Below are positions 1 to 64,000 of a stretch of DNA of 64,000 nucleotides, piece after piece. The translations under genes and the position numbers were made by a program. The notes under the pieces are model-generated. The model was given only the letters and a program-made list of their open reading frames with translations, made no database searches and was not told the DNA's origin. The stretch is from a virus. Numbering within the stretch: position 1 is the stretch's first letter; every line of letters begins with the position of its first letter. Where the stretch lies: the IMG/VR virus record IMGVR_UViG_3300020469_000008, positions 62,001 through 126,000 of that record. One strand, given 5' to 3'.

Positions 1-978
1 TCAGTTGACGCTCAAGGGAAAGCAAATAAAAGTAATGGTACATTTACGCACGAAAATCTAAACGCAGTGTCAAGTCCTGGAACTGGAAAAGATAATAACA
101 TAGTTAATTCATATAGAACTGCAGCAAGAATCATTACTGATCCTTTTGCGTCAAGAGTTAATATTGTGTCAATACCTGGCATTAGAGAACCTTTTGTTAC
201 AGACTTTGTGTCAGATCTTACACGTGATTATAGTAAAGCGATTTATTTGATGGAATTACCTTCTTATGACGATAATAGTAATCGAATTTACGGTACACAA
301 AGACCAAGCGTTCGCGAAACTGTTGAAGTTTTTGATGCACGTGCAATTGATAATAGCTATGTAGCGACATACTTTCCAGATGTGGCGTTTAACGATGAAG
401 TAAACAGACAAATTGTTGATCTGCCGGCTTCGATCGCTGCTTTAAAAGCATTAGGGTATAACGATACTATCGCTTATCCTTGGTTTGCACCTGCAGGATT
501 TAACAGGGGTGCTTTAGGTAATGTTGTGAATACAAAAGTTAGACTAAATGCAGAAGACAGGAACATTCTTTACGAATCAAGAATTAATCCAATTGCAAAC
601 TTTCCTAACGGCGGGTTTGTTATTTTTGGTCAAAAGACACTGCAACAAGATAGATCAGCACTGGATAGAGTTAACGTAAGAAGAATGTTACTTGAAGTGA
701 AAAGAATCGTATCAAACATCGCAAACAACTTAATTTTTGAACAAAACACACCGCAAACTCGTGCAAGATTTGTTGCAGAAGTAACACCACAACTCGCAAC
801 AATACAAATTCAGCAAGGTATCGACCAATTTAAAGTTGTTATGGATAGTAGCAACAACACTGATTTAGATATCGAACAGAATAGATTAAATGGTAGAATT
901 GTTTTAGTTCCGACACGAGCTGTAGAATTTATTGCAATTGATTTCATTATTACGAATTCAGGTGTAAGTTTCGAATAA
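1..978 (+). CDS. Tail sheath protein, C-terminal part (5' truncated)
   Basis: Reading frame 1 is already open at base 1 and runs to TAA at 976-978, so the gene begins upstream of the window; a GTG at 67 is internal. The visible 325 residues match the C-terminal half of the next gene closely. Shared landmarks are VNIVSIPGIREPFVTDF against DIQVLAVPGIRHASVTDF, the YPWFAPAGFNRGAL block, the INPIANFP block, GQKTLQ.D.SALDR(V/I)NVRR, and a C-terminal PTR.VEF.A.DF.(I/V)TN. These are typical of contractile tail sheath proteins (T4 gp18 family), whose C-terminal domain forms the inner sheath and contracts during injection. It is one of two tandem sheath paralogues. Confidence 0.9.
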   Translation, partial: SVDAQGKANKSNGTFTHENLNAVSSPGTGKDNNIVNSYRTAARIITDPFASRVNIVSIPGIREPFVTDFVSDLTRDYSKAIYLMELPSYDDNSNRIYGTQRPSVRETVEVFDARAIDNSYVATYFPDVAFNDEVNRQIVDLPASIAALKALGYNDTIAYPWFAPAGFNRGALGNVVNTKVRLNAEDRNILYESRINPIANFPNGGFVIFGQKTLQQDRSALDRVNVRRMLLEVKRIVSNIANNLIFEQNTPQTRARFVAEVTPQLATIQIQQGIDQFKVVMDSSNNTDLDIEQNRLNGRIVLVPTRAVEFIAIDFIITNSGVSFE

Positions 979-1000
979 TTAAGATAAACGGAGAAATTTT

Positions 1001-3994
1001 ATGGCAGAAATAACATTTAAGTCAGCAGGAGTAAAAACTAGAGAAATTGACTTGTCACAACCGTCAAGGTTAGGACCGGTCGGTATTCCTGCAGGTATTA
1101 TTGGAACCGCACTTGAAGGTCCCGCTTTTGTACCACTTACTTTTGCAAATTATAATGATTTCATTACCACATATGGTGCTTCTGATGGTGAAAAATTTGG
1201 ACCTATAGCTGTAAGTCAGTGGCTTAAAAATGCACAAGCTGTGACATACATGAGAGTATTAGGATCCGGTGATGGGAAACAAAGAAATACAAACGGTACT
1301 GTTACAAACGCTGGATTTACAGTTGGAAATAGAATTGTTCAAGAAAGTGGCATAATAGGCGACAATGCACATGCAAAATCTGGTGTTGGTGCTGTTGAAG
1401 GTAGAACTTATTTTCTTGGTTGCTTTATGTCTGAGTCTAATGGCTCGACAATATTTAGTGACGCAGGAATTCAAGTTTCTGGGCAAAATAAAGCAGCACC
1501 TATTTTAAGAGGCGTTCTATTAGCACCAAGTGGTGTAGTTTTACATTTAAGTGCGTCAAGGACTCTAAACGGAAGCCAGGCACCACTTAAAACAAACACT
1601 GCCACATCTGCAGATAATGTAATAGTGGGTAGAGAAGGATCGATTACCGGTTCCTTGAATCTTGCAACGCAAGAGTTTGTTTTATTAATGAACGGATACA
1701 GTAATTCTGATGTTAGCAAAAAGACACATATAACAGCGTCATTTGATATGACATCACCAAATTACTTTGCAAATATTTTAAATACAAATCCTTTTAAAAT
1801 TGAAGAAGAAGGCCACTTACTGTATGGTCATTATGACATATATCCTGATTTAGCATCTGTTACTGGTAGCGGTGCACTAGCTGGAGGTGTTTATTCTAAT
1901 CCAGAAAAAACAAAAGAAGATATTGCATTGTTGTTAACATCATCTTTAGCTAGGAACGTAGGATCATCGACTATACCTAATTACGAAGACTTTGTAGATA
2001 GATTTTCTCACGCTGCATCGCCTTTTGTTATATCACAAAATTTTGCAGGAACTCCTAAAAATCTATTTAGAATTCATATGTTGTCTGCAGGTTCTGGTGT
2101 CGCAAATAAATTTAAGTTTTCAATTGAGAATATAAGAAAATCATCATCAACAAAAAATCTTTACGGTACTTTCGATCTACTTGTCAGGAGTTTTAGTGAT
2201 ACTGACGAAGAGCCAAGAGTAATCGAATCGTTCAGAGGCTTAAGTTTAGATCCAACTTCAGATCGATATATTGCAAGAGTTATTGGTGATCAAAACATAC
2301 AATACAATTTTGATGTTGCTGAAACAAGTCAAAAACTAATTGTTGAAGGTAATCACCCAGTTAGATCTAGGTTTATTCGGGTTGCGATTGCTAATGACGT
2401 TTCAACAGGTATTGAAGAAGCTACCGCTTTACCTATGGGTTTTAGAGGCCCTAATCACTTAGTAACAAGTGGTTCTTTACTTTCTAATGAAGTTGACAAT
2501 GCTTATGTCACGTCAACATCAGTACAATCTATAACCGAACCACCAATACCTTATAGAAAGACAGTTTCAGTAGGTACAGGTATACAGAAAAAATCAGACA
2601 GTCGATTATTTTGGGGAGTTAATACTGTAAGACAAACAAGTGCAACTCAACCAAACTTAGCTAGTTTGTTCAATAGATCTTTTAACACGTATTCAAAACA
2701 TTTTCCTACGCATAGAACTGATCAACCTAATTTTTCTGTCGGTAATAACCCAGGCACAGCTGATGCTGGAGGGGCCATTCTAGATTGTGACAGATTTAAT
2801 AATAATAAGTTTAGTTTAGAAAATATTCTTGTTCGAACAGGATCTGATGGTTTAGCTGATCCGGAACATTGGCTTAGCGCTTCATTTCTAAGAAGAAACA
2901 GTACTGTTGGTGACATTAATCACGTCACAAAAGTAAGAGGTTTTTCTGTTGACGATTTAGGTAAAGTAGCTAATATTAAGTTTGCTAAATTTACTTTCTT
3001 TGCACAAGGTGGTTCTGACGGTGTTAATATTTTCGATGAAGAAAAAAGCAAATTGTCAAACACAGCTGTTAAAAGAGAAATGGATGATTCATCATCATCA
3101 GGTGTAAATGACAATACAGTTGCTGCATATAGAAAAGCATTAAGTGTAATGAACTCCAAAGCTGACGTTGATATACAGGTACTCGCAGTACCGGGTATTA
3201 GACATGCATCAGTAACAGATTTTGCAATACAAAAAACTGAAGATCGTTTTGATGCAATCTACATTATGGACATTGAAGAGAGAGATCAAGTTAATACTGT
3301 TATAACTTCGTCTATACAAAAACCACATGTTTCAAACACAGTGACATCTTTTAAAAATAGAGCACTTGATACTTCATTTGCAGCTGCATACTTTCCAGAT
3401 GTTGTTGTGACTGATCCTTCTACACAAACATTAGTTCAAGTTCCACCATCAGTTGCAGTCTTAGGCGCTTACTCTTTAAACGATAGAGTTGCTCATCCTT
3501 GGTTTGCACCAGCTGGATTTACAAGAGGCGCGTTAAACACAGTTGAAATGCCTTCTGTAAAGTTAAATCGCACAAACCTTGATGATTTGTATGAAGCTGA
3601 TATAAATCCAATTGCAGAATTCCCAGGTGTTGGTATCACTATCTGGGGACAAAAAACACTGCAAGCTGACAATTCTGCACTAGATAGAATCAATGTTAGA
3701 AGACTTTTAATTGATGTTCGTAGAAAAATTAGAAATATTGCAAATTCACTTCTATTTGAACCTAATAGAGAAGAGACACTTGAGAGGTTTACGTCATTAG
3801 TTAACCCAATTCTACAAAGAATTCAAGAACAAAGTGGTGTTGATAGATTCAAGGCAGTGATTGACACATCAACGACAACACAGGCTGATGTAGAAAATAA
3901 CACTATTCGTGGTAAGATATTCTTACAACCTACACGTTCCGTTGAGTTTGTAGCACTAGATTTTGTAGTAACAAATGCTGGTTCAAATATTTAG
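1001..3994 (+). CDS. Tail sheath protein (large, 997 aa)
   Basis: Contractile tail sheath subunit, translated from ATG behind a GGAG box. The N-terminus has the family signature FKSAGVKTREIDLS followed by a PAGIIGTALEGPAF strand and a short YGASDG/FGPIAVSQWL block. The C-terminal 300 residues contain the VPGIRHASVTDF, HPWFAPAGFTRGAL and INVRRLLIDVRRKI landmarks of the conserved sheath core. At 997 residues it is much longer than T4 gp18 (659 residues). The excess is a Ser/Thr/Gly-rich middle region, roughly residues 90-680, probably decorating the outside of the sheath. It follows a paralogue with a shorter visible C-terminus, 22 bases away, and precedes the tube gene. Confidence 0.93.
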   Translation: MAEITFKSAGVKTREIDLSQPSRLGPVGIPAGIIGTALEGPAFVPLTFANYNDFITTYGASDGEKFGPIAVSQWLKNAQAVTYMRVLGSGDGKQRNTNGTVTNAGFTVGNRIVQESGIIGDNAHAKSGVGAVEGRTYFLGCFMSESNGSTIFSDAGIQVSGQNKAAPILRGVLLAPSGVVLHLSASRTLNGSQAPLKTNTATSADNVIVGREGSITGSLNLATQEFVLLMNGYSNSDVSKKTHITASFDMTSPNYFANILNTNPFKIEEEGHLLYGHYDIYPDLASVTGSGALAGGVYSNPEKTKEDIALLLTSSLARNVGSSTIPNYEDFVDRFSHAASPFVISQNFAGTPKNLFRIHMLSAGSGVANKFKFSIENIRKSSSTKNLYGTFDLLVRSFSDTDEEPRVIESFRGLSLDPTSDRYIARVIGDQNIQYNFDVAETSQKLIVEGNHPVRSRFIRVAIANDVSTGIEEATALPMGFRGPNHLVTSGSLLSNEVDNAYVTSTSVQSITEPPIPYRKTVSVGTGIQKKSDSRLFWGVNTVRQTSATQPNLASLFNRSFNTYSKHFPTHRTDQPNFSVGNNPGTADAGGAILDCDRFNNNKFSLENILVRTGSDGLADPEHWLSASFLRRNSTVGDINHVTKVRGFSVDDLGKVANIKFAKFTFFAQGGSDGVNIFDEEKSKLSNTAVKREMDDSSSSGVNDNTVAAYRKALSVMNSKADVDIQVLAVPGIRHASVTDFAIQKTEDRFDAIYIMDIEERDQVNTVITSSIQKPHVSNTVTSFKNRALDTSFAAAYFPDVVVTDPSTQTLVQVPPSVAVLGAYSLNDRVAHPWFAPAGFTRGALNTVEMPSVKLNRTNLDDLYEADINPIAEFPGVGITIWGQKTLQADNSALDRINVRRLLIDVRRKIRNIANSLLFEPNREETLERFTSLVNPILQRIQEQSGVDRFKAVIDTSTTTQADVENNTIRGKIFLQPTRSVEFVALDFVVTNAGSNI

Positions 3995-4029
3995 TGAATA
4001 GATATATAGTATAGATTAAGGAGATTAAA

Positions 4030-4521
4030 ATGGCAGAAACACTAGCAGTCACGGACATGTTACCAAATAAGTTTGAGCCGAAAAGAGGTTATCGATGGGT
4101 TTTAGCAATTGAAGGTATTGACTCGTTCTTAGTAACATCAACAAAACGCCCGGACGTATCGATGGGGACACAGGAAATAAAATTTATCAACAGCTATCGC
4201 ATGATATCAGACGGTAAGATTAAGTGGGGTAGCATTAGCGTCGACTTACATGATCCTATCGCACCATCTGGTGCACAGCAAGTAATGGAGTGGATTAGAA
4301 CACACTATGAGTCTGTTTCTGGCCGTGCAGGTTACGCTGATTTTTATAAGCGTGATATTCAGCTAAAAATGTTAGACCCAATCGGTACTGTTGTAGAATT
4401 ATGGGACATCAAAGGCGCAATCATTGCTAGTGCAAACTTTGGAAGCTTAAGTTATGATGGAACTGATTTAATGAAGATTAGTCTTACACTAGAAGTTGAC
4501 AATTGTGTTATGCAATTCTAA
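4030..4521 (+). CDS. Tail tube protein (gp19-like)
   Basis: 163-residue protein, the usual size for a T4 gp19-type tube subunit (163 residues in T4). It begins with a DMLPNKFEPKRGYRWVLAI block and continues with alternating strands (TKRPDVSM, EIKFINSYR, GKIKWGSISVDL, GTVVELWDIKGAII, LMKISLTLEVDNC), the pattern of the tube fold that stacks as hexamer rings inside the sheath. It is preceded by AAGGAGA, lies directly after the sheath gene, and is followed by a strong terminator, the standard sheath-tube order. The product forms the inner channel through which DNA and any internal proteins pass. Confidence 0.93.
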   Translation: MAETLAVTDMLPNKFEPKRGYRWVLAIEGIDSFLVTSTKRPDVSMGTQEIKFINSYRMISDGKIKWGSISVDLHDPIAPSGAQQVMEWIRTHYESVSGRAGYADFYKRDIQLKMLDPIGTVVELWDIKGAIIASANFGSLSYDGTDLMKISLTLEVDNCVMQF

Positions 4522-4546
4522 TTAATTATATTAACAACGAACAAAG

Positions 4547-4577
4547 ACTCCTGTACAATATACAGGAGTTTTTTTTT
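4547..4577 (+). terminator. Rho-independent terminator after tail tube gene
   Basis: A perfect 9-bp stem ACTCCTGTA / TACAGGAGT (4547-4555 and 4561-4569) with a 5-base loop is followed by nine T residues. It separates the highly expressed sheath/tube genes from the chaperone/tape measure genes. The GGAG that serves the next gene starts immediately after the T tract. Confidence 0.9.
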
Positions 4578-4587
4578 GGAGAAATTT

Positions 4588-5388
4588 ATGGACAAAAATA
4601 TACCAACAACAAATGTAATGAAAGATACTTTTGGGTGGGAAGTACCACAAGAACTAGTACCAATACCTTCTGAAGGTAAAATATACGACCCGAACAGTAC
4701 ATTGTATGGTAAGAAAACAGTTCAAATCAAGGCAATGACTGCAAAGGAAGAAGATATTCTTACTAGTCAAGCTTTTTTAAAAGAAGGTACTGTAATTGAA
4801 AATCTTATTAAGTCTTGTCTAATTGACGATACTTTTGACGTCAATGATCTAATTAATGGCGACAGAAATGCGATACTAGTTTCAGTTAGAATAACTGGGT
4901 ATGGAGGAGAGTACGCTGTCGTTCACGGGTGTGCTAAATGTTCTTCAAAAAATAATGTTGATGTTGATTTAGGTTCTTTAGCGATTAAAAGATTACAAAT
5001 TGAACCGGTTGAAGAAGGCAAAAATTTATTTATTTATGAACTACCTGTGACAAAAAAGAATGTTGTATTTAAGTTTTTGACAGGTAAAGATGAGAAAGAT
5101 GAAGAAGTAAGAGTTAAAAGAATGGAAGCTCTTAACATTCAACAAGATAATTCAGTTACAAGATATTTGGAACAAATAATTGTTTCTGTTGATGGTGTTA
5201 CAGACAAAAATAAGATTCATCATTTTGTTAAAAATATGCCTGCATTAGATTCAAGAAAATTAAGGATGTATTCTAAAAGTCAAGAACCAGGTATTGACAT
5301 GTCTTGGAAATACAATTGTGAAAGTTGTGGCCAGTCAAATGAGTTCACAGTCCCAATAACCCCAGAGTTTTTTTGGCCCAGTACATAG
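4588..5388 (+). CDS. gp26-like baseplate hub / tail assembly chaperone protein
   Basis: 266-residue protein. I choose ATG 4588 because GGAG at 4578-4581 is properly spaced; the in-frame TTG at 4576 lies in the terminator T tract. The N-terminus (FGWEVPQELVPIPSEGKIY) and the body resemble the T4-type base plate family that includes gp26. A four-cysteine zinc site is formed by CAKC near residue 114 and CESC near residue 247. The position between tail tube and tape measure is the canonical place of tail assembly chaperones, which often continue by ribosomal frameshifting. Seven T residues near the 3' end allow such a shift into the following short frame. Confidence 0.75.
   Translation: MDKNIPTTNVMKDTFGWEVPQELVPIPSEGKIYDPNSTLYGKKTVQIKAMTAKEEDILTSQAFLKEGTVIENLIKSCLIDDTFDVNDLINGDRNAILVSVRITGYGGEYAVVHGCAKCSSKNNVDVDLGSLAIKRLQIEPVEEGKNLFIYELPVTKKNVVFKFLTGKDEKDEEVRVKRMEALNIQQDNSVTRYLEQIIVSVDGVTDKNKIHHFVKNMPALDSRKLRMYSKSQEPGIDMSWKYNCESCGQSNEFTVPITPEFFWPST
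5368..5374 (+). other. Candidate programmed frameshift site (T7 run)
   Basis: Seven consecutive T residues are read as TTT TTT T(GG) in the upstream gene, 12 bases before its stop codon. A -2 slip (TTT onto TTT at 5369-5371) or a +1 slip (onto 5372-5374) keeps perfect pairing with tRNA-Phe. Either one enters the frame that is open from 5360 and contains the small gene ending at 5632. A -1 slip would stop quickly at TAG 5414-5416. Gene order tube, ORF, overlapping ORF, tape measure matches tail chaperone genes known to use frameshifting (-1 in lambda, -2 in Mu). Confidence 0.55.
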
Positions 5389-5440
5389 TTGGAGAGAATC
5401 AATCCTAGAGGAATTTTTCGCCCTCCAACTCCACCTCAAT

Positions 5441-5632
5441 ATGTCTTACTCAGAGGTGCACCGATTACCAATACGTTATCGGCGCTGGTTCCTGCGTAGA
5501 TTGACGCGACACTTTGCGGAAAAGAATAAAATACACGAAGAAGCAGTTTCTAAATCAACGTCATCAAGAAGCAGTGAAGATCTAGACAACTTCAACAAGT
5601 TTCAGAGTCAAGTTAACAAGAAGTTTTCTTAG
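5441..5632 (+). CDS. Small tail assembly protein, probably the frameshift extension of the upstream gene
   Basis: From ATG 5441 the product is 63 residues, but there is no ribosome binding site in the CT-rich sequence just before it. The same frame is open upstream to 5360. Read through from the T run at 5368, it adds SWRESILEEFFALQLHLN before the MSYSEVHRLPIRYRRWF segment, which looks like continuous protein. I infer that it is mostly made as a fusion of about 347 residues with the gp26-like protein. The Arg/Trp-rich core and polar tail resemble the second half of tail chaperones that bind the tape measure. Independent initiation at 5441 remains possible. Confidence 0.6.
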   Translation: MSYSEVHRLPIRYRRWFLRRLTRHFAEKNKIHEEAVSKSTSSRSSEDLDNFNKFQSQVNKKFS

Positions 5633-5660
5633 TAGATATTTATTATGTTGAGGTGTAAAT

Positions 5661-7616
5661 ATGGCGACTGGTGATAATACGGTATTAGGCGAAGTAACTT
5701 TAGGTGACTTTAAAGCTGCTGTGAAAGAAGCTGTAAAAAGCGGAGTGTCAGCAGGTGGTACAACATCAGATTCATCTGATATCTCTACTGATTTTGACTC
5801 AGATTCTCCGAGCTCCGAAGACAATGAACAGGAAAGAGCTGATAAAATTGCGGGTTACAAGAACCAGTTTTCAGCAATACTTGCAGATGCCGGCGTTGCG
5901 ACAGACGATTTTATTGGAAGAACTGGTAAAACACTTAGTCAATTTGCTGAAGAAATGTACGATTATCAGTTAAAAAGAGCTAATGCTAATAAAAAAGAGC
6001 TTGAATACATTTATAACGCAAGAAAAGAGATTGGTGGTATATCTATAATTCCTGATGAGCAAGGACAAATCGCAGAAGGCATTACCAAAAAAGTAATTGA
6101 TCAAGCTGAAGCAATGTTTCTCCGCGGTACTGATGCTTATGAGTCAACCGTTAAGTTCCAAGGTGCCCTAGCTAATTTTAAAGTAAGCGATCTCTTTGAA
6201 AATGCTGAAGAGATGATGGGTGCATACACAGAGTTAATGGGTCGATTTGTGACAGACATGCCTGGGATGGCAGCAAAACTAACAGACGATATGGCAGAAA
6301 CTTTTTTAGGCTTTCAAAAATCTCTTTCACTTTCTGAACAAGACATGTCTGATATTATAAAAAGACAATATGCGTTTACAGGTGAGGCTAATGCTGATGT
6401 ATTAGGCCAGATCGCTAATGTATCTAAAGAACTAGCTGATCAAGTCGGAACTGGTGCAAACAAGCTTAAGAAAGAAATTGTGGCAATTATTACAGATGTC
6501 GATAGATTTGGTAACATTGGTGTAGATGCTGCTGGTAGAATCTCTGCTGCTTTGGCACAAACCGGTGTGGATTTTAACTCGTTTGTAAGACTTACAGACC
6601 AATTTATGAGATTTGATACAGCAGCTGATAAAATGGGTGAGTTGTCTGCATTATTCGGTATTCAGATGGATGCAATGGAAATGACTTACTTGGCTAACGA
6701 AGATCAAGAAGAGTTTCTATTTAGAATGCGCGAAGAAATTATGGATTCTGGAGTTGATGTTGAAAATATGTCAAATGCACGTGCCAGAGCTCTTGCTGGA
6801 CAATTAAATATGAACGTTTCACAAATGAAAATGTTTTTACGTGAAGGCGAGATGGCGGTTGATCAAGCGCAAATGGAAGCAACTACTGATGCAACTGCAG
6901 ATATGGACGGATTGACAACAGCCGCACAGAATTTTGGTGATGTTTTTGCTAGCTCTGCAAAGGATGCCACAACAGCTTTTAAAGAAGCCATAATTCCTTC
7001 AATTATGGCGTCAAAAGCAGGTCTACTGGAAGCTCACAAGGCAACAGCAGAACTCGGCAAAGAAATGAGATCATTTGACTTTGATGAAGAAGCAACTGAA
7101 GCTATGCAAAAATCAATCCAGGCTGCGACTGAAGTTAGAGTTGGCGCAATAAATGCACAGACTGAAGCGACGATTGTAATGATGAATAAATTAAACAAAT
7201 TTGCATCTGAAGGTGTTGTACTTGCAGGAAAAGCTATTAAAGCTGGTGCTAATTTTGGAAAAGACGGTATTTACACAGGTCTGTCTATGACACAAGGTTT
7301 AGGTGGTGATGCAGTTAGGGTAGGGCAAGGTAGAGAAGTCACCGGTGAGACAGAAGCGTTAAATAAAGCCTCAATGGCTAAGGTGGAACAGGATGCAGAA
7401 TTAGTAGCAGCAATGAAAACAGTTGCTGCGGGTGAAGAACTACGTATAAAACAAGGTCAAGAAGGAAAATATGGATTTGATCAGGACGCACTAAAGCAAA
7501 TATCGGAAGTACCTATCACGATTCAAATTGACATTGACGGCGACAAAGTGGCTGAAAAGACAGCTCAAGTCTACAGAAGAAATGGAAAAGAGTTAGTTGT
7601 AGTTCCTGTTAAATAA
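5661..7616 (+). CDS. Tail tape measure / baseplate hub protein (gp29-like role)
   Basis: 651-residue, strongly helical protein directly after the chaperone pair, the position of a tape measure. It has a Ser/Asp-rich linker near residues 35-60, followed by long Ala/Glu/Lys/Met-rich helices with few prolines (for example AKLTDDMAETFLGFQKSL and KMGELSALFGIQMDAMEMTY). A small beta segment, PITIQIDIDGDKVAEKTAQV, lies at the C-terminus. At about 0.15 nm per residue a tape of this size would set a tail near 100 nm, similar to T4 gp29 (590 residues). Its predicted roles are to set tail length and to leave the tube ahead of the DNA. The call rests on position, size and helix content. Confidence 0.7.
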   Translation: MATGDNTVLGEVTLGDFKAAVKEAVKSGVSAGGTTSDSSDISTDFDSDSPSSEDNEQERADKIAGYKNQFSAILADAGVATDDFIGRTGKTLSQFAEEMYDYQLKRANANKKELEYIYNARKEIGGISIIPDEQGQIAEGITKKVIDQAEAMFLRGTDAYESTVKFQGALANFKVSDLFENAEEMMGAYTELMGRFVTDMPGMAAKLTDDMAETFLGFQKSLSLSEQDMSDIIKRQYAFTGEANADVLGQIANVSKELADQVGTGANKLKKEIVAIITDVDRFGNIGVDAAGRISAALAQTGVDFNSFVRLTDQFMRFDTAADKMGELSALFGIQMDAMEMTYLANEDQEEFLFRMREEIMDSGVDVENMSNARARALAGQLNMNVSQMKMFLREGEMAVDQAQMEATTDATADMDGLTTAAQNFGDVFASSAKDATTAFKEAIIPSIMASKAGLLEAHKATAELGKEMRSFDFDEEATEAMQKSIQAATEVRVGAINAQTEATIVMMNKLNKFASEGVVLAGKAIKAGANFGKDGIYTGLSMTQGLGGDAVRVGQGREVTGETEALNKASMAKVEQDAELVAAMKTVAAGEELRIKQGQEGKYGFDQDALKQISEVPITIQIDIDGDKVAEKTAQVYRRNGKELVVVPVK

Positions 7617-7629
7617 ATGAGGTTTAAAG

Positions 7630-7842
7630 ATGAATAATACACACCAAACAATTAAAGATGAAATATACAGTTATATTACACAATTAGAATTAACCCCACA
7701 AGAACTTGATCATATCGATACTTATGTAAAAGATCTGCTGGTTTTTCTTGAACCTATAATAAACACTCAAGAAGCTGTAGTAAGTCAGCAAGAATCGTTT
7801 ACACAACTTAAAAAAATGATTTTAGACAATTTAGGAGTATAA
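7630..7842 (+). CDS. Small acidic helical protein in tail module
   Basis: 70 residues, ATG start, 13 bases after the tape measure gene and ending 1 base before the start of the next large gene. It is rich in Glu, Gln, Leu and Thr and reads as two or three helices (IKDEIYSYITQLELTPQEL, HIDTYVKDLLVFLEPI). It has no signal peptide or membrane segment. The tight spacing implies co-translation with tail genes and a role in tail assembly, but I do not recognise a family. Confidence 0.6.
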   Translation: MNNTHQTIKDEIYSYITQLELTPQELDHIDTYVKDLLVFLEPIINTQEAVVSQQESFTQLKKMILDNLGV

Positions 7843-7843
7843 A

Positions 7844-10800
7844 TTGGCCAGAGAAACACTCAAAGACTTTTTAAACTCAAAAGGGCATGCAACAGACTCA
7901 ATATCATATGTGCAAAAAGAGTCACCTGATGGTTTGGGTGTTGATCCAGGCACTGGTGAAGAATTAGTAGACTTAGTGAATTCAGCAAAAGGTTTACTAG
8001 GCGATTACTTAAAATTTTTAGTAGATAATTCATCTAACGATTTTAAATTAAAAGGTGGAAATGAAAAGGCTTCATCTAGCAAAAGAGGCGACGATCTAGT
8101 TCTAGCAGATTTGCAAGGCGCAGACAATGTTTTTGTCGAGCAAGGTACAGTACTCAAAGCAAAATTAAATGAAAATAGTAATAGTGGTAAATTTGATTCA
8201 TCTGGTACTGATCTAAACACACTTGTAGACAAGGTGGGTAAAAACTTTAGTAATCATAACAAGTTGAAAGAAATACAAGGTAGAGAACGCAGCGTACATG
8301 GCAGCACATTAACTAATGCTAATGGTGATGAAAATGACATTGTTCAAGCTACGCAAAAAATGTTTTTAGCAAACAATCGTTTTGCAAATGTTGGAAATCC
8401 TAATAAACAATCTTTCACTGTTAAACCACAATCGATTGAACAATTTGAGAAAGATGAAAAAACTAATAATTCAGGTACATTAAACTTACAAAGAAAGTTT
8501 GGTGTATATGATCAAAATAGTCAAGGCATCACAAGCATAGAAAAAATAAAACAAATTGGTGCTTCACTATTACTTAAATCTTCTGGGTTTTCATATGGTT
8601 CAACACCTGGCAACACCGAAGAAACTTATGAATTTTTGGATGGGATCAATGAGGAATCAGCAAAAAACTTTGATTTAAATGCTGGTTTTTCAAAACTTAA
8701 CTTTAGTAACATACGTGCTAAAAATGCAAAGGGGTTTCCCGACAATAATGCAGGAACATCAATTAGAAGCGACCGCGGTGAATTTGTATCCTTAGGCTCA
8801 GAAGGGTTTGATGATAACGCTAATAGTAAAACAACGTTTGGAAGCACCTATAACACTGGTTTTAGGTTTCAAGGCAATACTATTAAATTACACAAAATAC
8901 AAGCTGCGATATCTATGATCGCACTTAAAAATGTTGGTAGCAGATTTTGGAGTAGTTTCATAGAAAAGCTTAGACAAGAAGACAGGGTGGATTTAACTGC
9001 GTCAACAGAATCATTCGTGAAGGAAAACACAAAAGGTGATGTTTTAACATACATGTTGGGTAAATCTAGACAACTTGGCTCACTTCAAATAGACAACTTT
9101 ATTTTTGGTTCATTATTAACAAATACAACATATCCTTACGGTGACGCAGTTGATCGAGGTTTGGAAATATTATTTGGAAATTCTGATCGTGACGACCCAG
9201 AAAAAGTTGCAGAACAAAGTATAATATCACAGGCTCCTGGGTTTTGGCTAGCGATTAGTAGATCTGTACTTAAATCTTTTGATGATATATATCAAAAGTA
9301 TAGTGGTGAAGATTTAAATCAAGGATTGTCAACAAAAGAGTTGTTTTCAATATACAAAGATATGATTGAATCGAATCGATTTATCAGATTTTTTAACGTC
9401 TTAGCTGTGATGGGCGACATTAGCTTGTCATCTACTGATGGTGTAAAAAACAATATTGGTGATAAAAACTTTAAAAGAGCAAGGGACGTCGATGCAATAC
9501 CTGACACCCTCTCGATACCCGGTAAATCTAGAAAAAAAGATGGATTTAACAAGAACGAGCTTTCCTGGGGGAGTAATACAACACCATCAATGTACATATT
9601 ACCAGCAAACATTATAAGAGCAGCTAGCTTACTTAACAATACAGTTGAAGGTGAAAATCCGGCACGAGGAATGTTAGGTTCTAAGTTATCTTCTAGTACT
9701 TATATGGGAATTGACGTCGATGGTTCTTTTAATAGAATACCTAATGAAGTAGTAAAGATTTTAGAAGATAAACTTGATTCAGAATATGTTCCTTTTTATA
9801 TTCAGGATTTAAGAACAAATGAAATTATTTCTTTTCACGCATTTTTAGACTCACTATCAGATACTATAACACCCACATTTAATGGTGTTTCTGCGTACGG
9901 CCGAGCTGATGCTGTTCAAATATATCAAAGTACAACTAGGTCTTTGCAAGTTGGTTTTACGCTTTTTGCAACTAACAGAGAAGATTTTGACGCAATGTGG
10001 TATAAAATAAACAAATTTGTTACTTTGTTATACCCACAATATACACCTGGTTCTATGGTTTCTAACGGTGAAGGATCAAAGTTTTATCAACCATTTAGTC
10101 AAGTAGTCGGCGCGTCACCAATAGTTCGTCTTAGGATTGGTGATGTAATAAAATCAAACTATTCTAGATTTGGATTAGCCCGGGCTTTTGGTATCGGAGA
10201 CGATAATGTTAATGCAAAACTAAACCAAACACCAACACTTGGGTCTTTAGTATCTAGTGTTGATGCATTGAGTAACGTATATAATGTACTTACAGATTCT
10301 ATAATTAAAGTTTGGTTAAGTTCTTTTGGATCTCCGCACTCTGTCGTTAATCTTGCATCAGGCGCAGTACCTACAGGCTCAAGTGGTCTAGCTAAAATGC
10401 TCAAGTCAAGCGTGACGTCAGGTGTGATAAGCGCAGCCGCTGGGATTTTGGTAAATGGTTTTGCAAACCCTCTTGCAGTGGATAACATTATACTACAACT
10501 AACAGACCCCAATCAACAGATAGGCGGTAACGATCAGACATCTAAACTGTTATCGTATTTAGATGAGTCAGCACTGACTACTGGTTATGCTGCTGGAACG
10601 GTTGAAGGCGTGGAAGCTTTTACGCTTCGACAAATGATATTAAAACCAAACGTAGTAAATGGATATTTTTGTGCTGAAACTGGTAAAAAATATTTACTGC
10701 CAAGGCGTATAAAAGTAAGAGTTATGAAAAAAGGACCAATGTCTAATCTTTCAGAAATTGCAGGTTTACCTAACATAATAGGTTACTTGGTTAAGGTTGT

Positions 10801-11416
10801 TGATCCTGCAGCACCTATTGAATTATCCAACCAGGGTTCTGAACAACATTTAGTTGTTAGACATTCAGATATTTTGCCAGACCCAAAAGAGTTGTTTAAT
10901 AATTCAGTGATCGGTGCAGCTCTATTCGCGTCAGATCCAATCGCAGCTGCAGCTGATGTTGGTTTAAATCAACTTATGAACGATTACACACTAAATAGCG
11001 GAATACCTAACGAAATTAATGATTTTATAAGATCACAGTATCTTCGTGATGATGCGTTGTTTATGAGACCTGAGTTAAACCCATACGTTAGAGCTATGGA
11101 AACGACAAAAGGTCGCGGTTTGGCAGGTGTAATAAAAGGAATTACTTTTAACTGGCTAGACAATTTTCCTTGGGAAGTTGATTATAATGCTCGTGCGCCA
11201 ATGGGTGTAAAAATATCCTTTGGTTTTGATGTTATTCATGATCTTCCGCCAGGATTAGATCATAGCGGTTACAATAAAGCACCACTTTATAACGTTGGCG
11301 AAATAATGAGAAACTTATCAGGTGACGTATACGAAGACAATGGTAAGTCTGCAGAGCTTAATTACAGAAAAGAAGGTGGTAAAGCGTCACGTGTTAAAGG
11401 TCAAAATAACGGCTAG
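7844..11416 (+). CDS. Large baseplate/tail structural protein (1190 aa)
   Basis: Starts at TTG 7844, supported by TTAGGAG at 7831-7837. The N-terminal third is polar and Asn/Ser/Lys-rich. The best-conserved-looking part is around residues 645-750 (FYIQDLRTNEIISFHAFLDS, SAYGRADAVQIYQSTTRS, LQVGFTLFATNREDFDAMWY). That pattern recurs in large baseplate or tail-tip proteins of marine myophages, where it probably forms a packing domain against neighbouring wedge proteins. The C-terminus (GITFNWLDNFPWEVDYNARA) also looks structured. It sits between the tape measure and the LysM-like wedge protein. The structural role is inferred from context and size; the exact baseplate position is unknown. Confidence 0.7.
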   Translation: MARETLKDFLNSKGHATDSISYVQKESPDGLGVDPGTGEELVDLVNSAKGLLGDYLKFLVDNSSNDFKLKGGNEKASSSKRGDDLVLADLQGADNVFVEQGTVLKAKLNENSNSGKFDSSGTDLNTLVDKVGKNFSNHNKLKEIQGRERSVHGSTLTNANGDENDIVQATQKMFLANNRFANVGNPNKQSFTVKPQSIEQFEKDEKTNNSGTLNLQRKFGVYDQNSQGITSIEKIKQIGASLLLKSSGFSYGSTPGNTEETYEFLDGINEESAKNFDLNAGFSKLNFSNIRAKNAKGFPDNNAGTSIRSDRGEFVSLGSEGFDDNANSKTTFGSTYNTGFRFQGNTIKLHKIQAAISMIALKNVGSRFWSSFIEKLRQEDRVDLTASTESFVKENTKGDVLTYMLGKSRQLGSLQIDNFIFGSLLTNTTYPYGDAVDRGLEILFGNSDRDDPEKVAEQSIISQAPGFWLAISRSVLKSFDDIYQKYSGEDLNQGLSTKELFSIYKDMIESNRFIRFFNVLAVMGDISLSSTDGVKNNIGDKNFKRARDVDAIPDTLSIPGKSRKKDGFNKNELSWGSNTTPSMYILPANIIRAASLLNNTVEGENPARGMLGSKLSSSTYMGIDVDGSFNRIPNEVVKILEDKLDSEYVPFYIQDLRTNEIISFHAFLDSLSDTITPTFNGVSAYGRADAVQIYQSTTRSLQVGFTLFATNREDFDAMWYKINKFVTLLYPQYTPGSMVSNGEGSKFYQPFSQVVGASPIVRLRIGDVIKSNYSRFGLARAFGIGDDNVNAKLNQTPTLGSLVSSVDALSNVYNVLTDSIIKVWLSSFGSPHSVVNLASGAVPTGSSGLAKMLKSSVTSGVISAAAGILVNGFANPLAVDNIILQLTDPNQQIGGNDQTSKLLSYLDESALTTGYAAGTVEGVEAFTLRQMILKPNVVNGYFCAETGKKYLLPRRIKVRVMKKGPMSNLSEIAGLPNIIGYLVKVVDPAAPIELSNQGSEQHLVVRHSDILPDPKELFNNSVIGAALFASDPIAAAADVGLNQLMNDYTLNSGIPNEINDFIRSQYLRDDALFMRPELNPYVRAMETTKGRGLAGVIKGITFNWLDNFPWEVDYNARAPMGVKISFGFDVIHDLPPGLDHSGYNKAPLYNVGEIMRNLSGDVYEDNGKSAELNYRKEGGKASRVKGQNNG

Positions 11417-11425
11417 GAGATTTAA

Positions 11426-11731
11426 ATGGCACTATCAAGATACTCATTTGCAGTACAAAGAAAGGATTCTAATGATCAAAAAATTGTAAGTATTTCAGGT
11501 TCTTGCTATCAGATATATAACGCAATTGAGAATGGCACTTTAAGTTACAGTGTTCATGTTCTAGAACAAGGTGAAAGACTAGACTATCTTGCAGGAATTA
11601 ATTACGGTGATTCTAGCTTTTGGTGGATTCTAGCAGCAGCAAGCGGAATCGGTTACGCACTACAAGTACCACCAGGCACAATTATTAGAATACCAAACAG
11701 TATATCTGAAGTTTTTGGAGTAATTTTGTGA
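11426..11731 (+). CDS. LysM-like baseplate wedge protein (gp53 / tail protein X-like)
   Basis: 101 residues, ATG behind GGAG. The second half, VLEQGERLDYLAGINYGDSS followed by FWWILAAASGIGYALQVPPG and IIRIP, is a LysM-type pattern: strand, helix, helix, strand with a terminal hydrophobic IRIP. It is found in phage tail protein X and in T4 gp53, which use the fold for baseplate assembly rather than peptidoglycan degradation. Its stop overlaps the GTG of the next baseplate gene by four bases, indicating translational coupling. Confidence 0.75.
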   Translation: MALSRYSFAVQRKDSNDQKIVSISGSCYQIYNAIENGTLSYSVHVLEQGERLDYLAGINYGDSSFWWILAAASGIGYALQVPPGTIIRIPNSISEVFGVIL

Positions 11732-14700
11732 TTGGTAAAAGTAAGTTAGACTCAATTAGTAACTACAATTTAAGTTATGAAAATTTTCTAGAGGCTATTA
11801 ATGATTTTGATGGTTTTGTTTTAGGATCTTCATATAATGATATATTTTTATTTACAGAAGATCAAAAAATTAAAAAAGCATACACAGCTGCGTCTCAAGA
11901 AGTTAATGATGAAAAAGATCCAGCACTCGATAATTTTGTTAAAAATATTGCATCAAGAATTCTAGACAGAACAACCGGTACTTACTTTTTTAGTGACATG
12001 TTTAATGGCAACATGCACGATAGGTATTTTCCTTACATAACTAACTACGCTGCTGATAATAAATTAAACAATATTGGTGACTTTTTACATATATATCTAC
12101 CTGTGAAAGGATCGAATAGAAGCGGTATAAAAGCATTCAATAACAATGCGTTTGTTGATTGTGTACCAAGAGTTAAAATTAATAATGTTATCCAGCAATC
12201 TCACATGGGTGATCACATTTGTTACTTTACTGATACTAAACAAGTAAGAGTACTTTTGACAGGTAGCGATGGAAAAGCAGTATTTACTACAACTGCGCAA
12301 GGTAACAAAGTAGTCAAACAATACACACAAGATATATCTCCTAGCGGAGAACGCAAGCATCCAGAAATAAATAGAACCGAAGGTTCTAGACAAGGAGATA
12401 GATTTCATACACCTAACTTGTGTGCAATGGTTGTTAGACATCCAAAAGCCAGCTTATCAGGTCGAAATAAGTCACATTTGCCGATATTTTTTAACACAAT
12501 ATCGCCTATTGAGATGTCAAAATGTACTCCGTATATAAACATACAGATTTTATCACTAAACTACGGAAATAAAAAAAATAGAATTGGCAACTTAAATACT
12601 GTCTCCTATTTAAGATTTGTTCAAAATAAATCGTCAGGTGACTTTATACTATCAGATGATTCTAGTTTTGGTAAATTAGGGCCTGTTCAAAAATCCGAGT
12701 CAATAACTGACAAGTTAGTTCGCGAAAACGATTATGATTATAGTTTTATGGACGTTTTTGCGGCGCCACAAATGCTTAGTAACGCAAAAATAAACAAAGA
12801 AAATGGTAATCTACTAAGAAACGCAAACATTAATGACCCAGTCCTAGATCCAATTATGCCGTTTATGTCATTAAAAAATTTAAATGTTAACATAACAGGT
12901 GCTGGATATGGCATAATGTCTTCTAAAAGGGCATCCTTGTCACTTGTCTTACATGATAGATCTCGGTTAACAGATATAGCTCCTCTAGTAAGCAGTACAC
13001 AATTTGCTACTACAAAGATTATCGTTGAATATGGTTGGTCACACCCTGAAGGAGGAGTAGGCTCTGACAATGTAATTGGTAAATATTTAGATGGTATTAA
13101 AGATAGGTCTGTGTTTCAAGTTGTTGGATCTAAGTTTGATTTTGGTGATGGCGGCTCTGTAAACATTGATGTAGATTTAGCTGCTTATGGGTTTAGACAA
13201 ACTGAACGTGTGCATGCCGGGGCAGGACCAGAAGTTCCATTAAATTCGCTGCAAAACTTAATTGAAAAAGCGACAAGTGACTTGATTAAAGACTCAAAAA
13301 ATAGAAAAGAAGCTCCAGAGATAAGACAAGAAATCAAAATGAATTCTCGTTCAGCTAGATCAATTGAATCGATGATATCATGGGATGCTTACAGAGCAAT
13401 AGCAGTAGATCTTAAGAGTAACGATACAAAAAAAATACTTAACAATTTAGAGACTATACTTGCTGGTAAGACAGAGAGTGATGGTACTACGAGAACAGCA
13501 GGGCTCAGCGGAATATTGCAAAAAGAAAAAGAAAAAGTAAATGCTGTGAAAAGAGTTTTTGGTAAATTAGCAGAAATTGAGAGTGATGATAGTGTTGACG
13601 CATTTTTAGTGTCAACTGTTACAGGAGGGGAATCCATTATAGGGGATGAAGAAAGTGAAGATTCTTATACTGATCTTAAATCGGAATTTGTATCAGTAGG
13701 TAAACTAGTATCACAATTTGTGGGTCATCCGCTAGCAGCCACTGGTTTATATGATGAAGTTCAGCTTGTATTTTATCCCATAAACCATCACGCAGGTGGC
13801 GGAAGAGCGCACACTACTGCTAGTTTCCCGATTCAAAAATCGACTGTCGAATTAAAATTTTTAGAAGCGATAAAAAATAATTCACACATATCAACAAAGT
13901 CAGCATTTGCATTAATTGAAAAATTAATGAGAAATAAAAACGAACCGGCGTATGGTTTATCTGATTTACTGACCCAACAAAACAATATTGTTTCAGCAGA
14001 TGCAAACAGGGTACGTGCGGTAGTAAAATCAAGATTAGAAGAAGGTCGATTAGAAGATCTTAATATAGTCGGAAAAGACGCTGAATTAATTGCAAAAATA
14101 ACACAGACTGAAACAGTCAGTGCAGACGATTTTAACGGCTGGCTCTCAAACGAAACTGCGGTTAATGATATAAATGTAAAAGCACAAGAAATAGTAACAA
14201 AATTAAAAGAAACTCAAGCTGAGATAGCAGCAGAAGAAGCAAAAAATCCTCCAAACAATACAACATTAATTGTGCTTAGAACTCGCGAAGTGATGCAAAG
14301 AGGTGAACTAAAAGCTCAAGAGCAAGCTTTGACATTAGCGCAGTATAGAAGTAAAAGATATAACGAAATTGTAAAAACAGTTAGAAAGCAAATTTCAATT
14401 GAAACTTCTACCAACATTACTGAAAGATGTCGTCAAATTTATGATAGTGATGGATTAAAAGAACTTTACCCAGCAGAAAGCAAATTTATTCGTCCAAACT
14501 TAGCAATGAATTTTGAAGTTTTAGATGTAATTAGCCCACCTGATTATTCTAAAAAAGAAACTTCATACAACGGATTAATTGAAAATAAGCAAATATTAAG
14601 GATACATGTTTATGATGAAGAAGCATTGCCAGACCCATCCAAATACGCAGTTTTAAATTCTCTAATAGAAGGTACTGGTAATAAGATGATATCTGGTAAA

Positions 14701-15192
14701 AATTATGAAAAAGTACAAAGCTATTTTAAAGGTCTTAACTTTAACGACGTCAAACAAATTGTTAAAAGATCATATCCTACTATTATATACGGTGCTGCAA
14801 ATTCAACAATTAAAACATTAAGTGTTTCATCAAACACTAGTGGTGAAATGGCAAATGTACTAATGGTTGAAGCTTACGGTAACCTTAAAAAGGGACAAGT
14901 TGAAGGTTTTAACGCTGAGAATGAATTTGATAGTATAGTAATGTTTCCTAACACCGTTTCAATATCAATGCTAGGCATGCCTATGATTGGTAGAGGTAAC
15001 AGTATTTTTATTGACTTTGGGACAAATACTAGTGTTGATAACATATATACTGTGAAGTCAATATCACATTCTATTGGTGCAGGTAATTTTACTAGCACTG
15101 TATCAGTTGTACCATCAAATATGGGTGCTATATCTAACTTTAAAGAAAAGTTATCACAATCAATTAGTAAAATTAGAGAAAATTTAGATTAA
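11728..15192 (+). CDS. Large baseplate hub-like structural protein (1154 aa)
   Basis: GTG start overlapping the preceding stop. Around residues 385-500 lie beta-rich segments (LKNLNVNITGAGYGIMSSKR, SLSLVLHDRSRLTDIAPLVS, TKIIVEYGWSHPEGG). A long helical, Lys/Glu-rich coiled-coil-like region occupies roughly residues 750-900. The C-terminal 150 residues contain FPNTVSISMLGMPMIGRGNS and VDNIYTVKSISHSIGAGNF, a pattern seen in baseplate hub proteins that join tail tube to spike. It is the last gene of the tail cluster. I infer a hub or central wedge role; no lysozyme or metal-binding motif is visible. Confidence 0.65.
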   Translation: MIGKSKLDSISNYNLSYENFLEAINDFDGFVLGSSYNDIFLFTEDQKIKKAYTAASQEVNDEKDPALDNFVKNIASRILDRTTGTYFFSDMFNGNMHDRYFPYITNYAADNKLNNIGDFLHIYLPVKGSNRSGIKAFNNNAFVDCVPRVKINNVIQQSHMGDHICYFTDTKQVRVLLTGSDGKAVFTTTAQGNKVVKQYTQDISPSGERKHPEINRTEGSRQGDRFHTPNLCAMVVRHPKASLSGRNKSHLPIFFNTISPIEMSKCTPYINIQILSLNYGNKKNRIGNLNTVSYLRFVQNKSSGDFILSDDSSFGKLGPVQKSESITDKLVRENDYDYSFMDVFAAPQMLSNAKINKENGNLLRNANINDPVLDPIMPFMSLKNLNVNITGAGYGIMSSKRASLSLVLHDRSRLTDIAPLVSSTQFATTKIIVEYGWSHPEGGVGSDNVIGKYLDGIKDRSVFQVVGSKFDFGDGGSVNIDVDLAAYGFRQTERVHAGAGPEVPLNSLQNLIEKATSDLIKDSKNRKEAPEIRQEIKMNSRSARSIESMISWDAYRAIAVDLKSNDTKKILNNLETILAGKTESDGTTRTAGLSGILQKEKEKVNAVKRVFGKLAEIESDDSVDAFLVSTVTGGESIIGDEESEDSYTDLKSEFVSVGKLVSQFVGHPLAATGLYDEVQLVFYPINHHAGGGRAHTTASFPIQKSTVELKFLEAIKNNSHISTKSAFALIEKLMRNKNEPAYGLSDLLTQQNNIVSADANRVRAVVKSRLEEGRLEDLNIVGKDAELIAKITQTETVSADDFNGWLSNETAVNDINVKAQEIVTKLKETQAEIAAEEAKNPPNNTTLIVLRTREVMQRGELKAQEQALTLAQYRSKRYNEIVKTVRKQISIETSTNITERCRQIYDSDGLKELYPAESKFIRPNLAMNFEVLDVISPPDYSKKETSYNGLIENKQILRIHVYDEEALPDPSKYAVLNSLIEGTGNKMISGKNYEKVQSYFKGLNFNDVKQIVKRSYPTIIYGAANSTIKTLSVSSNTSGEMANVLMVEAYGNLKKGQVEGFNAENEFDSIVMFPNTVSISMLGMPMIGRGNSIFIDFGTNTSVDNIYTVKSISHSIGAGNFTSTVSVVPSNMGAISNFKEKLSQSISKIRENLD

Positions 15193-15234
15193 TTAGTTTT
15201 TGTAAATTTAACTCTGGGTTTGTATTAATTAACT

Positions 15235-16305
15235 ATGAATTCCTTAATAAAACAAAAACAAATCGGTACAGTTATTTTAGATAGATCCTGGTCACTAACT
15301 GGTGACCAGTGTAAATTTAAATTAAGTAAATCAGATCTAGTACTTAATATTTCAACATTATCTAATATAAGAATTTTGTCTGACTTAGATAAGATAAAGT
15401 CTGTAAGCGAATATTATTATAGTATGTTCTCAACACTAAATTTTAGTGGAAGTATAGTATATAAAGAAATGTTAGGAAGAAAAAAATCTTTAGAATATTT
15501 AGAATACTTAAAAAGTAACATTGACAGTACAAATAAAATGATCACATCATACCATACAGATGTATTTAATATTAGAAAACAGTGCTATAAGAATTTAAGT
15601 AAAGTAGAATTAGAAGGTGTGGAGTTAGAGACTCCCTTTTACGATCACAGTGGTGTTACAGGAAGAACAAGTATTAAAAAAGGGTTTAATTTCTTAACTT
15701 TAAAAAAAGAGAAAAGGTCACTTATAAAACCAGTAAATAAAAACATGTGTTTAGTTGAAGTTGATTTTAAATCTTGTGAACCATTCTTCTATCTTAAATC
15801 TATTGGGCTTGAGATATCTGGTAATGACGTATATACTTGGTTGTGTAATAAGTACAATATATCCATATCAAATAGAGATAATATTAAAAGAGGCATATTA
15901 TCAATGATTTATGGTGCAAATGAAAATACAACTGCAAGGTTTATGAAAGTTCCTGTTAAAAAAATAAAAGAAATTAAAAATGACCTTAAGTTAGAAGAAC
16001 TAGAAACTAACTTACGTAATGAGTTTGATAATAACGATTTTTTCCTTAACTATTATGGAAGACCAATAACAAGTGATAACAATGTTGTAAATTACTACAT
16101 TCAATCTTCTGCTGTTGATTTTTGTTCTCTGGCTTTTGACAATTTTTGTAAATTAAATAATCTAAAACCTAGTTATTTCATACACGATAGTATGACATTC
16201 CAATGCGAAAAGAATAAACTTGATAGTATTATTAAGGTAAAAGAAATTTATGAACCGTATTCTAAAATAAATATTCCTGTGGAATTTAATGTCATTTATC
16301 GATAA
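15235..16305 (+). CDS. Minimal family A DNA polymerase (Pol I-like palm/fingers only)
   Basis: 356 residues with the ordered motifs of family A polymerases. There is a TGRTS block (142-146, the TGRLS-like template contact). Motif A is VEVDFKSCEPF with catalytic Asp177. Motif B is R214-x3-K218-x7-Y226-G with Leu222 where E. coli Pol I has Phe762, a substitution common in marine viral Pol A. A YYGRPI block follows, and motif C is FIHDS (His317-Asp318). Both catalytic aspartates are kept. There is no room for a 3'-5' or 5'-3' exonuclease domain; typical Klenow-like polymerases exceed 550 residues. Motif C has HDS instead of the usual HDE. The gene follows the baseplate cluster, and a second polymerase (DnaE type) is encoded at 49092. 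Confidence 0.82.
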   Translation: MNSLIKQKQIGTVILDRSWSLTGDQCKFKLSKSDLVLNISTLSNIRILSDLDKIKSVSEYYYSMFSTLNFSGSIVYKEMLGRKKSLEYLEYLKSNIDSTNKMITSYHTDVFNIRKQCYKNLSKVELEGVELETPFYDHSGVTGRTSIKKGFNFLTLKKEKRSLIKPVNKNMCLVEVDFKSCEPFFYLKSIGLEISGNDVYTWLCNKYNISISNRDNIKRGILSMIYGANENTTARFMKVPVKKIKEIKNDLKLEELETNLRNEFDNNDFFLNYYGRPITSDNNVVNYYIQSSAVDFCSLAFDNFCKLNNLKPSYFIHDSMTFQCEKNKLDSIIKVKEIYEPYSKINIPVEFNVIYR

Positions 16306-16313
16306 TTAGATAT

Positions 16314-16904
16314 ATGAAACATTTAAAAGAATTAGGTATCGGATCGTTCCGACCAGGAACAACAGTAAATGGAAAACATCTCGCTCCTACCGGTCATGGG
16401 AGTCCGAGAAGTGATGCAGACAGTCACCATTCAAGAATGAGTCAGCGCCATTATCCACTTGACTATTTTGAAGAATATGATGAAGATGAAGATATAATAT
16501 TAGACTGTCGTATTTATCGAGATGGAAAGTTTCAGTTACTAGAAACATTAAAAGCTTTGGATGAATTTACAAATTACGCTGATAAATACGCGCAAATGGC
16601 ACAAAAAATAAACGATAAAACATTTGCACGAAACAATAAAACAAGAAATCTTGATACACTTGAAGATAAAATAAACCAAAACGAAAACATGAAAGAGTTG
16701 GATGAAGATCCTATTGAAGAATTTTCTGGTGCAGCAGCTGGAGGTGGTGGTCCTGCAGTACCTTTAGGGTACACAGCAAAAGGTAAACCTGAAACGCGAG
16801 CACAACGAAGAAAAAGACAAAAATTTAATATCACGAAGTCTTATCCTTATACAAAGCTTGCAAAACCACCTAGATCTAGAAAAAATAAGAAAAAAACAAA
16901 ATAA
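16314..16904 (+). CDS. Hypothetical protein with acidic middle and basic tail
   Basis: 196 residues, nine bases after the small polymerase gene. The order is a Gly/His-rich N-terminus, an acidic patch (YFEEYDEDED, 51-60), the segment DCRIYRDGKFQLLETLK (64-80), a helix, an AAAGGGG linker and a very basic C-terminus (RAQRRKRQKF, RSRKNKKK). The middle segment is shared with the N-terminus of the protein at 17867 (DYRIKRNNRYQLLETVE), which suggests a common binding or processing element. The basic tail suggests nucleic acid contact. No family is recognised. Confidence 0.6.
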   Translation: MKHLKELGIGSFRPGTTVNGKHLAPTGHGSPRSDADSHHSRMSQRHYPLDYFEEYDEDEDIILDCRIYRDGKFQLLETLKALDEFTNYADKYAQMAQKINDKTFARNNKTRNLDTLEDKINQNENMKELDEDPIEEFSGAAAGGGGPAVPLGYTAKGKPETRAQRRKRQKFNITKSYPYTKLAKPPRSRKNKKKTK

Positions 16905-16998
16905 TTTGATAAATTTTCTTCTATCTTGTTAGTATTAATTGTTCAACAAATCATTTAGATTTTGGACATTATAAGTTAAACATTAAAAAGGAGAAAAC

Positions 16999-17775
16999 AT
17001 GGCACTAGATTTTGATGCTATTAAACGAAAACTTGAAAGACTTAGTGGTAACACCACTTCTAGAAACGTAATGTGGAAGCCAGAAGAAGGGCAAGAATAT
17101 GAAGTTCGACTTCTTTCATTCCCAGATAATGACGGTCAACCATTCAAAGAATTGATGTTCTATTACAACATCCCTGGACAACGTGGATTATTGGCACCAA
17201 GCCAGTTCGGTAAACGTGACCCAATTCAAGAGTTGATTGATAAATTGCGCAGCGAAGGAACAAAAGAAAGCTATGAAATGGCAAAGAAGTTGTATCCAAA
17301 AATGCGCGTTTACGCACCTGTGATTGTTCGTGGCGAAGAATCTGAAGGTGTTAGAATATGGTCATTTGGTAAACTGGTATATCAAGCATTGCTTTCATTG
17401 ATGATGGATGAAGACTATGGTGATATCACAGACCTAAAAACAGGAACTGATGTAAAGGTAAAATGTACAAAGCCACCTGGTCAACAGTGGGCAAAGACAG
17501 AAGTATTACCTAAGCGCAAATCTTCACCGCTTTCAAAAGATGGGAAACAAGCAAAAGAATGGATCACAAACATTCCAGATATTAACAACATTTTTCAAAC
17601 TAAGTCATATGACGAGTTGAGTAACATTATTAATAACTGGCTTAATAGTGATGAAGTTGAAAGCGAAGGTTCTGACTGGTCTGCTAGCAAGCAAACTTCA
17701 AACAGTAAATCAGATGATAGTAGCGACACATCATACTCTAACTTAGATGATGCTTTCTCTGACTTAATGAGTTAA
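16999..17775 (+). CDS. Single-stranded DNA-binding protein (gp32-like)
   Basis: 258 residues, ATG behind AAAGGAG. The N-terminus MALDFDAIKRKLERLSG is the helical cooperativity segment seen in T4-like gp32 proteins. It is followed by an OB-fold region with MWKPEEGQEYEVRLLSFP, YYNIPGQRG and VYAPVIVRGEESEGVRIWSF. The C-terminus is a Ser/Asp-rich flexible tail ending DDAFSDLMS, the acidic tip that recruits replication and recombination partners. The zinc-binding cysteines of T4 gp32 are absent, as in many marine relatives. A strong terminator follows, consistent with high, separately controlled expression ahead of uvsX. Confidence 0.88.
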   Translation: MALDFDAIKRKLERLSGNTTSRNVMWKPEEGQEYEVRLLSFPDNDGQPFKELMFYYNIPGQRGLLAPSQFGKRDPIQELIDKLRSEGTKESYEMAKKLYPKMRVYAPVIVRGEESEGVRIWSFGKLVYQALLSLMMDEDYGDITDLKTGTDVKVKCTKPPGQQWAKTEVLPKRKSSPLSKDGKQAKEWITNIPDINNIFQTKSYDELSNIINNWLNSDEVESEGSDWSASKQTSNSKSDDSSDTSYSNLDDAFSDLMS

Positions 17776-17800
17776 CATAAATTAAAAATGTAGTTTTTTG

Positions 17801-17826
17801 ACCCGGACGAATGTCCGGGTTTTTTT
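17801..17826 (+). terminator. Terminator after ssDNA-binding protein gene
   Basis: Perfect 8-bp GC-rich stem ACCCGGAC / GTCCGGGT (17801-17808 and 17813-17820) with loop GAAT and a run of seven T residues. It is the most GC-rich hairpin in the region and closes the ssDNA-binding protein transcript. Confidence 0.92.
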
Positions 17827-17866
17827 GTTGTTAGTTGAATATATATAGTCATATACGAGGTTAATA

Positions 17867-18523
17867 GTGAATAACAATATTTTAGATTATCGAATTAAAC
17901 GAAATAATAGATATCAGCTACTTGAAACAGTCGAAAATATATCTAATGATCATGTATTGTTGGAGGGTGGTTCTATTGTTGGAAGTCAAATCCATAGAAT
18001 AGTAACAACCGGATTAATGGCACTCCTAGATGACGCCACAGGTGAATTATCAGGTATGATTGCTGTCTTGCCTTTACTTTATAAGAATGTTTATGAAATA
18101 CATACTTCTAACAAGGCAGTAGAAAGATTTTTGCAGGGTGATGCTGTTAATGTTGATACAGTACAATTAAAAGAATTGCGTCAAGATTTAATCAAAGATG
18201 TTTCTGATATTGTTAACGCAATAGTTCTCGCATTACCTATACCTATTATAGATGCAGCTGGGATTGCTTTCTTTAACATGTTAGAAGGTTTTATCATTGG
18301 AAAAGGCTCAGCTAGCTTTTTAAACTTAGTTGATGGTTTCCAGGATTCAAATCCTACATTATCTAAAATATTAGAAATTATAGCATATCCTTTTGGTGGC
18401 AATGTGATATACAAAGGATTGAGGAATATATCAATGATTAATGACATTATTGATATCGATATGCAAAAAAAAGATGGAAAAACAATTACTGAACGTTGGG
18501 AAGTTTTATCAGGAATTAATTGA
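17867..18523 (+). CDS. Hypothetical protein with hydrophobic core, possible virion/internal protein
   Basis: 218 residues from GTG 17867, preceded by CGAGG. Residues 7-23 repeat the D.RI.R....QLLET element of the protein at 16314. The next 15 residues contain VLLEGG, so both QLLE|T and VLLE|G fit the (L/I)xE cleavage pattern of T4-type prohead proteases. A hydrophobic stretch at about 113-145 (IVNAIVLALPIPIIDAAGIA) could insert into a membrane. Size and hydrophobic layout recall the minus-strand protein at 37547, which has a recognisable tag. I infer a virion or membrane-active protein; no family is recognised. Confidence 0.55.
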   Translation: MNNNILDYRIKRNNRYQLLETVENISNDHVLLEGGSIVGSQIHRIVTTGLMALLDDATGELSGMIAVLPLLYKNVYEIHTSNKAVERFLQGDAVNVDTVQLKELRQDLIKDVSDIVNAIVLALPIPIIDAAGIAFFNMLEGFIIGKGSASFLNLVDGFQDSNPTLSKILEIIAYPFGGNVIYKGLRNISMINDIIDIDMQKKDGKTITERWEVLSGIN

Positions 18524-18548
18524 AAAATCTTAATATATGCTATATAAT
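18520..18548 (+). promoter_or_regulatory. Sigma70-like promoter for uvsX
   Basis: TTGAAA at 18520-18525 and a perfect TATAAT at 18543-18548, separated by exactly 17 bases, lie 21 bases upstream of the uvsX ATG and overlap the previous stop codon. This is the best match to a host housekeeping promoter that I found in the window. Confidence 0.7.
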
Positions 18549-18569
18549 CTACTAACAAAGGAGTAGTTA

Positions 18570-19715
18570 ATGGCAAAAGAAGATTTTACATCCCAACTTA
18601 TTAAATCACTTAATAAAGATTACAAAACAAAAGTCGCATATAATTTATCAGAGGATGAAAGTCCTACACAAGTCAAACGTTGGATATCAACAGGATCTAA
18701 GTTGTTGGATTACATTTGTGCAAACCAACCTGATGGTGGTTTTCCAGAAGGAAGAATTGTAGAAATATTTGGCCCACCATCTATTGGTAAATCACATATC
18801 GCAACACAAATTGCAAGAAGTACCCAAAGTATGGGAGGTATTGCAGTTTATATTGATACGGAAAATGCAACTAGCATTGAAAATCTTGGAAACTTAGGTG
18901 TTGATGTGTCACAGCGATTTGTTTATGTTGATACACACTGTACTGAGCATGTACTGGACTTAGCAGAAAAAACAATTTTAAAAGCGAAAGCTCTTGATAA
19001 AGATGTACCTGTTGTAATTATATGGGATAGCGTTGCCGCTTCTTCCCCTAAAGCTGAACTGTTAGGTGACTATGACAAAGAAAGTATCGGATTACAAGCA
19101 CGTGCAATCTCCAAAGGTATGCGTAAAATAACTGGTGTTATAGGCCAAACTAACAGTTTGCTAGTTTGCTTAAACCAGATCCGTACAAAAGTAGGCGTCA
19201 TGTATGGTGATCCTGATACGACACCTGGAGGTAAAGCGATACCATTTCATTCCTCTATCAGAATTAAACTGGGAGCCGGCCAACAAATTAAAGATGGTGA
19301 CGATGTTATTGGTATTCATGTTTGGGCAAAAACTGTTAAAAATAAAGTGGCACCACCATTTAGAAAGGTAGACTTCCAAATTCATTTTGGAAAAGGTATT
19401 GTTGAACATGAAGAAATGTTTGACTTACTAAGAAAACACGGGATTGTGACTCATGAAGATAGGAGCTACCAAGTCTCAGGGACAGGCGGTTGGAAAACTA
19501 TTGAAATGTTCGATGAAAATGGTACACTATTAGATTCTAAAAAGTTTAGAAAGACAGAGTTTGATGAAATTATGACAGATGAATTTTGGGGACCTATTGT
19601 TGATGGAATACTAAAAGATGCAATGATAAAAAAGATGGGTACATCAGATGGCGTCGACATCGATGCAGATTCATATGAGGAGATACGATCACTAGCAGAT
19701 GAACTGGATATGTAA
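18570..19715 (+). CDS. uvsX: UvsX/RecA-type recombinase
   Basis: 381 residues, ATG behind AAAGGAG. The RecA core is complete: Walker A GPPSIGKS (68-75), the VYIDTENA strand, Walker B VPVVIIWDSVA, a TNSLLVCLNQIRTKVGVMYG segment corresponding to the L1/L2 region, and TPGGKAIPFHSSIRI. It forms filaments on ssDNA and drives strand exchange for recombination-dependent replication and repair. It overlaps the exonuclease gene by one base and begins a transcript continuing through exonuclease, helicase and ribonucleotide reductase. The acidic C-terminus (residues about 360-381) is typical. Confidence 0.95.
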   Translation: MAKEDFTSQLIKSLNKDYKTKVAYNLSEDESPTQVKRWISTGSKLLDYICANQPDGGFPEGRIVEIFGPPSIGKSHIATQIARSTQSMGGIAVYIDTENATSIENLGNLGVDVSQRFVYVDTHCTEHVLDLAEKTILKAKALDKDVPVVIIWDSVAASSPKAELLGDYDKESIGLQARAISKGMRKITGVIGQTNSLLVCLNQIRTKVGVMYGDPDTTPGGKAIPFHSSIRIKLGAGQQIKDGDDVIGIHVWAKTVKNKVAPPFRKVDFQIHFGKGIVEHEEMFDLLRKHGIVTHEDRSYQVSGTGGWKTIEMFDENGTLLDSKKFRKTEFDEIMTDEFWGPIVDGILKDAMIKKMGTSDGVDIDADSYEEIRSLADELDM

Positions 19716-20692
19716 TGGTAAAAAATAGAGTACTGATATTTGATGCATTGAATGTTTTTATGCGTCATTATATTGCACATCCAGCAATGTCAGATAATGG
19801 TGAACAGATAGGTGGTATTATTGGTTTTTACTATAATGTAGTCAATCTTATTGAAAAGTGCAAACCAGAAAGTGTTATTGTAATCTGGGAAGGTGGCGGT
19901 TCGAAAAGAAAAAGAGATTTATACCCGGATTATAAGAATGGCGGACGTCCAGCAAAAATGAATCGTTATTATGAAAAAGAAGAAATACCTGATACTTTGG
20001 AAAATAGGAATTTTCAAATAAGAACATTAATAGGGATATTATCAAATCTACCAATTTGTCAAGTTTATATAGAAGATGCTGAAGCGGATGATGCGATAGG
20101 TTACATTTGTAAATACAAACTAAAGCGAAAAAACAAAGTCATAGTTTCAGGTGATCATGATTTTTATCAATTAATTGACGAGGATTGCATCATATATTCT
20201 CCAAACTCAAAGTCATTTATTAATACCGATAAAGTTATAGAGAAGTACGGTGTTCATCCTCATAACTTCTGCTTAGCAAAATCAGTGGTAGGCGATAAAT
20301 CAGACAACATTCCAGGTGTTTCTGGCGTAGGTTATAAAAAATTAGCAAAAGATTTTTCAGAATTATTTCTTAATAAAGACTTTGACAATAACATGATAGA
20401 TTTCTTTACAAGTAACGACGTTAAACACAGTGAACACCCAAAGAAGAAGATATATAAATCTATTAAAGATAGTGAGAAATTAATTGAGCGTAACATTAAA
20501 TTGGTCAGGTTGGATGTAGATAACTTAGTACATATGCAAACAAAAACAATTGATGAAAGTATTGAAAATTTTAAGCCGACGTGGAATAATCTAAAAGCAA
20601 TTAAACATTTAAACGAAAACAATATAAAGAATATAGATTTTTTACGGCACGGATATTTGCTACGAACTCTAACTCAAGGAAAATTATGGTGA
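19715..20692 (+). CDS. 5'-3' exonuclease / RNase H (FEN family)
   Basis: 325 residues; ATG overlaps the uvsX stop (TAATG). It carries the acidic metal-binding clusters of phage RNase H/FEN nucleases: the N-terminal LIFDALNVFMR, EDAEADDAIGY and VSGDHDFYQLI. The helix-hairpin-helix region VVGDKSDNIPGVSGVGYKKL binds the DNA duplex. Its predicted role is removal of RNA primers and flaps during lagging-strand synthesis, as T4 Rnh does. The gene lies between recombinase and helicase genes and overlaps the helicase start. Confidence 0.92.
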   Translation: MVKNRVLIFDALNVFMRHYIAHPAMSDNGEQIGGIIGFYYNVVNLIEKCKPESVIVIWEGGGSKRKRDLYPDYKNGGRPAKMNRYYEKEEIPDTLENRNFQIRTLIGILSNLPICQVYIEDAEADDAIGYICKYKLKRKNKVIVSGDHDFYQLIDEDCIIYSPNSKSFINTDKVIEKYGVHPHNFCLAKSVVGDKSDNIPGVSGVGYKKLAKDFSELFLNKDFDNNMIDFFTSNDVKHSEHPKKKIYKSIKDSEKLIERNIKLVRLDVDNLVHMQTKTIDESIENFKPTWNNLKAIKHLNENNIKNIDFLRHGYLLRTLTQGKLW

Positions 20693-22065
20693 TGGAAAAC
20701 CCAAACTACTTCTCAAAATATGGCAAAGATTTTCAAGAAAAAATATTTCAAGCACTTCTAAATGACCACGAATGGGCATCACAAATGATGGAAGTGATGA
20801 AGTATGACTATTTTGAATTAAAATATTTGCAATTTTTGTGTGACAGATTTTTTAGTTTCTACTCTAAATACAGAAACTTCCCAACAATGCAACTACTTGT
20901 TTCAATTATACGTGATGAGTTAACAGCAGGTGATGACATTATTTTAAGAGAACAAGTTATAGAATACTTGACTCGTATGAAATCATCACCAAACTTAGGG
21001 GACTTAAAATTTGTAAAAGATAAAACACTTGACTTTTGTAAAAAACAAACGTTACAGCAAGCACTTGAAGAAAGTGTAAAAGCAATTAAGCAAGAAAATT
21101 ACGAAGACGTTTTAAACATTATGAAGGACGCTGTCTTCAAAGGAAACACATCTACTTTAGGTCATAATTTCTTTGAAGATCATGAAGCAAGATTTCAGCA
21201 AATTGATCGAGCAACATGTCCAACTGGTATCAAACATTTGGATCAAAAAGATGTTTTAAAAGGTGGTTTAGGAAGAGGAGAAATAGGTGTTGTTGTTGCG
21301 AATACAGGTGTGGGAAAATCACATTATCTCGTTGCTATGGGTGCTGAGGCATTACGTAGGGGAAAAAATGTTGTACATTACACTTTTGAGTTAACTGAGA
21401 CAGCAGTTGGTATAAGATACGATAGTAACTTATGTAATGTCCCATCATCAAATGTAGTAGATAATAAGGAGACAATTCTTAAAACTTATGAGGAAAATGA
21501 TTTCGGTAACTTGATAATTAAGCAATATCCCACCGGTGGCGCTAGCATCATAACTATTCGAAATCATCTAGATAAACTCATGATGAAAGATTTTAAACCT
21601 AGTTTGCTCGTCATCGATTATGCAGATATTATGCGATCTACACGAACTTATGATTCACTAAGACACGAACTTAAATTAGTATACGAAGAACTCAGGAACC
21701 TTGCAATGGAAATGAACATTCCTATCTGGACAGCATCTCAAGCTAATCGCGATTCTGCAAAATCAGAAATTGTAGGATTAGAAAATATGTCAGAAGCATA
21801 CGGGAAAGCAATGGTGGCAGATGTTGTCGTTTCTCTTTCAAGAAAGCCTATGGAAAAATCAACTGGTGCCGGTCGTCTTTTTGTGGCCAAAAATCGTGCA
21901 GGTCGTGATGGATTAATGTTCCCAATTAGAATTGATTGCTCAATGTCAAAAATTGAAGTATTGGATGATGTTCGTGAAATGTCAATTGTAGACGCAATCG
22001 AGCGAGACAATGCCGGAACAAAAAACATGTTAAAGTCAAAATGGAAAGAAATCACAGGAAAATAG
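20686..22065 (+). CDS. Replicative DNA helicase (DnaB/gp41 family)
   Basis: 459 residues, ATG within the end of the exonuclease gene and served by AAGGA. The N-terminal 150 residues are a helical DnaB-type N-domain. The RecA-like motor domain starts near residue 170 with GIKHLDQKDVLKGGLGRGEI, followed by Walker A VVANTGVGKSH, the VVHYTFELTE strand, Walker B SLLVIDYADIM and a WTASQANRD sensor. It unwinds DNA 5'-3' at the fork. No DnaG/gp61-type primase was found in the window, so priming is encoded elsewhere or supplied by the host. Confidence 0.93.
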   Translation: MVMENPNYFSKYGKDFQEKIFQALLNDHEWASQMMEVMKYDYFELKYLQFLCDRFFSFYSKYRNFPTMQLLVSIIRDELTAGDDIILREQVIEYLTRMKSSPNLGDLKFVKDKTLDFCKKQTLQQALEESVKAIKQENYEDVLNIMKDAVFKGNTSTLGHNFFEDHEARFQQIDRATCPTGIKHLDQKDVLKGGLGRGEIGVVVANTGVGKSHYLVAMGAEALRRGKNVVHYTFELTETAVGIRYDSNLCNVPSSNVVDNKETILKTYEENDFGNLIIKQYPTGGASIITIRNHLDKLMMKDFKPSLLVIDYADIMRSTRTYDSLRHELKLVYEELRNLAMEMNIPIWTASQANRDSAKSEIVGLENMSEAYGKAMVADVVVSLSRKPMEKSTGAGRLFVAKNRAGRDGLMFPIRIDCSMSKIEVLDDVREMSIVDAIERDNAGTKNMLKSKWKEITGK

Positions 22066-22073
22066 GAGAATTA

Positions 22074-24551
22074 ATGTACACTTACGACGAGGTTTTTAAA
22101 GCCAGCATAGAGTATTTTGGTGGTGATGAATTAGCTGCTAGTGTTTTTGCAGGAAAGTATGCACTGCAAGATTCAGAAGGCAATTATATTGAATTGACAC
22201 CTGACGATATGCACGCAAGATTAGCATCTGAGTTTTCAGGTATTGAATCACAATATATAAACTCAATGCACTATGAAGAAATATATGAGTTATTTAAAGA
22301 ATTTAAATATATAATACCCCAGGGTTCACCTATGAGTGGTATTGGTAATGAAGCAAAAATACAGTCTTTGTCAAACTGTTTTGTTATTGAATCGCCAGCT
22401 GACTCTTATGCAGGTATTCTTAAGACTGACCAAGAGCAAGTTCAGATCATGAAGCGTCGTGGTGGTGTAGGATTTGATATATCTACAATCAGACCAAAAG
22501 GCATGATTACTTCTAATGCTGCTAAAACAACAGACGGCATTGAAGTCTTTCTTGACAGGTTTAGTAATAGCTGTCGAGAAGTTGCGCAAGGTGGTAGACG
22601 AGGTGCTTTAATGTTATCTGTGTCTGTCCATCACCCACAAGTAATGGACTTCATCAGAATTAAAAGAGACTTGACACGCGTCACAGGTGCTAATATCTCT
22701 GTAAGAGTAACTGATGAGTTTATGGATGCAGTAAAAAGAGATATTACATATCACCAAAGATGGCCTGTTAATTCTGATGACCCGGAAGTTCAAGACTATG
22801 TTAATGCAAGAGAAGTTTGGAATGCTTTAATTGAAGGTGCACATTCGTCAGCAGAGCCTGGTGTGCTTTTTTGGGACACGGCAACCCGCATGACTCCGTC
22901 TGATGCTTATACTGAAGAAGGTTTTGGTTCCGTGTCAACTAATCCTTGTGGTGAGATTATCTTATCTCCTTATGATTCTTGTCGATTAATGCTTGTTAAC
23001 CTCACATCTTTCGTCAAAGACGCTTGGACATCTAACGCAAAATTTGACTTTGGTCACTTTAGAGTTATCTCTAGAAAAGCACAACGATTAATGGATGACA
23101 TGATCGATTTAGAAGTAGAACAAATTGATAAGATATTAAACAAGATTGATAACGACCCAGAGTCAGAATCAGTTAAATATTATGAGAGAAATTTATGGCA
23201 AACAATTAGAGACGTTGCACTCAAAGGTCGACGTACAGGTTTGGGAATCACGGGTTTAGGTGACGCTATTGCAATGTTAGGACAGACTTATGGATCTGAT
23301 GAGAGTATTAAAACAACTGAACAAATATACAAATGGTTATCTTTAGCATCTTATGAAGAGTCAATCCAATTAGCAAAAGAACGAGGAAGTTTTCCAATTT
23401 GGGATATAGAAAAAGAGAAAGACCATCCTTTTATAGAAAGAGTAGTGTCAGAGCTAGTTACACCTGTCCAAGAAGATTATAGAAAGTATGGCCGCCGTAA
23501 CATAGCAAATACAACTACAGCGCCTGCAGGTTCTGTTTCTTGTCTCACACAAACCACATCTGGTATTGAACCTGCATTTATGCTTCATTACACACGACGC
23601 AAAAAAGCACAAAATGGTGAAGAAGTAATGTTTGTTGATGAGTTGGGAGATGAATGGACAGAATTTACTGTTTATCATCACGCTTTTAAGCAATGGTTAG
23701 ATACTCAAGAAGGTCGCCCATGGGTTGATCCGGAACATGCTGTGGCCGAGAGCCCTTATGCGGGATCAACTGCCAATGAAATCGACTGGCGCGCAAAGGT
23801 AAAACTTCAGTCAGTTGCACAAAAGTGGATCTGTCATGCTATTTCTAATACTACAAATCTGCCTGCTGAGATTGATGTGGAAACTGTGAAAGATATTTAT
23901 ATGATGGGTTGGGAATTAGGCTGTAAAGGGGTAACAGTTTATCGCGATGGATCACGAAGTGGAGTACTGGTTGCGACAGATGAGAAAAAAGAAGATAAAG
24001 TAGCAATTGTTGAAAGAGATGCACCAAAAAGACCTGAAGAGTTAGAATGTGACATTTATCACACATCAATAAAGGGGCAAAAATGGGCTGTTTTAATAGG
24101 GTTACTTGACGGTAAGCCGTACGAGGTCATAGGAGGTTCTGCAGATCAAATAGAGATACCTTCTAAATTCCGTAATGGTAAATTATATAAGCGAACATTT
24201 AAAACAAGAAACAGTAAATATGATCTTACAATAGGTGAAGGTGATAATCAACTAGTTGTTAAAGATGTAGTATCTATCTTTGATAATCCTAATCACGCAG
24301 GTTATACAAGAGTAATATCAACATCACTTCGTCATGGTGTACCAGTTCAATATCTTGTTGAGCAGATGCAGAAAGATAAAGAAATGGATATGTTTAGTTT
24401 TAGTAAGGTTATTTCTAGATGTCTTAAAAACTACATTATTAATGGCACTGAAGTAGATAGAACATGTCCTGAGTGCGGTGCTGAAGGAAGTTTAGTTTAT
24501 CAAGAGGGGTGCGTTACATGCAAATCTTGCGGCGCTGGAAAATGTGGTTAA
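22074..24551 (+). CDS. nrdJ: Adenosylcobalamin-dependent (class II) ribonucleotide reductase
   Basis: 825 residues from ATG 22074, chosen over an in-frame ATG at 22041 because TAGGAG stands just before it. The catalytic barrel contains the first active cysteine (LSNCFVIESP), STNPCGEI with the thiyl-radical cysteine, and the TTAPAGSVS...TSGIEP substrate loop. GCKGVTVYRDGSR is a hallmark of B12-dependent NrdJ. The C-terminus has a zinc-ribbon-like CPECG...CVTCKSCGAGKCG whose last cysteines would be re-reduced by thioredoxin. It makes deoxynucleotides for phage DNA, does not need oxygen, and depends on host cobalamin. No NrdB radical subunit is present, consistent with class II. Confidence 0.93.
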   Translation: MYTYDEVFKASIEYFGGDELAASVFAGKYALQDSEGNYIELTPDDMHARLASEFSGIESQYINSMHYEEIYELFKEFKYIIPQGSPMSGIGNEAKIQSLSNCFVIESPADSYAGILKTDQEQVQIMKRRGGVGFDISTIRPKGMITSNAAKTTDGIEVFLDRFSNSCREVAQGGRRGALMLSVSVHHPQVMDFIRIKRDLTRVTGANISVRVTDEFMDAVKRDITYHQRWPVNSDDPEVQDYVNAREVWNALIEGAHSSAEPGVLFWDTATRMTPSDAYTEEGFGSVSTNPCGEIILSPYDSCRLMLVNLTSFVKDAWTSNAKFDFGHFRVISRKAQRLMDDMIDLEVEQIDKILNKIDNDPESESVKYYERNLWQTIRDVALKGRRTGLGITGLGDAIAMLGQTYGSDESIKTTEQIYKWLSLASYEESIQLAKERGSFPIWDIEKEKDHPFIERVVSELVTPVQEDYRKYGRRNIANTTTAPAGSVSCLTQTTSGIEPAFMLHYTRRKKAQNGEEVMFVDELGDEWTEFTVYHHAFKQWLDTQEGRPWVDPEHAVAESPYAGSTANEIDWRAKVKLQSVAQKWICHAISNTTNLPAEIDVETVKDIYMMGWELGCKGVTVYRDGSRSGVLVATDEKKEDKVAIVERDAPKRPEELECDIYHTSIKGQKWAVLIGLLDGKPYEVIGGSADQIEIPSKFRNGKLYKRTFKTRNSKYDLTIGEGDNQLVVKDVVSIFDNPNHAGYTRVISTSLRHGVPVQYLVEQMQKDKEMDMFSFSKVISRCLKNYIINGTEVDRTCPECGAEGSLVYQEGCVTCKSCGAGKCG

Positions 24552-24598
24552 CTAAAATATGCCCATGTTGTGAATGTGATCCTTGTGATTGTCATTAA
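24518..24598 (+). CDS. Possible Cys-rich microprotein overlapping the nrdJ 3' end
   Basis: An alternative frame inside the end of nrdJ encodes 26 residues from ATG 24518 (or 18 from ATG 24542). The product starts MQILRRWK and ends ICPCCECDPCDCH, with six Cys and a terminal His in 13 residues. AAGAGGGG at 24501-24508 is a plausible ribosome binding site for the longer form, and the stop abuts the terminator. It could be a metal-binding or thiol-redox peptide acting with the reductase. The cysteine density beyond the nrdJ stop is not explained by nrdJ itself. A chance frame cannot be excluded. Confidence 0.4.
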   Translation: MQILRRWKMWLTKICPCCECDPCDCH

Positions 24599-24627
24599 AA
24601 AAAAGGGGGGAGCAATCCCCTTTTTTC
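24599..24627 (+). terminator. Terminator after ribonucleotide reductase
   Basis: Stem AAAAAAGGGG / CCCCTTTTTT (24599-24608 and 24617-24626) around a short loop, with the T tract forming the 3' arm. It ends the uvsX-to-nrdJ transcript. Confidence 0.82.
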
Positions 24628-24658
24628 TTTAATAGTTATATGAGATAGGAGACTAGTC

Positions 24659-24733
24659 ATGATGATTAAACGAAAAAATCTTTTGTTGATAATTGAGAAG
24701 TTAAAAGTTTCATATCTGCGACAGAACACGTAG
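24659..24733 (+). CDS. Tiny tag-like ORF, perhaps remnant of a capsid-targeted gene
   Basis: 24 residues, two ATGs in a row (24659 and 24662) behind a good TAGGAG. The product begins MMIKRKNLLLIIEKLK, which resembles the N-terminal tag of other proteins here (MKISRRQLRKIILEA type), and then stops at TAG 24731. The following 100 bases hold no continuing frame that I can identify. It may be a real microprotein or the stub of a tag-bearing gene that has decayed. The rest of the 24734-24810 interval shows nothing else. Confidence 0.35.
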   Translation: MMIKRKNLLLIIEKLKVSYLRQNT

Positions 24734-24810
24734 AACAAATGATGGCGTAAGGCCTAGCCTAAATTAAACGTGTGAGATAATTTATAGTTATATAGTTAGT
24801 CTTTTTTGAG

Positions 24811-24816
24811 TATAAT
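24811..24816 (+). promoter_or_regulatory. -10-like TATAAT upstream of ClpP-like gene
   Basis: A perfect TATAAT hexamer stands 24 bases before the ClpP-like start, downstream of the nrdJ terminator, where a new promoter is expected. The matching -35 (TTATAT, 17 bases upstream) is poor. Confidence 0.4.
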
Positions 24817-24839
24817 CTAAATTAAACAGGAAGGTAAAT

Positions 24840-25442
24840 ATGCTTTGGAAATATAATGTTGCCCCAGAGGTAAAAGAGCTTGAGTTGCATCACAACCCAG
24901 TAATTATCACAGTAAATAAGTTTGATGAAGATTCAGCAAAAGAATTTAGAACAAAAGTTGCCATGGCACACAACACAGGTCAAAAAATTATTCCTGTTGT
25001 GATTGATTCATATGGCGGGCAAGTTTATTCTTTAATGTCAATGATATCTACAATTAAAAATTCTGAATTACCAATTGCAACTATTGTAGAAGGAAAAGCA
25101 ATGAGTTGTGGCGCAATTTTACTTTCTTTTGGCACTGAAGGATACAGATTTGTAGACAAAGATTCAACAATAATGATTCACGATGTCTCATCTGGCCAGT
25201 TAGGTAAAGTTGAAGAAGTTGTTGCAAGCGCAAAAGAAACTGAAAGATTAAATGAAATCGTCTACAAAATGATGGCTCAAAATTGTGGTAAAAAGGACGA
25301 TTATTTTTTAAGACTTGTTGATAAGAAAAAACATGCAGACTGGTTTCTTGATGCGAAAGAATGTGTTAAACACAATTTGGCAAATCACATTAGAGTCCCT
25401 AAAATTAGTGTTAATGTGGATGTTACTATCGAATTCGAATAA
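24840..25442 (+). CDS. ClpP-like serine protease
   Basis: 200 residues. The ClpP/crotonase fold is recognisable: VVIDSYGGQVYSLMSMI (oxyanion-hole glycines), then GKAMSCGAILLSFG with nucleophile Ser89, TIMIHDVSSG with His114, and ADWFLDAKECVKHNL with Asp167 as the likely third triad residue. Length fits ClpP (about 207 in E. coli). Phage ClpP-like enzymes can be prohead proteases or modulators of host proteolysis. The genomic place here, apart from head genes and next to a tag-bearing protein, leaves both open. If it is the maturation protease it would be the enzyme that removes the N-terminal tags described in the findings. Confidence 0.85.
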   Translation: MLWKYNVAPEVKELELHHNPVIITVNKFDEDSAKEFRTKVAMAHNTGQKIIPVVIDSYGGQVYSLMSMISTIKNSELPIATIVEGKAMSCGAILLSFGTEGYRFVDKDSTIMIHDVSSGQLGKVEEVVASAKETERLNEIVYKMMAQNCGKKDDYFLRLVDKKKHADWFLDAKECVKHNLANHIRVPKISVNVDVTIEFE

Positions 25443-25472
25443 TTAAGAATATAAAAATAGGGAGGCTTGAAA

Positions 25473-25895
25473 ATGAAAAAAATTAATAGAGATGAATTGC
25501 GTAAATTGATTAATGAATCAATGAGTATCTTGTCGCGACAGGACGCAGAAGTTGATGCATTTATCGATAAAATTGAAAGAATATCAAATGGTAATGCAGA
25601 ACACCCAATGGTAATAACTGATACAATTGTCAGCATGAATCCTGCAACGAGTATGGGAAGTTACTTGTTAGATTATATTCGCGCGCTACCTAGTATGGCA
25701 GATCAATACCCGATTTATCGACAAAGAGCACAGCGTATCAAAGATGTTTTGCTAGCTTTTTTGTTCGCTCTAAATGATCGACACGGCCCACTTGCAGATG
25801 AAAAGACAGCCGCGAATACACCGTATGCACTTGACTTTGTTAAAAAAGCTCTCAGTGTTTTAAAATCAATTGATTACAATCCGAGATACAATTGA
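25473..25895 (+). CDS. Tag-bearing (putative capsid-targeted) protein
   Basis: 140 residues from ATG 25473; GGGAGG seven bases upstream supports this start over an in-frame TTG at 25467. The N-terminus MKKINRDELRKLINESMS is the shared basic-hydrophobic tag with a predicted INE15|S16 cleavage point. The rest is helical (DAEVDAFIDKIERISNG, YRQRAQRIKDVLLAFLFALN) with no catalytic motif that I recognise. It lies between the ClpP-like and Dps-like genes. The tag suggests packaging in the head and possible delivery into the host. Confidence 0.65.
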   Translation: MKKINRDELRKLINESMSILSRQDAEVDAFIDKIERISNGNAEHPMVITDTIVSMNPATSMGSYLLDYIRALPSMADQYPIYRQRAQRIKDVLLAFLFALNDRHGPLADEKTAANTPYALDFVKKALSVLKSIDYNPRYN

Positions 25896-25923
25896 TTATA
25901 CGCAATAATACTTGGAGAATTAA

Positions 25924-26382
25924 ATGAAGGACGCACTATTAAGTTATATTGGTTGTACAAAAGGTTTGCATACGTGGTTCCACGCAGCACACCAAGTTAC
26001 AAAAGGTCCAGGGTTTGCCGGCGATCACGTAAACTTGTATGGTGAAATTTATAATGGAATATCGGAAGATTTTGATAAGTTAGTTGAAAAATCAATTATG
26101 ATCGCAGACACAGAAAATGTGGCATGCCCGATGATGATTACAGAAATATCAGCAAAAGTACTTTCTCAATATGAGTCCCCTGTTAACAGGGGCGGAGACG
26201 CTATAGCTGCAATTGGTTTAGAATACATGCGCAATCACATCGCAAATTTAACTGAATTATATCGAATACTTGAGTCTGGTGGCGCATTGTCGTTAGGGGT
26301 GGATGATTATCTCGCGGCCGCAGCCAATCAATACGAAGGATACGCGTATCTATTAACACAGCGTGTCAAAAGAGGAATATAG
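25924..26382 (+). CDS. Dps/ferritin-like protein (probable)
   Basis: 152 residues, ATG behind TTGGAG. The pattern LHTWFHAAHQVTKGPGF, GDHVNLYGEIYNGISEDFDK and LVEK near the N-terminus has the His...His...Asp/Glu spacing of the Dps ferroxidase region (H-x12-H, then D/E about 15-20 residues on). Two further long helices follow, and the length is close to Dps (about 160). Dps proteins bind iron and peroxide and protect DNA. Helical content and histidine placement support the fold, but not every ligand aligns exactly, so iron oxidation is inferred. Its stop overlaps the endolysin start. Confidence 0.5.
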   Translation: MKDALLSYIGCTKGLHTWFHAAHQVTKGPGFAGDHVNLYGEIYNGISEDFDKLVEKSIMIADTENVACPMMITEISAKVLSQYESPVNRGGDAIAAIGLEYMRNHIANLTELYRILESGGALSLGVDDYLAAAANQYEGYAYLLTQRVKRGI

Positions 26383-27275
26383 TGGATAAAATATTTTATA
26401 ACGAGAGTTCAGCTGCAAAGTTAGGCTGGACTCCGGAGTGGTTTGGTTGTAGAGAGTTTGATGAAGATTTAGTTGACGCAATTAAAGTGTGGCAGAAAGA
26501 TAATGGTCTGAAAGCAGACGGTTTGTGTGGGCCAGGAACACATAGGAGGATATTTACTGAACGACAAAGTGAAATAGATGACTATGAACCTGATTTAGTT
26601 AAAGACAAAGAGGAATCGTTCATAGTTCATCATGGAAATTTTATTCCAATTAATTGGCCTAAAGTTGTACTTTGGTCTGAAGACAATGGATTGAAATTAA
26701 CAAAAGGTTACACGCCATACTTTGAACCTCGTGAAATTAAAACATTTGTTAATCATTGGGATGTTTGTTTAAATAGTAAAACTTGCGCAAGAGTTTTAGA
26801 AAAGAGAGGAATATCCGTTCATTTTTGCATAGATAACGGTGGAACAATATATCAGCTTCTCGATACAAATCACGCTGCTTGGCATGCTGGAAGCAAAAAA
26901 CACAACCACAGTTCAATAGGCGTTGAAATATCAAATGCTTATAGTTTAAAATACCAAAGTTGGTATAAAAAGAACGGTTTCGGTGAGCGTCCAGTTATTA
27001 GTGGGGAAACTGTTCACGGTAGTTCTATGAAAGATTTTACTGGTTTTTATGATGTGCAGCTTGAAGCACTCAAAGCTTTGTGGCATGCCGTTCACGAAGG
27101 AATTGGCGTGCCGTTAAAATGTCCTACTGACAAGGAAGGGAAAACTTTAAAAGCAGTCTCTACATCAGTAGCTTCAAACAGATTTAAAGGTTTTGTAAGT
27201 CATTATCATATAACACGCAGAAAAATTGATTGTGCAGGTTTGGATATACAATCAATGTTAGACAGTATGAAGTAA
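26382..27275 (+). CDS. Endolysin: peptidoglycan-binding domain plus N-acetylmuramoyl-L-alanine amidase
   Basis: 297 residues from GTG 26382, overlapping the previous stop (TAGTG). Residues about 25-58 (LVDAIKVWQKDNGLKADGLC...THRRIF) are a PG_binding_1 module. Residues about 118-285 are an amidase_2/T7-lysozyme-type domain with zinc ligands at His125 (FVNHWD), His276 (SHYHITRR) and Cys284 (KIDCAG), and the substrate-site segment HAAWHAG. It cleaves the bond between muramic acid and L-alanine at lysis. No signal peptide is present, so export probably depends on a holin; candidates are at 61396-62809. Confidence 0.92.
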   Translation: MDKIFYNESSAAKLGWTPEWFGCREFDEDLVDAIKVWQKDNGLKADGLCGPGTHRRIFTERQSEIDDYEPDLVKDKEESFIVHHGNFIPINWPKVVLWSEDNGLKLTKGYTPYFEPREIKTFVNHWDVCLNSKTCARVLEKRGISVHFCIDNGGTIYQLLDTNHAAWHAGSKKHNHSSIGVEISNAYSLKYQSWYKKNGFGERPVISGETVHGSSMKDFTGFYDVQLEALKALWHAVHEGIGVPLKCPTDKEGKTLKAVSTSVASNRFKGFVSHYHITRRKIDCAGLDIQSMLDSMK

Positions 27276-27303
27276 ATTAAAAAAGAATTTACTTTTTTCG
27301 TGG

Positions 27304-27311
27304 AATAAATA
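27304..27311 (+). promoter_or_regulatory. Possible T4-type late promoter element
   Basis: AATAAATA fits the NATAAATA late promoter consensus of T4-like marine phages and stands 70 bases upstream of the first fibre gene, within the only gap in this area. The sequence is AT-rich, so chance matches are likely; a second copy at 46824-46831 precedes an epimerase gene. Confidence 0.25.
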
Positions 27312-27380
27312 TATTTATATGTTTAAGAGATTATTCTCTTGTGTATTTAGTTTAGTTTTGTTTTAGTTTGAGTATAGTTA

Positions 27381-30300
27381 ATGACAGCCTTAAGAGTAAA
27401 CGAGTCTTCTGGCTCGGCCGGGTCAATACAGGTTGCCGACGGTTTCGGCGGTTTTTTATCGGGAAGTTTAACAGCCGGCCCTAACATAACTATATCAAAT
27501 GATGGAAGCGGAAGCTTTGCAATTACTGCAAGTTTAGATGCAGGAACAGCTATTGGTGAAGCTGAGGATGGAACTTATGAAGACGGTCTTTTTACTGATT
27601 TTGTAATAGATACACCCATTGGTACTGCTGTAGACAGGTTTAACGAGGTACTTAAGGCCCTCGCACCTTCACCTGCGCCAGGTTTAGATGATATAAATTC
27701 ACTACAATCCGGTACAAATTTATTTCTTTCTTTTGGGAGTTCAAATGATCAATCATCTGCTAGCCCTGCTTATGTAAGTGTTGCAGGAACAGCTGGAGTC
27801 GCTGCTGCTGTAGATGTTAATGGTGCTTATAATATAACAACAAGTAGTAACAATATTAGGTTAGGCGCTTTTGACGGCGACACACATATAAGCGGAGTTT
27901 TAAATGCTGATGTTACTGCTAACAGCCAAGGAAATAACGTCCAAAATTTTCCTGCTTTTTCGTTTGGTGATTCCGAAGTAGGGGTACTAAGACTAAATGT
28001 TAACGGCACGACAATTAAAGAAATAGACTTAACAGTGGCACAAATCGGTAGCGGTACATCAGGCTTAGGAACTGGTTCACACTTAGATGCAAGCGGATCA
28101 GGATTTAATTTATTTTCGCAACCCACAACCGGAACATTTTCAAATGGAAACGCATTTAATTCTTTTCAACACAGGACAGGACAGTTTGTTATCGCATCAG
28201 GTAGTCAAAGACGTGGCTGGAATTATGCGCGTGTTCAGCACGTAAAAAGTGGATCGACTAGCACTACAAATTATTTAGAATGGGTAAATGACGACAATAA
28301 TGACAGTCTAGCTGCTGCAGGAAACTCTATTGCATTTGAAGGCAGCGGAAGTGTACACCTTTCGGGTGTAAAATATTTTAGAAGTGGTAGCGGAACGTAT
28401 AAAGCCCGAGTAACAAATGCTTATAAGCTAGTCTATGACAATAATAATATTACTTTCACCACTAATAACAACGCACTAGAATCTTCAAGTCCTAGTTTTT
28501 CAATATCTGCACAGTCCAAACCTACAATAGGCGCTGGAGAAGATCATACAAAAGTACTTCATATTACTGGTTCTGGAACAATTTCAGCAAATTACTTTTT
28601 GAGTGGCGCGTTAACAGGATCTATAAACGTTACACACCCATTTAAATCGAACCTATCTTCAGCAGGATCTTCAGTGACATCAGGTATTTTAATGTACAAC
28701 CTGACAAATAATTCAACGTCACTCGTAGAAAACTTTAGAAGAGAGAATTTTAGAATTATAAGTGGTGCATACGATACACAAGCATCTCTCGTCGACAATT
28801 CTAATGTTTGGGACAGTACAAGACACATGACAGCGTCAAATGGAGCACACACAAACGGTCTTCAATTCTATAATACCAGACTGTATTCTCCCACAAACAC
28901 ACTTAGATCTGGTGACTTCCGTTCAACTTCAGATGGTGGTAAATTAGATAATGCTCCAAGTAACAATCCTAACTACTCAGGACAATCTGGCCTAAGGACA
29001 TTCTATCGTTGGTTTAAAAACGAAACCGGTTCTGACAAACAAGACTTTTCTATAGCAATTAACGGTGTAGGTTCAACAATTGTATCAGCAGCTACTGCAC
29101 TAAATAGTGGTAGAATAAGAGTTTTTGTTAAATTTCCAAGTGATGGTACTAGATCTACCGGGTGGTTAGATTTAGCATCCGAGTTTGTACTTGATTCTTA
29201 CGCCGATAATGATGGGGCACATACAGCAAACGGTAGTCTAAGTTTTGATAGTACACTTAACGCTACAAATATAGTAACACTGGGAACTGTAAGTGTAGGT
29301 AATAACGAATACATCGGCGTTAGAGTTGAATCGGATGCTGGATGGACTGGATATATTGATAGTATAACAGTTTCGTTTGGCGCAGGTACAGGAACAATAA
29401 CGCCAATACCTGACTTAGATGATATTGACTGTGACGATGACGGAATAGACTCAAATTTATCATTTGGTGTTTCTAAATCTATAACAGGTTATTCAAACGT
29501 AGGCAGTTCTGCAGGTTTAGGCTCAGCTGTAGATATTAATGGACTGTATAAGACAGATTCTAATTCCAACAATCTAAGGCGATCAGTATTTGCCTTTGAC
29601 AGAATAGTTGAGGGTAGACTCAACGAAGATGTGTCAGCTAATTCACCTGATTTTGTAGCAAACGCATTCTCAGACGCAAATAGTGGTTCTTTGGTATTAG
29701 AAGTCAACGGTGTTGATTTACATTCAGTTGAACTAACCGGTTCATTTAACTTGGTTGGGTCAGGAGAGCCTGGAATTGATGACGGCACAGGTGGAACATC
29801 TTTCACAAATAGTAGTGGATTTTTTGATTTAAGTGTTTGGAGACCAGCGGAGTTTGATAATGAAGTACCTCACTTTCTAGAAATACAGAGAACTGGAAAA
29901 TATCGAGTGCATACAAATGCACAAAGAAAAGGTTGGAATTACGCAAGGGTCAAGCATGTAGGGACGTGGGGCATAAGAACTACAAATTACGTTGAATGGG
30001 TTAATGACGATGATAACAATGGTTTAAGTATCGCTAACTTAACGCTAAAACCATTTAAGTCTGACACACTATTTCATCAAAGCGGTGTAAAATACTTTAT
30101 ACAACCGAGTGGTAGTTTAGAGGTGCAGATTAACAATCTTTACAGAAATGTTTACTCTGACAGTAATTCTGCTATTAGTTTTAATAATCTTAATAATGCG
30201 TCAGGTGTAAAGATAATACAGTCTGGTAGCGGACTAACTTCTACAAAAACAACTACTTCATCAACAGCAACACTTCAAAATCTTGCAACAACTACTAATT

Positions 30301-31196
30301 CAGAACAACAGCCTAGTCACGTTTCTGGATCACTACGTTTTTCTTTAACTGGATCCCTAAGTGGTTCTTATGCAAATTATACAAAACACTCAACTACAGG
30401 ATCTCTAGTTTTTGATCATCCTTTAAAAAGTAACTTGGATACACATAATACACTTGTCATGACATCGTCAGTCTTACTTGTTTACTCTTCAAGTGACACA
30501 TCAAATACAAATACATTAGAGAACTTCACAGGAGAGTTATTTAGAATTCAAAGCGGAAGTTACACCACACAGAATAGTGTTACAGATGTACTTAATAACT
30601 GGTCATCTACGGGATCATTAAACGATAATATTGGATTTCCCGGGTATTACACAGGGCTTATGCAGTTTGACACAAGACTAATAAGTCCGTTAGACGGAGG
30701 AAATACTGGTGATTTTAGAAATTACTCAGAAGGAGGTATTTTTGAAGGACCTGATTCAAATGTAAATTATAGCAGTTTAGGCATTGCAACAAGAGAATAT
30801 TATAGAGCATTTTTAAATCCTACAACTAATGATTTAGCAAGAATAACAGTATCATTAGCAGGCGATGCATCATTGGTCGGTAAGACAGGAGCAAACCAAG
30901 CGACCTTAGGTGCAAATAAAAATATATTTGTAGAAGTCAGAATACCAGGAAAAACAGCTTTTCTTGACTTAGGCAAGCCTTCAGCCGGCGCAGGAAATAT
31001 AAGCGCAGGTGATGGATGTTTATTTGGTGATTTAAATGGCACAATATCCAAAGCCGGCACATCAAATGTAATTACATTTAATGGCCAAACAGTTGATGGC
31101 ACATCCTCAGGAGCAGAATATTTTGTTATAAAGATTTCTGCGCATAAGGATTGGACTGGCTTTTTAAATTCAATTAATGTGACCTGGAGCGGATAA
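27381..31196 (+). CDS. Long tail fibre / adhesin with internal duplication
   Basis: 1271 residues, Ser/Thr/Asn/Gly-rich with many SGS and GSG turns and almost no cysteine, typical of trimeric beta-rich fibres. Two homologous halves follow a 90-residue N-terminal segment. Matching landmarks are AVDVNGAYNITTSSNNIRL against AVDINGLYKTDSNSNNLRR, RRGWNYARVQHVKSG against RKGWNYARVKHVGTW, TTNYLEWVNDDNND against TTNYVEWVNDDDNN, and VTHPFKSNLSS against FDHPLKSNLDT. It probably binds host surface structures. It overlaps the next gene by one base (TAATG) and starts the fibre cluster. Confidence 0.85.
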   Translation: MTALRVNESSGSAGSIQVADGFGGFLSGSLTAGPNITISNDGSGSFAITASLDAGTAIGEAEDGTYEDGLFTDFVIDTPIGTAVDRFNEVLKALAPSPAPGLDDINSLQSGTNLFLSFGSSNDQSSASPAYVSVAGTAGVAAAVDVNGAYNITTSSNNIRLGAFDGDTHISGVLNADVTANSQGNNVQNFPAFSFGDSEVGVLRLNVNGTTIKEIDLTVAQIGSGTSGLGTGSHLDASGSGFNLFSQPTTGTFSNGNAFNSFQHRTGQFVIASGSQRRGWNYARVQHVKSGSTSTTNYLEWVNDDNNDSLAAAGNSIAFEGSGSVHLSGVKYFRSGSGTYKARVTNAYKLVYDNNNITFTTNNNALESSSPSFSISAQSKPTIGAGEDHTKVLHITGSGTISANYFLSGALTGSINVTHPFKSNLSSAGSSVTSGILMYNLTNNSTSLVENFRRENFRIISGAYDTQASLVDNSNVWDSTRHMTASNGAHTNGLQFYNTRLYSPTNTLRSGDFRSTSDGGKLDNAPSNNPNYSGQSGLRTFYRWFKNETGSDKQDFSIAINGVGSTIVSAATALNSGRIRVFVKFPSDGTRSTGWLDLASEFVLDSYADNDGAHTANGSLSFDSTLNATNIVTLGTVSVGNNEYIGVRVESDAGWTGYIDSITVSFGAGTGTITPIPDLDDIDCDDDGIDSNLSFGVSKSITGYSNVGSSAGLGSAVDINGLYKTDSNSNNLRRSVFAFDRIVEGRLNEDVSANSPDFVANAFSDANSGSLVLEVNGVDLHSVELTGSFNLVGSGEPGIDDGTGGTSFTNSSGFFDLSVWRPAEFDNEVPHFLEIQRTGKYRVHTNAQRKGWNYARVKHVGTWGIRTTNYVEWVNDDDNNGLSIANLTLKPFKSDTLFHQSGVKYFIQPSGSLEVQINNLYRNVYSDSNSAISFNNLNNASGVKIIQSGSGLTSTKTTTSSTATLQNLATTTNSEQQPSHVSGSLRFSLTGSLSGSYANYTKHSTTGSLVFDHPLKSNLDTHNTLVMTSSVLLVYSSSDTSNTNTLENFTGELFRIQSGSYTTQNSVTDVLNNWSSTGSLNDNIGFPGYYTGLMQFDTRLISPLDGGNTGDFRNYSEGGIFEGPDSNVNYSSLGIATREYYRAFLNPTTNDLARITVSLAGDASLVGKTGANQATLGANKNIFVEVRIPGKTAFLDLGKPSAGAGNISAGDGCLFGDLNGTISKAGTSNVITFNGQTVDGTSSGAEYFVIKISAHKDWTGFLNSINVTWSG
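27655..31193 (+). repeat. Two protein-level tandem repeats of about 590 residues within the fibre gene
   Basis: Unit 1 spans about 27655-29393 and unit 2 about 29394-31193. Order and spacing of at least six motif pairs are preserved (starting PGLDDINSLQ / PDLDDIDCDD and ending WTGYIDSITVSFG / WTGFLNSINVTWS). The DNA has diverged, so this is an old duplication and not a recent copy. Confidence 0.8.
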
Positions 31197-32497
31197 TGGC
31201 AGGTAAGAGTAACACGTCCGCAACTTTCTTTGCACAGAAAAAATTACTGGGTAAAGCACATACATCTAATTTAAAAACTGATGGTGAAGAATTAATTGGC
31301 TCAAACATTCAGGCCAGTACTTCACTTTTATTTGGCCAAAGTGTTCCTGCAAATCCTGCACAAACACTATACTTGATGCAAAGTGCTTCGAATGGTTCAC
31401 CTGCGACGGTAGAATACATTCACTTTGCTTTAAACGCACTTACCGGTACAACATATGATGCGAATGAAACGAACCCAGACGGAGGCTCAGGTACAGATTC
31501 TGGAGAATCTTCACAAACATCAGGTGTGCATACTTATAAGTTTGTTTTTCGTTCAGATTATTCTTCAAATTCAAGTAATCCAAAGAAAGGAAATGGTAAT
31601 TTTAACGACAGCAAAATAGTTCATGAAACCTTAGGAAAGGTACAACTTGTACCACCTTTCTATTCTCAAACAGCTCCTAACCCTTATATTATAAAAATAT
31701 ATAAAGACGACGGTTCAGGAGGTATTGGGGACGAAATACCTCTACTTGACAATGTAGACTGGAACGTAGATTTTTACAACGGAATATTATTTCTCCAAGA
31801 TTTTAACTCATCAAAAATTCCTGCACACGCTAAAGCTTTTGCATACGTTGGCGATTTTGCTGATAAAGGATTTTTTGAAAACTCTCTTTCTGGGTCGCTC
31901 CAAAAGCTAACAGACGGATCATCATATCTCGTTGCAGGCAGTAATATTACAATTGCATCAGCCTCTAATGGGCAGATAACAATATCCTCCACCGGTGGTG
32001 GAGGTAGTGGTACACCAGGTGGAGCTAACACACAAATACAGTTTAACGATGGAGGCTCTTTTGCCGGTGATACAGATCTAACGTACGATAAAACAGCTAA
32101 TGCTCTCCAGTCTGCAGGATTTGTCACAGCTTCATTAGGTTTTTCCGGATCTTTAACAAATCTTGCTGATGGTACTTCTTTTATAAAGTCTAGTACTGGA
32201 ATAAATGTAGCAAGTGCGTCTAATGGAGCAATTACTTTAAAAGTCAATAAGGAAATGGTATTTAATGAATTGTGTGGTGGTAGTACCAATGGTTCGAACA
32301 CACTATTTACTCTCGCAAATACACCTTTTGCGTCAAATGAGATAAGTATATTTGTGAATGGATTACTCCAAACACCCCCAGCTTTAACAGACTTTCAAGA
32401 TTATTCAGTAACCGGTTCAAACATATTTTTTACAACCGGTTCGGTTCCAGACGAAGGGAGCGTAGTAATTGCCATGTATAACAAGGTTGTGACGTAA
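31196..32497 (+). CDS. Tail fibre-associated structural protein
   Basis: 433 residues; ATG overlaps the previous stop. Repeated small motifs such as LADGTSFIKSSTGINVASAS and LTDGSSYLVAGSNITIASAS mark beta-helical fibre shafts, separated by a GGGGSGTPGG hinge. The C-terminal domain (MVFNELCGGSTNGSNTLFTL, then VNGLLQTPP, DYSVTGSNIFFT) is a pattern common in phage fibre tips. It follows the long fibre gene and precedes a small DUF5659-like protein. Receptor binding or fibre attachment is inferred from composition and position. Confidence 0.75.
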   Translation: MAGKSNTSATFFAQKKLLGKAHTSNLKTDGEELIGSNIQASTSLLFGQSVPANPAQTLYLMQSASNGSPATVEYIHFALNALTGTTYDANETNPDGGSGTDSGESSQTSGVHTYKFVFRSDYSSNSSNPKKGNGNFNDSKIVHETLGKVQLVPPFYSQTAPNPYIIKIYKDDGSGGIGDEIPLLDNVDWNVDFYNGILFLQDFNSSKIPAHAKAFAYVGDFADKGFFENSLSGSLQKLTDGSSYLVAGSNITIASASNGQITISSTGGGGSGTPGGANTQIQFNDGGSFAGDTDLTYDKTANALQSAGFVTASLGFSGSLTNLADGTSFIKSSTGINVASASNGAITLKVNKEMVFNELCGGSTNGSNTLFTLANTPFASNEISIFVNGLLQTPPALTDFQDYSVTGSNIFFTTGSVPDEGSVVIAMYNKVVT

Positions 32498-32724
32498 TGA
32501 GCGTTAAAAAGTTTATCACCGCAGATATAGCTATTGCAGCGTTTCTTATGATGAAAGGAATGAAATTAATTTCTGCAGCAAGAGAGCGCAACGGTAGGTT
32601 CCGATTTGAGTTCGCAGATCCTAACGATGAGGCTGATAAATTTGCTGTTGAATTTGTCAATTCGGAGTCAGCAAAATTTGATGCACACGTTAAAAATTTA
32701 AAAAATATTTTGTTCAAAAATTAA
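32497..32724 (+). CDS. Small DUF5659-like phage protein
   Basis: 75 residues, overlapping the previous gene by one base. The sequence FLMMKGMKLISAARERNGRF, FEFADPNDEAD and the FVNSESAKFDAHVKNLK helix matches a small protein family (DUF5659-like) often encoded near fibres. The function is unknown. A strand-helix alternation without cysteines, signal or membrane segment suggests a soluble assembly factor or fibre accessory. Confidence 0.65.
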   Translation: MSVKKFITADIAIAAFLMMKGMKLISAARERNGRFRFEFADPNDEADKFAVEFVNSESAKFDAHVKNLKNILFKN

Positions 32725-32744
32725 AGATCAAAAAATTAAAGATC
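32716..32744 (+). repeat. Direct repeat of 14 bases
   Basis: AAAAATTAAAGATC occurs at 32716-32729 and again at 32731-32744, across the end of the small gene and into the 161-base gap before the next fibre gene. The rest of that gap is AT-rich with GTTATA-like repeats and no gene or clear hairpin. The function is unknown; it may be slippage-derived. Confidence 0.6.
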
Positions 32745-32885
32745 AAAAACCAAATTGGTAGATATATAACTTGGAAAACTCATAATAATTTAGGGTTAAG
32801 TATTTGAAGTTGTGTTTCGTTGTTAATAGTTATAGTTATAGTTAAAACATTCATTAAAAGCTATATTTAAAACAAGGAGAAAATA

Positions 32886-34880
32886 ATGGCTTCAAAAACA
32901 CAAATCAGACTGGGTCAAATTACAGGCTCATTCGGAGATAGAGAAGGTGGGATTATACAAACAAATGCCGCCTCGAGTGCTGCTAATTTAGCGGCGTATA
33001 CTGCTACATCTGGATCTTTTGTCGGCATCATGTCTGATATCGCATCTCAGCTGGTAAGAATTCACGGTGGCGATACTTTCGCCGGCGGTGCAACAAGTAC
33101 ATTAAAAGATATCGACGGTCACGCTCGTGTTACATACGCAAACGGTGCCGGCACTATTCTTGGTAGAGATGACGGAACAGAAATTCTTTCTGTTGCGGGT
33201 ACCGGTAATACATTAGGTCTTACAGGTTCATTTTTGCCAGAAGCAAACGGAACTCGTGACTTAGGTGGTTCATCATTACACTGGAGAACTTTGCATGTTG
33301 GACAAGTAGACGCTACAGGTGTTACGGGATCTTTGACAGATACTAGTATTGGTGCAAACCGCGTTGTTTTCGCTAACGCTGCAAACGCTCTAACAGGTGA
33401 TGCAAACCTTACTTTTGATGGAACAACACTTACGCTTGGTACATCACAAGACTTGACAGTTGGACGTAACGCAACTATTACTGGCAATTTAACAGTTAAT
33501 GGTACAACAACAACAGTTAACTCAACGACTGTTACAATTGATGATAGGTTCATCTTTCTAGCAGATGGCGCACAATCTACAAATACACCTGCTGGTATCG
33601 TTTTCTCATCTGGTTCGAACCAATCAGCTCGCCCGGACGTTTCATTCGCAAGAATTGGTAATGACCTTTGGGCACTTGGAACTGTTTCTTCACAAAGTGG
33701 TTCTGCTGCTAATTCAGTACCATCAAACTTTGATATCGGTTTCCGTGCACAAAAATTTGAATTAAAAACTGCGAACGATAACATAGCTCTTGCCACTTCA
33801 CTTGAAGGTACTGCTAATTCTTTAGAAATTACTTCAGGTGAATCTTTGGTTTTAGATTCTGGTAAGCACATTGACATAGACTTAGGTTCTTCTTCTAGAA
33901 ACCTTAGACTATATTCTGCAGAAAACGAGTTTGGTAAGTTTAACAGATCATCTAACGACTTAAGAATCTCTGGGTCGAAAGGAAATATCCAGCTTGACGC
34001 AGCACAAGGTACGACAAAGTTTCTTCACATGGGGAATCTCGGCGCAGAATTAGAGATTAAGTTGGATAAATCGCAATCGATTTTGTCAGCTTCTAACGCT
34101 AATGATTTAGTACTTGCAGGACAAACAAAAGTTGCTTTCATGGTTGAAAAGAATGACGTAGCTTCATTTAAGCAGGACGTAAGTCAGGTCATACTTTCAT
34201 CATCAGAAGGTCGCCAATTAGTTCTTGAGTCTAATTCTGATAAAATTAGATTTAAAGAAGCATCTGGTAACTTAAAGCTTGACTTCGATTTAAATGTTGA
34301 TGCTTCAACCGCAGCGATTGATATTGACGGTTATAGAATGCTCCAACTTGATGGTGGGGTTACTAGACACTTGACGATATCTGGTTCTCAAACAGAACTA
34401 AGAGGTGGTGCTGGCGCTCATAAATTGCAATTCTTTGATGCAGCAGAAAGTCATTATGTTGAATTAAAAGCACCTGCAATAACGAGTAATGTTGAATTGA
34501 TTCTTCCGGCTGCAGACGCAACCGTAAGTGGACAAGCATTGATATCTAACGCTTCTGGGCAGTTAAGCTTCGCTTCAGTCGGTGCTTCTGCAATTCAGAA
34601 AGGTGTCTTTGAGATTGGTAGCGCAGGTCATGCTGCTGATACGGCTTTGGCAATAAACTCTGGACAAGTTGCTGGATCTAACGCAGTTTCCGGCTTAGTT
34701 CAGTCAGACACACAAGGTTCAAAGCTTGATGTATATGTTAACGGTCAATTACTGCAATCAGGTTCTTCTGGTGCTAGAGCTGCTGATAACTGTGACTATT
34801 CAATTGAGTCTGGAACTCAAATCTCTTTCTCGTTTGCTTTAGAAGGGGGCGATGTAGTTCAAGTTATTAAGCGTGGTTAA
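32886..34880 (+). CDS. Tail fibre protein
   Basis: 664 residues, ATG behind AAGGAG. It begins MASKTQIRLGQITGSFGDR and continues with short beta-strand repeats rich in Gly, Ser, Asn and Leu (for example ATITGNLTVNGTTTTVNSTT, a segment recurring in many phage fibres, and NGTRDLGGSSLHWRTLHVG). It ends with VDVYVNGQ-type strands (KLDVYVNGQLLQSGSSG and ISFSFALEGGDVVQVIKRG) like the tip of the fibre at 31196. It has its own leader region and a strong terminator, suggesting independent, high expression late in infection. Confidence 0.85.
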   Translation: MASKTQIRLGQITGSFGDREGGIIQTNAASSAANLAAYTATSGSFVGIMSDIASQLVRIHGGDTFAGGATSTLKDIDGHARVTYANGAGTILGRDDGTEILSVAGTGNTLGLTGSFLPEANGTRDLGGSSLHWRTLHVGQVDATGVTGSLTDTSIGANRVVFANAANALTGDANLTFDGTTLTLGTSQDLTVGRNATITGNLTVNGTTTTVNSTTVTIDDRFIFLADGAQSTNTPAGIVFSSGSNQSARPDVSFARIGNDLWALGTVSSQSGSAANSVPSNFDIGFRAQKFELKTANDNIALATSLEGTANSLEITSGESLVLDSGKHIDIDLGSSSRNLRLYSAENEFGKFNRSSNDLRISGSKGNIQLDAAQGTTKFLHMGNLGAELEIKLDKSQSILSASNANDLVLAGQTKVAFMVEKNDVASFKQDVSQVILSSSEGRQLVLESNSDKIRFKEASGNLKLDFDLNVDASTAAIDIDGYRMLQLDGGVTRHLTISGSQTELRGGAGAHKLQFFDAAESHYVELKAPAITSNVELILPAADATVSGQALISNASGQLSFASVGASAIQKGVFEIGSAGHAADTALAINSGQVAGSNAVSGLVQSDTQGSKLDVYVNGQLLQSGSSGARAADNCDYSIESGTQISFSFALEGGDVVQVIKRG

Positions 34881-34913
34881 TTCGTTAACTAAGTAAAATA
34901 ACACAATAAACTT

Positions 34914-34947
34914 GAGAGGGATATTTACTATCCCTCTCTTTTTTTTA
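34914..34947 (+). terminator. Terminator after fibre gene
   Basis: Perfect 10-bp stem GAGAGGGATA / TATCCCTCTC (34914-34923 and 34929-34938) with a 5-base loop, followed by eight T residues. Confidence 0.92.
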
Positions 34948-34972
34948 TAATTAATTTTGATTAGGAGGATAT

Positions 34973-35359
34973 ATGTCGATTAAAAAATTTAAAAAAGCAA
35001 CAGAGCCTAAACTTGAAGCACAAACACTATTTCAATTAACACAAATGAAATCTTTTGTTGATGCAAGTTTAAAAAATTGTATTTCTCAAAATTTTGAAAA
35101 TGATTCACAAAAAATACAATACTTATTAGGCGTATTATATGATATTCGGGATTTTGTTTTGAGCCAAACAACCGAGAATTCTTTGAGAATTAATTTGTTA
35201 AATCAGTTTAATGAGATAGAGAACCAAACTAAGTTGGGAAACGATCCTTTAAATCTAGCGAAAGAATTGTCAAAGAAAACAGAAGAAAAATTGGAACAAA
35301 ACCCGAAGGAATTAGAAACAAACGAAGAGGAAGAAGTTGAAAGTACTACAGACAGCTAA
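34973..35359 (+). CDS. Hypothetical helical protein with acidic tail
   Basis: 128 residues, ATG behind AGGAGG. The first 90 residues are helical (FQLTQMKSFVDASLKNCISQ, QYLLGVLYDIRDFVLSQT) and the last 35 are Glu/Lys-rich, ending in EEEEVESTTDS. It lies between a fibre terminator and small structural-looking genes and overlaps the next start by 23 bases. It could be an assembly chaperone or scaffold-like factor; no family is recognised. Confidence 0.6.
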   Translation: MSIKKFKKATEPKLEAQTLFQLTQMKSFVDASLKNCISQNFENDSQKIQYLLGVLYDIRDFVLSQTTENSLRINLLNQFNEIENQTKLGNDPLNLAKELSKKTEEKLEQNPKELETNEEEEVESTTDS

Positions 35360-35756
35360 TTTAGGAAAAGGATATTCTGGAATTTCTGGTAGCATTAGAT
35401 ACGAAATTTACGACACGCTAGGCTCCGAGATAACAAGTGCAACAAACACAGGAATATACGAACTAGGATCAAGTACAGGTCTTTATGGTGTGGAATTAAA
35501 TCTTAATAATAGATTTAGTGGGTCAATAGTTTGGTCGGTAAACGGGAACACACGTGTTTACGCAACAGAAGAAATTAAAATGGATCAGAAGATGGCACGC
35601 TTCATTCACACAGGCCGGTGGCAAATTGATGAAAACAACAATCAGATGATATTCTATGAAGACGACAATGTCACAGAAATTGCTAGATACGATCTTAAGG
35701 ATAGAAATGGAAGTGCTTCAATAACTGAGATTTTTGAAAGAACTCGAGTTAGTTAA
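35337..35756 (+). CDS. Beta-rich putative structural protein
   Basis: 139 residues from TTG 35337, supported by GAAGAGG at 35324-35330 inside the previous gene. The product consists of alternating strands with Gly/Ser turns (GISGSIRYEIYDTLGSE, GLYGVELNLNNRFSGSIVWS), a predicted small beta-barrel or sandwich, and ends in a short helical tail. It overlaps the next gene by one base. It is likely a virion component in the fibre/neck region; the exact role is unknown. Confidence 0.6.
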   Translation: MKVLQTANLGKGYSGISGSIRYEIYDTLGSEITSATNTGIYELGSSTGLYGVELNLNNRFSGSIVWSVNGNTRVYATEEIKMDQKMARFIHTGRWQIDENNNQMIFYEDDNVTEIARYDLKDRNGSASITEIFERTRVS

Positions 35757-36139
35757 TGGCAGTCACTTCTCGCCCGGGCGGTTTGCTTGTTACAAGAGGG
35801 CTTGGAGGTGCTCCAACTCACTTGTTAGTCCGCGGATTTTTACCCACAGTAGCAGTCGCAGCTGTAGAAGCAGTTAGAGGTGCAGTAAGACGAGGACGCA
35901 AGGCAAAACAACAATTAGAGGAATTTCTTGAAGAACTTAAAGTAACTGTAGCTTTAGTTGCAATTAATGGAAAAGATCTTGTCAAACCGATAATTAATAC
36001 AGTTAGGTCAACTTATAAAGATGAACCTACACCTGAAATCCAGGTGACACCTACAAAGCTGGCTGTAAGACAACCAGAAATTAAGGTGAAAGTAACACAC
36101 GTGAGGAACAAAGATGTCGACAATCGAATTGATGATTGA
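35756..36139 (+). CDS. Hypothetical basic protein
   Basis: 127 residues, ATG overlapping the previous stop. The N-terminal half is Gly/Ala/Val-rich with an Arg cluster (AVRRGRKAKQQ) and a hydrophobic stretch (FLPTVAVAAVEAV). The second half has Pro/Lys/Val-rich strands. It overlaps the next gene by 26 bases. The composition suggests a structural or membrane-proximal protein; I do not recognise it. Confidence 0.55.
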   Translation: MAVTSRPGGLLVTRGLGGAPTHLLVRGFLPTVAVAAVEAVRGAVRRGRKAKQQLEEFLEELKVTVALVAINGKDLVKPIINTVRSTYKDEPTPEIQVTPTKLAVRQPEIKVKVTHVRNKDVDNRIDD

Positions 36140-36602
36140 TGAAGAAAACGAGTTAACCTTTCAAGTACAAGTTGAAGGTACACGACCAGGAACAGCAAAA
36201 TGCAGATTGATGTTAGAATCAAAAAACATGATGTTAGCTTTTGAAGGACAAAGCACGGGGGATGAAGTTGCTGTTACTTTACCTCCATTAGATCACATTA
36301 TAAAGGAGGGAATCTACGATATGACTTTAGAAGTCGTCGTAGATGATCGATTTTTTGAACCTCTTAAATTGCAAGGTGCATTTGAAAAGAGACTTAAGGT
36401 GACTGCAGAAGCAGTGACAGTTAGATCAAAACCAAAAGTTAAAACATCAGCTTCTCTCGTAGAGGTTAATAGCAAAAATAAAACAGGAAGAGTCAGAGTA
36501 AATAATAGAAAAAGAGAAAGGGTCATTAAAGAAACTAAAGAAAAGTTAACAGACCAGGACATTAGGAATATAATTAAAAAGCTTGCAAAGGGAAGTAAAT
36601 GA
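36114..36602 (+). CDS. Putative prohead/virion assembly protein with beta domain and basic tail
   Basis: 162 residues, start supported by GAGGA. Residues 1-90 alternate strands (ELTFQVQVEGTRPGTAKCRL, GIYDMTLEVVVDDRFFEPLK) like an Ig-type sandwich. The segment YDMTLEVVVDDRFFEPL recalls small proteins encoded in T4-like marine phage structural clusters. The C-terminus is Lys/Arg-rich and helical (RERVIKETKEKLTDQDIRNI). It overlaps the next gene (ATGA). The role is unknown. Confidence 0.5.
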   Translation: MSTIELMIDEENELTFQVQVEGTRPGTAKCRLMLESKNMMLAFEGQSTGDEVAVTLPPLDHIIKEGIYDMTLEVVVDDRFFEPLKLQGAFEKRLKVTAEAVTVRSKPKVKTSASLVEVNSKNKTGRVRVNNRKRERVIKETKEKLTDQDIRNIIKKLAKGSK

Positions 36603-36826
36603 AATTATTAATTGTCTATTTTATTATCGGTTTTTTCTTAGCTTATTTACATAATCATCAATTATCTACAGTGAAAATGATTCCATCAAAAGTTGACTTA
36701 AAAATGAGAAATAAAATCAAAAAGAAGCAGAAACAACTTGAACTCTACATTAAAATGTGTCCAGTATGGCCGCTGTTACTTATAAAAGAATTATATGATG
36801 AAATACAAGAGAGAAGACAGGGTTAA
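36599..36826 (+). CDS. Small membrane-anchored basic protein
   Basis: 75 residues; ATG overlaps the previous stop. An N-terminal hydrophobic segment (LLIVYFIIGFFLAYLH, residues 3-18) is followed by a Lys-rich helix (KMRNKIKKKQKQLELYIK). No cleavable signal site is evident, so it is probably an N-in or N-out single-pass membrane protein. It overlaps the next gene by 32 bases. The function is unknown. Confidence 0.55.
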   Translation: MKLLIVYFIIGFFLAYLHNHQLSTVKMIPSKVDLKMRNKIKKKQKQLELYIKMCPVWPLLLIKELYDEIQERRQG

Positions 36827-37538
36827 GATACTTGAATACAAATTTATTTTTGAAGAAGAATTGCAAGTTAAAAATGAATATGAAGAAGGTAATGCAGATT
36901 TAAATTATCGACTTTCCTTTTTTAGAAAAAAATTACATGATCAAAAAGTGCCCCAAGAAGAAAAAGATCGCTATGATAAAACTTTTATGGGGAATGTAAG
37001 TAGTAATGATCCTCACATCACTGATATAACAACACCAGATACACCAGGATTGACGCAGAGTGCAAACAAAGCAAGTAATGATATAAAACCTTGGGCAAAA
37101 AAACTTTATCGTCAGATCGTAATGGTGACACACCCAGATAAAACTTTGGAAATACCATCAGAGCATTTAAGACAACAACTTACAAATCAATACAGGATTA
37201 CTCAGAATGCTTATAGTGAAGAATTATATAGTGATTTGCTGATGGTGGGTTTTGACTTGAATTTGTCATTGCCAGATAATGTCGTCGACGAAGAAATAAC
37301 ACCCACTAGTAACTTTAAAAAAGAAAATATTTCTAAAATAAAATCACTCATTGCTTGGCAGTGGTATCATGTACCACCTGAACAAAAAGACGCAGAGCTT
37401 AAAAAAATACTTGCGCATATGGGCTTTGAATTTAAAGACAGCGATGTCAAAAACGTTGTAAAAAGGCGATATGTCAAAAGAAAAACAGGAACCAGACCCC
37501 ATAATTTGAGACGTAATAGACGTAATTCTTTAAAATAG
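36795..37538 (+). CDS. J-domain-like protein
   Basis: 247 residues. Residues about 97-150 read KPWAKKLYRQIVMVTHPDKT followed by a helix with RQQLTNQYRITQNAYSE. This is a J-domain layout: basic helix II, invariant His-Pro-Asp (113-115), and helix III. J-domains recruit and activate DnaK-type Hsp70. The N-terminal 90 residues are polar and helical and the C-terminus is strongly basic (KRRYVKRKTGTRPHNLRRNR). Located at the end of the fibre/structural cluster, it may direct host DnaK to virion assembly. No zinc-finger domain of classical DnaJ is present. Confidence 0.7.
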   Translation: MMKYKREDRVKILEYKFIFEEELQVKNEYEEGNADLNYRLSFFRKKLHDQKVPQEEKDRYDKTFMGNVSSNDPHITDITTPDTPGLTQSANKASNDIKPWAKKLYRQIVMVTHPDKTLEIPSEHLRQQLTNQYRITQNAYSEELYSDLLMVGFDLNLSLPDNVVDEEITPTSNFKKENISKIKSLIAWQWYHVPPEQKDAELKKILAHMGFEFKDSDVKNVVKRRYVKRKTGTRPHNLRRNRRNSLK

Positions 37539-37546
37539 TTAAAATT

Positions 37547-38458
37547 TTAAGCAGTTGCAGCATCAGCTGCTGCTGAAAATAACATTCCAGCCACATTTGA
37601 TGAACCTGGGAATATTAAATCAAAACCAGCTTTAGCAAAATCATTTGCAGCTTGTTTCGCAGCAGACTTGCCTTCTTTTACGTCCCCAGCTGTCTTTTGA
37701 ATATATTCTAACATTTCTGTATATAACTTTTCTGGAGCGTTTTCTAATTCTTTCTTTTGTCTTTTAAATTCTTTTTTAATTTCATCGAAAAAATTAGAGC
37801 TAATTACACCATCTGTTAATAGATCCAAAGCAACGCCTTCTTGTTTCATTGAGACTTTATTATCTTTGACTTCTATAAGCTCAGCAGCTAAATGCTGAAT
37901 CATTTCCTTTTCACCGTAATTCTTGATACCTAAATTAGCAGTTACTTCGGCAAACCCATCTTTACTATCAAAGTCTGAATCAGTTAAATCCATACCATAC
38001 TGTTTTACTCTTTTAGCTCTGTCACTATTTAGGTCGTCATACATCTTGCGCAAATTTCTTAATGCCCCTTCGACAGTACTTAAATTGTCAATTGTATTAA
38101 TTAATATTGCCGGTACTATTGAGTAAGCTGCAATAACAGCCGCGCCTAAACCAAAGGCACTCGCTCCGGCCGCTAAGCTTTCTCCAGACAAAAAACCGAT
38201 CTTTGATAATGCTCCACCGTATTTTGCAAGATAATCATCAAAATTACTAGTTGTAACTTTTTTAACTACGTCGTCCAGCACACTTAATGAGTTATTGAAA
38301 TCTGAGAGTATACTTTGGTCTGTAATTATGTCCTTCGCTACAAAATTAGCAAACTCACCTGATACTGACTTAAGCTCGTTAAGCATTTGGCTATTTCTTT
38401 TATTAGCAAATAGAAACTCTAGAATTATTGTATTGAGTTGTCTTTTTGAAATTTTCAT
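37547..38458 (-). CDS. Tag-bearing (putative capsid-targeted) protein with hydrophobic core
   Basis: 303 residues on the minus strand. The start at 38458 is fixed by GGAG six bases upstream on that strand; a longer in-frame extension to 38527 lacks such a site. The N-terminus MKISKRQLNTIILEFLFANK is the shared tag, with ILE14|F15. A central Ala/Gly-rich hydrophobic region of about 30 residues (AAGASAFGLGAAVIAAYSIV and beyond) could form a membrane hairpin. A second small-residue segment closes the C-terminus (FPGSSNVAGMLFSAAADAAT). It is one of only two minus-strand genes, convergent with the J-protein gene. It may be an ejected membrane-active protein. Confidence 0.65.
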   Translation of the reverse strand: MKISKRQLNTIILEFLFANKRNSQMLNELKSVSGEFANFVAKDIITDQSILSDFNNSLSVLDDVVKKVTTSNFDDYLAKYGGALSKIGFLSGESLAAGASAFGLGAAVIAAYSIVPAILINTIDNLSTVEGALRNLRKMYDDLNSDRAKRVKQYGMDLTDSDFDSKDGFAEVTANLGIKNYGEKEMIQHLAAELIEVKDNKVSMKQEGVALDLLTDGVISSNFFDEIKKEFKRQKKELENAPEKLYTEMLEYIQKTAGDVKEGKSAAKQAANDFAKAGFDLIFPGSSNVAGMLFSAAADAATA

Positions 38459-38514
38459 GTAAAACTCCGCCTTATTCGTTAATATTAATATATATCTTTT
38501 TAATTGGAAAATAA

Positions 38515-38928
38515 ATGTTAATTTCACCTTTTGGATTACTCCAAGAACAACTAAATAAAGATCCTTGGAAGATCTTTGTTTGTTGTATATTCTGCAACCT
38601 TACAAAAAGAAGAGCGTCAGAACCCTATTTTTGGAAGTTTCTACAGAAATGGCCAACGCCGCTAGCTGCTTCTGATCTAAATGAAAACGAGTTGAAAGAA
38701 TTAATTCAACCTTTAGGCTTAGTTGATAGGCGAACAAAGGCTTTAAAAAAGATGTCATCTGATTATTTAAAAAAAGACTGGGAAGACGATGCCACTAAAT
38801 TATATGGTATTGGTAAATATGGCTCAGATGCGTATAGAATATTCGTAAAAGAAGAATGGCGCGAAGTCATTCCTACTGATAGTGCACTTAAAAATTATAA
38901 ATCTTGGCTGGAGGAAATAAATGCCTGA
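38515..38928 (+). CDS. MBD4-like HhH-GPD DNA glycosylase
   Basis: 137 residues, essentially the bare glycosylase domain. The sequence follows the catalytic domain of eukaryotic and bacterial MBD4-like enzymes throughout: LLQEQLNKDPWKIFVCCIFC, NLTKRRASEPYFWKFL, LIQPLGLVDRRTKALKKMS, the helix-hairpin-helix LYGIGKYGSDAYRIF (97-111), and EWREVIPTDSALKNYKSWL with the catalytic Asp at 122. It lacks the Fe-S cluster cysteines of EndoIII, as MBD4 does. The expected substrates are T or U opposite G, products of cytosine or methylcytosine deamination. It overlaps the Fpg-like gene by eight bases, making a two-gene base excision repair unit. Confidence 0.82.
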   Translation: MLISPFGLLQEQLNKDPWKIFVCCIFCNLTKRRASEPYFWKFLQKWPTPLAASDLNENELKELIQPLGLVDRRTKALKKMSSDYLKKDWEDDATKLYGIGKYGSDAYRIFVKEEWREVIPTDSALKNYKSWLEEINA

Positions 38929-39727
38929 AGGACCCGAAGTAAAAACAACTGTTGATTTTTTAAAATCATATGAAGGAAATATTCTCACAAAACTAACAGT
39001 TTTGTCTGGAAGATACACCAAAAAGCCTATTGTCAACATTAACAACCCATCTTGGAGACTCCCTTTAAATTTAGAATCTGTAGACTGTAAAGGTAAGTTT
39101 ATATACTTTTGTTTGCAAGAAAATGTTTACTTTTTTAACACGTTAGGTATGACTGGTATGTGGTCAAATAGTGCATCGAATCATGCTCGAATCAAATTAG
39201 ATTTTGACGGTGAAGCAGCACCATTATATTATAATGATGTTAGAAATTTCGGTACTTTTAAAATCGCTTTGCTTAAAAAAGACTTAGACAAAAAGTTAAA
39301 ATCAATTGGACCTGACTTTCTTAAAGACGGCTGGGGCCCAAATTATTTTTATAGAATTCTTAAAAAGAATTCTCATAAAACAATAACAGAATTTTTAATG
39401 AATCAAAAAAATGTAAGTGGGATAGGCAACTACTTGAAAGCTGAATGTTTATATGAAGCAAAAATATCACCACATCGTTTTTGTGCCCATATAACATCAG
39501 AAGAGTCTGACAGGTTATTCCACGCTTGCAGGCGCATCATACAATTATCTTATAAAACGGGCGGCGCAACGATTCAGAACTATCGTAAGCCAAACGGAAA
39601 AAAAGGTTTGTACAGTCAGCGCTTTGCTGTGTATAATCAAAAAACTGCACCTTGTGGTAATAAAATTATTAAAGAAAAAACTCTTGATAAAAGGACCACA
39701 CATTGGGTGCCAGCCATTCAAAAGTAA
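38921..39727 (+). CDS. Fpg/Nei-family DNA glycosylase lacking the zinc finger cysteines
   Basis: 268 residues, ATG behind GGAGG. It begins MPEGPEV, giving the catalytic Pro2 and Glu3 of formamidopyrimidine-DNA glycosylases. The helix-two-turn-helix NQKNVSGIGNYLKAECLYEA is intact. The C-terminal hairpin keeps FAVYNQKTAPCGNK and TTHWVPAIQK, but only one of the four zinc-binding cysteines remains, so it is probably zincless, as in some plant and mimivirus relatives. It would remove oxidised purines such as 8-oxoguanine, consistent with the oxidative-defence genes elsewhere in the window. Confidence 0.88.
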   Translation: MPEGPEVKTTVDFLKSYEGNILTKLTVLSGRYTKKPIVNINNPSWRLPLNLESVDCKGKFIYFCLQENVYFFNTLGMTGMWSNSASNHARIKLDFDGEAAPLYYNDVRNFGTFKIALLKKDLDKKLKSIGPDFLKDGWGPNYFYRILKKNSHKTITEFLMNQKNVSGIGNYLKAECLYEAKISPHRFCAHITSEESDRLFHACRRIIQLSYKTGGATIQNYRKPNGKKGLYSQRFAVYNQKTAPCGNKIIKEKTLDKRTTHWVPAIQK

Positions 39728-39736
39728 GGAGATATT

Positions 39737-39964
39737 ATGAATGAAAATGTAAAACTGAATGATAGCGTAATCGCACACTTTGTTAAACTTTTACAGTTAG
39801 GATTATTAACAGGTACAGATATTGTTGACCATTTTAGAATGGTTAGACTCACTGTAGAAGAGGATGAATTATTTCTCAACAAAGAATACGAAGAAAATCA
39901 AGAAGAAAACATCAACAAGATGCTCCAGCAAGTAACAGAGAATTCAGAAACACAGGAACAGTAA
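39737..39964 (+). CDS. Small phage protein of unknown function
   Basis: 75 residues behind AAGGAG. It has a helical start (DSVIAHFVKLLQLGLLTGTD) followed by VDHFRMVRLTVEEDELFLNK and a Glu/Asn-rich tail. Similar short acidic proteins occur next to dUTPase-like genes in phages, but no function is known. It overlaps the next gene by one base (TAATG). Confidence 0.6.
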   Translation: MNENVKLNDSVIAHFVKLLQLGLLTGTDIVDHFRMVRLTVEEDELFLNKEYEENQEENINKMLQQVTENSETQEQ

Positions 39965-40344
39965 TGAAAGAATGTAAACTTGAAGAAATGTTTAAATTAA
40001 GACTGTCTTTTATGAAAACTATGAAAGAGGTTATTCCAGGGTCATATCCAGATTTTCCTGTTGACATCTCAGAAAAAGCATCTCAGCAAGTTTGTCGTGA
40101 TTTAGCACTTAAAGGTGTTGAAGAAATGTTTGAAGCATTACAACATTTAAAAAACTGGAAACCACATCGTGTTACAAACATTGAGCATACACTTGATAGA
40201 GAAGAGTTCTTAGAAGAGATTGTCGATGCACTAAACTATTTCTTTGCGATGTTAATAGTAACTGGGTTTGATGAAAAAGAATTGTTTACTGCATATTTAA
40301 AAAAGGATGAGAAAATAAGACAACGTCTTACTAATGGTTACTGA
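39964..40344 (+). CDS. All-alpha NTP pyrophosphatase (dUTPase/MazG-like)
   Basis: 126 residues. Metal-binding motifs of the all-alpha NTP-PPase superfamily are visible: VEEMFEALQHL on one helix and REEFLEEIVDALNYFFAML (ExxxD) on the next. Early KLEEMFKLRLSFMKTM fits dimeric dUTPase-like proteins of phages. It would hydrolyse dUTP or related nucleotides to the monophosphate, feeding the ThyX step encoded nearby and keeping uracil out of DNA. The ends overlap both neighbours. Confidence 0.75.
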   Translation: MKECKLEEMFKLRLSFMKTMKEVIPGSYPDFPVDISEKASQQVCRDLALKGVEEMFEALQHLKNWKPHRVTNIEHTLDREEFLEEIVDALNYFFAMLIVTGFDEKELFTAYLKKDEKIRQRLTNGY

Positions 40345-40603
40345 GGTGGTAGTGGAATCAAACGTGACATTTAATGGTAAAAAAACAGATTTGTCCTTTG
40401 AGGAAATCAAAGTAAAGGTCGATCTGTATGGTTCTTTTTCAGGATCAATTAATGCAGGAAATACAATGTTTTTATTTAACAATGTAAAGTCTGAAGATTT
40501 TCAGTATTATGTAGATACCTTTAAAAAACATTTAAACCAACAAACCGAAGCTGAGGTGACCTTTGACATTCAAACAAATGCTATTGAAACAATTACAATA
40601 TAA
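40334..40603 (+). CDS. Hypothetical small beta-rich protein
   Basis: 89 residues from ATG 40334, inside the end of the dUTPase-like gene; GTG 40352, with GAGGT before it, is an alternative start giving 83 residues. The sequence alternates short strands (VESNVTFNGKK, EIKVKVDLYGSFSGSI, NTMFLFNNVKS) with one helix. No family is recognised. It overlaps the next gene by 41 bases, so translation is probably coupled. Confidence 0.55.
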   Translation: MVTEVVVESNVTFNGKKTDLSFEEIKVKVDLYGSFSGSINAGNTMFLFNNVKSEDFQYYVDTFKKHLNQQTEAEVTFDIQTNAIETITI

Positions 40604-41507
40604 CAAAAAAATTGTTGGCCCCGGTGATCAATTATCACAAGAATTAAAAGAGAAGATAACACAAGATAATGTACTATGTGCACACGCAGAACTAAGTGCG
40701 TTAGTAAATGCAACTAACTATAAAAACCACCATCAACATTCAGAACCCCTAGCTAATAGAAGAACTGTTTTGTATGAGACGGTTGATGTTATTAGATATA
40801 TGATGGCAACACTGAATACATGGGAGATAACATCCTCAGAGTTTGAAAGGGCTTTTGAGAAAAAGGATGTTTATCTTAATAAGCATTACGAGCTGCAGCA
40901 GAAAAAATGGACCGGACAACCTGTTGCAATTGTTGATATTGATGATGTTCTAGCTAATTTTCGAGTTGGTTTCTCTGATTGGCTGTATGAAAAATTTGGT
41001 GTAAGGGCAGATGTAGATTCTAAAGAATATTACTTTATCACAGCACTTTCAAAAATTAACCTTAACTCTGAATCTGTATTTAAGATGTTTCTTGACGACG
41101 AAGGATTTGCAAACTTAACTATAGACACTGACAATTTAGAAATTCTGTGGCAATTAAAGAATAGAGGATACTGGATTCATCTTCTAACAGCACGACCAGA
41201 AGAAGAACTCCAATGTTTGTATGACACGTATTTTTGGATCTGGCAACAAAATATTCCGTGTGATGCAATAAGCTTTTCACCTGAAAAGTTTAGATGGTGT
41301 GCTAAATCAAAATACTATGATGCAGGTGCAATTAAATTCGCAATTGATGATGCACCAAAACATGCTGAAGATTACGCAAAACACGGAATTAAATGTTTGG
41401 TACCTAATAAATCATATAACGAGCATTTAAGCCATCAAGATATCTTTCATTTTAATACTTATAGTCAAGCTATTTCCATTTTAAAGAGTGAAAATTTATT
41501 AAGGTGA
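40563..41507 (+). CDS. Fusion of MazG/dUTPase-like domain with HAD-family nucleotidase
   Basis: 314 residues. I accept TTG 40563 because GAGGTG is correctly placed; ATG 40578 is an alternative. Residues about 20-110 resemble an all-alpha NTP-PPase (HAELSALVNATNY and LYETVDVIRYMMATLN with E/D metal ligands). Residues from 120 are a HAD hydrolase with AIVDIDDVLANF (nucleophile Asp125, acid Asp127), a WIHLLTARP motif II and FAIDDAPKHAEDYA motif IV. This resembles 5'(3')-deoxynucleotidases. The fused enzyme could take a dNTP to a monophosphate and then a nucleoside. The natural fusion in this order is unusual. Confidence 0.75.
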   Translation: MTFKQMLLKQLQYNKKIVGPGDQLSQELKEKITQDNVLCAHAELSALVNATNYKNHHQHSEPLANRRTVLYETVDVIRYMMATLNTWEITSSEFERAFEKKDVYLNKHYELQQKKWTGQPVAIVDIDDVLANFRVGFSDWLYEKFGVRADVDSKEYYFITALSKINLNSESVFKMFLDDEGFANLTIDTDNLEILWQLKNRGYWIHLLTARPEEELQCLYDTYFWIWQQNIPCDAISFSPEKFRWCAKSKYYDAGAIKFAIDDAPKHAEDYAKHGIKCLVPNKSYNEHLSHQDIFHFNTYSQAISILKSENLLR

Positions 41508-41510
41508 AGA

Positions 41511-42413
41511 ATGAGATTATCGAAAAGCCAGTTAAGTCTAATTATTGAAAACTATTTATTAGAAAGCGTTAATACAGAATCTATACGTTCTGAATTTGAA
41601 AAAGCAAGAGATCAACTTAAACAAGAATTTTTAAATTCAGATAAATTTGATAAAGTTGTAAGGGCTAGTGTTGGTAAAGGTTTAGACATGACGCATCTTT
41701 ATGTAGTTCCAAAAGATGATCCAATCAATAAGAATCCTGAGTTTTCTGCTTATGAAGGTTATGCACTTCACGTAAAATTTGTAAGGGGTGAAGAAAGACC
41801 TAAAAAAGAATATTTTGATACGGACATAATAAAAGACAAAGAATTGGAAAGCAAGTTTAGTTCAAAGCCTATTGTAAATCCAATTGTTGTTATATTTGAA
41901 AAAAATATAAAATCAAAAATTAGCCTTAAGCGCTTATTACTTCATGAGCTCGGTCACGTAAAAAACAATTTTTTAAAGTTTTATGCCGGAATAGATTTGA
42001 ATGTTAATGAGGTTCGAGCGGTACTTCGAAAAGATTTTCAAGGAAAGTCTATCGGTAAAATTGTAAATATACTTAGATCTGAAAAGCGCTTAGGTAGAAT
42101 TAACCCACCAGGTTTTTTAAGGCTAGTAGAACGACTTAAAAAATATTATGATGGCGTTTTTGCAGATCCAGCAGATGAATTATCAGTTGACGAGTTTGCT
42201 GTTAGAATATCGGCTTTGCAAAGAGACATTGTTGCGCAAGCTTCAGTTTCACCCCGTGCTGAAGAAGTTATGTCATTTACAAAAATGGAACGTAAATATG
42301 GGATAGACGCAGCCGGCTTAGCACTATTTTTGGAAAAAAATGTTACATTTGAAAAGATACAAGCAGTGGCACAAAACATTAAAAAAAGTAACACAAAAAG
42401 TGCAACAGGGTAA
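41511..42413 (+). CDS. Tag-bearing zinc metallopeptidase-like protein (putative virion protease)
   Basis: 300 residues. The N-terminus MRLSKSQLSLIIENYLLESV is the shared tag with likely cleavage at LLE18|S19. A zincin motif, LLLHELGHVKNNF, lies at residues 142-154 (HELGH 145-149), preceded by a strand (PIVVIFEKN) as in metallopeptidases. A third zinc ligand could come from the downstream helices, for example Glu in DPADELSVDEFAVR, a gluzincin-like arrangement. It is the clearest enzymatic cargo among the tagged proteins. It sits between nucleotide-metabolism genes, four bases after the HAD fusion. Confidence 0.72.
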   Translation: MRLSKSQLSLIIENYLLESVNTESIRSEFEKARDQLKQEFLNSDKFDKVVRASVGKGLDMTHLYVVPKDDPINKNPEFSAYEGYALHVKFVRGEERPKKEYFDTDIIKDKELESKFSSKPIVNPIVVIFEKNIKSKISLKRLLLHELGHVKNNFLKFYAGIDLNVNEVRAVLRKDFQGKSIGKIVNILRSEKRLGRINPPGFLRLVERLKKYYDGVFADPADELSVDEFAVRISALQRDIVAQASVSPRAEEVMSFTKMERKYGIDAAGLALFLEKNVTFEKIQAVAQNIKKSNTKSATG

Positions 42414-42473
42414 AATATTGTGTATAATAATAATGTGGATAACACAACAAACTAAAACTAATCAGGAGAAAAA

Positions 42474-42707
42474 ATGTTACTATTAATTTTAAATTTGTCA
42501 ATCGCTTCAGCACAAGAAACAGATAAAAATGTTCGCTACAACAAAAGAACAGAAATTGATTTTGAAGGCTTAGATATTACAGGTGAAATGATAAAGCCGA
42601 CAGGTGCTCTAGTTCAGTCTAGACAAACTGCTAAGTTTAATCCGTTGATCAAGATTAGAACAGACTTTAACCTAGAAATGGCACAGTCTATAAACAACGT
42701 TAAATAA
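42474..42707 (+). CDS. Small secreted/periplasmic protein
   Basis: 77 residues, ATG behind CAGGAG. Residues 1-13 (MLLLILNLSIASA) form a short signal peptide with an Ala-x-Ala-type site before QETDK. The mature part contains RTEIDFEGLDITGEMIKPTG and KFNPLIKIRTDF. This resembles, from memory, small exported proteins of Deltaproteobacteria and Bdellovibrionota linked to envelope or gliding machinery; that similarity is weak evidence. It has a TATAAT at 42423-42428 upstream and a strong terminator downstream, so it is a separate transcription unit. The function is unknown. Confidence 0.6.
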   Translation: MLLLILNLSIASAQETDKNVRYNKRTEIDFEGLDITGEMIKPTGALVQSRQTAKFNPLIKIRTDFNLEMAQSINNVK

Positions 42708-42730
42708 TTAGTTCTTTTCAAACAGCAAAT

Positions 42731-42757
42731 GGCAGCATAAAAAATGCTGCCTTTTTT
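42731..42757 (+). terminator. Terminator upstream of thyX
   Basis: Perfect 8-bp stem GGCAGCAT / ATGCTGCC (42731-42738 and 42744-42751) with an A5 loop and six T residues. Confidence 0.92.
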
Positions 42758-42784
42758 GTATATTTTGTTAAATTTTGATATTAT
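42756..42784 (+). promoter_or_regulatory. Probable promoter for thyX
   Basis: TTGTAT (42756-42761) and TATTAT (42779-42784) are separated by 17 bases, immediately after the terminator and 28 bases before the thyX start. The match to sigma70 boxes is moderate. Confidence 0.45.
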
Positions 42785-42812
42785 AAAAAGCAATTAAAAA
42801 AAAGGAGATTCT

Positions 42813-43796
42813 ATGCCACAAAATCTAGATTTAAAACCTGTCGACTTACCAATGGAGTTGAAGTTTGGTCAAGAACCACACACAATTTTCCATAACAATC
42901 TTGAACATCTTAAGGTAGAACTTATCGATGCTCCTACACGCTCACAAGCATTAAATGTTGCTTGGCAATATGTAAAAGCAACTTGGGCTGATCATCATGA
43001 TGAGACAAATCCAAGCACAACTAGTCTTAAAGAATTGTCTGCAAATCTCGAGGATGTGCTCTGTTTCCGCGCGCTACCAACACCAATGGAATGCCTAGGG
43101 TTTACTTTTAAGTTGTCTGGCTTGTCATTTCAAGAGGTTACACACATTATTCGACATCGAGCGGGTTCTTTCGCAGCTCAATGTACTGGTGATCGCGATT
43201 TACGTGACGATCCTGCAGTTATTCCTGAAGCAGTACAAAACTCTCCTGAGTTTCTGGAAAGATATAAAAGAATTGTGCGTGATTCAAAGCAACTTTACGC
43301 AGACATGACAGATTCAAAAGATGTATCAATGATGGATGCAAGAATGATTCTTCCAAAGGCAATGACATCATTTTATCTGATGCGTCTTAATCTCAAAGAT
43401 TTGTTAGGTTTTATTGCACAACGTCAAGATATGCAAATCCAACCTGCAGCAGATAATTTACTTGCCGTTTACATGGCACGTGAAGTTTTAAAAGTTTTAC
43501 CTGAGGCATCAGCAAGGATTGATTTCAACAAACCAGATATGCACTACATTAAAACGTTCCGTGTACCTGATGGTAAAGGTGGAGAAACATCGCGAGGCAC
43601 AAATCTGTACTGGCCTGAACCTAAGAATGATAAATTTGATTATCATCCTAACGATACAATTTATCAGTCACGCCGAGAGGATATTAACGGTACACATAAT
43701 CCAGGTACAGAAACAGTTTTCACACAATTGTGGAATGAAACATTAACAGAAATCGATGCAATTAAAGCGTCATACAATCAATTTATGGGGAAATAA
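42813..43796 (+). CDS. thyX: FAD-dependent thymidylate synthase
   Basis: 327 residues, ATG behind AAGGAG. The ThyX motif starts IIRHRAGSF (114-120), with the RHR and Ser of RHRxxSxNExSxR, though the following residues are AAQCTGDRD and so diverge from the strict consensus. A second conserved block, ARMILPKAMTSFYLMRLNLK followed by DLLGFIAQRQDMQIQPAADN, carries the folate/dUMP-site residues. It makes dTMP from dUMP using FAD and NADPH. It is longer than typical bacterial ThyX (about 220-250) because of a C-terminal extension from about residue 245. It pairs with the adjacent deoxyribosyltransferase and downstream kinases. Confidence 0.85.
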   Translation: MPQNLDLKPVDLPMELKFGQEPHTIFHNNLEHLKVELIDAPTRSQALNVAWQYVKATWADHHDETNPSTTSLKELSANLEDVLCFRALPTPMECLGFTFKLSGLSFQEVTHIIRHRAGSFAAQCTGDRDLRDDPAVIPEAVQNSPEFLERYKRIVRDSKQLYADMTDSKDVSMMDARMILPKAMTSFYLMRLNLKDLLGFIAQRQDMQIQPAADNLLAVYMAREVLKVLPEASARIDFNKPDMHYIKTFRVPDGKGGETSRGTNLYWPEPKNDKFDYHPNDTIYQSRREDINGTHNPGTETVFTQLWNETLTEIDAIKASYNQFMGK

Positions 43797-43797
43797 T

Positions 43798-44247
43798 ATG
43801 AGTTTAGGGAAGGTATACTTAGCAAGTGGGTGGTTCTCGCCGGAATGGTTGCAAGAAGTAGAAAACATTAAGTCTGTGTTTGAAAAGCATGGTGTTAATT
43901 ACTTCTCACCAAAAGATGAAAATCTTTGTGATAACGATGCAGCTGAATCGATGCAAGACCAGATTTTTGAAGGTAATATAAAACATTTACACGAAAGTGA
44001 TTGGTTACTTTGCAATACAAGAAACAAGGATATGGGAACGATTTTTGAGGCGGGTTACTTCAATTGTCTTGAAAAGCCTATCGTGTATTTCTGTGATGGT
44101 TTGCCTGCAGGTGCGCAATTTAATCTCATGCTAGCTGCAAGTGGTATTAAGGTTTGTCGATCATTAAATGAGTTTGACGACTATCTTGGTCGTTGTGTTG
44201 GTGGTGATGAATTAATTGTTGAAAGATATCAAGGTGAAATCGAGTAA
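43798..44247 (+). CDS. Nucleoside 2-deoxyribosyltransferase-like protein
   Basis: 149 residues from ATG 43798, chosen because GGGGA precedes it; an in-frame upstream extension overlaps thyX. Features of the NDT family are KVYLASGWFSPEWLQEV, NYFSPKDENL, a helix with GNIKHLHESDWLLCN, and DMGTIFEAGYF with the catalytic Glu, then KPIVYFC. It would exchange or release bases from deoxynucleosides for salvage of host DNA products. The spacing of one base to thyX indicates an operon. Confidence 0.8.
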   Translation: MSLGKVYLASGWFSPEWLQEVENIKSVFEKHGVNYFSPKDENLCDNDAAESMQDQIFEGNIKHLHESDWLLCNTRNKDMGTIFEAGYFNCLEKPIVYFCDGLPAGAQFNLMLAASGIKVCRSLNEFDDYLGRCVGGDELIVERYQGEIE

Positions 44248-44275
44248 TCGATAATTAAGCGAGATATTTTCAACG

Positions 44276-44306
44276 GGTCAGGATAATTAGTTCTGACCTT
44301 TTTTTT
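44276..44306 (+). terminator. Terminator after deoxyribosyltransferase
   Basis: Six-bp stem GGTCAG / CTGACC (44276-44281 and 44293-44298) with an 11-base loop and eight T residues; the next gene's GGAG follows at once. Confidence 0.78.
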
Positions 44307-44315
44307 GGAGAATTT

Positions 44316-45707
44316 ATGAAAATTACACGACGACAATTGAGACGACTATTAAGTGAAAGACTGTTAGTAGAAGCATCTGCTGAAGAATTAGCAAATATGA
44401 AGGGCACATATTCTATAAACCCACAGTCTGCGCAGTCACTAGGATTCGCCGGGGCTCAATCAGGCGCCGGACAAATAAAGGTCGGTCCTCGAGGCAACGT
44501 GAACGTTGGAACTAAGGATGGAAATTTTATCCGTGAAATCAAACCATCAGAAGTCACTCCGGAGCAACTAAATTACATAACACTCGGGTATGATAGAAAA
44601 CAAGCAGCAAATAATACCGTCATGGGGGAAATGAGCACTTATTTCAGAAAAAATGCAGGGTACTACAAGGTCAACAATCAATCCGGTGTACCTGCAGGAG
44701 CCACACACATTAGAATTTATGGTGATGCTAAATACCGATATATCAATTTCAATGAAAAACCAGAAAAATATGTAGGTGCCAAAGAACCAATTGCACCCTC
44801 TGTATTCCTCGGTTGGAAAAGCTTCATCGATGGTTTGACGAAAGACAGCAACCCGAGCAGTGCTGATACTTCCACTGAAGGTGAAACAGACACCAGCGCT
44901 GAAAGAGACGGTGAACAGCAACAACAACAGCAGCAACAACAGCAACCAAAACCAGAAAAGAAGAATAAACCAAAAAAATCAGCTGATAAAGATAAGAAAG
45001 TTGCTTTCATAAGAAAAGTTATTGGTGATGACGCTCCTGGCAAGTGGAACAAAGAATCAGATAAAAAGTGGAAAACTTGGGTCGAAGGGCCATACTACGC
45101 AGCAGGCGTACGCACATTTCAAAACTTTTATGCGATGGTGCAATTAGGTAAAAACAACAAAACTAATGCAACAGAAGAGGATTTTGATGCAGCTCACAAA
45201 GAAAACAACGCTGTCAGTTTAGCTAAATTAGCGGGATTCAAACCAACAATTTCAGGTGTCTACAACATGTGCAAAGAAATTGATGAAATGTCGAAAGAAG
45301 ATCTTCAAGCTACAGCAATGGCAATAACTGCTACTACTGAAGGAGAAACAAACACCGCGGCGAGCAAAGCAGTGGACAAAGATGAAGTAATAACTCAATC
45401 ATTTACCGACGATATTAAGGCTGAGATGTTTGGGGATGAAATTGCCAAAATTCAAGATCCAAGAGAAAAGTCTCGAGCAGTCAAAAACGTAGTAAACGCG
45501 TACAACAAGAAGAAAGAAGAATTAAAGAAAAAAGGCGACGAGAGGGAAATTCAAAATTTGGATAGAGGATTTAAGCTTTTTAAGAAAAGGTCTAAAGCTT
45601 CGAAAGAATTTGAAGCTGCATCTGAAAAGGTTGATGAAATAAAAGACCTGCAAGAATCGTTAAGCAGGGGCGCACTATATAGAAAGCATTACTACGGAAG
45701 ATACTAG
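44316..45707 (+). CDS. Tag-bearing (putative capsid-targeted) protein with poly-Gln linker
   Basis: 463 residues. The tag is very clear: MKITRRQLRRLLSERLLVEA, with predicted cleavage LVE19|A20. The following 160 residues are mixed alpha/beta. Next comes a low-complexity linker (Asp/Ser/Thr/Glu, then ten Gln in a row near residues 200-210, then Pro/Lys), and a helical C-terminal half rich in Lys, Glu and Ala. It has no recognised catalytic motif. The gene stands alone between two transcription units and ends tail-to-tail with a minus-strand gene, stops overlapping by three bases. It is a probable internal head protein. Confidence 0.68.
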   Translation: MKITRRQLRRLLSERLLVEASAEELANMKGTYSINPQSAQSLGFAGAQSGAGQIKVGPRGNVNVGTKDGNFIREIKPSEVTPEQLNYITLGYDRKQAANNTVMGEMSTYFRKNAGYYKVNNQSGVPAGATHIRIYGDAKYRYINFNEKPEKYVGAKEPIAPSVFLGWKSFIDGLTKDSNPSSADTSTEGETDTSAERDGEQQQQQQQQQQPKPEKKNKPKKSADKDKKVAFIRKVIGDDAPGKWNKESDKKWKTWVEGPYYAAGVRTFQNFYAMVQLGKNNKTNATEEDFDAAHKENNAVSLAKLAGFKPTISGVYNMCKEIDEMSKEDLQATAMAITATTEGETNTAASKAVDKDEVITQSFTDDIKAEMFGDEIAKIQDPREKSRAVKNVVNAYNKKKEELKKKGDEREIQNLDRGFKLFKKRSKASKEFEAASEKVDEIKDLQESLSRGALYRKHYYGRY

Positions 45708-46774
45708 ATCAATATTTTCTTCTTAAGTTTTTCAGATACAAGGTGTCTAAGAGTGAGCTCGTCAATACGAAACAACCTTCGTTCTTCTAGACCTCTTTGC
45801 TTTTTATCGTCTAGTTTAACTTCACGTCCAGTATCAGTAATTTTCTTTTCTTTAAATTCCATCTTCTTATCTGAAGTAATATCTTTAAGTTTCACACTGA
45901 GATCATCGTTGATTTCTTTACCTGAGATCGGCATAATAGCAGAAAGCTTTTTACCTTTTACCAGTTCAAACATAGCTGTTATTGTTTGACGTCCAACTTT
46001 GTAATCTTTTTGCAATCCATTTGCCTTCTGAAACTTACCAACAGCTTCTTTTGTTTTTGGGCCATAATCGCCATCGATATCATCGTCGGAATCTAAGTGT
46101 TTAAGTTGTACTAACGCTTTTTGTATTGCAGCTGTCATCATTTTATTTTCATTGTCTGATTTATTCATTGAAGTACTTAGAATTTTGTCACCTGACAATA
46201 CATCTTTAAAAAGTTCTTTTGCGCTAATCTCAAAGTCTCTGATTCCTTCTACACCGATAATTGTAATCATCCATTTAATTACATTGAATGTACCTTTTTC
46301 TGTTTCTTGCTTTACAACCTTAGGTTCTTTACCGCCAGGCTGTCGTTGTAACTTTGTACCATCAGCATCCGCGGCTGCTTTAAGTTTATCCTTACCTATT
46401 TTCTCTTCCGTATCTTTAACTTTTTGTGCACGATCGATACCTACGGAAACCTTAGCTTTTGATATGAATTGTTTTAGCTTTGACTTTATAACCTTTCTTT
46501 TGTCTTTATCAATTGCCATACCGAAGTAACTTAGAATTTTGTTATAAAAATCGATGTCTCCACTACTTAAGTTTCTATGCTTAGAACTTTTATTAAGTGC
46601 CGATTGTAATCCATCAAATAAGGACTTTGCTTTTTTGTTGAAATTTTGTTTTGATTCAGTTTGTGCTAGCGCAACTAGTCTTAGTATGATTGCATTTTTT
46701 ACGTCAAATTGTGCGTTTTTCATGCCAGGTTGCATGAAGGTTTTAATTGCTTGTCTGTCACCTCTTTTAAGCAT
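45704..46774 (-). CDS. Peptidoglycan-binding-domain protein, putative virion component
   Basis: 356 residues on the minus strand, start at 46774 with AAGGAG upstream on that strand. A PG_binding_1-like module is visible near residues 215-270 (AIQKALVQLKHLDSDDD, DGDYGPKTKEAVGKFQKANG, KVGRQTITAMFEL). The flanks are Lys-rich helices. The C-terminus, ELTLRHLVSEKLKKKILI, resembles the basic-hydrophobic tag motif of neighbouring proteins but at the opposite end. It could bind the cell wall during entry or be another internal protein. It is one of only two minus-strand genes. Confidence 0.68.
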   Translation of the reverse strand: MLKRGDRQAIKTFMQPGMKNAQFDVKNAIILRLVALAQTESKQNFNKKAKSLFDGLQSALNKSSKHRNLSSGDIDFYNKILSYFGMAIDKDKRKVIKSKLKQFISKAKVSVGIDRAQKVKDTEEKIGKDKLKAAADADGTKLQRQPGGKEPKVVKQETEKGTFNVIKWMITIIGVEGIRDFEISAKELFKDVLSGDKILSTSMNKSDNENKMMTAAIQKALVQLKHLDSDDDIDGDYGPKTKEAVGKFQKANGLQKDYKVGRQTITAMFELVKGKKLSAIMPISGKEINDDLSVKLKDITSDKKMEFKEKKITDTGREVKLDDKKQRGLEERRLFRIDELTLRHLVSEKLKKKILI

Positions 46775-46886
46775 GATTTCTCCTTAATGAAATTTGTCTA
46801 ATTATAACTATTTGGCAAGACTTAATAAATAAATGTTTTATTGAAATTATGAAAGATAGTGTGTAATATAACAAAAGGAGGATTTT

Positions 46887-47879
46887 ATGTCAAAAATTTT
46901 TATAACAGGTGAACGTGGTTTTATTGGTACAAATTTAGCAAAGCGCGCGGATCGTCATGGGTTTGAATTTATCTCGGGTGTTCATGAACTAAACGAAGAC
47001 GCAGCATTTGTGTCACAATTTACAACAGAAAAAGGTGAACCTTGTGTTCATCGCAATTCAGAAGAAGCGTGGCAAGCTTTTTTTGAAGTTAATGAAATTG
47101 ATTATGTCATACACAATGCAGCAGTCGTGGGTACTGATGTTGTTGCTTTAAATGCCAAAGAATCAACACTTACCAATGTGCAAGGCACATTCAATATTTG
47201 TCGTGCTGCAAAAAAATGTGGTATTCCTGTTTGTTATATGGGCACGACAGTAATTTACGATACACCAAAATATCAAGAAACTGCTATCGAAGAAGACTCA
47301 GATCGAGGTCCTCATACTTTCTACGGATGTCAGAAGCTTGCCGCTGAAGAAGTTGTTAAATCACATAGCACCAAGTGGATGATCATTCGCCCACTCTTTG
47401 CGTATGGTGGTGATGGTGATATGAACTCTTTGATTGCAAAAACGATATACGCAAAACTCAACGGCATACCTAAGGTCAAAATGTTTCTCGATCCAACAAA
47501 GTTTAAAGACTACTTGCATGTAAATGATTATTGTGATGGTGTTTTTTCTTGTATGAAAGAGGATAATTGCTGGAATAATGACTTTAATATTGCAGCTGAA
47601 ACGCCAATTGTCACAGGTGAAATTATAGAATTAATGGATAAAGTATGCGGACAGAGTTTCTCAGATACAATAGAATGGCTTCCACAGACAGAGTATATGG
47701 GTAATCATATTTTAAGCGGTAGAAAAGCCAGAGAGTTTACTAGCTGGTATCCAAAGATAGATCTAGCAGAAGGTATACGAATGTCATATGAAAGCATTTT
47801 AAAATCAGAAGGCTATAATCCTTTGAGGTACTTAGAAGAAGCAGAAGAAAAAGGTGTTGATCTAACTGAATACTTTTAA
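46887..47879 (+). CDS. NAD-dependent sugar epimerase/dehydratase
   Basis: 330 residues, ATG behind AAAGGAGG. It is an extended short-chain dehydrogenase: Rossmann motif FITGERGFIGTNLAKR, a VIHNAAVVG segment, the catalytic pair in TFYGCQKLAAEE (Tyr-x3-Lys) and a WMIIRPLFAYG substrate-binding block. The overall layout resembles GDP-fucose synthase and UDP-sugar 4-epimerases. It may alter nucleotide sugars for host surface polysaccharide or phage DNA modification. A second, different epimerase lies at 55505. Its stop overlaps the next gene. Confidence 0.85.
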   Translation: MSKIFITGERGFIGTNLAKRADRHGFEFISGVHELNEDAAFVSQFTTEKGEPCVHRNSEEAWQAFFEVNEIDYVIHNAAVVGTDVVALNAKESTLTNVQGTFNICRAAKKCGIPVCYMGTTVIYDTPKYQETAIEEDSDRGPHTFYGCQKLAAEEVVKSHSTKWMIIRPLFAYGGDGDMNSLIAKTIYAKLNGIPKVKMFLDPTKFKDYLHVNDYCDGVFSCMKEDNCWNNDFNIAAETPIVTGEIIELMDKVCGQSFSDTIEWLPQTEYMGNHILSGRKAREFTSWYPKIDLAEGIRMSYESILKSEGYNPLRYLEEAEEKGVDLTEYF

Positions 47880-48097
47880 TGAAGTTCTATGAGGGTGACT
47901 TAATAGAAACACTTACTTATAAAGGTGAAATTATATACGGAATTGTTTTAGAATCTGTTAACAGATTTAATTACACTGAAGTTCGTATATTGTCAGGATC
48001 AAGAATAATCGCAGTTGTACACGACGGCCGAAAAGGTGGTATTAAACTGATACAAAGGATTGACAATGAAAAAAGAGCTACAAAACAAACTATTTGA
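47879..48097 (+). CDS. Small SH3-like protein of unknown function
   Basis: 72 residues; ATG overlaps the epimerase stop (TAATG). It alternates short strands (DLIETLTYKGEIIYGIVLES, TEVRILSGSRIIAVVHDGRK), a small beta-barrel of SH3 type. The short protein at 53772 has the same layout (GxLCIV..., YGIIV, YSVFYDGK). No function is known. Confidence 0.55.
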   Translation: MKFYEGDLIETLTYKGEIIYGIVLESVNRFNYTEVRILSGSRIIAVVHDGRKGGIKLIQRIDNEKRATKQTI

Positions 48098-48467
48098 AAA
48101 ATATCCAAAGATTTTTAAGCAGCGAGAATTAGACAAAGCTGTTACAGCAATGTGTTATGGAATCGCATGTGGTGATGGATGGTATACGTTGATTGACGAG
48201 ATGTGTGGAAATATACAAAATCGTATAGAAAATGTCAATAGAAATAAATCAGAAGAAGAACATCTCGACTGTCAGGCCACCCAAGTAAAAGAGAAATTTG
48301 GTGGGCTTCGTTTTTATGTTCAAGGGAGTGACGATTTTATTGACGGGATTATTGATTTAGCAGAGTCAATGTCATATCGAATCTGTTCAAAATGTGGTAA
48401 TCAATCTTCACCCCAGAAAAAACGTGGGTGGATTTATGCTTTATGTGACAATTGTCAAAATGGTTAA
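48066..48467 (+). CDS. Zinc-ribbon phage protein
   Basis: 133 residues from ATG 48066 (AAAGGA precedes it), overlapping the previous gene. The segment VKEKFGGLRFYVQG is a motif shared by a family of phage and bacterial proteins of unknown function. A four-cysteine zinc site near the C-terminus is formed by CSKCGN and CDNCQN. The N-terminal helices include a CYGIACGDGWYTLIDEM block. It probably binds nucleic acid or protein through the zinc site. Confidence 0.6.
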   Translation: MKKELQNKLFEKYPKIFKQRELDKAVTAMCYGIACGDGWYTLIDEMCGNIQNRIENVNRNKSEEEHLDCQATQVKEKFGGLRFYVQGSDDFIDGIIDLAESMSYRICSKCGNQSSPQKKRGWIYALCDNCQNG

Positions 48468-48494
48468 TAATTATAAAGTAGATTGGAGTTTATA

Positions 48495-49019
48495 ATGAAA
48501 ATAACACGTAGACAATTAAGGCAATTGGTTGTAGAAGCAGCGATGGTAAGCGATGATCCTTTGATAATGCAAGTTACTAGTATGAACAGTTACTATGATC
48601 TAGTTGAGGTTTGCGAAAGAACAAACAATGTAGGGTTAGTAAACGCTTTATTGAAAGCAGTTAGAGAAAGAAACGTTGGCGGATTAAAACACATCGGTAG
48701 ATTTGGGATCGGTTTTATTCCTGTTGATCGCCCTGGACAACCAGCATCTTACAAGGTAACATATGCAGATACACAAAGAGCAGTAAAGGAAATTGATGAA
48801 AAATCTTACAAGTATTTAAATTATAACTTAAAACTCCAAGATAGCGGCGCATTGGCTCATTTATTTAATCCGTGTGCAAAAGCATTGAAAACAGCAGCTA
48901 AAGAGGCGGGAAGATTAATACAAGATGCTATCGATAATCCAGATCGCTATGCTGCACCTGAAAGAACATTTTTGCAAAAAGCAGGGAGTTTTTTAACAGG
49001 AAAAGGATATAGCGAGTGA
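48495..49019 (+). CDS. Tag-bearing (putative capsid-targeted) protein
   Basis: 174 residues from ATG 48495, supported by TTGGAG; an in-frame TTG at 48483 is less likely. The N-terminus MKITRRQLRQLVVEAAMVSD is nearly identical to the tag of the 44316 protein, with cleavage predicted at VVE14|A15. The remainder is a compact mixed fold (VGLVNALLKAVRERNVGGLK, FGIGFIPVDRPGQPASYKVT) without a recognised motif. It sits between a zinc-ribbon gene and the polymerase III gene. Confidence 0.65.
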   Translation: MKITRRQLRQLVVEAAMVSDDPLIMQVTSMNSYYDLVEVCERTNNVGLVNALLKAVRERNVGGLKHIGRFGIGFIPVDRPGQPASYKVTYADTQRAVKEIDEKSYKYLNYNLKLQDSGALAHLFNPCAKALKTAAKEAGRLIQDAIDNPDRYAAPERTFLQKAGSFLTGKGYSE

Positions 49020-49053
49020 AGTTACTAAGAAAAGTGTAATCTTAAACTCCCTG

Positions 49054-49062
49054 TGTTATAAT
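49054..49062 (+). promoter_or_regulatory. Extended -10 promoter for the DNA polymerase III gene
   Basis: TGTTATAAT fits the extended -10 pattern (TG-n-TATAAT) and lies 30 bases before the polymerase start, in the only gap of this region. A -35 box is not evident, as is usual for extended -10 promoters. Confidence 0.5.
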
Positions 49063-49091
49063 AAAAATAAAAACACAAGGAGTTTACTTAT

Positions 49092-52000
49092 ATGGACATT
49101 AAGCTAATTACACCACCCGATCGTTTTGTAGGTTTTCACGGCCATACAGGGTTTTCTGTCTTTGACGGTTTAGGTTATCCATCTGATCATATCGACTTTG
49201 TACTAAAAAATGGTATGGATGCTTGGGCTTTAACTGATCACGGTAATGGCTCCGGGCTAGCACACGCTTTTAAACATGCACAGAAGGTAAAAAAGCAAGG
49301 CCACAAGTTTCGACAGATCTACGGTTGTGAATTCTACTTTGTACCTTCTCTTAAAGATTGGCGTTCTGATTATGAACAGTCTAAGATAGACCGAGCTAAT
49401 GCCAAACTTAAAGCACTGAAAGAAGAAGAAGAAGGCGGCCATATTATCGAAAACGAAGAAGAAACTAAATCCTTTGATCTAGGTAAAGACGAATGGAAGC
49501 GCCGTTATCATCTGGTAGTTACTGCTCAAAACCGTGAAGGTTTAGGTAACTTGTTTACTCTAATTAAACGTGCCTATACTGACGGATTTTATAGATACCC
49601 TCGCATTGACTTTGATTTACTAAAACAATATGGTAAAGGGTTAACAGTTTCGACAGCTTGTCTTGGTGGTATTTATTCTAATCGTATTATGCGTGGTAAT
49701 GCTTTAAAAATACCTGAAGAACAAATACAGAAAGAGTTGATGTATTTATCTGATCGATTTGTTGATGCTGTTGGTGAAGATAATTTTTATCTAGAGGTCC
49801 AGTTTAATAGACTTAAACAACAACATTTAGTAAATCATCATCTACTTCGACACTCTGATGCAACTGGTTTGCAACTTATTGCGACTCCTGACTCTCATTA
49901 CTATTCTCCAGATAAGTGGGAGGCCCGCGAGCTTTATAAAAAGTTAGGCTGGATGGGTAATGACCCGTCTCCTCTCCCTGAGTTTGAGGATTTAAAGTGT
50001 GAGCTTTATCCTAAAAATGCACAACAAATGTGGGACGAATTTACACGGCACTATGATGAATACAAAGATACTTACCAGGGCTATGAAGAAAAGATTAAAA
50101 GGTCAATTGAAATCACACACGACATTGCGTGGCAAAAGTGTGAAGATTGTTGGATTGATACTAATGTTAAGCTTCCCGATTTCAACAAACCTGGCGAAAC
50201 TGCTTTTCAACAACTTGCAAAAAAAGTCAAAGCAGCCCTCATTAAGGAAGGACTTCATACCAATGCAGAATACGTTGCCCGGGCAAAAGCCGAACTCGAT
50301 GACATTAAATACCTCGGGTTCGAAAACTACTTCTTAGTAATGTATGAAGTGTTTCATAAGGCAGCTGATCATACTCTGTTTGGCGCCGCGCGTGGTTCTG
50401 GTGGTGGTTCTCTTGTAAATTTCTTGTTAGGTATCACACAGGTTGATCCGCTTAAGTACGATTTACTATGGGAACGTTTTCTTGGGCGTCATCGTACATC
50501 CTGGCCCGATATTGATTCTGACGCTGGTGATCGTGATGCACTAATTAATGCAGCTCGCGAGCTATACGGTGATGAAGCTGTTATCCCGGTTTCTAACTTT
50601 AACACACTTAAACTTAAATCACTGGTGAAAGATATCGCTAAGTTCTACGGTGTTGACTTTGGGGAAGTAAATAAAATGACCGGCCCACTCCAAGATGAAG
50701 TAATGTCACAAGCTCGAGACGAAAATACTGAGAAATCTGTATTTGTTCTTAAACACGAGGATTGTATGAAATATTCAAAAGGATATGGTTCTTTTATGGA
50801 AAAATATCCAAAAGTAAAGGATCATATTGAAGCATTGTTCATGCAGAATCGTAGTATAGGTCGACATGCAGGTGGTGTCATTATCGGTCCACCGCAAGCG
50901 CTAGAACAGTCAATGCCTATTATCGGTGTTCGCGGTGAACTACAAACGCCTTGGACAGAAGGTATGAACTTTCGTAATCTTGAAGACAACGGTTTTATTA
51001 AGTTTGACTTTCTTGGTCTGACATTATTAAAAGACGTTGAAAATTGTATTCGTCGTATTATTACACGTGAAACAGGCACTGAACCTACATTCCTTGAAAT
51101 ACGTGACTGGTTTGACAAGCATCTTAACTGTCGTTATGTTAAACAAGACGATGAAGAAGTGTGGAAACACGTGTATCATCAACGTCGCAAGACAGGTGTG
51201 TTTCAATTTACTGCAGAAGGCGCGCGGAGATTCTGTGAAGACGCTAAACCGACGACCATTATTGAACTGGCTGCATTGACTGCAATCTATCGTCCTGGTC
51301 CGCTTCGTGCAAATGTTCACAAGAAGTACGTAAAGGACAAGTTACGCGCTGATGAAATACACTATGCACACCCTATCATTAAGGAAATACTCGGGCCCAC
51401 TTTTGGTCACGTTACTTTCCAAGAACAGTTCATGCTTCTTGCACAAAAATTAGGTGGATTTACTCCGGCTGAATCAGATAAATTGCGTAAGACTCTAGTT
51501 AAGAAATCACTTGATACTATGGGTAAAAAAGGTGATGAACGCGAAGCAGCACGTGTTAAGTTTGTGACGGGTGCAAAAGAAATTAATGGCGTCCCTGAGC
51601 ATATTTCACAAGAGCTGTGGGAACGTATTGAGTTCTTTTCAGTATATGGTTTTAATAAATCACATGCTGTTGCATATGCTATTGGTTCTTACTACGCTGC
51701 TTGGTTGCACACATATTACGAAACTGACTGGTTAGGTACTATTCTCGAATCAGAAAACAATAATCCAAATGCACTATCAAAAGCAATTGCTGAAATTAAA
51801 GAAATGGGATACCGTATTGAGTTACCAGATGTGAATGAATCAGGTACATACTGGCAATGGTCAGAAAACAAAAAGGCATTTATTCCCCCATTGACCTCTA
51901 TCAAGGGTGTGGGTAAAACTGCAGTTGTTGAAATCATGCAAAATCGACCTTATGAGTCTGTCGCTGATATGTTGTTCGATGAAAATGGTAAATGGCGCCA

Positions 52001-52610
52001 TTCTAAGCTTAATAAAACCGGATTCTCTTCACTATGTCAGGTCGAAGCATTTAACGGACTACAAGAAATGTGGGATGGTACAATAGATAATCACAAACAG
52101 TTGTATAACATTATTATTGAAAACTACAATGTATTGAAGAAAAGTAAGTGGGGCATGACAATGCGCAAAGCAAAGAAAGAAAATGCGCCTGAAATACTTC
52201 CTATCCTTATAGAACAAACAAGAGATACTGAAGACTGGGGTCGCATTGATAAATTAACAATGTATCAAGAACTTTGTTCAGCAACACGTGATGATTTAGC
52301 ATTCCCTGATGATATGATGGAAAAGATTAAAAACGCTAATGTTAAGTCTGTGCTTAATATGAAACCGGGCGAAAAAGGAGTTGCTTGGTGTTGTATTGTT
52401 GAAATGATTAAAAAGACAACAAAGAATAAAAAGACATTCTATCGTCTTAAGATTACTGATTACGAAAACAATACAGGTTGGCTTCGAATGTGGGGTAATA
52501 AACCATCATCAATGGTGCCATACTCAATCTGGTTAGTCCAAGCGTCTAATGATCCTAACTGGGGTGCTTCAACAAGCGTAGCAAAAGTAAGACCTTTAGT
52601 AACTGATTAG
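49092..52610 (+). CDS. dnaE: DNA polymerase III alpha subunit (DnaE type)
   Basis: 1172 residues, about the size of E. coli DnaE (1160). The order is complete: an N-terminal PHP domain (FVGFHGHTGFSVFDGLG, ALTDHGN), the C-family palm with PDIDSDAGDRDAL (Asp473 and Asp475), GGSLVNFLLG, FNTLKLKSLVKDIAKFYG and the third catalytic Asp639 in FIKFDFLGL. The fingers region includes TGVFQFTAEGARRFCEDAKP, and a helix-hairpin-helix ITSIKGVGKTAVVEIMQNRP and a C-terminal OB-like segment follow. It replicates the phage genome with the gp41-like helicase. A C-family replicase with T4-like partners is unusual. Several PHP metal residues are altered, so proofreading by PHP is uncertain. Confidence 0.93.
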   Translation: MDIKLITPPDRFVGFHGHTGFSVFDGLGYPSDHIDFVLKNGMDAWALTDHGNGSGLAHAFKHAQKVKKQGHKFRQIYGCEFYFVPSLKDWRSDYEQSKIDRANAKLKALKEEEEGGHIIENEEETKSFDLGKDEWKRRYHLVVTAQNREGLGNLFTLIKRAYTDGFYRYPRIDFDLLKQYGKGLTVSTACLGGIYSNRIMRGNALKIPEEQIQKELMYLSDRFVDAVGEDNFYLEVQFNRLKQQHLVNHHLLRHSDATGLQLIATPDSHYYSPDKWEARELYKKLGWMGNDPSPLPEFEDLKCELYPKNAQQMWDEFTRHYDEYKDTYQGYEEKIKRSIEITHDIAWQKCEDCWIDTNVKLPDFNKPGETAFQQLAKKVKAALIKEGLHTNAEYVARAKAELDDIKYLGFENYFLVMYEVFHKAADHTLFGAARGSGGGSLVNFLLGITQVDPLKYDLLWERFLGRHRTSWPDIDSDAGDRDALINAARELYGDEAVIPVSNFNTLKLKSLVKDIAKFYGVDFGEVNKMTGPLQDEVMSQARDENTEKSVFVLKHEDCMKYSKGYGSFMEKYPKVKDHIEALFMQNRSIGRHAGGVIIGPPQALEQSMPIIGVRGELQTPWTEGMNFRNLEDNGFIKFDFLGLTLLKDVENCIRRIITRETGTEPTFLEIRDWFDKHLNCRYVKQDDEEVWKHVYHQRRKTGVFQFTAEGARRFCEDAKPTTIIELAALTAIYRPGPLRANVHKKYVKDKLRADEIHYAHPIIKEILGPTFGHVTFQEQFMLLAQKLGGFTPAESDKLRKTLVKKSLDTMGKKGDEREAARVKFVTGAKEINGVPEHISQELWERIEFFSVYGFNKSHAVAYAIGSYYAAWLHTYYETDWLGTILESENNNPNALSKAIAEIKEMGYRIELPDVNESGTYWQWSENKKAFIPPLTSIKGVGKTAVVEIMQNRPYESVADMLFDENGKWRHSKLNKTGFSSLCQVEAFNGLQEMWDGTIDNHKQLYNIIIENYNVLKKSKWGMTMRKAKKENAPEILPILIEQTRDTEDWGRIDKLTMYQELCSATRDDLAFPDDMMEKIKNANVKSVLNMKPGEKGVAWCCIVEMIKKTTKNKKTFYRLKITDYENNTGWLRMWGNKPSSMVPYSIWLVQASNDPNWGASTSVAKVRPLVTD

Positions 52611-52637
52611 ATAATTAGTAAAGTATAGGGGTGTTGC

Positions 52638-53732
52638 ATGCAAATAAGCAGATTAAATCTAAAAAAACTCATAAAAACGTTATTGAACGAAGATTACGAA
52701 GGTTTTATTGGCGGCCCTTCACCTGGGGAAGGTAAAGTTACAACAATGTCTGGGGACGAATTAAATAGAATTTCTGCTGAACTTAAAGGCAGAGACTTAA
52801 GTCAGATACCACCAAGTTTGCAAAAGAAAATTGGAAAGATAGCAGATAGAGCACCAGCAAAATTAAAAAAAAGTGCAGCAAGATATTTTAAAGGAAAATC
52901 ATTTTTAAAGAAAGCAAGTCAAGTTTTTGGAAGATCTTTTCCTGATTCTGATGTTTTTCTTGTGCCTTTTGCTGGGGGATCCCGAGAAGCTGCTGATTTA
53001 ATTTTTGGTTATGACGACGATTTTACACAGAGTGACTTTGCATATTCAAGGGCAACGCCGGAACAACGAGAGTATTTTTCTGACAAAGATTATAATCTAA
53101 TGTCACCTCAGCGGATGGCGATGGCTAGAAACAGGCTTACATCGATGGATATAAGAAGACATTTAATTTTTGATCTATTTGCAGAAGGAATTAATATGCT
53201 TTCAAACTTAGGTGTAACAATTCAAGAAGCAGAAAAACTAAACATAGAAAACGACATTGTTTTTGTACCCATTGCGTCAGCACAACCTGGAAAATTTTTG
53301 GCAACACCCCACATGATTCTACATGCACTGATAGACACAACAGGTGAAAAAGGTGGTACAGAGTTAGATGAAATAGTCGAGCCGCTACATCGAGAAATGT
53401 TGTCAATTGCAAATGATCTTGGTCTAAGTAGAAACTTAGTAAAGGAAGCCTATCCAGACAACGAATATTTCGATGCTTTCGAGTCACTAGCAACCACAAA
53501 AGCTGGGCGGATGAAAATGATACAAACAACTTCTGATATGGTTTCTGAGATGTTAGTACAGGAATTAGCACAATATGGAAATAAAGGCTTGAGATATAAT
53601 CTAAGTAGTCTAGCACAATTTCCAGAGGCAACAAAAAGTAAACTTGCAGACTTCAAGGTTTCTATTGAGAATACAGCAGCACAAATTAGAGAGTTGCTGA
53701 AAGGAAAAATTGTCTTAATAAATGTTGTGTAG
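52638..53732 (+). CDS. Tag-bearing (putative capsid-targeted) protein
   Basis: 364 residues. The N-terminus MQISRLNLKKLIKTLLNEDY follows the tag pattern with LNE18|D19 as the possible cleavage site. The body is mostly helical, with RDLSQIPPSLQKKIGKIADR, a SYxR-like FAYSRATPEQREY patch and TPHMILHALIDTTGEKGGTE. I recognise no catalytic motif. The gene lies between dnaE and the small leaderless-looking gene at 53772. Confidence 0.62.
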   Translation: MQISRLNLKKLIKTLLNEDYEGFIGGPSPGEGKVTTMSGDELNRISAELKGRDLSQIPPSLQKKIGKIADRAPAKLKKSAARYFKGKSFLKKASQVFGRSFPDSDVFLVPFAGGSREAADLIFGYDDDFTQSDFAYSRATPEQREYFSDKDYNLMSPQRMAMARNRLTSMDIRRHLIFDLFAEGINMLSNLGVTIQEAEKLNIENDIVFVPIASAQPGKFLATPHMILHALIDTTGEKGGTELDEIVEPLHREMLSIANDLGLSRNLVKEAYPDNEYFDAFESLATTKAGRMKMIQTTSDMVSEMLVQELAQYGNKGLRYNLSSLAQFPEATKSKLADFKVSIENTAAQIRELLKGKIVLINVV

Positions 53733-53734
53733 CT

Positions 53735-53763
53735 TTGTGTAAAATTAATTTTTGCAATATACT
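53735..53763 (+). promoter_or_regulatory. Promoter giving a probably leaderless mRNA
   Basis: TTGTGT (53735-53740) and TATACT (53758-53763) are spaced by 17 bases. Initiation about seven bases after the -10 box would fall at about 53770, almost on the GTG start of the next gene. Confidence 0.45.
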
Positions 53764-53771
53764 ATTGTTAA

Positions 53772-53972
53772 GTGATTACTATAAACGAAAAAACATTTAA
53801 AGTTGGAGAACTTTGTATAGTCTCTCACCGAGACAGGAGTGTACTAAAACATGTATACGGGATAATCGTCAAAAGAAATCCTTTAAAGCTCCGAAGAAAC
53901 TTTTATTCTGTTTTTTATGATGGTAAGATTAAAGAACACGAAAACTTATTTATTGCAAAACTAGAGGAATAG
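53772..53972 (+). CDS. Small SH3-like protein of unknown function
   Basis: 66 residues from GTG 53772. No ribosome binding site precedes it; instead a promoter lies so close that the mRNA could begin at the start codon. The strands KTFKVGELCIVSHRD, HVYGIIVKRNP and NFYSVFYDGKIKE suggest a small SH3-like barrel, similar in layout to the 72-residue protein at 47879. It is followed by the kinase-like gene after three bases. Confidence 0.5.
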   Translation: MITINEKTFKVGELCIVSHRDRSVLKHVYGIIVKRNPLKLRRNFYSVFYDGKIKEHENLFIAKLEE

Positions 53973-53975
53973 AAA

Positions 53976-54896
53976 ATGAGTCACAGCACACCTATTGATT
54001 ACATTTTTATTGAGGGTCCTGACTGTTCAGGAAAAACAACATTATTTGAAATGATACATAAAGCATCTGATTTCCAATGGAATATTCAAGATCGATCAGC
54101 ATTATCAATGTTAATTCATGCAAAATACTACGGCCGAGATACATTTAGACATGTTGAGCAACTTAAGCGTGAACTTTATAATCTTAACAACCAGCTAATT
54201 ATTTGCCTTCCTGATTGGGATGTTATTGTCAAGAGGTTTACAGACCGCGGCGATCCAATTCAGAGTCTGTCTAGTTTACATAAACTTTACAATTTATTCT
54301 TTGAGGCATCAGAAGAGTTTCAAGATTATCCTAACGTCACAGTTATCAGAAGTGTTGTGGATGAATCTCTTGTTCTTAGCCTAGTTAACCAGTATCGAGC
54401 ATTTGGAAGAAAATCTGTGCATCATCTGCGTGATTCTATGCTGCAAATGTTAGGTACATCTGCTGCAAACAAGCATCAAGAAATTATTGGTTTTAACTTT
54501 GTGCATTATGATACTGGTGATTTTTCTGATATTAACAAAGGAATGTTATTTTATGAAAAAGAAAAAGATTACTATAAAAGAATTGAAACTGCAATGTTCA
54601 AGACAATAAGTTCTGAATTAAACGGTGATAATCCATACAATCGAAAAGAAGATTTAAATTCAAGGCGATTTATCTATACAGATAATAGTTGTATTGCAAC
54701 ATGTCATTTTTTAATTCGTGATGATTATATGGATGCTCGATTTTACTTAAGGTCATCAAACATTAAAGACACAGTTAAATATGATTTAAATTTTTTAAAA
54801 CATTTGACTGCACAGGTTTTTAGATATTTTAAGTGTGATAGACAGGGAAATTATTGCAAAATGAAATTCACAGTAGGCTCAGGCCATATAATTTAA
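53976..54896 (+). CDS. Thymidylate kinase-like P-loop protein
   Basis: 306 residues. The N-terminal 190 residues are a dNMP-kinase-like P-loop domain: strand YIFIEGPDCSGKTT (Walker A 14-22), IICLPDWDVIVKRFTDRGD and an NVTVIRSVVDE strand. The last 100 residues form an extra domain (FISSELNG..., YMDARFYLRSSNIKDTVKYD) not found in standard kinases. It probably phosphorylates dTMP or another dNMP, continuing the ThyX and thymidine kinase routes. The lid arginines cannot be assigned by eye, so substrate is uncertain. Confidence 0.7.
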   Translation: MSHSTPIDYIFIEGPDCSGKTTLFEMIHKASDFQWNIQDRSALSMLIHAKYYGRDTFRHVEQLKRELYNLNNQLIICLPDWDVIVKRFTDRGDPIQSLSSLHKLYNLFFEASEEFQDYPNVTVIRSVVDESLVLSLVNQYRAFGRKSVHHLRDSMLQMLGTSAANKHQEIIGFNFVHYDTGDFSDINKGMLFYEKEKDYYKRIETAMFKTISSELNGDNPYNRKEDLNSRRFIYTDNSCIATCHFLIRDDYMDARFYLRSSNIKDTVKYDLNFLKHLTAQVFRYFKCDRQGNYCKMKFTVGSGHII

Positions 54897-54909
54897 CAGA
54901 GGAAATAAA

Positions 54910-55461
54910 ATGAGTGAACATAGATTTATGTTAGATAGAATTAGAAAATTAGTTATTGATGTCCAAGACTTTCCAGAGAAAGGAATTGTATTTAAAGACA
55001 TTACACCACTATTCCAAAACCAGTCAGAATTTCGCAACTTAATGACTCATTATGTCAGAAAGATTAAACACGATGGCGTGATTAATAAAATAGTAGCGAT
55101 AGATTCACGAGGTTTTCTTTTTGGGACAATTCTTGCATACGAAACCGGTTTACCTATGGTACTAGCTAGGAAAGCAGGAAAGCTGCCACGCAAAACCATA
55201 CAGCAAACTTATAATCTTGAATACGGCACTGCGTCTTTAGAAATTCATGAAGAAGATATTATGCCTGATGATAACGTTTTAATTGTTGATGATGTACTTG
55301 CAACAGGCGGCACTGCAGTGGCAGTTGCGAATATTGTTAAAGCGTTAGAAGGAAACATTGCCGGCTTTTGGTTTCTCATGGAAATTAAAGAGCTAGGCGG
55401 GCAAGATATAATATTTAATGAGTTTGATATAGACACAAGTGATATTGAAGTAGTATTATAA
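54910..55461 (+). CDS. apt: Adenine phosphoribosyltransferase
   Basis: 183 residues, the usual APRT length. Conserved blocks are DFPEKGIVFKDITPLFQN, IVAIDSRGFLFGTILAY, a RKAGKLP loop, EYGTASLEIHEEDI and the PRPP-binding VLIVDDVLATGGTA. It converts adenine plus PRPP to AMP, salvaging bases such as those released by deoxyribosyltransferase or host DNA breakdown. The start is supported by GAGGAAA. Confidence 0.92.
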   Translation: MSEHRFMLDRIRKLVIDVQDFPEKGIVFKDITPLFQNQSEFRNLMTHYVRKIKHDGVINKIVAIDSRGFLFGTILAYETGLPMVLARKAGKLPRKTIQQTYNLEYGTASLEIHEEDIMPDDNVLIVDDVLATGGTAVAVANIVKALEGNIAGFWFLMEIKELGGQDIIFNEFDIDTSDIEVVL

Positions 55462-55504
55462 ATCTTAATGTTATAGGTTATAATATCTAGGTTAAGGAGA
55501 ATAT

Positions 55505-56503
55505 ATGAAAAAAGCATTAGTGACAGGTGGCTGCGGTTTTATTGGTAGTAATCTGACAAAAGAATTAGTGAAGCAAGGTTGGCAAGTAGATGTTGTTGAC
55601 GACATGTCAAATGGTCATTTAGAATTATTAGAAGGATTAAATACTAGAGTTTTACTTAACGGATCATTTTATACAGCATTTAGAAATTTAGATGCTGATA
55701 GAGATAATACAGTGTTAGTTATTCAATCCTGCTTTTCTGACCCACACGTTTTGGCAGCAATTTATGGTGGTTGTTATGACGTTATTTTCCATCAAGCAGC
55801 AGTACCTCGTGTAAGCTATTCAGTAGAACAGCCATGGCATACAACTGATGTTAATATATCGAAGACTGTAAGGCTGTTTGAGTCAGCTCGAGACAGTGTT
55901 GATAGAATTGTCTGGGCATCTTCATCTTCAGTTTATGGTGGCGCTGATCAGTTACCAACAAAAGAAAACACTATCAAGAATCCAAAGTCACCTTACGCTT
56001 GGCAGAAATCAGCAATAGAAGATTTTGCAAAACAATGTTGGGATTTGTACAAACTAGACATTGTGTGTCTTAGATACTTTAATGTTTTTGGTCCCGGGCA
56101 ATACGGTGACAGTCCATATTCAACTGCAGTCTCTGCTTGGTGTCACGCGACGAAAAATAACTTAGAGTGCAGATCTGATGGTGACGGAAGTCAGACAAGA
56201 GACATGAGTTATATTGACAATACAGTTTCAGCAAATATACTCGCTGCAAAAGCTAAAGGCCCTTTTAAAGGTGAGGCTTATAATATTGCGTGTAACAGTC
56301 GTGTCTCTAATAAGGAAATACTAGATTACTTTGTGGCAGAGTTTGGTAGTAAGGTTAGACATGCACCTTGGCGATCAGGCGACGTAATGCACACGCAAGC
56401 AGATGTGTCAAAAGCAAAGAGAGATTTTGGTTATGAACCACTGATTCATTTTTGGGAAGGCTTAGAAAAGACAGTACAATGGTGGGGTTTAAGAGATGGC
56501 TGA
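55505..56503 (+). CDS. NAD-dependent nucleotide-sugar epimerase (UDP-glucose 4-epimerase-like)
   Basis: 332 residues behind AAGGAG; a TATAAT at 55479-55484 may drive it. Rossmann motif ALVTGGCGFIGSNLTKELV, then VDVVDDMSNGHLELL (NAD ribose site), DVIFHQAAVPRVSYSVE, catalytic SSSSVYGG and SPYAWQKSAIEDFAK (Tyr-x3-Lys), and LRYFNVFGPGQYG. This is the WbpP/GalE-like pattern. It is a separate lineage from the epimerase at 46887. It overlaps thymidine kinase by eight bases. It may act in glycan or DNA-modification precursors. Confidence 0.88.
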   Translation: MKKALVTGGCGFIGSNLTKELVKQGWQVDVVDDMSNGHLELLEGLNTRVLLNGSFYTAFRNLDADRDNTVLVIQSCFSDPHVLAAIYGGCYDVIFHQAAVPRVSYSVEQPWHTTDVNISKTVRLFESARDSVDRIVWASSSSVYGGADQLPTKENTIKNPKSPYAWQKSAIEDFAKQCWDLYKLDIVCLRYFNVFGPGQYGDSPYSTAVSAWCHATKNNLECRSDGDGSQTRDMSYIDNTVSANILAAKAKGPFKGEAYNIACNSRVSNKEILDYFVAEFGSKVRHAPWRSGDVMHTQADVSKAKRDFGYEPLIHFWEGLEKTVQWWGLRDG

Positions 56504-57074
56504 TTTAATTTTATACACTGGGCCAATGTTTAGTTCGAAAACAACAAAATTATTGATGCAGGCAGATAAAAGATTTTACCAGAAACAAAAAGTAATTGCT
56601 TTTAAGTCGAGAATGGACGATCGTTACACACAAGTGGGCGAAATTGTAACACACAATTTTAACAAGATTCCAGCACACTTGATTAATACAGGTGATGAAA
56701 TGTTGACAAAGATAGCTGAACAAGAAGTTGACTGTGTTATTATTGACGAACTGTTTTTAATCGAAGGTGGCGCCGCAGCATGTTTAACGTTGTACAAGAA
56801 AGGGTACGATGTTGTAGTCGCGTCGATCGACTTGTCTTTTACAGGTGAGCCTTTTCATGAAATAAAAGAATTAATGCCTTATTGTACAAAAATTGTAAAG
56901 TGCAAATCTGTTTGTAGCGTTTGTCAAAAAGATGCGCGATATACTTATAAAAAAGTTAGTGTTAAACATGTCGATACTTTTGATTCTGATCCGTCTGTAG
57001 AACAAATACAGGTCGGAGGTGCAGAACTTTATGAACCAAGATGTCAAGAGCATCATAATTATATGCGTGATTAA
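56496..57074 (+). CDS. tdk: Thymidine kinase (type II)
   Basis: 192 residues. P-loop YTGPMFSSKTTKLL, the RMDDRY segment, the Walker B VIIDELFLIEGGA, and the lasso region with structural zinc cysteines CKSVCSVCQKDARYTYKK and EPRCQEHH identify a bacterial/viral type II thymidine kinase. It phosphorylates thymidine to dTMP. Start and stop overlap or abut neighbours, in one unit with the epimerase and DHH genes. Confidence 0.93.
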   Translation: MADLILYTGPMFSSKTTKLLMQADKRFYQKQKVIAFKSRMDDRYTQVGEIVTHNFNKIPAHLINTGDEMLTKIAEQEVDCVIIDELFLIEGGAAACLTLYKKGYDVVVASIDLSFTGEPFHEIKELMPYCTKIVKCKSVCSVCQKDARYTYKKVSVKHVDTFDSDPSVEQIQVGGAELYEPRCQEHHNYMRD

Positions 57075-57088
57075 CCTAGGAGAGATAT

Positions 57089-57928
57089 ATGTTAGAGCCC
57101 TCGAGTGTTAACGTTGTAATATATCATGCCGACTGCACTGATGGTTTCGGGTCAGCTTATTCAGCTTGGAAACTATTAGGAAATCGCGCTGAATATTACG
57201 CTTGCAAGCACGGATCTGAACCACCAGATGTAAAAGATAAGAATGTTGTTATACTAGATTTTTCCTTCAACAACGCCACAACTAAAAAAATGATTGAGGA
57301 GGCAAATGAGTTATTAGTGATCGACCATCATAAATCTGCTGTGGTAGAATTGCATGATATATCAAATACAATATTTGACATGAATAAGTCTGGCGCCACA
57401 CTTGCTTGGGAGTTTTTCCATCCAGGTAAAGAAGCACCAAAATTTATTCAATACATTACTGATAGAGACTTGTGGCGTTGGGAATTGCCATATTCAAAAG
57501 AATTTAGTGCTGCATTTGATATGGTTCCTCACGATTTTGAAGAATTTGAAAAATTTGAGGACGATTCTGTATTTGATGATGCAGTAAAGCGTGGAAGTTA
57601 TATTTTAGCATATTCTAAGACTGTTGTTAAGAAAGTGTGTGATAAAGCTGCATCAAGAAAAATTAATGGTAAGGATGTGTTAGTCGTTAATTCATCACAC
57701 TGGATGTCAGAGATTGGGGCTAGATTAGCACCTGACTGTGACTTTGCAATGATTTGGTATTATGATCATAATGATAAAATAATTAAGGTAAGCTTACGCG
57801 CATTTCACGATAAAATTGATGTTTCAGAAGTATCTAAAAAATATGGTGGTGGAGGTCACAAAAAAGCAGCGGGCTTTGTTTTGCCTGGCGATTTTAAAAT
57901 AGAAGATCTCTTTGACAAAGATATATAA
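57089..57928 (+). CDS. DHH-family phosphoesterase
   Basis: 279 residues behind TAGGAGAG. The metal-site motifs are VVIYHADCTDGFGSAYSAW (His-x-Asp), NVVILDFSF (Asp) and LLVIDHHKSA (DHH). Near the C-terminus the DHHA1 substrate motif YGGGGHKKAAGF is intact. It belongs with NrnA/oligoribonuclease and related short-oligonucleotide or cyclic-dinucleotide phosphodiesterases. It may recycle nanoRNAs or degrade host signalling nucleotides during infection. Confidence 0.88.
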   Translation: MLEPSSVNVVIYHADCTDGFGSAYSAWKLLGNRAEYYACKHGSEPPDVKDKNVVILDFSFNNATTKKMIEEANELLVIDHHKSAVVELHDISNTIFDMNKSGATLAWEFFHPGKEAPKFIQYITDRDLWRWELPYSKEFSAAFDMVPHDFEEFEKFEDDSVFDDAVKRGSYILAYSKTVVKKVCDKAASRKINGKDVLVVNSSHWMSEIGARLAPDCDFAMIWYYDHNDKIIKVSLRAFHDKIDVSEVSKKYGGGGHKKAAGFVLPGDFKIEDLFDKDI

Positions 57929-57946
57929 TTATCTTAAAAGAGTAAT

Positions 57947-58267
57947 ATGAAAGTAACTAAAAATGCAATAAAAAATATCTTAATTTTAAGACAATCTTAC
58001 GGAGGTGAAACTTCATCACTAAGATTTGGTTTGACGGGTGGTGGGTGTTCAGGATACAAGTACATATTAGAGTTTGTAGACACAACTACTCCAAATGATT
58101 TGGTATTTAACTTTGATAAATTTAATTTAATTGTTGATAAACAACATATGGTTCTTTTAAAAAATTCAACAATCGATTGGAAGGACTCATTGATGGAGTC
58201 AGGTTTTGACATCATAAACCCACAAGCGAAACAACCTTGTGGTTGTGGTGAAAGTGTAAATTTTTAG
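57947..58267 (+). CDS. A-type iron-sulphur carrier (IscA/ErpA-like)
   Basis: 106 residues, the normal length. The three ligand cysteines are in place: GGGCSGYKYILEFVD (first) and the C-terminal CGCGESVNF pair. The strands between (LVFNFDKFNLIVDKQHM) align with E. coli IscA. A-type carriers transfer iron or 2Fe-2S and 4Fe-4S clusters to target enzymes. It is encoded eight bases before an IscU gene, forming an Fe-S assembly pair in the phage. Confidence 0.92.
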   Translation: MKVTKNAIKNILILRQSYGGETSSLRFGLTGGGCSGYKYILEFVDTTTPNDLVFNFDKFNLIVDKQHMVLLKNSTIDWKDSLMESGFDIINPQAKQPCGCGESVNF

Positions 58268-58275
58268 GAGTAAAT

Positions 58276-58689
58276 GTGCGCTACAGTGAAAAAGTAAATG
58301 ATCATTTTGCAAACCCGAGAAACGTAGGGAGTCTAGATAAAGATTCGACGCAAGTAGGGACAGCTGTTGTTGGCGCACCTGCCTGTGGTGACGTAATGCA
58401 ACTACAACTAAAAATATCTGATGAGGGAATTATAGAAGATGCAAAGTTTAAAACATTCGGTTGTGGATCAGCTATAGCTTCAAGCTCTCTTGTTACTACA
58501 ATGGTAAAAGGTAAAAACTTATTAGAAGCTAGTTCGATTAAAAATATTCACATTGCAAAAGAATTAGAATTACCTCCCCAAAAGATTCACTGTTCTGTTC
58601 TTGCAGAAGATGCAATTAAAGCAGCAATCAAAGATTACCAAGAAAAAAATAGACAAACAAATACGGGAAAGAAAAAAGATGAGACCTAG
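58276..58689 (+). CDS. iscU: Iron-sulphur cluster scaffold IscU
   Basis: 137 residues from GTG 58276 behind TAGGAG. By eye it is very close to E. coli IscU along the whole length: YSEKVNDHFANPRNVGS, GAPACGDVMQLQLKI, FGCGSAIASSSLV, and LELPPQKIHCSVLAEDAIKA. All three cluster cysteines and the key Asp are conserved. The Hsp70 recognition motif LPPVK reads LPPQK. IscU assembles 2Fe-2S clusters with IscS, which is not encoded here and would be the host's. The closeness suggests rather recent acquisition from a proteobacterium. It overlaps the deaminase by 11 bases. Confidence 0.95.
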   Translation: MRYSEKVNDHFANPRNVGSLDKDSTQVGTAVVGAPACGDVMQLQLKISDEGIIEDAKFKTFGCGSAIASSSLVTTMVKGKNLLEASSIKNIHIAKELELPPQKIHCSVLAEDAIKAAIKDYQEKNRQTNTGKKKDET

Positions 58690-59092
58690 CTGGAACGAAA
58701 TATGGAAGAGGTTTGCTGAAGACATTGCAAAGAGATCACCAGATCCAAAGTTTCAAGTTGGAGCCGTCATTGTTTCTGATGACAACACACAAGTACTTGC
58801 ACTAGGTTATAACGGGGATCATAAAGGTGGTCCTAACTGTAGAGACTCTCTCGAGACTGGAAAAAGTGGTTTTATACATGCAGAAGTTAATGCTTTAATA
58901 AAGTGTGATTTTAACAATCCTAAAGCAAAAAAAATGTATTTAACACACGCACCTTGTCCTGTTTGTGCAAAATGTATTGTTAACGCTGGAATTGAACAAG
59001 TTCTATATATAAATGATTACGAACCTGATATGACAGGTGTGAAAATATTGCGCGATTGTGATGTTTCTGTAGTAAAATTAGTTGATAATTAA
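58679..59092 (+). CDS. dCMP deaminase
   Basis: 137 residues from ATG 58679, preceded by GGGAAAG; an open extension upstream overlaps iscU and is not needed. Zinc and catalytic motifs are FIHAEVNALIKC (His and Glu) and APCPVCAKCIVNAGI (two Cys). NGDHKGGPNCRDS is a typical deoxycytidylate deaminase segment. It makes dUMP for ThyX. The last strand VLYINDYEPDMTGVKIL is also family-typical. Confidence 0.9.
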   Translation: MRPSWNEIWKRFAEDIAKRSPDPKFQVGAVIVSDDNTQVLALGYNGDHKGGPNCRDSLETGKSGFIHAEVNALIKCDFNNPKAKKMYLTHAPCPVCAKCIVNAGIEQVLYINDYEPDMTGVKILRDCDVSVVKLVDN

Positions 59093-59131
59093 CCACGAAT
59101 TTGATAATTAATTGTGTGGTGAGGTTTAGTT

Positions 59132-59371
59132 TTGAATGAAAACTTAAAAAAAGGCATTAAAAAGAAAAAGGGCAAAATTATTAATATGTTGTCAAATGCA
59201 ATGTTGATAAGACATAAGCCTACAAAGATTGAATACACAATTCAAAAGATTGTCATTAATAATGATGAACCTTTAATTATCGCATATAGATATTATAGTA
59301 AACCAAACAGTGGGAAAAAAGTTTTTATTGAGATACCCATGAGTGATTTTAAGGAATATGAGTCGGTGTAA
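59132..59371 (+). CDS. Small basic protein of unknown function
   Basis: 79 residues from TTG 59132, behind GTGAGG. It has a Lys-rich beginning (LKKGIKKKKGKIINML) and a beta-rich remainder (KIEYTIQKIVINNDEPLIIA, KVFIEIPMSDF). It is adjacent to superoxide dismutase but has no recognised family. The basic start might bind DNA. Confidence 0.5.
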   Translation: MNENLKKGIKKKKGKIINMLSNAMLIRHKPTKIEYTIQKIVINNDEPLIIAYRYYSKPNSGKKVFIEIPMSDFKEYESV

Positions 59372-59373
59372 AA

Positions 59374-60051
59374 ATGGATAAATTGTTTAACGGAAAAATT
59401 AAAGACGTAATACGTGATACGTTAAGGGTTGACGAAGCTTTGACAGCATCTGAGAAAAAATTTACTTTCAATTCAGACTTTTTAAGTAACGACAACTTTC
59501 AAAATCATATTGAGTTGTATCAAGGATATCTTAAGAACTTTAATGAAGTTAGTGCAAAACTTGATACTGCTGACAAACAAAATGTTAATTGTAATCATTC
59601 AGAATTCAGATCACTAAAACTTGATGAAACATTTAATATGAATGGCGTGTATTTGCACGAGCTATATTTCGCAAATATAGGCGATATTCATTCTGAAATT
59701 AAAATGGATTCCCTCGCTTATATGCGCTTATCCAGAGACTTTGGTAGTTTTGATGCTTGGCAAAAAGATTTTATTGCATGTGCAGCAGCCTCACAATGTG
59801 GATGGGCTGTCACCTACTTTAACACATACACACAGACTTATATGAATGCTGTTATCGATTTACATACAAACAATATTCCGTTTGGCACATATCCTGTTAT
59901 TGTCATGGATGTTTGGCAACACGCATACTATCGTGACTACTTAAAAGATGTTACTACATACACTAGAGCCATGATGAAATTATTAAGATGGCCTGTTATA
60001 GAAGAACGTGTCAAAAAAGCAGACAAAATATTACAAGTTCTCAGGAGTTAA
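59374..60051 (+). CDS. Fe/Mn superoxide dismutase with N-terminal extension
   Basis: 225 residues. All four metal ligands of the Fe/Mn family can be placed: His45 (FQNHIELYQGYLKNFNEV), His95 (GVYLHELYFANIG), Asp179 and His183 (VMDVWQHAYYRDY). The FGSFDAWQKDF and CGWAVTYFN blocks are also typical. Compared with E. coli SodB (ligand His26) there are about 20 extra N-terminal residues, MDKLFNGKIKDVIRDTLRVD and on, forming a basic-hydrophobic helix ending VDE21|A22. That matches the cleavage pattern of the tagged proteins, so the enzyme may be packaged in the virion. It would turn superoxide into peroxide and oxygen. Confidence 0.85.
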   Translation: MDKLFNGKIKDVIRDTLRVDEALTASEKKFTFNSDFLSNDNFQNHIELYQGYLKNFNEVSAKLDTADKQNVNCNHSEFRSLKLDETFNMNGVYLHELYFANIGDIHSEIKMDSLAYMRLSRDFGSFDAWQKDFIACAAASQCGWAVTYFNTYTQTYMNAVIDLHTNNIPFGTYPVIVMDVWQHAYYRDYLKDVTTYTRAMMKLLRWPVIEERVKKADKILQVLRS

Positions 60052-60052
60052 T

Positions 60053-60652
60053 ATGAGTGACAAACTATATAAATTTTTATTTGAACAGGATGAAGACTTA
60101 GGCGACGCGCCAGAGGGAGGAGTCAAAGTAGACACTCAACCTAAAGCACGCAAGGCAGATGATTCTGTTGATGATCAGATCGATTCCTTAATTCTATTAT
60201 ATGAAAAAAGGGCAATTAGAGATGACGAAGACAACTTAATGGAGTCCTTAAATAGAACTTCTCTAAAGTATTTATTTGAACAAGAAGAGGAAGAACCAGC
60301 TGAGGAAGAACCAGCTGAAGAATCTGAAACTGAACCTACAGGGTCAGAAGAAATAACAACAACCGCAGCAGTTTCAGAGCCGGTTCCTGACATAGACATC
60401 GACAAATTCACAATTAAAATCGCACGTTTAATTATGAATCACAGACAATTGCTTGATGTTGAAACTGCAATTATAAATAGAACAAAAAACTTCTTAGACG
60501 AAAATTATGGTGATAAATTTGTAGTACGTTATTTAGATGTACTAGAAGAACAGTTTGGTATATCAGCACAAGAATTTGACATGAAGCCTGTTGAGGACGC
60601 ACCTTACGCGATCGGGGCAAATCCTGCTGGAGCCGGAATGAGTGGAGGCTAA
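60053..60652 (+). CDS. Acidic protein with repeated LFEQ motif, putative head-associated protein
   Basis: 199 residues from ATG 60053 (AGGAG precedes). KLYKFLFEQDE at the N-terminus is echoed by LKYLFEQEEE at 71-80, followed by a repeat of acidic EEPAEE units. The C-terminal half has a helix-rich region with RLIMNHRQLLDVETAI and FVVRYLDVLEEQFGI. Both LFE sites roughly fit an (L/I)xE protease site. The composition is scaffold-like. Next to SOD and a ribbon-helix-helix-like gene; no family is recognised. Confidence 0.55.
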   Translation: MSDKLYKFLFEQDEDLGDAPEGGVKVDTQPKARKADDSVDDQIDSLILLYEKRAIRDDEDNLMESLNRTSLKYLFEQEEEEPAEEEPAEESETEPTGSEEITTTAAVSEPVPDIDIDKFTIKIARLIMNHRQLLDVETAIINRTKNFLDENYGDKFVVRYLDVLEEQFGISAQEFDMKPVEDAPYAIGANPAGAGMSGG

Positions 60653-60653
60653 A

Positions 60654-60923
60654 ATGTCTAGACAATATGATGTGTTAGTAAAGAAATCAGTACACTTTAA
60701 CTTGACAAAAGATAGTCATACTGCACTCAAAATGGCATGCACAGCACGAAGCCTATCAATGCAAGAAGTTATTGAAGCGTTTGCCAAGAGAATTGAAATA
60801 GAAGATAATAAGATGATTAAATTCTTAGATGATGTAGTTGAAGAAAAGAAACACAAAGCCAAAAAAAGTTTCAGCAAATCAGATGTTGAAAGTATATTTA
60901 GTATGATAGAAGACGAGGAATAA
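60654..60923 (+). CDS. Ribbon-helix-helix-like small protein
   Basis: 89 residues from ATG 60654, chosen because GGAGG lies just before it. KSVHFNLTKDSHTALKMACT, then SLSMQEVIEAFAKR, is a strand-helix-helix unit like ribbon-helix-helix DNA-binding proteins (Arc/MetJ type). A Lys/Glu-rich helical tail follows, ending in IFSMIEDEE. It could be a small transcriptional regulator; operators cannot be identified by eye. Confidence 0.55.
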   Translation: MSRQYDVLVKKSVHFNLTKDSHTALKMACTARSLSMQEVIEAFAKRIEIEDNKMIKFLDDVVEEKKHKAKKSFSKSDVESIFSMIEDEE

Positions 60924-60924
60924 C

Positions 60925-61383
60925 ATGAAAATATCAAGAAGACAACTTAGAAAAATTATTTTAGAAGCATTTCCAAGAGATGAATATGGATATGATGCTT
61001 TAAAAACACAAGCAGAATTAGACGATGGCGACGGAGAATACGCACTGTCATCATCACAAAGACACTCTTTAGACCGCCAAGAAGAATTAAAAGATATGAA
61101 ACTCAATGATGATAATGCTTACCTTGTGCATGTATACTTAGCCTCTGCACTTAGTGACGGTGATAAGATGGCAAGAGTTCCAGCGTGGGGTGTGGCTGCT
61201 AGTCAGCTGTCGACACGTTTTTCAGCAAATTCATCTGATGAAATAATGCCTGAAGTTGAAGAGGTATTAAATAGCTTTTTATCTAACCCGAAACTTGGGA
61301 TGATGGATAAAAGAAGACTCCAACGCGAAATACCTAAATTTAAGGACATGTTACGAAGAGCGATGGATAATCCTGAATTTTAA
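60925..61383 (+). CDS. Tag-bearing (putative capsid-targeted) protein
   Basis: 152 residues behind GAGGAA. The N-terminus MKISRRQLRKIILEAFPRDE shows the tag in its purest form with ILE14|A15. The mature part is helical and acidic (LDRQEELKDMKLND, AYLVHVYLASALSDGDKMAR, PEVEEVLNSFLSNPKLG). No enzyme motif is evident. It precedes holin-like and other tag-bearing genes. Confidence 0.65.
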   Translation: MKISRRQLRKIILEAFPRDEYGYDALKTQAELDDGDGEYALSSSQRHSLDRQEELKDMKLNDDNAYLVHVYLASALSDGDKMARVPAWGVAASQLSTRFSANSSDEIMPEVEEVLNSFLSNPKLGMMDKRRLQREIPKFKDMLRRAMDNPEF

Positions 61384-61395
61384 AAAGAGGTTTTT

Positions 61396-61665
61396 ATGGG
61401 AATAGAAGAAATTAAAGACGCAGTAAAAAGTTTACCTGCTGAAAAAGTAGAAGCACTTAAAAAAGATTTATATCTTGACACTAAGACAAAAGGTATTCTT
61501 GATAGTATGCAGGAAAAGATTGTTTCACGAAAATTGTTAGTGTTTGGTACCGCGACTGCATTATTAGTATATGCAGGTTTAGATGCAGATATATGGGGAA
61601 TGATTGCAATGATGTACATTGGTGGACAATCAGCAATTGATTTCGCAAAAATATGGAAGGGTTAA
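61396..61665 (+). CDS. Holin-like membrane protein
   Basis: 89 residues behind AAAGAGG. The first 44 residues are a charged helix. Two hydrophobic segments follow, KLLVFGTATALLVYAGL (46-62) and IWGMIAMMYIGGQSAI (67-81), then a short basic end. The size and two-span layout fit class II holins, and AMMYIGGQSAIDF resembles holin segments in marine phages. It could open the inner membrane for the endolysin at 26382; the assignment is based on topology. Confidence 0.55.
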   Translation: MGIEEIKDAVKSLPAEKVEALKKDLYLDTKTKGILDSMQEKIVSRKLLVFGTATALLVYAGLDADIWGMIAMMYIGGQSAIDFAKIWKG

Positions 61666-61669
61666 TAAA

Positions 61670-62065
61670 ATGAAAAAATTAAATAGAAGAAAGCTAAGAG
61701 ATGTAGTTTTAAAAGAAACAAAAAAAATCCTTAAAGAATTTCGAAACATCAATCAACTTGACGTGGTACATGTAGCACCTGTTGTTAGAGACTTTAATAA
61801 AAAAGTCGTTGCTGCGCTCGCAAAATACAATACAAATCAACTGCCTCAAGATTTATCTGAAAATGGTAGGCAGATAGCATACCAGTTTGAAACAATGATT
61901 GCATCAACAAATTCAATCATGGGTCCAGATCGCACAACTGATGATAGAATTGCAACATGTGATAGAGCAATCAATGATATACAAGAGATGAAAATATTAC
62001 TTAAACAATCATCCCGCGTTGATTATGATGACACAGTCCTTACATCTAGACCGTATGATAACTAA
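61670..62065 (+). CDS. Tag-bearing (putative capsid-targeted) protein
   Basis: 131 residues from ATG 61670, chosen over an overlapping in-frame TTG at 61619. The N-terminus MKKLNRRKLRDVVLKETKKI is a divergent tag with candidate sites LKE16|T17 and LKE23|F24. The rest is helical (RDFNKKVVAALAKYNTNQLP, DRAINDIQEMKILLKQSSRV). No function is recognised. It lies between membrane proteins. Confidence 0.55.
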   Translation: MKKLNRRKLRDVVLKETKKILKEFRNINQLDVVHVAPVVRDFNKKVVAALAKYNTNQLPQDLSENGRQIAYQFETMIASTNSIMGPDRTTDDRIATCDRAINDIQEMKILLKQSSRVDYDDTVLTSRPYDN

Positions 62066-62078
62066 TCTTGGATTATAA

Positions 62079-62414
62079 GTGTTCGAAAAAATAAAAGAAT
62101 ATTGGCAGTGGATTTTAGGCGTTATCGTAGCGATATTAGGTGTTGGTGTGTTAGCATCTAAAAAAAGAGACAGTAGAACAATAGTAAAGGTAAGTGACGG
62201 TGAGCTTGAAAAGATCCGCGGCGAGAAGATTATCTCGGCCCAAGAAGACATATATGAACAACATCTTGAGAAAAGGTCTACTGCGCAGGAAGAGTTTGCG
62301 CGCAAGAGCGAGAAGATTGCTAAAATTAAATCCGCGCGCCAAAAAGAATTAGAAAACAATCCCGAAGAACTTGATAAAATCTTAAAGGAGAAATACAAGT
62401 TAAAGGGGGAATAA
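62079..62414 (+). CDS. Membrane-anchored coiled-coil protein (spanin-like candidate)
   Basis: 111 residues from GTG 62079. One N-terminal transmembrane segment, YWQWILGVIVAILGVGVLA (8-26), is followed by a long Lys/Glu-rich coiled coil (EDIYEQHLEKRSTAQEEFAR). This is the topology of an inner-membrane spanin (Rz-like). Its stop overlaps the next gene, which encodes a secreted coiled-coil protein. Together they could be a spanin or tail-entry membrane pair; the lysis role is inferred. Confidence 0.5.
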   Translation: MFEKIKEYWQWILGVIVAILGVGVLASKKRDSRTIVKVSDGELEKIRGEKIISAQEDIYEQHLEKRSTAQEEFARKSEKIAKIKSARQKELENNPEELDKILKEKYKLKGE

Positions 62415-62809
62415 TGTTTTTACTTGCTTTTATAAGCACACTATGGGCAGCTGATGTTGATTATGCAAATGTTGATAAAGGTGATGTAGCGCCATTTACT
62501 GGCAAGCTGCTAACACATGATGCATTGTCACAAATAATTACAACTCATGAAAAAGAATTACTTCAAGCAGATCTGGATAAAGAATTTGAACTGCAAAAAG
62601 TGACAGACACACTTAATCTTAAATATGACTTATACTATGCGCGGGCAGAAGCTGACAAAGCGATGTATCAACAAATGATTGAACTGCGTGACGAAGAAAT
62701 AAAAATACAATCGCGTAAAGATTGGATTCAACGTCTAGCTTTCTTTGGTGGTTTTGCATTAGGGACAGCAACGACAATAGGAATTACGTATTCTGTTAAT
62801 CAAAATTAG
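62414..62809 (+). CDS. Secreted coiled-coil protein with C-terminal membrane segment
   Basis: 131 residues. Residues 1-13 (MFLLAFISTLWAA) look like a signal peptide with Ala-Ala before DVDYAN. The middle is a coiled coil (EKELLQADLDKEFELQKVTD) and residues 107-127 (QRLAFFGGFALGTATTIGIT) are a transmembrane helix. Proteins of this plan occur near lysis genes in marine phages. It overlaps the preceding gene (TAATG), making a probable functional pair that bridges membranes at lysis. No lipobox is visible, so it is not a typical outer-membrane lipoprotein spanin. Confidence 0.5.
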   Translation: MFLLAFISTLWAADVDYANVDKGDVAPFTGKLLTHDALSQIITTHEKELLQADLDKEFELQKVTDTLNLKYDLYYARAEADKAMYQQMIELRDEEIKIQSRKDWIQRLAFFGGFALGTATTIGITYSVNQN

Positions 62810-62848
62810 TATCGACATAATAATTAGTACATATCACGCGAGGTTGAA

Positions 62849-64000
62849 ATGAAAGTAGCAGTAAAGAAACGCGTTTTATTTAATTTATTAAAAAATCGAT
62901 TAAATGAAAATAGAATGCAAGGTGGCGATATGGCGGGTCGTTTAATACACCCATTTAACATCCAGTCACCAAACTCCGATCCTTTTGGATTCTACGAAGA
63001 CGACGAGGAAACTCCGATAAAAGTTTCAGATCATATGTCTGTACAATTGTCTGTTCCAAAGATGCCTGTTGAAGATGAGGATTTTGTACCTAGTACAATA
63101 ACTGAATTGTGTAACGCTGCAACTTTAATATGCAAAGAGGTTCCTTTAACACAAATTGAATATTATTATCGGCAGTTACATATGCTTTTAGATAGAGCAC
63201 TCGATAGAGAGTCAGACCAAGGCCTAAATATGGTTAACGAATCTTTTGAAATTTCCAGAAATACAACTATAAAAGATTTCACCATGATATCAGAATCGTC
63301 TAGGATAAGGGTAAGACAAAGAAAAAACACGCCAACAGAAGCTCTTCCTGCTGAATTGCAACCGGAAGACTTGCCTGGATTTGCTGAAGCAACTAATAAA
63401 GATGAATATATGAGAGGCTATAACTTTGCTGCTGACTTTGAAGTCGAAGGTAAATCTGAAGATGAGTTATATGAACATGATATATATGTCGCAGCGCAAT
63501 CAGATGATTTCAAAGCTGGTTATTCTGCGGGTGACGAGGTTGCAACTGGAATACAGTATGATGTAAGTGCTGAAAGGCCACTTTTTCCGACTAGGGCAGG
63601 AGAAGAGAAAAGAGGCGTAGGAATTCCGTTGTTTGATAGTTACGAGCAGTTTTTAGCAAGAGGCACTGAACTAGACCCAGTAACAGGAGATGTAGACACA
63701 TCAGCATATGATAATGCAACACCCCAAGAAAAAGCTGCTATGGATGCTAGTGCTGCGCTCCAAGAAGTTTTTAAAGAAATCCATTCTGAAGCTACAGCAA
63801 TAATGATGGATCCAAAAATGGCAAGAGAATTTGGTGCGTTAATGACGCCTATAACACAAGAAATGGGTTTAGGTAGTACTGATATTCTAACACCTTTAAA
63901 CGTTGGGCGAATGTTTTCATACGTCAACAGAATGAAAGATCAAACAAAGAAACTCCAGAAAATACAAGATCTTCAAATGAAAATGTTCACAGTAATAAGT
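62849..64000 (+). CDS. Tag-like N-terminus, large virion-type protein (3' truncated)
   Basis: Open from ATG 62849 (behind GCGAGG) to the end of the window, at least 384 codons. The N-terminus MKVAVKKRVLFNLLKNRLNE is basic and hydrophobic with LNE20|N21 and may be a divergent tag. The body is acidic and mixed, with SVQLSVPKMPVEDEDFVPST, EYYYRQLHMLLDRALDRESD and FNVGRMFSYVNRMKDQT-like helices near the visible end. It may be a structural or internal virion protein. No family is recognised from the visible part. Confidence 0.6.
   Translation, partial: MKVAVKKRVLFNLLKNRLNENRMQGGDMAGRLIHPFNIQSPNSDPFGFYEDDEETPIKVSDHMSVQLSVPKMPVEDEDFVPSTITELCNAATLICKEVPLTQIEYYYRQLHMLLDRALDRESDQGLNMVNESFEISRNTTIKDFTMISESSRIRVRQRKNTPTEALPAELQPEDLPGFAEATNKDEYMRGYNFAADFEVEGKSEDELYEHDIYVAAQSDDFKAGYSAGDEVATGIQYDVSAERPLFPTRAGEEKRGVGIPLFDSYEQFLARGTELDPVTGDVDTSAYDNATPQEKAAMDASAALQEVFKEIHSEATAIMMDPKMAREFGALMTPITQEMGLGSTDILTPLNVGRMFSYVNRMKDQTKKLQKIQDLQMKMFTVIS

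Follow-up and report, generated by a model that had tools for sequence, protein, structure and literature searches.

A probable +1 ribosomal frameshift at the end of a T4 gp26-like gene, and its bearing on gp26 and gp51 as a probable tail assembly chaperone system

The gp26-like gene that stands between the tail tube gene and the probable tape measure gene of the virus described here is quite probably, on the evidence of sequence comparison, the G gene of a tail assembly chaperone pair, decoded in two ways by means of a +1 slip of the ribosome. The window (the whole stretch of DNA that was analysed, 64,000 nucleotides in length) forms part of a 202-kb viral record, and the region of it that concerns this proposal is arranged as follows.

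1001-3994: sheath-like gene, upstream of the tube gene in the tail gene run
4030..4521, + strand: tail tube protein (gp19-like; PHROG 4542 tail tube, 6e-24), directly 5' of G
4547..4577, + strand: terminator-like hairpin ACTCCTGTA-CAATA-TACAGGAGT followed by T8, read from the sequence, between the tube and G genes
4588..5388, + strand: G, gp26-like, 266 aa, with ATG at 4588 and GGAG at 4577-4580; PF12322 (T4_baseplate)
5367, + strand: base preceding the T-run, here G (T in 0 of 111 representatives of the relatives, 46 expected)
5368..5379, + strand: candidate slip site TTT TTT TGG CCC (TTT YTT TGG CCT in relatives)
5375..5632, + strand: T domain (+1 frame), 85 codons followed by the stop at 5630-5632; predicted helix-turn-helix
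5441..5632, + strand: apparent small ORF of 63 aa from ATG 5441, which splits the T domain in half
5661..7616, + strand: probable tape measure protein, 651 aa, assigned by position only, directly 3' of T
7630-7842: ORF of 70 aa after the tape measure gene, with no family match

The G/T pair thus sits between tube and tape measure genes, the latter assigned by position: a tape measure protein is annotated at the equivalent place in SP-15, LIS04 and immuto_2-6A, and the candidate in the window gave no direct sequence match, including in a BLASTP comparison with the tape measure protein of immuto. The hairpin between the tube and G genes, which has an annotated terminator at the equivalent place in the record of Bacillus phage SP-15, may set the ratio of tube protein to chaperone.

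The G gene ends GAG TTT TTT TGG CCC AGT ACA TAG (stop at 5386-5388), and its zero-frame product ends ...PEFFWPST*. The first-pass annotation of this DNA had pointed to the run of seven thymines at 5368-5374 ahead of that stop, and to an overlapping +1 (equivalently -2) frame open from 5360; the sequence confirms both, since that frame reads PQSFFGPVHSWRESILEEFFALQLHLNMSYSEVHRLPIRYRRWFLRRL... from 5360 and runs to the stop at 5630-5632 (its translation to 5632 being FFGPVHSWRESILEEFFALQLHLNMSYSEVHRLPIRYRRWFLRRL...). A -1 shift would read EFFLAQYIVGENQS* and so would stop quickly, as had also been said. The ATG at 5441 is, as claimed, without a Shine-Dalgarno sequence; it lies inside the conserved domain, with the conserved helix SWRESILEEFFALQLHLN 5' of it, and the small ORF that begins there is, judged from these features of the sequence, a gene-caller artefact. 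The T domain (approximately 85 aa; AlphaFold2 pLDDT 87) was found once per genome in seven genomes by a T-domain search, in the window with an E-value of 1.9e-22, while a Foldseek search of T in BFVD gave nothing significant.

Relatives of this junction were collected through three protein-based scans of IMG/VR, together with annotated phages, and yielded 173 distinct junctions ending F[FL][WYF]P; these were reduced to 112 representatives at 70% protein identity, and to 111 once one contig with a duplicated G gene (L101, described below) was left out. Further scans seeded with the SP-15 and IC12 proteins returned only the seeds themselves. Such an alignment had been proposed as a check on the reading of this locus as a probable -2 or +1 frameshift in tail chaperone genes, and it supports that reading: rather than separate genes with clear ribosome binding sites and no conserved run, the relatives, highly diverged as they are, conserve the slippery run together with its frame relation: T lies in the +1 offset in 111 of 111 representatives.

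The conservation of the site, whose consensus is V TTT YTT TGG CCT, goes far beyond codon usage. The first Phe codon is TTT in 109 of 111 representatives (gene-body usage 0.76, p 2e-11); the second is TTT in all 103 cases in which it encodes Phe (p 3e-13), is otherwise CTT (seven) or CTA (one), and is never TTC. The Pro codon is CCT in 108 of 111 (usage 0.29, p 2e-54). At the codon in between, TGG occurs 102 times, TAC eight times and TTC once (n=111), so that Tyr, where it stands instead of Trp, is always encoded by TAC (8/8). The avoidance of T before the run has a p value of 2e-32 across the 111 representatives. These p values treat the representatives as independent, though the sequences are related; the pattern persists at 50% identity (24 clusters). 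Within the window T7 is not rare (53 matches against 99 expected), and TTTTTTTGGCC, which occurs once against 0.1 expected, is weak evidence by itself, so that the significance of the site lies in its conservation among relatives and not in its rarity.

The place of the frame change can be narrowed from the same alignment. The upstream stop of the T frame can be as near as one codon 5' of the T-run, so that the frame cannot change before the run; the G stop lies one to four codons past the Pro codon among the representatives, and this variable distance implies that the site does not include the stop codon. The codons CCT and TAC appear to be kept because TGGCCT and TACCCT encode protein in the +1 frame as well (GGC CTN and ACC CTN, with Leu and Thr as the constrained residues), which places the shift at the T-run, at or before TGG.

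The conserved site and frame relation, the hairpin statistics and the homology of T across classes are products of comparison, and from them we infer that a shift occurs, that it goes in the +1 direction, how efficient it is, and that the products act as chaperones. In the proposed mechanism, most ribosomes would end at the TAG at 5386 and release G (266 aa), and a fraction would slip +1 on the U-run to give a G-T fusion of approximately 347 aa. At the moment of slipping UUU would occupy the E site, the P site would hold Phe-tRNA paired with YUU, and the A-site codon, UGG or UAC, would be a slow one; in the window, the P-site Phe-tRNA would move from UUU 5371-5373 to UUU 5372-5374, and reading would resume at GGC 5375. 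In most relatives a small mRNA hairpin refolding behind the E site would drive the +1 movement and block -1. The absence of T before the run would also remove the -1 heptamer U UUU UUU, and that avoidance fits a +1 site that is guarded against -1 slipping. The strict use of TTT at codon 1 is attributed here to the requirement for a weak E site, although a -2 shift would need it too, and the CCC-A at 5377-5380 may give the phage of the window a second +1 chance.

The hairpin itself was assessed by per-sequence statistics. Across positions -24..0 the minimum free energy in relatives is -5.06 kcal/mol, as compared with -2.43 kcal/mol in synonymous codon shuffles, a difference of 2.63 (s.e.m. 0.25) that falls to 1.98 when local codon usage is applied and is absent at control positions. 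Strong stems are present in 59% of the sequences (24-26% of shuffles), end at -5..-2 and favour a tetraloop. RNAalifold gave no consensus for the upstream hairpin, because the stems lie in different registers, and in the window the per-sequence stem analysis found the hairpin absent. Downstream structure in these +1-class sequences is not above background, and a search of Rfam gave nothing meaningful. An upstream hairpin adjoining the slip site has been reported to increase +1 and attenuate -1 shifting on 70S ribosomes in vitro, at sites of the CUUUGA type and at A6G, and only in the absence of RF2 (PMC6321510); an inverse correlation between E-site codon stability and +1 shifting is cited in the same work.

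A sister group of phages appears to use the homologous position in the opposite direction. A scan seeded with the gp26 of Synechococcus phage Sf-FS3 gave 22 representatives, with junctions that are all NNT TTT TTC and with T in the -1 frame; the second codon is TTC in 22 of 22 (p 2e-12), and every one has T as the preceding base. The heptamer T TTT TTC is present in the isolates S-SM2, S-WAM1, P-HM1, Pelagibacter phage Mosig, Vibrio phage nt-1, Aeromonas phage Aeh1 and ACG-2014d, Caulobacter phage Cr30 has T TTT TTT, and RAS14, Atu_ph07, MIJ3 and IC12 look similar. In a dinucleotide-preserving test the -1 class displays a downstream hairpin (z -2.68 +/- 0.16; upstream z +0.33), whereas in the same test the +1 class displays an upstream one (z -0.96 +/- 0.15; downstream z -0.35). 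Most members of the -1 class have an ATG near the G stop, and some free T may thus arise there by re-initiation; in Aeh1 and ACG-2014d, T lacks a start codon.

The strongest rival explanation is programmed -2 slippage on U UUU UUU, which enters the same frame downstream but adds one Phe (the junction in the window would be ...PEFFFGPVHSWR) and is known in Mu and in the nsp2TF of arteriviruses (PMC5009743). The T7 of the window permits perfect P-site re-pairing two bases back, and both Phe codons are kept as TTT. The re-pairing is, however, not preserved in all members. Four sequences in two lineages (L018, L094 and L112; L175) have TTC TTT TGG/TAC, which breaks it and leaves that for +1 intact, and one (L083) has TTT CTA TTC. 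A -2 shift would also tolerate TTC as the second codon, which is never seen and which +1 slippage on that codon forbids; both TTT CTT TGG and TTC TTT TGG retain YTT-T, and TTT or CTT followed by T stands in the P site in 110 of 111 representatives. An upstream duplex, finally, should impede backward movement, and such duplexes are found in the +1 class and are absent from the -1 class. The substitution pattern and the upstream hairpin thus favour +1 among the two directions originally named: if a shift occurs, it is very likely +1, with -2 an unlikely direction and, as an account of the locus as a whole, equally unlikely.

Less probable still is a +1 shift at Pro, on CCC-A in the window and on CCU-N in the relatives, of the kind that Listeria phages PSA, A118 and A500 carry out at CCC sites (PMC5009743). 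Its attraction is that CCN is the best-conserved codon of the site, that CCC to CCA would re-pair perfectly in the window, and that two contigs (L348 and L349) have CCC-G and no T-run; yet CCU, which is the rule in relatives, re-pairs badly with CUN, the T-run would be left unexplained, and the conservation of CCT and TAC, explained by coding in the +1 frame, needs an earlier shift.

It is highly improbable that T is translated separately from a start of its own, for example through coupling to the G stop. In 48 of 111 +1-class representatives, the window included, none of the start codons ATG, GTG and TTG occurs in the T frame ahead of the T core, and a start with an SD-like 4-mer upstream is present in no more than 16 of 111; Aeh1 and ACG-2014d, within the -1 class, likewise offer no start. 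This explanation draws on Cygsa01 (L260) and LR756511 (L087), in which T looks like a gene of its own, with TGATG or TAATG as a stop-start overlap, and on the ATG just past the G stop in most cyanophages of the -1 class, but it leaves the conservation of the site unaccounted for. Transcriptional slippage on T7 is the least likely reading of all: loss of one U would yield exactly the T frame, but T7 is short for such slippage, TTTCTTT (two T3 tracts) replaces it in 11 of 173 distinct sites and in 7 of 111 representatives with the frame relation unchanged, and the other T7 runs among the 53 matches of the window would be exposed as well.

The two genes of T4 itself can be placed beside this system. 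Both gp26 and gp51 of T4 belong to PF12322 (8.8e-64 and 3.9e-52). T4 gp26 corresponds to G alone, with Phe-Phe codons TTC TTT and no heptamer, and gp51 has approximately 45 extra C-terminal residues that match cyanophage T in hhalign (score 59.8, prob 97.6). Cyanophage T in turn matches T of the window's clade (score 38-41, prob 93-95; null maximum 15.6). A direct match between window T and the gp51 C-terminus was discarded, its score of 15.7 being at the level of the null (G segments, maximum 15.6), so that the proposed relationship of the two is transitive, by way of cyanophage T only. On this comparison T4 gp51 appears to be an in-frame G-T fusion and gp26 to be G, with duplication in place of frameshifting. 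In a tree, the gp26 proteins of T4 and its close relatives form a sister clade (0.97) to their gp51 proteins, and the two cluster with the -1 phages Aeh1 and nt-1 (0.88); the +1 class and the SP-15 branch are united in one clade (0.99).

The contig that was left out of the alignment parallels T4. Its first G copy, nested in the +1 clade, reads TTC TTC TGG CCC and then stops, and its second has T in frame (E 2.4e-20); as its sequence is read here, L101 represents an independent duplication like that of T4, on a single metagenomic contig. In Enterobacter phage EC-F2 (L256), gp51-like and gp26-like genes stand in tandem on one strand and overlap by a few bases, an arrangement that fits a tandem-duplication origin.

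Taken together, these comparisons make it probable that gp26 and gp51 of T4-like phages represent one ancient G/GT system that is decoded in three ways: through a -1 slip (T TTT TTC with a downstream hairpin) or a +1 slip (V TTT YTT TGG with an upstream hairpin) at a homologous Phe-Phe position, and with no slip after duplication (in T4 and, independently, in L101). The side on which the hairpin lies would match the direction of the shift, as a natural counterpart of the bidirectional model built in vitro, and T4 would be derived, having lost shifting. Sullivan et al. (2010, PMC3037559) had already described cyanophage gp51 as missing the first ~200 residues while being similar to T4 gp51 at the C-terminal end, and had reported no gp51 in Aeh1. 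Both observations fit this reading of T: the short gp51 (~60 aa) of cyanophages and marine vibriophages is the T domain beside gp26, and Aeh1 does carry T, unannotated.

The assignment of G itself rests on family and predicted fold. G matches PF12322 with an E-value of 3.3e-16 (60.1 bits against a gathering cut-off of 24.5) and the baseplate hub family PHROG 150 at 9e-20, while PDB sequence searches with G and gp51 gave no relative. The structures of G and T were modelled separately with AlphaFold2, that of G with a mean pLDDT of 94. A Foldseek search of G in the PDB gave no significant hit; when VIA-align 2 was run on the chains ranked highest by Foldseek (669 aligned), the HK97 tail assembly chaperone (2ob9), at rank 44 in the Foldseek list, was re-ranked first with Z 6.0, followed by 3fgx (RBSTP2171, 5.9) and 3klu (YqbN, 5.8), with the next row at 2.9; a Z of ~6 is middling, below 8. 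The latter two are members of the XkdN-like tail-chaperone group. The N-terminal part of G is the portion that best matches the HK97 chaperone fold in the PDB, and its C-terminal part is zinc-ribbon-like. This predicted chaperone-like fold supports, as distinct from proving, a tail-chaperone role for G, and some recent records already name T4 gp26 a chaperone (for example, 'tape measure protein assembly chaperone' in Acinetobacter phage Stupor). In lambda, G acts on the tape measure protein and T on the tube (PMC5009743); by analogy, G of the gp26-like system would form a coat around the tape measure protein, and the G-T fusion would recruit tube subunits. The link between the T4 baseplate family and the classical chaperone system, which the first-pass annotation had put forward as an inference, is thereby supported by gene order, by the predicted fold of G and by the reading of T4 gp26 and gp51 as G and G-T.

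Several known systems can be set against this one. Frameshifting in tail chaperone genes is, as a general kind, already known. G/GT pairs of the lambda type (Xu, Hendrix and Duda 2004, cited in PMC5009743) likewise lie between tube and tape measure genes, with T in an overlapping frame and with a slip site at the 3' end of G that gives a short and a long product; unlike in those, G of the window is a PF12322 (T4 gp26) protein with a zinc-ribbon-like C-terminal part, and the shift proposed is +1, with an upstream hairpin in relatives. T4 has two genes, gp26 (baseplate hub) and gp51 (hub assembly catalyst), and no slip site. In cyanophages and vibriophages, by contrast, T (as gp51) is in the -1 frame with a downstream hairpin and mostly with an ATG. 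The +1 site of prfB (RF2), CUU UGA C, likewise combines YUU in the P site, a following U and a weak E site, and the relatives have an upstream duplex there too; the A site here holds a sense codon, UGG or UAC, which is a weaker trigger than the stop codon UGA, and in place of the internal Shine-Dalgarno sequence ~3 nt upstream in prfB the relatives have a hairpin and the window has neither. Phage Mu, with its -2 shift, arrives at the same frame in the same kind of gene pair, whereas the substitutions and the upstream hairpin speak for +1 here.

A search of the open literature, with most subscription journals outside its scope, gave no report of frameshifting in the gp26 family; within that literature the proposed frameshift, the opposite directions with matching hairpin sides, and the reading of T4 gp26 and gp51 as G and G-T are new. 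G-T frameshifting has been described as widely conserved 'except T4' (PMC5009743). If the proposal is true, T4 no longer stands as the exception, gp26 and gp51 gain a concrete role as tape-measure chaperones, and the fact that cyanophage gp51 is four-fifths shorter than that of T4 is explained. Two sister sets of natural slip sites, opposite in direction and homologous in position, would also offer evolved pairs on which to test what determines the direction of a shift. The proposal further predicts a missed or truncated gene in many marine phage genomes, for example S-WAM1, ACG-2014d, Aeh1, immuto, SP-15 and LIS04.

Some further observations concern individual sequences. Existing annotations miss the T frame, or truncate T at an internal ATG, in L082, L086, L089, L351, L357 and L358. 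In phages of Gram-positive hosts (SP-15, LIS04 and GXN1; L086, L089 and L084) T is in the +1 frame, and the Phe-Phe codons are followed by a common NCC CGA TTY instead of TGG CCT, where the slow CGA codon may matter. The near-identical contigs L348 and L349 (near 3755-4099) also have T in the +1 frame, with CCC-G as the sole good +1 re-pairing near the junction, and their gp26-like protein has a long N-terminal extension. Within the window, the ORF at 67-978 is similar in sequence to the C-terminal portion of the sheath-like protein encoded at 1001-3994 (RGAL...LDRVNVRRML), which suggests two tandem sheath paralogues, one of them cut by the edge of the window.

Follow-up and report, generated by a model that had tools for sequence, protein, structure and literature searches.

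A putative zinc metallopeptidase with a capsid-targeting-like N-terminal tag in an uncultured large phage

The window analysed here, a stretch of 64,000 nucleotides at positions 62001-126000 of the virus record G000 (202,054 bases), contains a gene whose predicted product, P0001, combines an N-terminal tag resembling a capsid-targeting propeptide with an HExxH motif. By analogy with T4, we propose that P0001 is a capsid-targeted, gp21-processed and ejected metallopeptidase with a host target, a reading to which we give a little less than an even chance.

The P0001 gene and its product

The P0001 gene (41511..42413, + strand), defined by its ORF and translation, encodes a tagged putative zinc metallopeptidase of 300 amino acid residues and has an orthologue at the same locus. 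Its ATG start is preceded, at a distance of 4 nt, by a Shine-Dalgarno-like AAGGTG read from the sequence (41501..41506, +). The first-pass annotation had proposed that one protein joins the tag end LLE18|S19 to HELGH at residues 145-149, and the translation places both exactly at these residues. The tag, residues 1-18 (MRLSKSQLSLIIENYLLE; 41511..41564, +), is a putative capsid-targeting propeptide recognised by matrix score and shuffles, with a predicted cut after E18. HELGH (41943..41957, +; HEVGH in the orthologue) is predicted to supply two zinc-binding His and the catalytic Glu. E228 (42192..42194, +), in the stretch VDEFAVRISAL (VEELSVRLSAL in the orthologue) and in predicted helix 226-245, is a candidate third zinc ligand. 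A predicted edge beta-strand, residues 125-129 (41883..41897, +), lies ahead of the active-site helix in the AlphaFold2 model from a three-sequence alignment (block pLDDT 66).

P0001 gave no family match at useful E-values in Pfam, PHROGs, NCBIfam or PADLOC. Searches with P0001 alone returned no homologue from the viral, genome and INPHARED collections, and solved structures gave no match by sequence and chance matches only by profile search. Two DNA patterns (tag and HExxH combined, or a strict tag variant) retrieved nothing across viral contigs, and the related records searched contained no full-length P0001 match away from the locus.

The N-terminal tag

ORF starts were matrix-scored over large parts of 18 related records (tail-tube relatives, then flanking-gene relatives). 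A position matrix was built from 93 further tags of related phages, with P0001 excluded from training, and on this matrix the P0001 tag scored 24.6 bits. ORF starts outside the training set had a mean score of -35 (SD 12). When the first 18 residues of P0001 were shuffled, 0 of 100,000 shuffles reached 24.6 bits and the best reached 17.6; the P0001 tag is beyond chance. The consensus MKITRxQLRxLIxE is common to 113 tagged proteins whose bodies are otherwise unrelated and which share little else, and the tag part of the profile by itself picks up unrelated proteins. The surveyed, matrix-scored parts contained 27 tagged proteins in G000 and 35 in G001. A propeptide-like N-terminus shared among unrelated proteins, as in T4-type internal proteins, is thus found in the tagged set, and the tag is genuine and modular. 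Tag queries of 20-21 residues had no match in 50,697 phage records; queries so short are weak.

Of the 93 tags, 65 have their Glu at position 14, and nearly all have an [LI]xE that ends at position 13-15 or 18; this ending fits the T4 gp21 cleavage rule at the level of the motif. E18 is identical in P0001 and both other members (3/3), the orthologue tags ending in INE18 and the P0001 tag in LLE18. The stretch just past E18 does not align between the members, and the orthologue has an insertion there.

Alternatively, the tag could be no head signal but an N-terminal docking helix for another phage or host structure, with the protein acting in the cytoplasm during infection. The strongly basic tag agrees with this reading, and so does the scan of the isolated phages immuto and Mel-JY01, which have related tail tubes and an annotated prohead protease and in which no tag was detected. 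However, the [LI]xE ending is consistent among the tags, the tag aligns and the residues just past E18 do not, as expected of a cleaved propeptide, and the tagged proteins are many and unrelated, as T4 internal proteins are. We regard the docking helix as unlikely and head targeting of P0001 as fairly probable.

Locus and orthologue

P0001 occupies an accessory slot. Its left border is a conserved 314-aa gene, HAD-like by reading (40563..41507, +), and its right border is a small conserved gene of 77 aa (42474..42707, +), downstream of which lies a gene assigned by reading as ThyX-like (42813..43796, +). L094, L109, L140, L145 and L148 have no P0001 counterpart: there the 75-77-aa gene comes immediately after the 314-aa gene, and the ThyX-like gene comes next. 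Because the slot is empty in these relatives, we regard P0001 as an accessory gene at this place, and it is missing from the locus in most relatives. In L148, another tagged gene sits between the 75-77-aa gene and the ThyX-like gene.

A search with the flanking 314-aa gene found the orthologue in the same slot of another genome (L143:7941-8918, G047). It is a tagged protein of 326 aa, with 29% identity to P0001 (phmmer E=2e-24, BLASTP E=2e-29). A 117-aa N-terminal piece of a related protein lies at the contig end of L147, and the comparison set of P0001 consists of only one full-length orthologue (L143) and this fragment. Between G000 and G047, P0001 is 28.8% identical, compared with 89.6% for the 314-aa gene and 91.1% for the ThyX-like gene. 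P0001 diverges far faster than the neighbouring genes.

The three best conserved 11-residue blocks in a pairwise scan were LLLHELGHVKN/LLLHEVGHIKN, the tag, and VDEFAVRISAL/VEELSVRLSAL. H145, E146, H149, E228 and E18 are all identical in P0001 and the orthologue, and D227 is replaced by E. Loss of the histidines and glutamate from homologues had been named in advance as evidence against a metallopeptidase; in the one full-length orthologue, at 29% identity, the HExxH residues are retained.

The HExxH motif and the predicted fold

The expected number of HExxH motifs is 0.005 per 300 aa and 0.87 over 185 tagged proteins (44,422 aa). The motif was seen seven times in these 185, including P0001, the orthologue and one 800-aa protein present in two related records. 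Since 0.87 would be expected over the set, the pairing of tag and HExxH alone means little. The motif of P0001 is taken to be beyond chance because its two His and its Glu, together with E228, are retained in an orthologue of 29% identity.

Other tagged or tag-like HExxH proteins of relatives are L097:3994-5388 (HEIHH) and L114:3628-4422 (HELLH), which resemble P0001 in having a tag or tag-like N-terminus and HExxH, the L114 tag being a differing variant. The tagged HExxH protein first noticed in the window is present as described, but the pairing is not unique, as these two relatives have different ones. Shuffle tests gave no support for homology of P0001 to either protein, and no similarity was detectable. 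The variant tag of L114:3628-4422 (G033) is MMKLLHEYIRSTLMSE, and other G033 ORFs begin with MKLLREYIRSLL, which suggests a second tag type. By inspection, HEDGH of the 800-aa tagged protein and HEQYH of a tagged protein of 551 aa are probably not zincin motifs. HEIDH of the tagged protein L185:5246-5584 is HNH-like by inspection, and this protein is probably a nuclease rather than a zincin.

The orthologue matched Pfam Peptidase_M48 (PF01435) over the HExxH region with E=0.0077 and 16.5 bits, under the curated cut-off of 20.3, and P0001 had no match to PF01435. On these sequence scores P0001 is outside Pfam M48 as filed, as the cut-off is not reached. A Hodarchaeota match of the orthologue spans the HExxH region only. 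P0001 is like the HExxH zincins (Pfam Peptidase_M48, SprT-like) in having HExxH and a downstream Glu candidate, and differs from them in that its 300 aa have no family assignment.

In zincins, HExxH and a downstream Glu ligand lie in helices behind an edge strand. AlphaFold2 on three sequences gave a model with mean pLDDT 60 and pTM 0.48, in which strand 125-129 is followed by helix 136-158 containing HELGH and by helix 226-245 containing E228. The element order of this model suggests a zincin-like arrangement. The single-sequence model (pLDDT 36) was uninformative. Foldseek with the three-sequence model returned no significant match; its weak, non-significant matches include the zincins PepO, MATCAP, AR9 zincin and SprT-like. 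The first-pass annotation had looked to structure prediction for a zincin fold and a third zinc ligand. A candidate ligand, E228, and a zincin-like element order were obtained at this mean pLDDT, but the fold search did not add a significant match. E228, which lies in a conserved block downstream of HExxH, would be the likely third ligand.

The fold search result would also suit a zincin-like or non-proteolytic packaged body that acts by binding, its HExxH being structural or catalytically silent; T4 IPI*, which is an inhibitor and not an enzyme, offers a precedent (PMC3012670). We consider this improbable, however, as E146, the two His and E228 all persist in an orthologue of 29% identity and fall within the most conserved blocks, a pattern suggestive of an active site under selection. 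That the body of P0001 is a zincin appears quite probable.

Head protease, known systems and proposed mechanism

G000 encodes a prohead protease of the T4 gp21 type (PF03420, E=5e-29), which also matches the head maturation protease phrog_207 (1.7e-53), and the portal and major head protein are encoded nearby. The phrog_138 match of the 650-aa major head protein (L084:6895-8847) does not begin until residue 319, and a long N-terminal part of the protein lies outside it.

In T4, propeptides of 10-19 residues direct proteins to the core before proteolysis takes them off, and a foreign protein joined to the CTS is packaged and delivered (PMC9026906). The internal proteins of T-even phages are a diverse anti-host set in which the CTS is the only shared part (PMC3012670). 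Like the set to which P0001 belongs, T4 IPI, IPII, IPIII and Alt, whose CTS is cut by gp21, have a short N-terminal propeptide with E at the cut; both sets have unrelated, fast-changing bodies and a gp21-type protease in the phage. T4 Alt is an injected enzyme, and its likeness to P0001 lies in the proposed role. The tag here is the basic MKITRRQLRRLIxE, which is likened to the T4 CTS by layout and predicted cut site. G000 further differs from T4 in the 27 tagged proteins, and P0001 in a body that is a putative metallopeptidase. In phages of the SPN3US/phiKZ type (gp245/gp175), a gp21 relative cleaves the propeptides of many head proteins on the C-terminal side of Glu (PMC10052503, PMC9026906). 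The SPN3US cut motif is A-X-E, in contrast to the [LI]xE of the tag here, and a word search of the SPN3US paper text found no mention of a metallopeptidase.

P0001 may work like a T4 internal protein or like Alt, and has the tested sequence-level features of that class. The pre-protein would consist of an 18-residue capsid-targeting propeptide and an HExxH...E zinc metallopeptidase of ~280 residues that presumably binds zinc. The tag would dock P0001 in the prohead core, where, judging by the motif, the phage's own gp21-type protease would cut after LLE18. As in T4, the mature enzyme would remain among the packaged DNA and be ejected into the next host. There it would cut a host protein at the start of infection, as one of the fast-changing injected effectors. 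The first-pass annotation had suggested that an injected protease could attack host defence or transcription proteins; its reading is partly supported, by the tag family, the gp21-type protease and the residues conserved in the orthologue. The full chain of targeting, cut, ejection and host cleavage is, at best, slightly short of evenly likely.

A capsid-targeted metallopeptidase that works inside the prohead or virion, processing scaffold or other tagged proteins and not the host, would agree with the tag, with the head protease of the same phage and with the common internal processing of head proteins in large myoviruses, but we find it quite improbable, as the phage already encodes a gp21-type protease, P0001 diverges far faster than its neighbours, and its gene, without a full-length match elsewhere in the searched records, is absent at the locus in most relatives, where an assembly enzyme should be conserved.

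No packaged phage metallopeptidase was found in the titles and abstract openings of the open-access papers that literature searches retrieved, which is not proof of absence. If P0001 is ejected into the host as proposed, a protease would join the known kinds of enzyme packed with phage DNA.

Other tagged proteins

Five further tagged proteins are encoded in the window, each recognised by its tag: 37547..38458 (-; MKISKRQLNTIILEF), 44316..45707 (+; MKITRRQLRRLLSERLLVEA), 48495..49019 (+; MKITRRQLRQLVVEA), 52638..53732 (+; MQISRLNLKKLIKTLLNE) and 60925..61383 (+; MKISRRQLRKIILEAF). Possible tagged proteins at 25473..25895 (+; MKKINRDELRKLINES) and 61670..62065 (+; MKKLNRRKLRDVVLKE) were picked up by regular expression only and are absent from the matrix-scored list. 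Reciprocal best matches between G000 and G001 comprised 1 tagged protein, against 125 untagged ORFs. The tagged set is hypervariable, as the T4 internal proteins are.

Most tagged proteins match nothing. Family matches in the set of 113 include HNH, TseH-like and 5'-3' deoxyribonucleotidase, and L087:1839-2822 (G000, outside the window) is a tagged L,D-transpeptidase (YkuD_2, 6.9e-32). A wider reading, which we hold to be somewhat unlikely, is that a group of uncultured large phages carries dozens of swappable injected effectors under one N-terminal tag, including metallopeptidases that cut host proteins almost as soon as infection begins. If it is true, the tag would be a searchable label for phage-injected effectors, and the arsenal of an unstudied phage group could be listed from sequence.

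A C-terminal motif like ESLSRGxLYRxxYxxRY occurs on different tagged bodies, namely 44316-45707 of the window, L140:3146-4138, L140:4157-5446 and L133:9127-10074. A tag-like C-terminus was observed at 45704-46774 (-) of the window (RIDELTLRHLVSEKL) and in L148:8183-9046 (QINEKRIRAIIRHEL), and could be a C-terminal propeptide of the kind reported for T4 Alt. Small tagged genes follow one another almost without a break over a long stretch of G033, from L117:10024 to L118:5845.

Follow-up and report, generated by a model that had tools for sequence, protein, structure and literature searches.

A superoxide dismutase-fold protein with a putative capsid-targeting propeptide in large T4-like phages, and the apparent loss of its metal site in several lineages

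Results

An Fe/Mn superoxide dismutase homologue in a large phage genome

The window analysed here is a stretch of 64,000 nucleotides that corresponds to positions 62001-126000 of a 202,054-bp phage record. It carries the gene for a superoxide dismutase (SOD)-fold protein, directly followed by a gene for a very acidic protein and a gene for a small conserved protein; these and the related features of the genome are collected in Table 1. The first-pass annotation had put the SOD at 59374-59500, which picks out the right gene but covers only its first 127 nt. Pfam searches with the open reading frame returned Sod_Fe_C (E=1.6e-17) and no match to Sod_Fe_N, and no PHROGs family matched the protein. 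Its best solved relative by sequence was the Fe-SOD of Aquifex pyrophilus (1coj, E=5.7e-31), and the same structure was ranked first by Foldseek (TM 0.81/0.87, E=8.7e-14) when the search was made with an AlphaFold2 (AF2) model built on a 51-row family alignment (pLDDT 89, pTM 0.82). By domain match, alignment and predicted fold, the window protein is a homologue of the Fe/Mn superoxide dismutases.

Table 1. Features of the SOD locus and of related genes. Positions are those of the window unless marked as record positions; an arrow marks a predicted cut.
Feature	Position	Strand	Basis or occurrence
SOD-fold protein gene, SodFM family, probable head-internal protein	59374..60051	+	225 aa; Sod_Fe_C, 1coj, AF2/Foldseek
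Propeptide / putative capsid-targeting sequence, residues 1-21 (MDKLFNGKIKDVIRDTLRVDE)	59374..59436	+	not in cellular SODs examined; in 106 phage relatives
Predicted prohead-protease cleavage site E21↓A22	59434..59439	+	E in 106/106; L/I-X-E rule (PMC9026906)
Metal ligand His45 (first)	59506..59508	+	aligns with first ligand of 1coj; retained in 87/106 phage relatives
Metal ligand His95 (second)	59656..59658	+	1coj and family alignments
His164, C-terminal water-coordinating His, Fe-leaning or cambialistic type	59863..59865	+	alignment position; PMC10172142
Metal ligand Asp179	59908..59910	+	1coj and family alignments
Metal ligand His183	59920..59922	+	1coj and family alignments
Very acidic downstream partner, LxE-type motifs	60053..60652	+	homologue at 94/106 SOD loci, 91 within 200 bp
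Conserved 89-aa protein of the same gene block	60654..60923	+	homologue at 97/106 SOD loci, median distance 641 bp
Protein bearing the tag of the other type, MKISRRQLRKIILE↓A	60925..61383	+	homologue at 0/106 SOD loci
MKITRRQLRKLI.E-tagged examples	60925-61383, 61670-62065, 44316-45707, 48495-49019, 52638-53732		about 20 more over the record
Peptidase_S77 prohead protease	record 41853-42455		PF03420 E=4.2e-28; phrog_207

The ligand set of three His and one Asp is complete in the window SOD, and a re-count of the residues bore out the numbering given earlier to H45, H95, D179 and H183, as well as to E21 and A22. In E. coli SodB the first ligand is at residue 26; the direct comparison made here was with 1coj. 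In that alignment, the His found at position 30 of the E. coli enzyme has no clear counterpart in the phage protein. After the first ligand the window SOD reads HIELYQGY and the Aquifex enzyme HFEAHYKGY, so that the phage protein is one residue shorter and lacks the second His of HxxxH, a common but not universal second-sphere motif of the N-terminal domain. The HXXXHH motif is also incomplete in SodFM4 enzymes (PMC10172142), and the missing His therefore does not exclude the window protein from SodFM membership or from activity. By the trends described in the same study, His164 suggests an enzyme of Fe-leaning or cambialistic type, and the full metal site makes it likely that the window phage encodes an active SOD that is Fe-preferring or cambialistic.

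Phage relatives and the gene neighbourhood

Scans of viral contigs returned 57, 80 and 69 overlapping loci. De-duplication left 107 distinct proteins, of which 106 were counted as phage, including the window protein and L102, a sequence found in a cellular genome assembly (see below). Relatives were gathered by similarity, a procedure that may pass over members that are very divergent or have no tag, and the SOD phages are known here from assembled metagenomic contigs only. A 199-aa 'phage' SOD in MW462191 was set aside, lying as it does amid bacterial-type metabolic genes.

The acidic partner, which had no Pfam or PHROG match, begins in several relatives with an MKxTRxxLRxLIxE-like (RRQLRK-like) N-terminus; a prohead core protein is possible, as a guess from composition. 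A dCMP deaminase homologue lies upstream at 98 SOD loci. In the window genome the SOD gene is outside the head module, separated from the protease gene by about 79 kb and from the major capsid protein (MCP) gene by about 74 kb, with nucleotide-metabolism and possible lysis genes as its neighbours. When the small neighbour (window 60657-60920) was used to search for syntenic blocks without a SOD, just seven loci were found, all on SOD-carrying contigs. Another 24 protease-bearing contigs, which did not come from the SOD searches, had neither the SOD nor its upstream neighbour DHH; these contigs represent either the other half of the genome or genomes in which the block is absent.

At 57947-58689 an IscA-type carrier (Fe-S_biosyn, Cys34, 98, 100) adjoins an IscU/NifU_N scaffold (cysteines 37, 63, 106), and since a homologue of the scaffold occurred at only two SOD loci (L004, L020) and one of the carrier at none, this Fe-S pair just upstream of the SOD looks like a recent gain. 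Small proteins whose N-termini look like membrane segments or signals follow shortly after the SOD block, at 61396-62809, and possibly form a lysis cassette; three of them had homologues at 29-65 of the 106 SOD loci. Elsewhere in these genomes, a PAP2-type phosphatase (E=2.3e-14) and a Fic domain (E=4.7e-8) are fused in one phage protein (L060:9773-11071; record 29273-30574), and the products of record 132626-134224, 134248-134586, 134693-135112 and 135212-135958 resemble, by eye, GroEL, a co-chaperonin, a small heat-shock protein and a sigma factor.

A phage-specific N-terminal extension with one invariant residue

The first-pass annotation had described extra residues ahead of the enzyme that end in VDE21↓A22, and this description stands. 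The alignment with 1coj matches residue 33 of the phage protein to chain residue 15, which places residues 1-18 wholly upstream of the N-terminus of the cellular enzyme. An extension was present at the start of all 106 phage relatives, 21 residues long in the window SOD and 21-43 aa across the family, variable in both sequence and length. Start codons were picked by script, and the motif is plain in the raw sequences; a script-called length of 5 for L097 was an artefact of the start call, an upstream ATG giving the normal length.

Glu21 was found in 106/106 relatives in a MAFFT alignment, on which the placement of the site across the variable linkers depends, and it was the sole invariant position in columns 1-56. 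The residue after it was Ala in 72, Ser in 32 and Asn in 2. At P3, 103/106 had Leu, Ile or Val (75, 19 and 9, respectively), so that Leu or Ile occupied this position in 94/106 and the window SOD, with Val, belonged to the minority. Median identity to the window protein was 28% over residues 1-18 vs 56% over the mature part, and the invariance of Glu21 alone while residues 1-18 drift argues that the conservation is not due to chance. Chance and a mis-called start were accordingly ruled out, both the extension and the site being common to the 106 relatives. Within the extension, I13 and L17 are also conserved, and AF2 placed a helix at residues 7-16 with low confidence. This segment had earlier been called a basic-hydrophobic helix, but it is not basic: residues 1-21 hold five Lys/Arg and five Asp/Glu and are thus neutral, and the family mean net charge of the extension is about -0.9.

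When 84,980 bacterial and archaeal genomes were scanned twice, only two relatives were recovered. One, L102, from a Flavobacteriales MAG, is on a phage-like contig that also encodes a DNA polymerase and has the same gene after the SOD, and it has the extension; the raw extension contains LNE↓V, and its site may be slightly displaced in the alignment from which residues were counted. The other, L103, from a Syntrophobacterales MAG, is a lipoprotein SOD with 38% identity amid bacterial housekeeping genes. Neither the extension nor the cleavage site was found in this sole cellular relative, which rules out an extension of host type and upholds the earlier suggestion of a phage-specific one: as far as the sample of 84,980 genomes goes, close bacterial SODs do not appear to carry it.

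The extension end and the protease rule of the phage head

The T4 prohead protease gp21 cleaves after L/I-X-E (PMC9026906), and packaging of the T4 internal protein IPIII requires its first 10 residues (PMC5694885). By its residues, the end of the phage SOD extension agrees with the (L/I)-x-E rule, and the extension as a whole is consistent with a capsid-targeting propeptide. A prohead protease of the S77 family is encoded in the same genome (Table 1), with a T4-type portal protein (Portal_T4, E=4.2e-74) and a Gp23-type capsid protein (E=3.3e-77) near it, and of 35 SOD contigs sampled, 27 had the protease, among them all 17 that were 150 kb or longer. The propeptide of the MCP ends in L[RK]E both in the window phage and in its relatives, and it is followed directly by a linker rich in Gly and Ser and then by the conserved shell domain. 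This boundary is independent evidence for the protease rule in the group of phages that carry the SOD.

Candidate sites of this kind are not confined to the SOD and the MCP. The motif (I/L/V)xE(A/S) was enriched at protein positions 11-20 (18 occurrences in 165 proteins), compared with 2-9 in each ten-residue bin from position 41 onwards in the same genome. About 25 other proteins of the genome start with a MKITRRQLRKLI.E-like tag that often ends in (I/L)xE↓(A/S); no known domain was found in those that were tested, and they could make up a large set of head-internal or ejected proteins. The SOD had been said to match the cleavage rule of these tagged proteins. It shares with them this rule and the general layout; the tag sequence itself, of the RRQLRK type, is not shared.

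Alternatively, the extension might stay uncleaved and act as a docking or oligomerisation helix, joining the SOD fold to another phage protein, for example the acidic neighbour, or to a replication or transcription complex. The predicted helix at residues 7-16, the conserved I13 and L17 and the strictly kept neighbour gene agree with such a role, as does the match of the family profile to PAP4/FSD3 and PAP9/FSD2, which are subunits of the plastid RNA polymerase. Docking alone, however, leaves unexplained both why an invariant Glu, followed by a small residue, stands at a constant position just ahead of the enzyme after a linker of variable length and why the site agrees with the MCP propeptide rule, and we consider this explanation very unlikely.

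Loss of the metal site with retention of the tag

All four ligands were complete in 85 of the 106 phage relatives and incomplete in the remaining 21. The replacements vary by lineage (Arg-Arg-Asp-Gly, Asn-Ser/Thr-Ser-Arg, Gln-Phe-Ser-Glu, Leu-Leu-Ala-Asp and others), and in the ligand-less members an Arg frequently stands where a His ligand was; beside Asp179, such an Arg might substitute for the charge of the metal. A maximum-likelihood tree built without the ligand columns needed four loss changes, at least three of them forced by well-supported branches, and by this reconstruction the ligands have been lost in at least three to four lineages. The tag with Glu21 was retained in 21/21 ligand-less members. 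Five of these that were tested still matched Sod_Fe_C (E=2.3e-7 to 2.7e-14), which is firmer support for the fold than the AF2 model of one of them (L056; 5-row alignment, pLDDT 60), for which Foldseek returned SODs first at a TM of about 0.4. In ligand-less pairs with measurable dS the pairwise omega was 0.016-0.045, similar to the 0.040-0.055 among intact members. The ligand-less members are thus under strong purifying selection, where measurable, and this, together with intact frames and the recurrence of the losses, ruled out pseudogenes and assembly errors. A compensating second SOD copy was sought on the same contig and found on none of the 21 ligand-less contigs, which are fragments. 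As a separate observation, the 241,978-bp contig G017, whose SOD-fold protein (L165) is ligand-less, has two adjacent major capsid protein genes (L192, L199).

Sixteen residues were invariant in 106/106 relatives (E21, N57, E85, N101, S107, G124, F126, W129, Q130, D132, A135, N158, P174, D188, W206 and R212). None of the metal ligands is among them, so selection appears to be strictest on the tag site and on non-ligand residues, not on the metal site. Since the family persists without metal ligands, superoxide protection cannot be its sole function. Protection against an oxidative burst at entry had been proposed for the enzyme; as a general function this is not supported, with at least 21/106 relatives lacking ligands while still tagged and under purifying selection.

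These results also bear on whether the protein is an ordinary auxiliary metabolic SOD, soluble and unpackaged, that lowers superoxide in the infected cell and has a harmless or stabilising extension. The ligands are all intact in the window protein, its neighbours are nucleotide-metabolism and not head genes, and SODs encoded by freshwater phages have been interpreted as host-supporting genes (PMC6802176). However, an irrelevant extension would not keep one Glu in 106/106 relatives while the rest drifts and changes length, and the persistence of 21/106 relatives without part of the metal site, under strong purifying selection where this could be measured, is not what such a function would give. 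This seems to us distinctly unlikely.

A further idea, which is compatible with packaging, is that the family is a structural pseudo-enzyme throughout: the ligand-complete members would not be physiological SODs either, and metal would just stabilise the fold. Loss of the site in several lineages with constraint kept, the exclusion of the ligands from the family-wide invariant residues and the lack of a clear counterpart of the position-30 His of E. coli are in its favour. It is nevertheless unlikely, as 85/106 relatives keep four ligands and Y52, H164 and W181 persist across most of the family, a pattern suggestive of selection on catalysis in those lineages.

Discussion

We propose that a captured Fe/Mn SOD serves as a tagged internal head protein in large T4-like phages, a reading which, from the conserved site and the company it keeps, we would hold with a probability of about 0.7. 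The SOD would be made late, beside its acidic partner gene. Residues 1-21 would bind the prohead core and carry the SOD inside, by analogy with the T4 capsid-targeting sequence, and the phage's own gp21-type S77 protease would then cut after VDE21; conservation of the site and presence of the protease are what was observed. The mature SOD would remain with the DNA and probably be ejected with it. Some points count against packaging, namely the Val at P3 of the window SOD in place of Leu or Ile, the position of the gene outside the head module and the difference between the SOD extension and the commoner RRQLRK tag, and the conserved Glu-Ala/Ser could be retained for some other reason.

As to the history of the family, it is rather probable that a head-packaged SOD was captured and that several sublineages then dropped the metal site but kept the fold, the tag and the constraint, giving a non-catalytic head or ejected protein. 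Because these lineages have given up the site and still have both the tag and the fold, the function shared by the family must include more than dismutation, for example a head-structural, DNA-associated or host-protein-binding role.

The closest parallel to the proposed packaging is provided by the T4 internal proteins IPI, IPII, IPIII and Alt, which have a short N-terminal segment ending in (L/I)-x-E that is cut by gp21, and the window phage has the S77 protease and the gp20- and gp23-type head genes of the same system. The phage SOD extension differs in length (21-43 aa, as opposed to 10 residues in T4) and in sequence, the cargo is a SOD fold with a P3 Val in the window member, and its packaging is predicted from sequence. 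With the Aquifex pyrophilus Fe-SOD (1coj) and other SodFM proteins the phage SOD shares the fold, the four ligands, the C-terminal water-coordinating His and the C-terminal domain family; it differs in the extra, cleavable-looking N-terminus, in the spacing from the first ligand to Tyr52, which is one residue shorter, in having no clear His at the position of E. coli H30 and in the 21/106 relatives without ligands.

Other viruses also encode SOD-related proteins. To our knowledge no prohead-protease tag is present on the Cu/Zn SOD A245R of chlorovirus PBCV-1, a virus-encoded SOD too, but one of unrelated fold and from a eukaryotic virus. A245R is reported to be late, active and packaged (PMC7019647). 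The vaccinia protein A45, a Cu/Zn-type SOD homologue that is enzymatically non-functional and packaged in lateral bodies (PMC9282662), parallels the ligand-less phage members, although its fold is Cu/Zn-type and the virus and packaging route are unrelated. PAP4/FSD3 and PAP9/FSD2 are a case of the Fe/Mn-type SOD fold as part of a large assembly, as is proposed here for the phage SOD, but they belong to plant plastids and have neither packaging nor a tag. We found no report of a SOD in a phage virion in the open-access literature, which is weak evidence of absence.

If the proposal is correct, this would be, as far as we have found, the first Fe/Mn SOD that serves as tagged head cargo in phages, and a single gene family would provide a natural series from an enzyme to an apparently metal-free head protein. 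Experiments could then ask how a packaged SOD acts during infection, whether its fold is by itself of use to the head, and which partners the invariant residues contact. For the loading of cargo into capsids, too, there would be a useful model in a cleavable tag that brings folded metalloenzymes into a T4-like head.
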